Source of the DNA: Bacteriovoracaceae bacterium UBA7317
GTDB lineage: Bacteria; Bdellovibrionota; Bacteriovoracia; Bacteriovoracales; Bacteriovoracaceae
Assembly: GCA_002474345.1 (NCBI GenBank)
Contig: DKQD01000075.1
Span: 1-20,245, forward strand
Reading direction: 5' to 3'
Length of the DNA: 20,245 bases
A program made the translations under genes and the position numbers. The notes under the pieces were generated by a model, which was not told where the DNA came from, searched no databases, and saw only the letters and a list, made by a program, of their open reading frames with translations. The stretch's first letter is position 1; the number at the start of each line of letters is the position of its first letter. Positions 1 through 20,245 of the stretch are shown piece after piece.

Positions 1-154
1 GATTGATAATAGTGATTTAAATTTATTCAATATAATGACTAACACTAAAAAAAGTTAAGGAAACTTAAAAAAATGCTTTCCCTAATCCATAACATGTCTA
101 AAATGAACTGAATGATTACTACAGAAAAAACTATCTAACTAAATTGAGGTTAGT

Positions 155-2896
155 TTGTTTATTCTTATAAGAACTCTAATAATTTCTATCACTTCTTTTT
201 TCTTTCTTATCTTGGATATCGGTGCAAGGGACACATCAAAAGCTTTGATTTTAACAGATCAGGTTGGTCATTATGATCTATCAAAGAACCTAGATATATT
301 AGAGGACTCTACTGGAAAATTAAGCATAAAAGATATTTTAAAACCCTCCTGGCAAGATAAATTTGAAAAAAGAAGTGGTAAAAAACTAAACTTTGGTTAT
401 TCAAAATCTACTTTTTGGGCCAGGTTAAAACTACAAAATAAATCGATTGATCAAAAGGTTTGGCTTTTATCTCATAATTATTATCTTCAAGACGAAATTG
501 AGGTTTTTAAAAATTTAGGGAAAGGAAAATGGGTTGGTTTTAAAACAGGTGATACGTTTCCCTTCGCTTCGAGAGAAGTGGAAGCAAGGTCTTTTACTTT
601 TAAGATCAAACCCACTATTGAGTCTGTTTACTATGTAAAAATAAAAGGAACGGCCAATCAAATGGACCTCTCTATATCCAGTCCAATTCAATTTGCAAAA
701 AATCAAACCAAGGATAATTATATTTTGGGCCTTTTTTTTGGTCTGGTTCTTTCGATGATTTTTTACAATGCTTTTATCTTTATTTCTACTAAAGAATTAA
801 GTTACCTTTTTTATGTTTTACATGTAGCTTCTTATGGTCTTGGGCTTTCCTTGTATCAAGGTTTCAGTCAACGGTTCCTTTTTCCAAACTTTCCTATAAT
901 GAGTAATAATGGAATTACGGTCTTAATTGGATTAATGGGGTTCTTTCTCTATTTATTTACAATTAAGTTTTTAAAATTAGATGAAGAAATGCCCAAAACA
1001 TATCGTTTCCTAATTTTTTTAAGTATTTTTTGTTTGGCTTTGGTCCCTTCTGCTTTCTTTTTTGATTACTCTTTTAATTTAAAATATCAGTCAATAAATG
1101 GTTTTACTTTCTCAGTTGTGATTCTTGTTATTGGATTTTACAGGGTATTTTATTATAGACCTGCGATCTATTTTTTCATGGCCTTCCTATGCACGTTGAT
1201 AGGTTCAATTGTTATGGGCCTAATGACAACGGGTATTTTACCTTCTATTTTTATAGTAAAACAAGCCCCCATTATAGGGAACGCTTTGGAACTTATTCTT
1301 TTGTCATTAGGTTTAGCAGATAAGTTTAATCTTATGAAAGAGCAGGCATATGAAAAAGAAGCTGAAGCTAAAAAAGTTCTTAAAAACCATGCAGTAAGCC
1401 TCCATAAAAAAGTACTTGAAAAAACCGATGAATTGAAAAAGGAGAAAGATGCTTTAAAAATAGTATTAGAGGAAACCTCCAGACAGAAGAAATCTCGAGA
1501 TCAATTACTTGGAAGTTTGGGGCAAGGTTATCTTACCTTCAACTCCGAAGGTATCATACAAGAAGGAACGACAAAGATAACAGAAAATCTTTTAGAAACT
1601 CATTTGTTAAAGGACTCCCCAGATGGATTAAAAATTTGGGATGTTCTTTTTAAAGATCAACCTGAAAAAAATACAACTTTCAAATCATGGGTTAAAAATG
1701 TTTTTGAAGGAAAAATACAATTTAGAGACCTTAATCAACTAGCACCTAAGATTTTTGAGGGGCAGCATGATAAGTATATTGAACTTGAATTTAGACCAAT
1801 TTTTAATGAGGATGAAAATAAAGGGTTAGAGGTTGATAAGCTAATCCTAATTGCTTCAGATAAAACTAATGAGCTAGAACTAAAGAAGCAGTTAGAAATC
1901 GATAAAGAAAAAACAGATTTTGTTACTTCCTGCTTGGGAAGTCCTGCGGAATTCGTTGATTTACTAGATGATACTTATCAATTTTTAGATTCCTATTATG
2001 AAGGGAGAGAGAATAAACCAGAAACTCTTTTCAGAACTTTTCATACTTTCAAAGCGAGATATTCTCAATATGGACTTAGGAGTATTACTCATTTATTAAA
2101 TACTATTGAGACCACTATATCTGAAAATAATTTAGACCCTTTAGAAAGTGAGGTAAAAAAGTTTGAATTTCAGTTGAAAAGTTTTTTAAAGGAAAACAGG
2201 TTAATAGTGGAAGCTGCTAACCGTTTTTTGGCTGATGAAGGGAGTACTGTTCAAATTTCTGATATCATTAACAATACAGAGGGCTATAAGATAGATAAGA
2301 ATTATATGAATTTATTAATGAAAAATTATCTTTTGACTGATATTAAGAAAAAGTTCGAAAAGTACCGACCTTTAATCTTTGAACTAGCCTCAAAACAAGG
2401 GAAAAAGGTAGACCTTCATATTTATGGAGATGAAATTAAAGTGGATGAAAAGAAGTATTCTGACTTTATTAAAAACACCATACATCTTTTTAGAAATATG
2501 GTCGACCATGGTATTGAACCTGAAAAAGAAAGAATTAACTTAACAAAAGATGAAGTAGGTAAAATTGAAATAGACTTTCGTTTAAAGAGTGATTCTTTTA
2601 TTGTTAAATTCTTTGATGATGGTTCTGGAATCAATCCTGAAAGTATTAAAGGTAAGTTAATAGAAAAAGGTCTCAAGAGAGAAGAAGATCTTGAAGATAT
2701 AAATCAACAATCACTTGTAGAAATGATTTTTATGCCTGGCTTTAGTACAAAAGAGGAGTTAACAGATGTTTCCGGTAGAGGAGTTGGTTTAGATGCAGTA
2801 AAAACAGAAGTAGAAAAACTTGGAGGGTCTATTTCTGTTCATTCCAGAGTTGGTGAAGGAACACTTTTTGTTATAGAATTGCCTCTTCTAAATTAA
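155..2896 (+). CDS. 7TMR-DISM membrane histidine kinase with HPt and CheA-like ATPase
   Basis: Predicted inner-membrane sensor kinase of 913 aa. Order: N-terminal signal/anchor (1-23); periplasmic 7TMR-DISMED2-type domain (about 50-180, with FWARLKLQN at 87-95 and WLLSHNYYLQDEI at 103-115); seven-helix 7TM-DISM region (about 188-390); coiled coil (about 392-450); PAS-like region (about 455-590); HPt helix with FHTFKARYSQYG (phosphoacceptor H630); and a CheA-type HATPase with N box HLFRNMVDHGIE (777-788), DDGSGI (821-826) and GFSTKEELTDVSGRGVG (862-878). There is no ordinary H-box dimerisation motif, no P2 and no C-terminal CheW-like domain; the protein ends right after the ATPase. The start is TTG at 155 with GAGG at 146-149; there is no better ATG. 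DISM domains are known to sense small ligands, often carbohydrates, but the signal here is unknown. I infer that H630 is phosphorylated in cis or trans and then feeds a stand-alone receiver. It is paralogous to the truncated kinase at 18896-20245. Confidence 0.85.
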   Translation: MFILIRTLIISITSFFFLILDIGARDTSKALILTDQVGHYDLSKNLDILEDSTGKLSIKDILKPSWQDKFEKRSGKKLNFGYSKSTFWARLKLQNKSIDQKVWLLSHNYYLQDEIEVFKNLGKGKWVGFKTGDTFPFASREVEARSFTFKIKPTIESVYYVKIKGTANQMDLSISSPIQFAKNQTKDNYILGLFFGLVLSMIFYNAFIFISTKELSYLFYVLHVASYGLGLSLYQGFSQRFLFPNFPIMSNNGITVLIGLMGFFLYLFTIKFLKLDEEMPKTYRFLIFLSIFCLALVPSAFFFDYSFNLKYQSINGFTFSVVILVIGFYRVFYYRPAIYFFMAFLCTLIGSIVMGLMTTGILPSIFIVKQAPIIGNALELILLSLGLADKFNLMKEQAYEKEAEAKKVLKNHAVSLHKKVLEKTDELKKEKDALKIVLEETSRQKKSRDQLLGSLGQGYLTFNSEGIIQEGTTKITENLLETHLLKDSPDGLKIWDVLFKDQPEKNTTFKSWVKNVFEGKIQFRDLNQLAPKIFEGQHDKYIELEFRPIFNEDENKGLEVDKLILIASDKTNELELKKQLEIDKEKTDFVTSCLGSPAEFVDLLDDTYQFLDSYYEGRENKPETLFRTFHTFKARYSQYGLRSITHLLNTIETTISENNLDPLESEVKKFEFQLKSFLKENRLIVEAANRFLADEGSTVQISDIINNTEGYKIDKNYMNLLMKNYLLTDIKKKFEKYRPLIFELASKQGKKVDLHIYGDEIKVDEKKYSDFIKNTIHLFRNMVDHGIEPEKERINLTKDEVGKIEIDFRLKSDSFIVKFFDDGSGINPESIKGKLIEKGLKREEDLEDINQQSLVEMIFMPGFSTKEELTDVSGRGVGLDAVKTEVEKLGGSISVHSRVGEGTLFVIELPLLN

Positions 2897-2958
2897 CAAG
2901 TTTAAAAGCTAAAGTGGTTTTTTAAAAATTGAATTTAATTGGACCTTATTTAAAAAAG

Positions 2959-2989
2959 GATACCAAAACCTTAAAAAGGTTTTGGTATC
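2959..2989 (-). terminator. Rho-independent terminator between convergent genes
   Basis: A perfect 14-bp inverted repeat (2959-2972 with 2976-2989) has a 3-nt AAA loop and sits between the convergent stops at 2896 and 3000. Read on the minus strand, the stem is followed by CTTTTTTA, so it best terminates the phospholipase D-like gene. On the plus strand the downstream run is weaker (ATTATTTTG), but the hairpin could serve the kinase transcript too. Confidence 0.75.
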
Positions 2990-2999
2990 GGTAAGGAAA

Positions 3000-4784
3000 T
3001 TATTTTGTTATTTGCTTGACCCATGATCTCTTAACCATTCTGTCAAGTCTGGCCCTCTCATTTTTTTTGTACTTTTTCATATCACAGGCGATAGATTTTT
3101 TAAAGACTGGTTTACCAATGACCTCTGCTCTTACAAAGTCATCTTTGAAAACCTTTTGACAGAGAGAATTTGTAATTTTATGACCATGAATAAGAACATT
3201 AAGCTCTCTTGAGTTATACCATGATTGTTCATCCCAATTGGCAGACCCTACGATTGCAATCTGGTTGTCGGCTGTTAGAAATTTGGTGTGGTTATGGTTG
3301 TAAAATTTTGTTTTTACTCGGCTATCCCATTTTGTGAACCCTTTGCTACCTTTTTTGGCACCACTTAGAGCATTACCTCTTGTCACAAACCAACGAAGAT
3401 TGAAGTTTCCTATGCTCTTTTTTTCTTTCCTTAAGCAATTGATATCTCTCAAAAGATGCCTAACGGCTTTTTCATTTTCACCAGCTTCCTGCGCCCACCA
3501 GTTGTAATTTTGATAATCTTTTGAGAGCAGAAAGTTAACATCAATTCCTCTTTTTACAGCAAAGAAAATTTCATCCATCAGGTCAAAAGAGTTAAGGTTT
3601 GGTGAATTAATATTAACATGATTTTTAGCATGCCTGAGGGCACCTACAAAGGCTGCATTTTGAGCATTTATGGAGTTTTTGACGATTCTTTTTGCACCAA
3701 AAGCATCTCTTCCTACAATAGCCAACGTGACCTCTTCTTTAGACCATCCTAACCAGCGCGGTGGCTTATATCCAACAGGGTATTCTTCTAATTTTGCATT
3801 TCCTTGGTATTGAGTTTCCTTAAACCTGGGGACTGGAGGAAATTTTTTGGGAACAATTTTTGGGGCAGATGAAATACTAACAGATCCGAACGGTTTCCCA
3901 TCCCATTTGTATTCTTTATCAGCTTTAACATTACCATTATATTGAGTTGTCTTTCCATCACTACCATTATTTTTTAACCAGAGGTTATAAAACTCATCGG
4001 CAAGAGATAGGGCCGCTTTTCCGTAAATTAAGAATGCGTGATCAACCATGAGCTCACGGTCCCCTGGTTTTTTTTCATCTGTAAAGTGATAGTTAACAAT
4101 GTTAGATCCTGTTACAGCAGCAATTTTTCGATCAACGATAATACCTTTTCCATGGTTGACTGCCATCGCGTTTTTATGTCTATGGGCCTTAAGCTCAAGC
4201 CTTACGAACTTTGGGTCTAATTTCATGGGGAAACCTATCTGGTAATCACCACTATCTTTTCCTTGACTAAAAAGTGTACCCGCTCGACGACCATGAAATT
4301 TAACTTTAGTCATTAACTCAAAAAGGTTAAGTCCTTTTACACTTCCTATAATATCCCAAACAATTCTCACGGTAACAGGTTTTGTAGCACCTTCCTTTTT
4401 TCTTTTTTCATGAAGAAGAGCAACAGCTTCTTTAATTTTTCTTGCGCCTGGAGAGTTTATGTCAAAAAGCATTCCCTCAATAAGGACTTCGTGCTCTGCC
4501 ATTTGAATAAGCTCCGCATATAAATCATAAATTTCATAGCCATTTCTATAAACTTGATTAGACACATAACCTTTCGTCCATAGATGCTTAGGGGTTGTCG
4601 TTAAATTTTTTCCTGGAACGCTTGAAATTGTTCTTTTTATTTGCATAATAAGGGGGTTTAAACCGTTACCTCTTTTATAGAAGTCTTTAGTGCAAAGCTC
4701 AGCTACATTTTGAGCAAAAGTAATTTGGGTCATGCTGAGAATAAAATAAAAACTTGGTAGCATTACTTTTAGAATCCGATTCAT
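3000..4784 (-). CDS. Secreted phospholipase D-like protein with two intact HKD motifs
   Basis: 594-aa member of the phospholipase D/cardiolipin-synthase superfamily. A Sec signal peptide occupies about residues 1-24, with likely cleavage after TFA, so it should act in the periplasm or outside the cell. Two catalytic motifs are complete: HGKGIIVDRKIAAVTGSN (H211 to N228) and HTKFLTADNQIAIVGSAN (H499 to N516). This is the pair of half-sites that forms one PLD active site. Family reactions include phosphodiester hydrolysis or transphosphatidylation of phospholipids, and some members are nucleases; the substrate cannot be read from sequence. I chose ATG at 4784 because AAGGA at 4794-4798 lies 9 nt upstream; the TTG three codons earlier directly abuts that site. 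The gene is transcribed alone. It lies downstream of the transglutaminase-like gene on the same strand, but a hairpin separates them. In a predator it could act on prey membranes, which is inference. Confidence 0.85.
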   Translation of the reverse strand: MNRILKVMLPSFYFILSMTQITFAQNVAELCTKDFYKRGNGLNPLIMQIKRTISSVPGKNLTTTPKHLWTKGYVSNQVYRNGYEIYDLYAELIQMAEHEVLIEGMLFDINSPGARKIKEAVALLHEKRKKEGATKPVTVRIVWDIIGSVKGLNLFELMTKVKFHGRRAGTLFSQGKDSGDYQIGFPMKLDPKFVRLELKAHRHKNAMAVNHGKGIIVDRKIAAVTGSNIVNYHFTDEKKPGDRELMVDHAFLIYGKAALSLADEFYNLWLKNNGSDGKTTQYNGNVKADKEYKWDGKPFGSVSISSAPKIVPKKFPPVPRFKETQYQGNAKLEEYPVGYKPPRWLGWSKEEVTLAIVGRDAFGAKRIVKNSINAQNAAFVGALRHAKNHVNINSPNLNSFDLMDEIFFAVKRGIDVNFLLSKDYQNYNWWAQEAGENEKAVRHLLRDINCLRKEKKSIGNFNLRWFVTRGNALSGAKKGSKGFTKWDSRVKTKFYNHNHTKFLTADNQIAIVGSANWDEQSWYNSRELNVLIHGHKITNSLCQKVFKDDFVRAEVIGKPVFKKSIACDMKKYKKNERARLDRMVKRSWVKQITK

Positions 4785-4793
4785 TTTAGTCAA

Positions 4794-4798
4794 TCCTT
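4794..4798 (-). promoter_or_regulatory. Ribosome binding site deciding the PLD start
   Basis: AAGGA on the minus strand is 9 nt before ATG (4784-4782). The in-frame TTG at 4793 touches it with no spacer and so is unlikely to be used. Confidence 0.65.
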
Positions 4799-4925
4799 TG
4801 TTTAAAAAAATAACTTAACTATTTGGGATTTATTAATTCTAATCGGTTTATAAGCTTAAAGTTAAAGATTATTTTCTTAAAAAATGTTTACTTGAGAGAA
4901 AAAGTCTTTTTTTGCGTTGTGTGGG

Positions 4926-4962
4926 AATTAAAGGTTCCGGTATAATGTCGGAACCTTTAATT
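4926..4962 (-). terminator. Hairpin terminator after the transglutaminase-like gene
   Basis: A 14-bp inverted repeat (4926-4939 with 4949-4962) containing AAAGGTTCCG/CGGAACCTTT has a 9-nt loop and starts 23 nt past the stop at 4986. The T-tract on the minus strand is weak (the arm itself ends CTTTAATT), so termination is likely but not textbook. Confidence 0.55.
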
Positions 4963-4985
4963 TAGTTTTGGTTAGGTTTGATTAT

Positions 4986-7397
4986 TTAATTTGATGATGC
5001 AACTCTTAATCTATTCCTTGCATCCCTTAGTTCATCTTCGAGCTTTTCCATTTTATTCTGTTCTGATTTTAAATCCTTTGACTTAATTTTTTGATCAGCT
5101 AAAGCCAATTTATAGAGCTTTTTAAGGTTTTTATAATTTCTATTAAAAATACTTCCTCTAAGCTTTTTATATTCTTTGTATGCTTTATCGGTTTTTTTCT
5201 TAGCCTGATCAAAATTTGTTTGATGTTTTTTTACAATTTCCTTTTGATTTACTAATTTTACCTTAAGGTTTTTTATAAGGTCTTTGGTAATACCTATATT
5301 TTTCGCCTTTTCAAATTTTGCTAATTCCTTTTTAAAAGCCGCCATTTCTTTTTTGAATTTTTCCTTTTTTACAGCAAACTTCTTCATTTGGGCTTTTAAA
5401 TCTTCTTTTTGTTTTAAAATTTTTGACTTTTCTTTGTTTTGCTTTTCTTTAAACCTTATTTTCATTTGAGAAAATTTATCTTGTGCCTTTTTTAATTCTT
5501 CTTTTTTCTTGAATAAAGCTTTTTCTTGTCCTTCCTTATAGGTGCTAAAAGCTTTTTGCCTACTTTTTAAGGCTTTTTCCTCTTTTACGAGATTTTCTTT
5601 TTTAATTTCTAAATCAGTAACCTTCTTATTTAATGATGCTTCTTTTTCTTTTATTTGCTTTTTTAGATTTTCCTTTTCAATTTCCAGGTTTTTTGTCAGG
5701 TCTTCTCTTTCCTTTAATTCTTTTTTTAGATTCTTTTTTTCATCTTCTAGAATTTTATTTAAATCTTCTATTTCCTGTTCAAATCTTTTTGTAAGCTCTT
5801 CCTTTTCTTTCTCTATTAACTTTTTCCTGTCTTCTATTTTTTTAAACTCAGCTTCTAGTCTTTTGGTTTCTTCTTCATTTTCTCTTTTCGCTTTTTCTTT
5901 CTCTTCTTCAAAATTTTTAATACGCTCTTCTAATTCCTTCCTTTCTTTTTCAATTCTACTTTTTTCTTCCAATGATAAAGATGAAGAAATCTTCTTTTTA
6001 TAAGATGTTGATTTCTTGTAAATTTTGCCAAGGTCTTCAAAAATGCCTTTAAATTCCGAAAGCCCATTTTTCCAAATAAAGTCTGGTCGATCCATTGTAA
6101 TCCATTCACCGCCGATTATTTTATCATCTTTATCAAGTTCAAGTTTATAACGATAAGTCTTCGTTGTGATTTGATTAGGAGGTGAAACCTTATTCCAGTT
6201 GTGATGTATTTCAACAACATAGTGCATTTTAGTTTCAACAACAACTTCTTTTACTGTACCTTCAGCAGAACCTTCAGATGGTTCTTTTGTTTCAATCTCT
6301 TTTACATCGAAGCCTTGAACTGCTTGGTTCCATACTTCGGAATCCCTTGTAACATCAACAATAAAACTTTCATCCATGTTAGCAATTTGGTTTGCGATGA
6401 CTATATGAAAAGCACCCGCATTTGTATCTTTACATTCATCACGGTTCATTTTGCCTTCGAGTTCTGAGGCCATTGTCAGTTTTTTCTGAATCATCTCTTT
6501 TATGAAGGTTTTATTCTCAAAGTTAAGGTTTTCCTCTTTAAGAACTTGATTTAACTTTTCAACATCCTCTTTATCATTTGTGAGTTTGTTAAAAATTTCC
6601 ATAACGACTTTTTTCTTTTCCCAATTGAAACTTAACTCCGACTCATCATTTAAGGACAGCTCGTCAATAAGGGTTTTTTTGTATCCTTTTAGTTTTTCAA
6701 TAAGGATGCTGACCTTATTGTCATAAGTTGGGTTACTTTCTAGGTCTTTATATATTTTTCCAAAGTCAATATTACAGCGACTTCCTAAAAAACGGGTCCT
6801 TGGCGCCTTTGCCAAGTGAAGGTGATAAGTAAGGAGTGCCTTAATGTCAGAAGAACCAAATTCTATTTTATGTCCCTTTTTCCCAATCATTGTTACCGGC
6901 TCAGGGTTACTGTAAAGGATAGTGGCCGGTGCCCAAGCATGGCATAGCCCTTCCCATGTTGGAATTTTGAAGTCTTTTTCATAAGACTCATGTCCTTCTA
7001 TTGTTTTTAAAATATTTGTTCTTTTTCTTTCATAATTTGTAAGTGGAAACTCTGATCTTCCTAGGTATATATCGTATTTCTCTGCAGGAGATAGTTTTTT
7101 TATGTCCTCTTCTTTTAAGTCCTTAAAGTCTTTTGCAACTTCATAAGAAAATCTTTTTTCCTCTTCTAAGTCTTTATCATTCCACCTATAAGTTATGCCC
7201 CCCTTATAAGTAGGCCAATAATCTCCACTCCACGGCATTTCTGTTAATTTTCCCGTTTTAGGAAGTTTTGAATAGGTTGTTTCATAGTCCCATTCGAAGT
7301 TTTCTGGATCATTTTTTTGATCCCATGCGCTAAAAGAGAATGTAGGCCCAGATAAAAGAACAGAAGTTGTAAGGAAAAAGGTTGATAACTTATTCAT
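4986..7397 (-). CDS. Secreted GP42-type transglutaminase-elicitor protein with long coiled-coil tail
   Basis: 803-aa exported protein. A signal peptide covers about residues 1-24. Residues about 45-460 resemble the transglutaminase-elicitor family of Phytophthora GP42. GLCHAWA at 150-156 offers nucleophile C152 in papain-like context. GAFHIVIANQ at 328-337 offers H331, and FIVDVT at 345-350 a candidate Asp. VWNQAVQGFDVKE at 355-367 matches the Pep-13 elicitor VWNQPVRGFKVYE at 9 of 13 positions. GP42 is a Ca2+-dependent transglutaminase with a Mac-1/papain-like core, with homologues reported from marine Vibrio; assigning that activity here is inference. Residues about 476-800 are Lys/Glu-rich heptad-like coiled coil and lack hydrophobic membrane segments. 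ATG at 7397 is preceded by AAGGAG with a 5-nt spacer. The gene stands alone between a 586-base non-coding stretch and a hairpin. Alternative reading: a papain-fold protease with similar motifs. Confidence 0.72.
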   Translation of the reverse strand: MNKLSTFFLTTSVLLSGPTFSFSAWDQKNDPENFEWDYETTYSKLPKTGKLTEMPWSGDYWPTYKGGITYRWNDKDLEEEKRFSYEVAKDFKDLKEEDIKKLSPAEKYDIYLGRSEFPLTNYERKRTNILKTIEGHESYEKDFKIPTWEGLCHAWAPATILYSNPEPVTMIGKKGHKIEFGSSDIKALLTYHLHLAKAPRTRFLGSRCNIDFGKIYKDLESNPTYDNKVSILIEKLKGYKKTLIDELSLNDESELSFNWEKKKVVMEIFNKLTNDKEDVEKLNQVLKEENLNFENKTFIKEMIQKKLTMASELEGKMNRDECKDTNAGAFHIVIANQIANMDESFIVDVTRDSEVWNQAVQGFDVKEIETKEPSEGSAEGTVKEVVVETKMHYVVEIHHNWNKVSPPNQITTKTYRYKLELDKDDKIIGGEWITMDRPDFIWKNGLSEFKGIFEDLGKIYKKSTSYKKKISSSLSLEEKSRIEKERKELEERIKNFEEEKEKAKRENEEETKRLEAEFKKIEDRKKLIEKEKEELTKRFEQEIEDLNKILEDEKKNLKKELKEREDLTKNLEIEKENLKKQIKEKEASLNKKVTDLEIKKENLVKEEKALKSRQKAFSTYKEGQEKALFKKKEELKKAQDKFSQMKIRFKEKQNKEKSKILKQKEDLKAQMKKFAVKKEKFKKEMAAFKKELAKFEKAKNIGITKDLIKNLKVKLVNQKEIVKKHQTNFDQAKKKTDKAYKEYKKLRGSIFNRNYKNLKKLYKLALADQKIKSKDLKSEQNKMEKLEDELRDARNRLRVASSN
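6297..6335 (-). other. Pep-13-like segment of the transglutaminase domain
   Basis: Encodes VWNQAVQGFDVKE (residues 355-367). Against the oomycete Pep-13 VWNQPVRGFKVYE, the identical positions are V, W, N, Q, V, G, F, V and E. The differences are P to A, R to Q, K to D and Y to K. The Trp, reported as essential in GP42, is kept; the Pro, also reported as important, is Ala here. Confidence 0.75.
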
Positions 7398-7983
7398 TAA
7401 TGCTCCTTCTAAGAAAAGGTAGTTAGTTGTATTGTTTTTTAAGACTTGGTGATATTAGTGCGATGAGTAAATTTTTGCCAGAAGTGATTGAATTTTAGAA
7501 AAATTTATAGAGGAGCCTCCTAAAAATGGGGCCTTAAATGAAATTTTTTAAATAAAAGAACTTTAGTCTAAATAACCTTTATTTCGAGTCTTGGATTATC
7601 TTATATATACAGGCTTATATCAGAAGACATAAGTTTTTATAAGTATTTGAAGAGAGATCTTTAATTATTGGAGATTAGAAAGGTTTGTTACTTTGATTGG
7701 CTATTAACCTAATAAAGCAAAAACTCACTTTTCCTTAATCTCAAGAGGAAGATAGTTTTGTAAAAAGTATCTTTAAGTTCTTTGCCTACTTAAATAGTCG
7801 GTCAATAAAGCCTTTGAAGTTTTAAAGTTAAACAAAGAGGCGTTTTTCGTAAGGATCCAATTAATAGTTTCTTAGTATAAGTATGATTATAAGTTATTTA
7901 AATTATGCTTTCACTAGTGTTTAATGTTTATAGGAAGTGATAAAGTTTGGAAAACTTTGATTTTTTATATGAGGGGACCTTTG
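7398..7983. other. Non-coding stretch between divergent genes
   Basis: 586 AT-rich bases separate the start of the transglutaminase-like gene (7397, minus) from the receiver start (7984, plus). I see no convincing ORF, tRNA or long inverted repeat. An AAGGAG ribosome site serves the left gene and GAGGGG the right gene. Short features such as AGGAG-C-CTCCT near 7512-7522 have too small a loop to be a stable hairpin. It presumably holds two divergent promoters, but no clear -35/-10 pair can be called, and room remains for a small RNA. Confidence 0.5.
7971..7976 (+). promoter_or_regulatory. Ribosome binding site deciding the receiver start
   Basis: GAGGGG lies 7 nt before ATG 7984. The upstream in-frame ATG at 7924 has no comparable site and would add 20 residues before the receiver fold that no CheY-type protein needs. 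Confidence 0.65.
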
Positions 7984-8373
7984 ATGAGCAATGTGAAAAT
8001 GGTTATTGTGATCGATGATTCTGAAGCAGTAAGATCAAAAGTAGGTCATTGGTTTAAGCAACGGGAGTATAGCGTTGTTGAAGCTGCAGATGGTGAAGAA
8101 GGTTATAAAAAAATTAAAGATAACCTTAACCAATTAACGCTCATCGTTTCTGATTACAATATGCCTAAAATGAATGGGGGAGAACTCTTACTTAAATTAG
8201 ATAAAGAAGGGTTGGGAATTGATATTGTGAAGGTTCTTCTAACTACAGAGACTCCAAATAAAAAGACTTTTGACTTTACTAAGATTCATAACTTTAGGGG
8301 CTGGATTTTAAAACCTATAAATGAGAAAAAATTTTTGAAAGTTATGGAAGCTTTGGGCTTTTTTAAGGTATAG
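7984..8373 (+). CDS. Single-domain CheY-like response regulator
   Basis: 129-aa stand-alone receiver domain with no output domain. It shows the acidic pair D11/D12 (VIDDSE), the phosphoacceptor D57 in VSDYNMP, the switch Thr in LLTTET (T87/T88) and the conserved Lys in LKPI (K110), so it should be phosphorylatable. It likely shuttles phosphate from an HPt or acts by protein contact; the HPt-bearing kinases at both ends of the window are possible donors, though that is inference. The M28 peptidase gene begins 5 nt after its stop and the peptidase SD-like AAGG lies inside this gene, so the two are almost certainly co-transcribed and translationally coupled. It is the most divergent of the three receivers here, because the stretch after the switch Thr is shorter and different (PNKKTFDFTK). 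Confidence 0.9.
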   Translation: MSNVKMVIVIDDSEAVRSKVGHWFKQREYSVVEAADGEEGYKKIKDNLNQLTLIVSDYNMPKMNGGELLLKLDKEGLGIDIVKVLLTTETPNKKTFDFTKIHNFRGWILKPINEKKFLKVMEALGFFKV

Positions 8374-8378
8374 GCTTT

Positions 8379-9443
8379 ATGAAAAATATTCTATGGTTCA
8401 TTTACATTCTTTTTTTTATCTCATTAGCAAAAGGAGAGTATTACAGGTTTGATCCTCATGGAAGAAATTTTTCCAGAGAACTTAATAAGTTTTTTGAGCC
8501 AGTCTTTAATAAGGGAAGAATGCAAATATACCGAATAAAAAAAGAAGGAGGTTTTAAAGAAATCCCTCCTTCACTTTTAGGTCACTTAGTTAAAATAAAA
8601 AAAAATCAGTGGAAGGTTATAAGTCCAGAAAACCTTTATGAAAAAATTCCATATTCTTTATCTACGCAATCTATTCTTGAAAAAATATCTGAAAAAAACG
8701 TAAGAGAGCACCTTGAGTTTTTAATAGAAAGATCTTCTAGGAAAATGGGGACTGTTGGAAACCATGAGACCGTAAATTATATTGAAAATTTTCTTAAAAA
8801 TTATGGCTATCGAACAAAAAGAGAGTGTTTTAAAAAAAATGCCTGCAATGTTGTGGGTATTAAAAAAGGTGAGCTTGATGAATATGTGCTTATTGAAGCC
8901 CATTTTGATAGCGTAGGGGCCTTAAAGGCAGGTGCAGATGATAATGCTAGTGGAGCTTCTGCGCTTTTAGAGATGGGTAGGCTTTTATCGGAAAAAAGCT
9001 TCAAAAGAGGAGTTATCATCTTTGCTACTAATGGTGAAGAGGATGGTCTTTTAGGTTCAAAGTATTTTGTTAAAAAAGCTGAAAGCTCTGGCCTTCTTCG
9101 GAAAATCTCCTTTTTTATCAATATGGATATGATTAGCTGGAATAAAAATGGAATTGTTGACATTGAAACTGATCGTGATTTTGAAGAGACCGCTCGTTGG
9201 ATGAGCTCCATTGCCAACACTTATACAACCCTTAGGCCTGAAATTACAATGCCAGCTTGGGGGAGCGATCATGTTCCTTTTTTGAAAAAAGGAGTTCCTG
9301 GAGTTTTAACTATTGAGCATTGGAAAACAAAAAGTCCATGCTACCATAAATCATGTGATAAGCTCGATACACTTAATATCCCATATCTTCTAGAAATTAT
9401 TAAACTTAATATGGCCGCATCCCTTTATAAACTAAGTGAGTAA
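8379..9443 (+). CDS. Secreted M28-family zinc aminopeptidase
   Basis: 354-aa peptidase of the M28 family (co-catalytic dizinc aminopeptidase/carboxypeptidase fold). A signal peptide spans about residues 1-19 (ISLAKG then EYY), so export is expected. The full metal and catalytic set is visible: H175 in EAHFDS; the bridging Asp in GADDNASG (D187/D188); catalytic E220 and ligand E221 in NGEEDG; D250 in NMDMIS; and H298 in SDHVPF. Residues about 20-110 form an N-terminal extension without a recognised domain, and the catalytic domain runs from about 110 to 350. Cys pairs near 150/156 and 321/326 may form disulphides, in keeping with export. It is the second gene of an operon with the receiver 5 nt upstream. 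The probable role is trimming peptides for nutrition; substrate preference cannot be told. Confidence 0.9.
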   Translation: MKNILWFIYILFFISLAKGEYYRFDPHGRNFSRELNKFFEPVFNKGRMQIYRIKKEGGFKEIPPSLLGHLVKIKKNQWKVISPENLYEKIPYSLSTQSILEKISEKNVREHLEFLIERSSRKMGTVGNHETVNYIENFLKNYGYRTKRECFKKNACNVVGIKKGELDEYVLIEAHFDSVGALKAGADDNASGASALLEMGRLLSEKSFKRGVIIFATNGEEDGLLGSKYFVKKAESSGLLRKISFFINMDMISWNKNGIVDIETDRDFEETARWMSSIANTYTTLRPEITMPAWGSDHVPFLKKGVPGVLTIEHWKTKSPCYHKSCDKLDTLNIPYLLEIIKLNMAASLYKLSE

Positions 9444-9474
9444 ACTTTTAAATAGAATATTTGGATAGAATTTT

Positions 9475-9957
9475 TTATTCAATAGAATTTAAATTTCCAT
9501 ACCTTTGATGATAGAGAATCCAATTTTTGATTACCCTAGGAGCGTCTTTTAAAACACCATGTTTAAGGACTTGAGAAAGGGCTTCAATTTGGTCTTCTGT
9601 TGAAAGAGAACTTTCTTCTAATTCAAAGGCCAACTCATCAAGTGATAATTTTCTTCCTTTAATGTCCACTTTAAGCATTTTCATTCTCCAGCGATATTTA
9701 TTATGCAATAATAAGGTTCCGCTTAAATCGTCAATTTCCAAAAAAATTAAATCTATTAAAGCCGCATCTAAAAAAGACGTAATTGTGATTGTCTTTATAA
9801 GGGGGTCATACTTTGAGAGGTCCTCTTCCTTTGAGGGTTCAGTTTTCCCTTTATTTTCAGCAAGTCGATTTTTAAGTTTTACTTTTATTTCTTTCTCAGT
9901 TGGCCCCAACTTTCTTTCCAGAATCAGCTCCACAACTACTATGTGTTTAACTTCCAT
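9475..9957 (-). CDS. Hypothetical protein, 160 aa
   Basis: I do not recognise the family. The protein is soluble-looking, without signal peptide or membrane helices. The first 35 residues mix beta-like hydrophobic runs (KHIVVVELILE) with lysines. Residues 36-50 are charged and probably disordered. A central stretch, TITITSFLDAALIDLIFLEIDD, looks like strand-helix-strand, and the C-terminal third is helical (LSTEDQIEALSQVLKHGVL). ATG at 9957 is the only good in-frame start, but no clear Shine-Dalgarno precedes it. It converges on the M28 peptidase gene with a 31-nt gap and lies 139 nt downstream of the MAPEG gene on the same strand. Confidence 0.7.
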   Translation of the reverse strand: MEVKHIVVVELILERKLGPTEKEIKVKLKNRLAENKGKTEPSKEEDLSKYDPLIKTITITSFLDAALIDLIFLEIDDLSGTLLLHNKYRWRMKMLKVDIKGRKLSLDELAFELEESSLSTEDQIEALSQVLKHGVLKDAPRVIKNWILYHQRYGNLNSIE

Positions 9958-10042
9958 GATAAAGTATAAATTTTTTTGGGATCCACAAGACTTCTATTTT
10001 ATGAGGACTTTTTTTTAAATGACTTATTATAATAAAAGCAAT

Positions 10043-10083
10043 TACTTGGCCATTTTACCTTTAGGGAAGGTTGGATCCAAGTA
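10043..10083 (-). terminator. Possible branched hairpin terminator after the MAPEG gene
   Basis: Outer arms TACTTGG (10043-10049) and CCAAGTA (10077-10083) enclose an inner ACCTT/AAGGT stem (10057-10061 with 10067-10071). It begins 14 nt after the MAPEG stop, and on the minus strand is followed by ATTGCTTTTATTA. It also contains the palindrome TTGGATCCAA at 10071-10080. The stem is interrupted, so this is a moderate call. Confidence 0.4.
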
Positions 10084-10096
10084 TTGGTGAGGAATT

Positions 10097-10522
10097 TTAG
10101 GGGAAAAAAGCTTGGATCATGAGCCAAACCCACATACCTGTTAACATAACGGCAGAGATTGTAAAAACTAAGGCCCTTATTGCAAGGCGACCGTTTTGAA
10201 TTTTAATATAAGCATGCCAAAACCTAGAAATAACATAAAGGGATGCTAAAATCATCTGAACATTATCATTTACCTTTAATGCTATAATAATAATGGAGGC
10301 AGTGAAAAAAAGAACAGGCATTTCAAAGAGGTTCAAGATAAGTTGATCTGCGGCTATGACATCACGAGGAGGAGGTTCACCCTCAAATGTTTTAAAGAAG
10401 CGACTTTTTACAAGACCTTTCTTTACAGCTTGTCCTCTTCTTAGGCGTGAAACAATATAAATCAACATGGAAAGAAGAAATTGGGCAAATAGAGGGAGAA
10501 GCATCCATTTTACATCGATCAT
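10097..10522 (-). CDS. MAPEG-family integral membrane protein
   Basis: 141-aa membrane protein of the MAPEG family (membrane-associated proteins in eicosanoid and glutathione metabolism). It has four predicted helices at about 7-25, 62-82, 87-107 and 117-138. The family signature is present: NLFEMPVLFF at 64-73 (N64, E67) and RFWHAYIK at 100-107 (R100, H103), with R116 at the start of the last helix. Length fits bacterial members, many of which have no known substrate; glutathione-dependent transferase or peroxidase activity is known for some relatives but not shown here. Start is ATG 10522 with only a weak GGA-containing site. The small ORF upstream ends 14 nt before, so the two may be co-transcribed. 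Confidence 0.85.
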   Translation of the reverse strand: MIDVKWMLLPLFAQFLLSMLIYIVSRLRRGQAVKKGLVKSRFFKTFEGEPPPRDVIAADQLILNLFEMPVLFFTASIIIIALKVNDNVQMILASLYVISRFWHAYIKIQNGRLAIRALVFTISAVMLTGMWVWLMIQAFFP

Positions 10523-10536
10523 TACTATTCATCCAT

Positions 10537-10779
10537 TCAAATTATGTTTTCTTTAATCAAGATATCATTTGCGTAAAAGTAACCAAGTTTGTCTCTAAAA
10601 AAGTTTAATTTAGTTTGTAGTTTATCTGACATCTTAATATTGTTCAAATTAAAAAATTCTTTATGGTCTTTAATTAAATTAAAGAGAACCTCCTTTCTAC
10701 TTTTTTCATGAAAGATATACTTGAAGGGAAAGTCAATGATCGATAAAAAGCAAACATTGTGGAAGATTTTGAACCTCAT
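10537..10779 (-). CDS. Small hypothetical protein, 80 aa (doubtful)
   Basis: An AT-rich ORF of 80 codons lies directly upstream of the MAPEG gene on the same strand with a 14-nt gap. The product is basic and Phe/Ile/Lys-rich, with no recognised domain. No clear Shine-Dalgarno precedes ATG 10779. An internal Met at residue 50 would give a 31-residue version. The composition could simply reflect AT-rich DNA, so it may not be a real gene. Confidence 0.35.
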   Translation of the reverse strand: MRFKIFHNVCFLSIIDFPFKYIFHEKSRKEVLFNLIKDHKEFFNLNNIKMSDKLQTKLNFFRDKLGYFYANDILIKENII

Positions 10780-10987
10780 TTTTTCATGCTAAGCACTTTT
10801 TTATTATTTAAAATATTCAAAGACTTGACGGTAATATGTTACTGTAGGCTTGTGGTGATACAAAGATGTGATTGTAGGAGCTTTATTTTCATCGAAAGAG
10901 CTTAATTAAGTCTATTTTTTGTACCAAAGATTGGGAATGGCCAATGGGTGACGATTTCGATAACGTTTTTAAAATCGCTTCGGAAAG

Positions 10988-11179
10988 TTGTATCAAGAGG
11001 CCATAGACAATGGTTTTAGTGAAATAAGTCGTATTAAAAGTAATGATGGTAGTGATGTTTTTATTTTGTTTGAGAATAAGAAAGGTTACGAAGATTTAGA
11101 GGATAATAAAGTTTTTTATTCCTGGGAGATGAGTGAGGTTGAAGACTTCAAAGAGAATGTCTTGGAAAATAATAAGTAA
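10988..11179 (+). CDS. Small acidic hypothetical protein, probably 5'-truncated by a frameshift
   Basis: 63 codons that are open only from a TTG at 10988. That TTG has GGA just 3 nt upstream, too close to be a good site. The product is acidic (FENKKGYEDLEDNK, EVEDFKENVLENN) and of no known family. In a neighbouring frame an ATG at 10944 opens MGDDFDNVFKIASE and hits TAG at 11004. Joining the frames near 10983-10990 by a single-base change would give one smooth protein of about 78 aa. The true gene may therefore span 10944-11179, either broken, programmed, or carrying a sequencing error. It converges on a receiver gene with a 12-nt gap. Confidence 0.4.
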   Translation: MYQEAIDNGFSEISRIKSNDGSDVFILFENKKGYEDLEDNKVFYSWEMSEVEDFKENVLENNK

Positions 11180-11191
11180 ACCCCTCTAATA

Positions 11192-11596
11192 TTAATTATA
11201 TTTTTTAATAAGCTGGTCTATTGTATTTATCAAAATAGTAATTCTTTTATCTGTTAAAGGTTTGGTAAACCATGTTTTTACACCAAGTCTTTTTCCATCT
11301 TCTTTCATTTTTTTTGCATTTTTATCATCTTTTAGCGTTTCTGTTGTAAAAATTACTTTTGGGATATCGAGGCAGATGTCATTTTTTTCAAGAGCTTCAA
11401 GGAGTTCTATTCCTCCCATCTTTGGCATATTAAGGTCGACAATGATAAGATTACAGTCTTGGTTCTCTTTTGCGATTTCATATCCTTGTTCACCATCTTC
11501 TGCCTCAACAATATTAAAGGAGCCATTTTGAAGAAGTGATTCTTTTAGTTGAGACCTTATGGATTCTGAGTCATCAATTATTAAGACTTTTTTCAT
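11192..11596 (-). CDS. Single-domain CheY-like response regulator
   Basis: 134-aa receiver with no output domain. Key residues: D8/D9 in IIDDSE, phosphoacceptor D54 in IVDLNMP, switch Thr in FTTET (T84/T85) and K112 in FTKPL. The stretch MKEDGKRLGVKTWFTKPL closely echoes KLKEDAKKLGVNAWVSKPL in the receiver at 17477-17857, so these two look like closer paralogues than either is to the receiver at 7984. I chose ATG 11596 because AAAGGAG (11606-11612) is 9 nt upstream; the in-frame TTG 24 nt earlier precedes that site and would add eight residues outside the fold. It is divergent from the acyl-CoA-binding protein gene, with 143 nt between starts. Its kinase is unknown; the HPt-bearing kinases in this window are candidates. 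Confidence 0.9.
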   Translation of the reverse strand: MKKVLIIDDSESIRSQLKESLLQNGSFNIVEAEDGEQGYEIAKENQDCNLIIVDLNMPKMGGIELLEALEKNDICLDIPKVIFTTETLKDDKNAKKMKEDGKRLGVKTWFTKPLTDKRITILINTIDQLIKKYN

Positions 11597-11605
11597 AAAT
11601 TCAAA

Positions 11606-11612
11606 CTCCTTT
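11606..11612 (-). promoter_or_regulatory. Ribosome binding site deciding the second receiver's start
   Basis: AAAGGAG on the minus strand, 9 nt before ATG 11596. It lies inside the TTG-started reading frame, which argues against that longer start. Confidence 0.7.
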
Positions 11613-11739
11613 AATACCAATTAAATATATTTTAGAGTTTAAAATTATCATAGAATAAATTTATTGTGTTAAAAAAATCATTTTGGAGTTTTGAAAAATC
11701 TTATAAAATAAATGAACTGTCTATTTCAACGGAAGGGTT

Positions 11740-12003
11740 ATGATAAGAAACGATTTTCAAACATTAAAAGAAAAGTTAAAAAGATTGAGTTTTAAACTAC
11801 CTAGAGAAACGTTCCTCAAAGTTTATGGACTAGAAAAGCATATAGAGGATGGTCCTTGTCCAAAAGATGCAGAGAAGCCCTCTCTAATTCAAATGGAAGA
11901 GAGGATTCAATTCGAGGCTTGGGAAAAAAATAGGGAAATAAGTGAAGAGGAAGCAATGGAGCAATATCGAAAGTTGGTGAAAGAAATAATGCTTAACAAA
12001 TAA
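11740..12003 (+). CDS. Acyl-CoA-binding protein (ACBP) homologue
   Basis: 87-aa protein matching the length and pattern of the ACBP four-helix family, which binds medium- and long-chain acyl-CoA esters in the cytosol. VYGLEKH at 28-34 lines up with the Y28/K32 ligand pair of bovine ACBP (here Y29 and K33). The FEAWEKNREISEEEAMEQY stretch (58-76) lines up with WDAWN...DAMKAY, placing W61 and Y76 (bovine W58 and Y73). The spacing from F58 to Y76 equals bovine W55 to Y73. Bovine K54, which contacts the CoA phosphate, is Q57 here. Start ATG 11740 has GGAAGGG just upstream. ACBP is mainly eukaryotic and patchy in bacteria. An acyl-CoA synthetase and a hotdog thioesterase lie 2.4-4.6 kb away on the other strand, so a shared acyl-CoA economy is plausible. 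Confidence 0.75.
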   Translation: MIRNDFQTLKEKLKRLSFKLPRETFLKVYGLEKHIEDGPCPKDAEKPSLIQMEERIQFEAWEKNREISEEEAMEQYRKLVKEIMLNK

Positions 12004-12051
12004 GTTATCCATCCAATGTTTAAAATCAAGCTTTTCCTTTATATTGTTTTA

Positions 12052-12789
12052 CTACCAACCAACTTTTTTCTTAAAGAAATTTAAGGGCATTGATATACTG
12101 ACCAAAAATGTGTTGAAAGTATAGGAAGTGTAGGTTTGAAAATTAGCGCTGCTAGGTATACTGTATTCACTTCCACTCTGGGTCCTTTTATTCATGCTTA
12201 TTACGCTAAATTCCAAGTTGAGATAGAACCAACCGATCAAATGTCTTGAATAAGCTCCTGATAGGGAGGAACCATTATAAGTAATTGGGCCTTTTGAAGG
12301 CTGATGTGCTTGATTGAGGGTAAGGTTTTCAAATGGTGAAAAACTAAACCATATCTTGTAGAGAGGGAGTTTAGAGCCTGGCTTTTGAAGACCGAAAAAA
12401 AAGTTTAGGTTCTTTCTTTCTGCGGTGACATCCTTCCATGAGTCATCATTAGAGGTACTGGGATCATCTGATATGTTCCATTGGTTTTTTGTTTTATAAT
12501 AACCGATCCCTAAAAAGAGGGCTTTCAAAATATCGATATAAACCCGAGAGCCATAATAGAGACCATAAGCACGTCCTCTTTGTGTTCCTGATACATCATA
12601 ATCAGAGAGAGGAAACGACTCTTCGGATTTCCATATTCCTCCTTCTCCCCCTAAAAAGGGTTCGATAGTAACTCCAGCATAGGAATTTTTACTAACCAAA
12701 TGGAATAGAAACAAAAAACAGACAAGAATTGTCGACTTCAAAGGCTTTACCCAACAATGATTTAAGGTTAATTCTTTAAAGAATGGCAT
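12052..12789 (-). CDS. Probable outer-membrane beta-barrel protein
   Basis: 245 aa with an export signal: KPLKSTILVCFLFLFHLVS then a likely cleavage at SYA before GVTIEPF. The mature part shows alternating polar/aromatic strands typical of small barrels (GRAYGLYYGSRVYIDI, LFLGIGYYK, GWFYLNLEFSVISM, FNTFLVSISMPLNF) and ends in an aromatic residue (Trp). The specific function is unknown. The ATG at 12789 has no ribosome site and puts 16 odd residues before the signal. A TTG at residue 17 (12741) would give a conventional signal peptide, so the start is uncertain. The permease gene lies 54 nt upstream on the same strand, so co-transcription is possible. It converges on the ACBP gene. Confidence 0.65.
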   Translation of the reverse strand: MPFFKELTLNHCWVKPLKSTILVCFLFLFHLVSKNSYAGVTIEPFLGGEGGIWKSEESFPLSDYDVSGTQRGRAYGLYYGSRVYIDILKALFLGIGYYKTKNQWNISDDPSTSNDDSWKDVTAERKNLNFFFGLQKPGSKLPLYKIWFSFSPFENLTLNQAHQPSKGPITYNGSSLSGAYSRHLIGWFYLNLEFSVISMNKRTQSGSEYSIPSSANFQTYTSYTFNTFLVSISMPLNFFKKKVGW

Positions 12790-12843
12790 GAAAGGTAATT
12801 TACGTAAATAGAGTCTTCTTTAGATTTTATAGAATTTTCTTTC

Positions 12844-13740
12844 TTAAGGATTTTTTTTTAAATCAAATTTTGTTTTAGATGTAAGAAAAACAACGAACAC
12901 GATAAAGAAACAGAAGGTTAAATCAGACCAAAAAAAATGTTCGCTTAATAAGATAACAGAAAAGAAAATGGTAAAAAAGGGTTGAAGCAACTGAAGCTGT
13001 CCTACTTTTGCTACTCCTCCAAGGGCCAGTCCCCTATACCATAAAAAGAAAGCAAAAAGATTATTGATAAGGCCTAAAAAAAGAAGGGCAAAATAATTCA
13101 TTGGGGTTATAATCTTAAAAATTTTGAAATCAATTAAGAAGGGAACGGATATAATTATAAAAGGTAACGTAAAAATAAGAGCGAAGCAGATTACTTTCCA
13201 GCTTGAGTAAATTTTTGATAAATGACCTCCTTGAGCGTAACCAAAGCCACCCATTAAAACAGCTCCAAAAAGGGCAGTATCACCATAAGACCAACTAAAG
13301 TCTTTTATAGGATTATGCCAGATAGAAAAAGTGCATACGATAAGAAAGCCTAAAAGAGAGAGAAGCCAAAAAAGAAGAGGTGGTTTTTCTTGGGAAAGTA
13401 GAGTACTAAAAATTGCCGTTGAAAGAGGTAGTGAAGCTAAAAGAACACCACCATGTCCGGAAGAAACGGTTTCCATCCCAAGGGCCACAAGAAAAGGAAA
13501 GCCTAAAACGACACCAAGACCTGTCATAATGAATTTGAAGACATCCCTTTTATGAGGCCAATCCTCTTTTTTATAGACAATGATAATAAGTGCCATTGAG
13601 GATGCTATAATGGCCCTCATGATACCAATTTCATAAAAATCTAATGACTTTGTAAGAAATTTTGTAAATGGTAATGTTAGGGAAAATGAAACTACAGCCA
13701 TAATACCTAACAAATTACCTTTTTTTTCATTTTGATTCAT
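12844..13740 (-). CDS. DMT-superfamily (EamA-type) transporter
   Basis: 298 aa with about ten hydrophobic helices in two repeated halves, the length and pattern of EamA/RhaT drug-metabolite transporters. Recognisable pieces are the N-terminal GIMAVVSFSLTLPFTKF, the mid-helix SSGHGGVLLASLPLSTAIFS and the second repeat ending LALGGVAKVGQLQLLQPFF. Substrates of this family include amino acids, nucleotides, sugars and drugs; none can be assigned. Start is ATG 13740; AGAGGA lies about 16 nt upstream, farther than usual. It is followed by the barrel gene 54 nt downstream. Confidence 0.85.
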   Translation of the reverse strand: MNQNEKKGNLLGIMAVVSFSLTLPFTKFLTKSLDFYEIGIMRAIIASSMALIIIVYKKEDWPHKRDVFKFIMTGLGVVLGFPFLVALGMETVSSGHGGVLLASLPLSTAIFSTLLSQEKPPLLFWLLSLLGFLIVCTFSIWHNPIKDFSWSYGDTALFGAVLMGGFGYAQGGHLSKIYSSWKVICFALIFTLPFIIISVPFLIDFKIFKIITPMNYFALLFLGLINNLFAFFLWYRGLALGGVAKVGQLQLLQPFFTIFFSVILLSEHFFWSDLTFCFFIVFVVFLTSKTKFDLKKNP

Positions 13741-13971
13741 AATGTGCTTTGTAAATCCTCTGTTATACAGAAAAAAGAATCTAGTAGAAGTTTATATTTA
13801 GCGATATTCTGGAGCCTATTTTAGGCTTCTTTCTTTTCCCGATTTTAATGGTTCAATTTTAAAATTACAAATTCATTTGTTGGTCCTCGTTATGTAATTT
13901 CTTTTTTGGATTTTTAAAAAAGAAAAAAAAAGTATTTTAATGTAGAATGTAAAACACACTTAGGGGATTCT

Positions 13972-14373
13972 ATGAAAGATGAGGATAAACTTAATTTTTT
14001 AACGAGAGACTGGGTAAAAGAAATTATTTCCCAAGTTACAGATAAAGATAGTTCCTTTTTTGACATTGAGTTCGTGTCTAAAATTTTTGAAAGAACACAG
14101 AACAACTTAAAAGACACAAAGTTTGAATATATAGAAGAGGATTATGCCAAAAAAGAGTATGGAGATGAAGTTAAATTGTATTTAAAGTCTCAAGGGCTGC
14201 CTTGTGTTAAACTCATTGGAGCTTCTAATAAAGTATATTTAAAAGAAATATTGGAAATCCAGTTTAAAATATATGAAGACTTACTGAGTGATTCATCAAA
14301 AGTAGATGAAGCAAGTCTTTCCAAATACGTTTACTACTCTATTACAGCCCATTTCCTTTGTACTATGGTTTAA
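13972..14373 (+). CDS. Hypothetical protein, 133 aa
   Basis: Family not recognised. The product is acidic, alpha-helical and soluble-looking, with no signal or membrane helix (FLTRDWVKEIISQVTDKD, YVYYSITAHFLCTMV at the end). The start is well supported: ATG 13972 preceded by AGGGGA with a 6-nt spacer. Its TAA (14371-14373) overlaps the TAA of the convergent thioesterase gene in the shared tetranucleotide TTAA, leaving no room for an intergenic terminator. Confidence 0.75.
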   Translation: MKDEDKLNFLTRDWVKEIISQVTDKDSSFFDIEFVSKIFERTQNNLKDTKFEYIEEDYAKKEYGDEVKLYLKSQGLPCVKLIGASNKVYLKEILEIQFKIYEDLLSDSSKVDEASLSKYVYYSITAHFLCTMV

Positions 14374-14786
14374 TTTTTTTTGGGGTAAAGATTAAATGTG
14401 CCCAACCCTTTTGAAATAAGAAGATCTTTTTCTTTACAATAAATTATTCCTTCTGTGATTACCAATGAATTTCCTCTATGAACAATATCCCCTTCCCCAA
14501 CAATTACATCACCTAGCATGGCCCTATTTAAGTAATTTATTTTAAATTCAACTGTTGAACAGTAAAAACCTTTTGGAACAGAATCTACCCAGGTGGTTAA
14601 TCCGAGGACACTATCCATTAAAGAAGCAAGAACTCCCCCATGGCAAGTGTCAGGGGCTCCTAAATGATTTTCTTTAACTTTTAAAGTTTGGATAATTTTA
14701 TTGTTTTTTATTTCTCTTACTACTCCAATGAAAGGATCAAATAAATTTGTCTTTTCTATTATTTTTTCGAGCTCTTCCAATGTCAT
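14370..14786 (-). CDS. PaaI-type hotdog-fold acyl-CoA thioesterase
   Basis: 138 aa, the usual size of a single hotdog domain. The active-site helix carries CHGGVLASLMDSVLGLTTW: HGG at 49-51 and acidic D58, the residues used by PaaI/4HBT-II thioesterases to hydrolyse acyl-CoA. The second half shows the expected strands (STVEFKINYLNRAMLGDVIVGEGDIVHRG). The gene starts 40 nt after the acyl-CoA synthetase stop on the same strand, so the two form an operon in which one enzyme makes an acyl-CoA and the other can release it. The substrate chain or ring is unknown. Start ATG 14786 has only a weak AAGATG site. Confidence 0.85.
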   Translation of the reverse strand: MTLEELEKIIEKTNLFDPFIGVVREIKNNKIIQTLKVKENHLGAPDTCHGGVLASLMDSVLGLTTWVDSVPKGFYCSTVEFKINYLNRAMLGDVIVGEGDIVHRGNSLVITEGIIYCKEKDLLISKGLGTFNLYPKKN

Positions 14787-14826
14787 AATTTTTACATCTT
14801 GGTTAAGGTTATTAATTTAATCTATT

Positions 14827-16638
14827 TTAAAATTCCTTTAATTTATTATGGTCTGTTAAGTAACAGAAATTCATATTTTTTTCATTTCTGATTGCTTCAA
14901 TAACTTCATCATAGGCTTCTAACACCTTTGAAACTCTTGTTTTTTTTGTTGGGGTTAAAAAACCATTATCTTCCGTATAGGAAGGTGTAAGGATAAATTT
15001 TTGTGGAATGGGGTGAAATTTTTCTTTTTCTAGTTCTTTAATGATTGATAAAAACTCTTTTTTTATTTCTGCAAGATTTATCGAATCCTTTACATAGCTT
15101 TCAAAGTCTAAAAAATCTTCTCCTAATGTAACAATTGCAACGGGGTATGGAGAGTTTAGAAGATGAATAGCCACTTGTTGTATTTTAAAGCTTTTATCCA
15201 ATAGGTGATCAGCAATTGCTTCGATATTGTAAAAGCGTCCATCTGCAGCTTTATGAAAGTTTTTTATCCTTCCTGTTATTGTTAAAAATCCCTCTTTATC
15301 AATAGAACCTAAGTCACCAGTTTTAAAAAAGCCTCGATCATCAAACTCATCTTTTGAGTCAATATTGAGATAGCCTTTAAAAATATTTTCGCCTTTGGCC
15401 CAAATTTCACCTTCTTCTTTTTCATTTTTGTTCCTAATTTCAACTGTATTTACTGCTGTAACTTTACCAGAAGCGCCTTTTTTTCCAAATCTTGCCATAC
15501 TAAGGGTCGCAGTGGTTTCACTCATCCCGTAAGCACCAGAAATTTTTATCCCGAGTGTGTGGTGAAAAAAATCATAGACTTTTCCATTGAGTGCCGCTCC
15601 GGCAGAAAAAATAACCTTAACTTTATCAAAGCCTAGTTTTTTCTTAATAACTTTTGAAAAAATTGGTTTTATAAAGACTCTGTTTTTCCATGTGGGTGAT
15701 ATAAGGTCGACTTCTTTAAAAAAACCACCAAGCATAGATGTTAATTTAATTTCAATTTGTTGTGATAATTTTTGGAAAAGAAGGGGGACTCCAAAGACAA
15801 ATGTAGGTCTTATTTTGGGAAGATCATCTTTAAAATTTTCTTTAGTTGTGATGTGGCCGATAAAAGCCCCAGTATAGGCCAAACCTAAGCACGCTGTTTG
15901 AAAAATATGGGCATTAGGAAGAAAAAAAGCTGTCGTTTCTTGGTTGTCAAATTTATCAAACATACTATTTATAAAACCAAAGCATGCATAAAGGCAGTTT
16001 TTATTGGTAAGTGGGACTCCTTTAGGTTTTCCTGTTGAGCCTGATGTATAGACAACTTTTATGATAGAGTTTAAGTTGTCTTCCGAGTTGTCGTAATGAA
16101 TATGCTTCATATTTGAGATGTCAGATTTTAATTCAAGTTTTCTTAAATCTTTAAAACCATGACTTTCTTCTGGTTTTTTTAAATCTCCTACACAAAAAAC
16201 AGTTTTGAGGAGGTCTTTAGCTTCTCCTGGAAGATTTTTGAGGACTTCCCATCCATGTGAATCAACAGCGATGATATCAATATTTGCATCTTTAATTTTA
16301 AAAACAATGTCTTCTATGCTGTCATTCTTGAAAAAGCCTGTTGTGTATTTTCTATTCATCCAGCAGCCAAGCTCTAAAGAAATAATATCCACATGGTTAT
16401 CACCAATGTAGGCCACATTATGACCATCTAAATCTTGATGGATTTTTTTGAAGGCATGGCCTTTTGTTAGAAGGTCTGAGATTTTATAAAAATTAGTATA
16501 GTTTCCCTGCTCATCTCTGGTTTTTAAAATAAGTGGGTCATTGTGTAGTTCGTATGCTTTTAATAAAATTCCAACTGCACTTCCTCCACCCATGGGCAGT
16601 TCGAACTTATTCTTCAGCATTTTTTTTAAATCATCCAT
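14827..16638 (-). CDS. AMP-forming acyl-CoA synthetase (long-chain fatty acid type)
   Basis: 603-aa member of the ANL adenylate-forming superfamily, which activates a carboxylic acid to acyl-AMP and then acyl-CoA. Motifs in order: P-loop YTSGSTGKPKG (197-207); YGMSETT (370-376); TGDLG (440-444) with the ribose-binding Asp; hinge GRIKN (456-460); and C-terminal LTPTKKTR with catalytic Lys probably K566. Length and layout resemble long-chain acyl-CoA synthetases rather than acetyl-CoA synthetase. There is no signal peptide, so it should act in the cytoplasm or at the inner membrane. It is the first gene of a likely operon with the hotdog thioesterase. ATG 16638 has AGG 10 nt upstream. A strong plus-oriented terminator hairpin lies 85 nt upstream of the start. 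Confidence 0.88.
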   Translation of the reverse strand: MDDLKKMLKNKFELPMGGGSAVGILLKAYELHNDPLILKTRDEQGNYTNFYKISDLLTKGHAFKKIHQDLDGHNVAYIGDNHVDIISLELGCWMNRKYTTGFFKNDSIEDIVFKIKDANIDIIAVDSHGWEVLKNLPGEAKDLLKTVFCVGDLKKPEESHGFKDLRKLELKSDISNMKHIHYDNSEDNLNSIIKVVYTSGSTGKPKGVPLTNKNCLYACFGFINSMFDKFDNQETTAFFLPNAHIFQTACLGLAYTGAFIGHITTKENFKDDLPKIRPTFVFGVPLLFQKLSQQIEIKLTSMLGGFFKEVDLISPTWKNRVFIKPIFSKVIKKKLGFDKVKVIFSAGAALNGKVYDFFHHTLGIKISGAYGMSETTATLSMARFGKKGASGKVTAVNTVEIRNKNEKEEGEIWAKGENIFKGYLNIDSKDEFDDRGFFKTGDLGSIDKEGFLTITGRIKNFHKAADGRFYNIEAIADHLLDKSFKIQQVAIHLLNSPYPVAIVTLGEDFLDFESYVKDSINLAEIKKEFLSIIKELEKEKFHPIPQKFILTPSYTEDNGFLTPTKKTRVSKVLEAYDEVIEAIRNEKNMNFCYLTDHNKLKEF

Positions 16639-16722
16639 TTTTTAATACCTATAATAAAGCATGGCCCTTCAATGGCACCCCTACTTTTTCGGAAATTGAA
16701 TAACCAAATTAATTTTTTAAAG

Positions 16723-16750
16723 AAAGTTGCCTTGAAAAAGGCAACTTTTT
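16723..16750 (+). terminator. Strong hairpin terminator without an upstream gene on its strand
   Basis: An 11-bp perfect stem (16723-16733 with 16738-16748) is closed by a GAAA tetraloop and ends in TTTTTT on the plus strand. That is textbook rho-independent form. It lies in the divergent gap between the acyl-CoA synthetase (starting 16638, minus) and the DUF938 gene (starting 16847, plus), so no annotated plus-strand gene precedes it. The minus-strand tail is CTTTAAAAAA, weaker. Confidence 0.6.
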
Positions 16751-16846
16751 ATTGCAAAAAGGTTTTTAAAAGGTTTAAAACATCACTTTATCCAAATATC
16801 TCGTGTATAGTCGATAATAAAACCCGGATAAGAAAAGGTTGAATTC

Positions 16847-17446
16847 ATGGATAGGCCCTATTCCCCAGCAGTTGATAGAAACAAAGGTCCGATATTTGAA
16901 GTACTAAAAGAATATTTGATGGATGGTAACAATTTATTGGAAATTGGAAGTGGCACTGGGCAACATGCAGTCTTCTTTGCTGAAAAGTTTCCTGGCCTCA
17001 CATGGGTTACAACGGATGTAAGGGAAAACCTTGCAGGAATAAAAGAATGGATTAATGAAGCCAATCTAAAAAATATCAAAGGTCCTGAAGAGTTAAAAAT
17101 TGGAACGGATGATTTTCCAAAAAAACCTTTCGATTATGTTTTCACTGCAAATACATTGCATATAATGTCCTGGAAGGAGAGTAAGACTCTCTTTAAATTA
17201 CTGGGAAAAAGGCTTCGAGAAGGTTCATTAACTTTTTTTTATGGCCCATTTAATAAAGAAGGAAAATATACATCACAAGGTAATGAGGAGTTTGATAGAA
17301 GTCTAAAGGAACGAGATCCTCGTTCTGGAATAAGAAATTTTGAAGATGTTGTTAATGCAATGAAGAGTTTCGGCTTTAAGCTTTTAAAGGATCATGAAAT
17401 GCCTAGTAACAATAGACTTTTAGTTTTTGAAAGACTTTCTAAGTAG
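16847..17446 (+). CDS. DUF938-family class I SAM-dependent methyltransferase
   Basis: 199 aa, normal for DUF938. Family hallmarks are visible: SPAVDRNKGPI near the N-terminus (6-16), SAM-binding motif LEIGSGTGQH (31-40), FTANTLHIMSW, YGPFNKEG, the FD of EEFDRSLKERDPRSGIR, and MPSNNRLLVFER at the C-terminus. Some family members have been linked to methylation reactions, but the substrate is not generally established and I assign none. Start ATG 16847 has AAGG about 8 nt upstream. The gene stands alone, divergent from the acyl-CoA synthetase and convergent with the third receiver (30-nt gap). Confidence 0.85.
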   Translation: MDRPYSPAVDRNKGPIFEVLKEYLMDGNNLLEIGSGTGQHAVFFAEKFPGLTWVTTDVRENLAGIKEWINEANLKNIKGPEELKIGTDDFPKKPFDYVFTANTLHIMSWKESKTLFKLLGKRLREGSLTFFYGPFNKEGKYTSQGNEEFDRSLKERDPRSGIRNFEDVVNAMKSFGFKLLKDHEMPSNNRLLVFERLSK

Positions 17447-17476
17447 CGAGAAATAAGGGAGTTAAATTGGATCAGC

Positions 17477-17857
17477 TTAACTTTTGCTCTTTTTCTCTAA
17501 AAGGCCTTTAATCGCTGTTAATATTTTACTTTGATCAAGTGGTTTTGAAACCCAGGCATTAACACCAAGCTTTTTCGCATCTTCTTTCAATTTTTTATCA
17601 AGCTCTGTGGAGTAAATCATAATGGGTATATCTTTCCCGTTTTCAGCTTGCCTGACAAATTCAATGAAAGTCATTCCGTCCATAACAGGCATATTCAAAT
17701 CCGATATAATAAGTTTTATTTCAGAGTTTCGCTTAAGTAGTTCCAAAGCCTCCATTCCATTCGACGCCTCATGAACATTAAAGCCATGGTCACTTAGGTA
17801 GTCTTTAAACTTAATTCGAATCGTTAATGAGTCATCTACGACAAGTATATTTATCAA
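17477..17857 (-). CDS. Single-domain CheY-like response regulator
   Basis: 126-aa receiver with no output domain. Conserved residues: D8/D9 in VVDDS, phosphoacceptor D53 in ISDLNMP, switch S82/T83 in IYSTE and the Lys of VSKPL. TTG at 17857 starts the protein exactly where a CheY-type receiver should begin, with a purine-rich GAGAAAG 5 nt upstream and no nearby ATG. It is the last gene of a minus-strand run of kinase, methyltransferase and receiver. A 138-nt AT-rich gap separates it from the methyltransferase, so it may have its own promoter. It is the best positional candidate to accept phosphate from the kinase at 18896-20245. Confidence 0.9.
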   Translation of the reverse strand: MINILVVDDSLTIRIKFKDYLSDHGFNVHEASNGMEALELLKRNSEIKLIISDLNMPVMDGMTFIEFVRQAENGKDIPIMIYSTELDKKLKEDAKKLGVNAWVSKPLDQSKILTAIKGLLEKKSKS

Positions 17858-17995
17858 ATTAACTTTCTCTTTTTAATTTAAATTGTTTAATAAAGTCTAA
17901 ATTATAACCTAATTCTTATAATATACTTTAATTTAATTTATTTTATTTGAAATAGGTGATAATTATTTCTTTTTGTAATTAAAAATGGTCCTATT

Positions 17996-18880
17996 TTAAG
18001 AATCCTTAGACAATACATAATAAAAATAGCAAAGATCTTTATCTTGAAATTTCTTGTAGATAAGAGTTCCTTTCACGCCTGAAAAAATTTTCATAACAGG
18101 AAACATAAATTTTGGTGTAAACCTTTTAATAAATGAAACCCTTTGGTCGCTATCGTAGTCAAGGGCCATTAAAACATTTTTTGTGATGTCATTTTTGGAA
18201 ACCAGTTTTAAACCTTTTTTTAAAAAGAGCTCTTCTAGCTCATGGGTTTTTTCTGGAGGACGAAAATCAGCAAAAATAAAGTGACCCCCTTTTTTTAGAA
18301 CGCGAGTAACTTCTTCAATAAATTTTTCAAAGTGTGGATAGCAGTGAGATGATTCGACGTTTAAAACAATATCAACAGAAGCATTCGGTAAGGGTAAATT
18401 TTCAGCATCTCCTTTTTTAAAAGATAAATGAGGAGCATTCTCGTGAACATCATTACAAAATTCAATGCTTTTTGAACTTAAATCAAGTCCGATAAAACTT
18501 CTAAGAGGATAGTTTTCAGAAATAAAACGGGCCCCACCACCTCTTCCGGAGCCTACTTCCACAATATTTTTACCCTCAAAGCTAGAAGGAAACTCTTCGC
18601 AAAGGTAAAAATAAAGACGGGCCATGGCAGAATTGTCAGTTGTAAAAAAAGATCTTTTTTTCTTTAAATAGGATTCTTCTCTTTTCTTTTCTTCGACCGC
18701 ATCTATTTCATGGTGCCCATAATTCATAAAAAGAAAGTCTTTTTCTCGGTCCTTATCTTTTGATAACCAGTTATACCAAAACTTCCACCAAACTTTTTGA
18801 AAAAAGGGAAGGGGGAGGAGGATCATTTCAAAAATAAAAACAAAAATCTTCCACAAAAATTCATTGGCCTTCTTAAGCAT
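17996..18880 (-). CDS. Class I SAM-dependent methyltransferase with N-terminal hydrophobic helix
   Basis: 294 aa. An amphipathic or membrane-seeking N-terminus (FLWKIFVFIFEMILLPLPFF, about 8-27) precedes FMNYGHH (51-57). A Methyltransf_11-type core follows: motif I NIVEVGSGRG (105-114), acidic LD at 132-133, GDAENLPLP (157-165), NVESSHCYP (174-182) and RVLKKGGHFIFADF (193-206). The FMNYG-plus-hydrophobic layout recalls lipid/sterol/phthiotriol-type methyltransferases, so a membrane lipid or quinone-like substrate is plausible but not shown. AGAAGGA (18891-18897) overlaps the stop codon of the kinase gene, 10 nt before ATG 18880, giving tight translational coupling with a signalling gene. Confidence 0.82.
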   Translation of the reverse strand: MLKKANEFLWKIFVFIFEMILLPLPFFQKVWWKFWYNWLSKDKDREKDFLFMNYGHHEIDAVEEKKREESYLKKKRSFFTTDNSAMARLYFYLCEEFPSSFEGKNIVEVGSGRGGGARFISENYPLRSFIGLDLSSKSIEFCNDVHENAPHLSFKKGDAENLPLPNASVDIVLNVESSHCYPHFEKFIEEVTRVLKKGGHFIFADFRPPEKTHELEELFLKKGLKLVSKNDITKNVLMALDYDSDQRVSFIKRFTPKFMFPVMKIFSGVKGTLIYKKFQDKDLCYFYYVLSKDS

Positions 18881-18890
18881 ATTGTTTGAA

Positions 18891-18897
18891 TCCTTCT
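18891..18897 (-). promoter_or_regulatory. Ribosome binding site overlapping the kinase stop codon
   Basis: AGAAGGA on the minus strand shares its first two bases with the kinase TAG (18896-18898) and is 10 nt before the methyltransferase ATG. This supports one transcript for both genes. Confidence 0.65.
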
Positions 18898-20245
18898 AGC
18901 TTAAAACCGGTAATTGAATCATAAAAGTCGTTCCCTCATCAATTTTAGAGGTTACCGAAATGCTCCCACCAAGCCTTTCCACTTCTTCTCTAACAGCATC
19001 CATTCCTACTCCTCGACCTGAGACATCCGTGACTTCTTCCTTCGTTGAAAAACCAGGAAGAAAAATTAAATCAACGATGTCAGATTCTTTTAATTCTTTG
19101 AGGTCTTCTTCAGACTTTAGGCCCGCTTCGGGAACTTTATTTTTTATCCTCTCAGGATCAATTCCACCACCATCGTCTACCATTTGAATCATAAAGGTGT
19201 CGCCGTTATTGTTAAAGTCTACCTTTATACGACCTCTTTGAGGCTTTGTTTTTTCTATTCTCTCTTCTTCAGTTTCAATACCGTGATCGACCATATTTCT
19301 AAAGAGGTGGATGGAGCTATTTATAAAGCTAGAATATTTATTAATGTCAACTTTAATTTCATCACCACCAATACTATGGTCTATACCCTTACCTTGTTTT
19401 TCAGCTAATTCGTTAATTAGATACCTGTACCGATCAAATTTACTTTTAATGTCTTTAAGGTAGCTATTTTCATAAAAATAAGAAAAGGCTTCACCTATTG
19501 CGGGGGCAGGATTTTTTCTATGTTTTGTTTTGAGGCGGCCGAGCACTTTTAAAATTTCTGAGACTTCAACAGCTGTACCGTCATCAATCATAAACTTATT
19601 GGCAGCTTCAATAATAAGTCTGTTCTCTTTTACAAACTCTTCAAGTTCTCTTTTAAAATGATTAACTTTGGAATCTAAGCTATCAAGTTTTTTTTTCGAT
19701 AAAGCCGTTTCTACCTCGTTAAGATAGTAAGTGAGGTCCTTAACTCCAAATTGACCGTAGCGCGCTTTAAGAGTGTGGAAATGTCTAAAAAGACCTCCGT
19801 TTTCATTATTTTTTGTTCTTGGATAATGTTCTAAAAGATCATAGGTGTCATCCATTAAATCAATAAACTCAACAGGATTTTGAAGGCAATTCTTTATGAA
19901 GAAAGCTTGTTGCTTATCTAATTCCAGCTGTTTTTCAAGATTTATTTCTTGGGTTTTATCAGTGGCAATACAAATAACCTTATCAATTTTTCTTTTTGAC
20001 CCTTCAACGTAAATGGGTCTGTAATTTAGGTCTATATGGCGATTGTCTAAGTTAAATGATTGGGGGCCTAACATTTCCAAGTCTTTAAAGGGTAAAATAC
20101 CTCTGTAGACATTTTGAATCCATTTATTGAAGGTGTCAGTTTTTTCTTCATCAAGCTTTAAAACTCTAGAAAGGTTTTTTCCAACGGAGTCTATAGAAAA
20201 GAAGTCTTTCGTAATTTGTGTAGCGCCTTCTAGAATAATGCCTTT
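18896..20245 (-). CDS. HPt/CheA-like histidine kinase, N-terminus beyond window
   Basis: The frame is open to the last base of the window (449 codons visible, first one at 20243-20245), so the Met at 20080 is internal and the gene starts outside. The visible part parallels the C-terminal half of the 155-2896 kinase. It has a PAS-like region (KGIILEGATQITK... at the edge, then IDLNYRPIY), a short linker (INLEKQLELDKQ) and an HPt helix FRHFHTLKARYGQFG with phosphoacceptor His at 19775-19777. The CheA-type ATPase has N box HLFRNMVDHGIE, DDGGGID and GFSTKEEVTDVSGRGVG, and the protein ends LPVLS. There is no CheW-like tail. It is followed by a methyltransferase 15 nt downstream and then a CheY-like receiver. 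Whether it also has a 7TM-DISM sensor cannot be seen. Confidence 0.85.
   Translation of the reverse strand, partial: KGIILEGATQITKDFFSIDSVGKNLSRVLKLDEEKTDTFNKWIQNVYRGILPFKDLEMLGPQSFNLDNRHIDLNYRPIYVEGSKRKIDKVICIATDKTQEINLEKQLELDKQQAFFIKNCLQNPVEFIDLMDDTYDLLEHYPRTKNNENGGLFRHFHTLKARYGQFGVKDLTYYLNEVETALSKKKLDSLDSKVNHFKRELEEFVKENRLIIEAANKFMIDDGTAVEVSEILKVLGRLKTKHRKNPAPAIGEAFSYFYENSYLKDIKSKFDRYRYLINELAEKQGKGIDHSIGGDEIKVDINKYSSFINSSIHLFRNMVDHGIETEEERIEKTKPQRGRIKVDFNNNGDTFMIQMVDDGGGIDPERIKNKVPEAGLKSEEDLKELKESDIVDLIFLPGFSTKEEVTDVSGRGVGMDAVREEVERLGGSISVTSKIDEGTTFMIQLPVLS

What the first reader, a model, noticed from the sequence alone, without database searches (positions are those of the whole stretch)
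4986..7397. Bacterial homologue of the oomycete GP42 transglutaminase carrying a Pep-13-like elicitor segment
Residues 355-367 (VWNQAVQGFDVKE) match the plant-defence elicitor Pep-13 at 9 of 13 positions and lie beside papain-like candidate catalytic residues C152 (GLCHAWA) and H331. GP42-like proteins have been described mainly from Peronosporales and marine Vibrio. A copy in what looks like a Bdellovibrionota-type genome would widen that range and bears on the proposed bacteria-oomycete transfer. The Pro reported as important for elicitor activity is Ala, so it may be a transglutaminase without elicitor activity.
Basis: partly seen in the sequence, partly recalled or inferred. Interest (0 to 1): 0.75.

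Follow-up and report, generated by a model that had tools for sequence, protein, structure and literature searches.

The report
GP42-type transglutaminase with coiled-coil tail
This bacterium encodes a probably exported relative of a protein cross-linking enzyme best known from Phytophthora, one of about ten such enzymes in its genome, which suggests that the enzyme family is largely bacterial and that the plant-alarm peptide inside it is a piece of the enzyme's working machinery.

The parts
4986..7397 (-). whole gene: GP42-type (PF16683) transglutaminase, 803 aa, with long helical tail
   Evidence: ORF; Pfam; PDB phmmer; fold
7329..7397 (-). putative Sec signal peptide, about residues 1-23
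   Evidence: read by eye: Lys, hydrophobic run, small residues before AWD; no prediction program was run
5988..7328 (-). catalytic head, about residues 24-470 (GP42 fold)
6939..6944 (-). C152-H153, the 'CH' motif
   Evidence: C 471 of 471, H 467 of 471 collected domains; alignment to 3tw5; motif described in PMC10318531
6846..6848 (-). D184, candidate partner on a non-core helix
   Evidence: 470 of 471; in model helix 161-174
6405..6407 (-).
   Evidence: 469 of 471; in model helix 306-319
6354..6356 (-). D348, near-invariant acidic residue
   Evidence: 468 of 471
6297..6335 (-). segment at the Pep-13 position, residues 355-367, with near-invariant W356 and N357
   Evidence: 9 of 13 identical; W 469 and N 468 of 471; in register with GP42
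6774..6776 (-). C208, putative disulfide partner
   Evidence: C208 and C322 both present in 347, both absent in 123, one alone in 1 of 471
6432..6434 (-). C322, putative disulfide partner
   Evidence: as C208
6498..6746 (-). about 80-residue helical insert in the head (about residues 218-300), shared with the closest orthologues
   Evidence: alignment A1; P0002-P0004 in A4; lower model confidence there
4989..5987 (-). tail, residues 471-803: Lys/Glu-rich long helix (about 476-746) and second helix (about 753-802)
   Evidence: AlphaFold2 of residues 461-803: pLDDT 83.1, pTM 0.33, 4 sequences; 93 Lys and 56 Glu among residues 461-803
4925..4963 (.). inverted repeat just downstream of the gene, listed as terminator-like on the + strand
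   Evidence: the scan found 3 terminator-like sites against a shuffled mean of 3.7
3000..4793 (-). neighbouring PLD-superfamily gene, same strand; kept next to the orthologue in a congener
   Evidence: Pfam; 90% identical neighbour in G001

Best explanation
It is a GP42-type (PF16683) transglutaminase, one of a set of paralogues in this bacterium. Shown: the head is homologous to Phytophthora GP42 in sequence and predicted fold, the Cys-His motif and the WN of the Pep-13 position are intact, and copies in the genome share heads but differ in tails. Inferred: the protein is exported by a Sec signal; outside the cytoplasm a C208-C322 disulfide staples the head; C152, activated by H153 (or H331) with N357, D184 or D348 in support, attacks a glutamine side chain of a target protein and passes it to a lysine amine, making an isopeptide cross-link. 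The tail does not do chemistry; it places the enzyme: here a helix of about 270 residues (about 40 nm at 0.15 nm per residue) that would form a coiled-coil rod or oligomer; in sister copies ankyrin repeats or a mannan-binding (MVL) unit; in other family members ricin or CUB domains. I think the set most likely acts on surfaces that the cell meets (prey, neighbours, or its own envelope). The Pep-13-like stretch is conserved because it helps to build the active site; plants that see Pep-13 read an enzyme part.
Against: No activity data for any bacterial member came up in my searches. No secretion prediction was run and the route past the outer membrane is unknown. The tail-match count used a low-complexity filter, which can hide coiled-coil kinship, and the pairs are redundant. 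The tail model has pTM 0.33 and four sequences. Of 471 domains, four lack H153, two lack H331, three lack N357 (two of these three are one locus) and three lack D348, so not every listed residue is absolutely required. A papain-like site could as well hydrolyse or deamidate. Copies that end right after the head (C75b, C161) show that a tail is not always needed. Predation was not tested; neither the lifestyle nor the name of G000 is known.
Confidence: 0.6

Rival explanations
1. Structural self-crosslinker: the enzyme works on the cell's own envelope or matrix, and the Lys-rich coiled coil is itself an amine donor, so that the protein welds itself into a network. (Overlaps with the best explanation in its chemistry.)
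For: The tail is 27% Lys (93 of 343); Lys-rich composition is kept in P0002-P0004 (90 of 358, 75 of 314, 79 of 314) although tail identity falls to 61, 39 and 41%, while heads are 89, 76 and 78% identical. A review says that TGases in oomycetes could protect cell walls (PMC4915311 passage).
Against: Lys/Glu-rich composition is usual in long coiled coils. Sister copies end right after the head (C75b, C161: 0 residues beyond the domain) or carry binding domains, which does not suggest one structural role.
Confidence: 0.25
2. Papain-like amidase, deamidase or protease: the fold hydrolyses glutamine side chains or peptide bonds rather than cross-linking.
Confidence: 0.15
3. Elicitor mimic: the Pep-13-like segment is kept because it interacts with plant receptors.
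For: 9 of 13 identical with Pep-13.
Against: The WN core is kept in bacteria, a fungus and oomycetes alike: N357 468 and W356 469 of 471. The window has Ala at position 5, as have 5 of 10 own copies, this one included; the other own copies match Pep-13 at only 5-7. The tree puts this copy far from the oomycete proteins.
Confidence: 0.03
4. Polymorphic-toxin-like effector with variable part and immunity protein.
For: One domain shared by many copies with differing partners, in genomes with many copies.
Against: In polymorphic toxins, as I recall them, the variable end is the toxin; here the constant N-terminal end is the enzyme and the variable end looks like binding or spacer modules. The neighbour kept in the congener is a PLD-family protein with its own apparent signal sequence (by eye), not a small partner. 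Immunity genes were not searched for.
Confidence: 0.07

Closest known systems
GP42 transglutaminase of Phytophthora sojae (PDB 3TW5, Pfam PF16683 TGase_elicitor)
   Different: 30 and 31% identical in the two main BLAST blocks to the P. sojae protein P0343; C208/C322 pair, which none of the 120 proteins listed in the oomycete-query search has; Ala for Pro at Pep-13 position 5; about 80-residue insert; long helical tail.
PF16683 proteins of the Myxococcota-rich clan (Nannocystis, Kofleriaceae, Archangium loci; P0121-P0240) and L037 of an Oligoflexia MAG
   Same: Same family and active-site residues.
   Different: Separate clan on the trees, beside the eukaryotes; Pep-13 identity up to 11 of 13; PPC domains in 102 of the 120 proteins listed (counted by me); P0233 is 47 and 44% identical to P0343 in its two main blocks.
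   Same: Same family; L036 has a lectin tail.
   Different: Third clan, with some Bdellovibrionota copies.
Ank-tailed and MVL-tailed paralogues in the same genome (C210, C85)
   Same: Heads clearly homologous to the window's; the nine own copies put in the tree lie on one side of a 100* branch.
   Different: No tail match to the window's tail.

Membership tests
GP42/TGase_elicitor (PF16683) | Score above the Pfam gathering cut-off | tested here: met
   156.7 bits, cut-off 25
GP42/TGase_elicitor (PF16683) | GP42 fold | tested here: met
GP42/TGase_elicitor (PF16683) | Active-site Cys and adjacent His | tested here: met
   C152, H153 present; alignment with 3tw5, which has Ser there; 471 and 467 of 471
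GP42/TGase_elicitor (PF16683) | Geometry of Cys, His and Asp/Asn in space | not testable with these tools
   model coordinates are not exposed; only fold match and alignment are available
GP42/TGase_elicitor (PF16683) | Calcium-dependent glutamine-lysine cross-linking | not testable with these tools
   needs the purified protein
Pep-13 elicitor | Segment at the Pep-13 position | tested here: met
   in register in the GP42 alignment
Pep-13 elicitor | Full Pep-13 sequence including Pro at position 5 | tested here: not met
   9 of 13; Ala at position 5. That Pro5 matters for elicitation is recalled, not read here
Papain-like cysteine peptidase superfamily | Structural similarity to papain-like proteases | tested here: inconclusive
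Exported protein | Sec signal peptide | tested here: inconclusive
   read by eye only; the Cys pair pattern agrees with an oxidising compartment
Polymorphic toxin system | variable toxin end plus adjacent immunity gene | tested here: inconclusive
   constant end is the enzyme; the neighbour kept in the congener is a PLD-family gene; immunity genes not searched for

The most novel reading that the evidence does not exclude
GP42-type transglutaminases are mainly a bacterial arsenal: Bdellovibrionota carry paralogous, tail-targeted cross-linking enzymes that weld proteins on the surfaces of prey or neighbours, with tails (coiled-coil rod, ankyrin, mannan-binding, lectin) choosing the target. Oomycetes and the fungus Catenaria hold one descendant branch related to the Myxococcota-rich clan, not to Vibrio. 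Pep-13, taken as a Phytophthora hallmark, is an active-site strip that some bacteria carry nearly unchanged (11 of 13), so plant Pep-13 receptors might also sense bacteria.
Probability: 0.27. Interest if true: 0.75.

Novelty: new variant of a known kind. Interest (0 to 1): 0.52.

Why it matters
GP42 is the source of one of the classic plant-immunity peptides. A 2016 review describes its relatives as oomycete plus marine Vibrio, with Vibrio as the donor (PMC4915311 passage), and a 2020 review calls Pep-13 apparently unique to Phytophthora (PMC7773600 passage). The wider family makes three questions testable: where oomycetes got the enzyme (a Myxococcota-rich clan rather than Vibrio on the trees made here), why Pep-13 is so conserved (it holds near-invariant enzyme residues), and what a set of about ten cross-linking-type enzymes with differing tails does in a bacterium of a phylum that I recall as known for predators.

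Tried and rejected
Phage search with the window head: no match. Plasmid search with the head of L017 (the window head was not put to plasmids): a single Vibrio owensii record; its own protein as query found only itself. NCBIfam: no model for the window protein. 16S search in the own genome to place it: no match. Order of the gammaproteobacterial MAG G298: 1 of 60 genomes, the centre itself. Class of G298: 3 of 369, the centre included; family of G622: 36 of 63. Operon with the PLD gene: not supported (192 bases between the genes, with an inverted repeat in them), but the terminator scan found no more than shuffles do and lists this repeat on the + strand. In one search a first-match pattern gave Cys-Ile in 4 oomycete-side proteins; in the alignment these have His, so I take that for a chance match elsewhere.

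Papers: searched the held open library. The listings showed no study of bacterial PF16683 paralogues in Bdellovibrionota or Myxococcota; searches returned no paper. PMC3482391 (polymorphic toxins, listed) was not opened. I read section 6 of PMC10318531 and passages of PMC9879208, PMC4915311, PMC7720654, PMC7773600, PMC6770897, PMC13322757, PMC9105555 and PMC7558484. Reiss 2011 and Brunner 2002 are not held; Torres Ascurra 2023 was not looked up. Absence from print is therefore not shown.

Rows left out and bias: 471 of 474 candidate proteins passed the profile. The first tree took 92 of these 471, chosen by hand; 26 of the 92 were dropped for the 66-row tree; 4 of 14 new gammaproteobacterial rows were dropped for the 76-row tree. 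For loci, frames had to hold a loose G-x-C-[HND]-x-[WS] motif, which favours conserved sites in the counts; the listed proteins are the best 120 of each search. The 471 hold redundant rows (L107 twice; L091 and L116; window and P0001; C210 and P0017; C85 and P0052; L017 and L037), so counts are not independent. Oomycetes as sister to, or nested in, the Myxococcota-rich clan is not resolved (84/87, 82/88, open). The grouping eukaryotes plus Vibrio came from the 2011 paper's title, but I had seen the quick tree before I tested it.

Full report
What is there. The minus-strand ORF 4986-7397 encodes 803 aa. Pfam-A gives PF16683 TGase_elicitor at E 9e-46, 156.7 bits against a cut-off of 25. A phmmer search of PDB sequences gives one strong hit, 3tw5_A (annotated Transglutaminase elicitor; GP42), E 4.6e-31 in two stretches; the next hits have E 0.077 or worse and match the coiled tail. 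C152 aligns with a Ser (the C290S change, as the finding and my recall have it), H331 with an FHI histidine, and VWNQAVQGFDVKE with Pep-13. Pep-13, as printed in PMC6770897 (passage), is identical at 9 of 13 positions.

Active site. Over the 471 domains that I collected (proteins and loci, partly redundant), C152 is kept in 471, H153 in 467, D184 in 470, H331 in 469, N336 in 468, D348 in 468, W356 in 469 and N357 in 468. A classification paper says that GP42 has moved its His to the place right after the Cys, with an Asn on beta 2 or an Asp on a non-core helix as partner (PMC10318531, section 6 read). N357 (strand start) and D184 (helix) fit that wording; that they are the same residues is my inference. 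Against a strict reading: four domains lack H153, two lack H331, three lack N357 and three lack D348.

Why Pep-13 is there. WNQ occurs in 117, 120 and 115 of the 120 proteins listed by the three homologue searches. Position 5 is Pro in 384, Ala in 67, Gly in 18 and Ser in 2 of 471; in the own genome Ala in 5, Pro in 3 and Gly in 2 of 10 copies. The window copy is the best Pep-13 match of its genome (the other nine 5-7 of 13), and its level (9) is reached by 4 of the 120 nearest listed homologues, its own entry among them. Among genome loci with record titles the best is 10 of 13, in 8 loci titled Polyangiaceae, Polyangium, Nannocystis, Myxococcales or Deltaproteobacteria. The full 13 were seen only in the oomycete-query set (6 of 120). 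The simplest reading is enzyme constraint.

A family of paralogues. The own draft genome (3.83 Mb, 213 contigs, 85.6% complete) has 9 copies over the cut-off and a tenth (C186, 24.9 bits against 25) just below it; one copy runs to a contig end (C16) and one lacks its start for the same reason (C143). Among 59 relatives, 30 have the family; G020 shows at least 15 and G026 at least 14 distinct ORFs in the listing (counted by me). Over the phylum, 164 of 290 sampled genomes have it, over the phylum of Nannocystis exedens 45 of 188, over the class of a gammaproteobacterial MAG 3 of 369, over one family in it 36 of 63. The 14 control genomes had none in each of these.

Tails. In the own genome the heads are followed by the long helix (window), ankyrin repeats (C210), a Cys-containing tail with a mannan-binding MVL unit (C85), other Cys-containing tails (C75a, C143), 112 residues without a Pfam match (C54), or nothing (C75b, C161). 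In the 120 listed homologues 32 have ankyrin, 2 MVL, 1 ricin and 1 CUB domains (counted by me from the table). The window's tail finds only its own entry P0001 and P0002-P0004; of the next 16 proteins by head identity (54-61% over local blocks of about 190-217 residues), 10 carry ankyrin and none matches the window's tail. Of 704 head pairs at 50% or more, 242 have a tail match, with a low-complexity filter on. The tail model is a helix over residues 476-746 plus a second one over 753-802, pLDDT 83.1, pTM 0.33 from four sequences; about 40 nm if fully extended. Residues 461-803 are 27% Lys. The tail changes faster (61, 39 and 41% identity to P0002-P0004) than residues 1-460 (89, 76, 78%).

Cys pair. 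C208 and C322 are both present in 347, both absent in 123 and split in 1 of 471 domains; none of the 120 proteins of the oomycete-query listing has the pair. I read this as a disulfide of the bacterial branches, which fits a place outside the cytoplasm. The signal peptide was read by eye only.

Trees. A 92-row quick tree, a 66-row careful tree and a 76-row careful tree with gammaproteobacterial rows show the same three sets: the window's clan with its paralogues; a clan with Vibrio owensii, the gammaproteobacterial family and some Bdellovibrionota; and a Myxococcota-rich clan with L037 and the eukaryotes (in the quick tree the first set has only 88 and the first two share a side). Oomycetes plus Catenaria are one side of a branch at 100/99 and 100/100. 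Holding them with V. owensii costs 149.7 log units (p-AU 4e-85), with V. owensii and the ten gammaproteobacterial rows 180.6 (p-AU 2.5e-5). Whether the eukaryotes are sister to or inside the third clan is open, and the root is not inferred. The 2011 claim rests on other Vibrio sequences that I could not fetch or read, so this weakens the Vibrio donor idea without closing it. Presence in fungi is not new: a 2026 review reports Pep-13 in fungi (PMC13322757 passage).

Neighbourhood. In a congener (G001, L131) the orthologue (818 aa, 74% identical, with ambiguous bases) keeps the PLD-family neighbour (90%) and the sensor kinase beyond it (80%); the PLD link may be position only, since an inverted repeat lies between the two genes.

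How it most likely works. An exported cross-linking enzyme with a targeting or spacing tail, as set out above. Shown: family, fold, residues, paralogue set, tail diversity, tree placement. Inferred: export, disulfide, catalysis, role. I put membership near certain, transamidase activity at about 0.65, and a role on other cells' surfaces at about 0.4.

Novelty. The gene is a member of a known family in a new dress: long helical tail and a paralogous set with differing tails. The family's bacterial range is already visible in databases (PF16683 labels, a JGI name for P0164), but the held literature that I searched did not bring up a discussion of it (listings, and for passages of the one paper found).

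Noticed in passing
155-2896 (+) and 18896-20245 (-): A 7TMR-DISM sensor kinase near one end and a related HATPase_c protein, cut by the window's end, at the other (the L131 orthologue of the first matches the second at 49%); an HPt-like stretch by eye, and three stand-alone response regulators (7924, 11192, 17477) between them.
   Followed up: partly
G000:C186 (L016:7185-8849): Diverged paralogue, 24.9 bits against a cut-off of 25, with Cys-Asp in place of Cys-His and Asn for Asp348 but VWNQPV kept; may show which residues the chemistry can spare.
   Followed up: partly
L012:7491-10616: Two paralogues (C75a, C75b) lie next to each other, converging, with 78 bases between their ends.
   Followed up: no
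L017 / L037: Bdellovibrionota protein of about 1200 aa with five PKD stretches, a very GP42-like head (341.8 bits) and two PPC stretches; in the clan of the eukaryotic proteins.
   Followed up: partly
P0259, P0310, P0349: The fungus Catenaria anguillulae has PF16683 proteins that group with the oomycete ones.
   Followed up: partly
L036:3641-5476: Vibrio owensii mobilizable plasmid carries a PF16683-type protein annotated as ricin-type beta-trefoil lectin domain protein.
   Followed up: partly
P0188, P0210: A PPC stretch lies at about residues 304-371, after the first PF16683 stretch (54-281), so a PPC unit may be inserted inside the head.
   Followed up: no
L091 / L116: Gammaproteobacterial MAG copy with Ser in place of the near-invariant Asn357, on a long branch.
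   Followed up: no
4925-4963: Inverted repeat (18 pairs, loop of 3) between the TGase and PLD genes.
   Followed up: no
10523-11191 and 11621-12051: Two gaps without an ORF of 100 aa or more.
   Followed up: no
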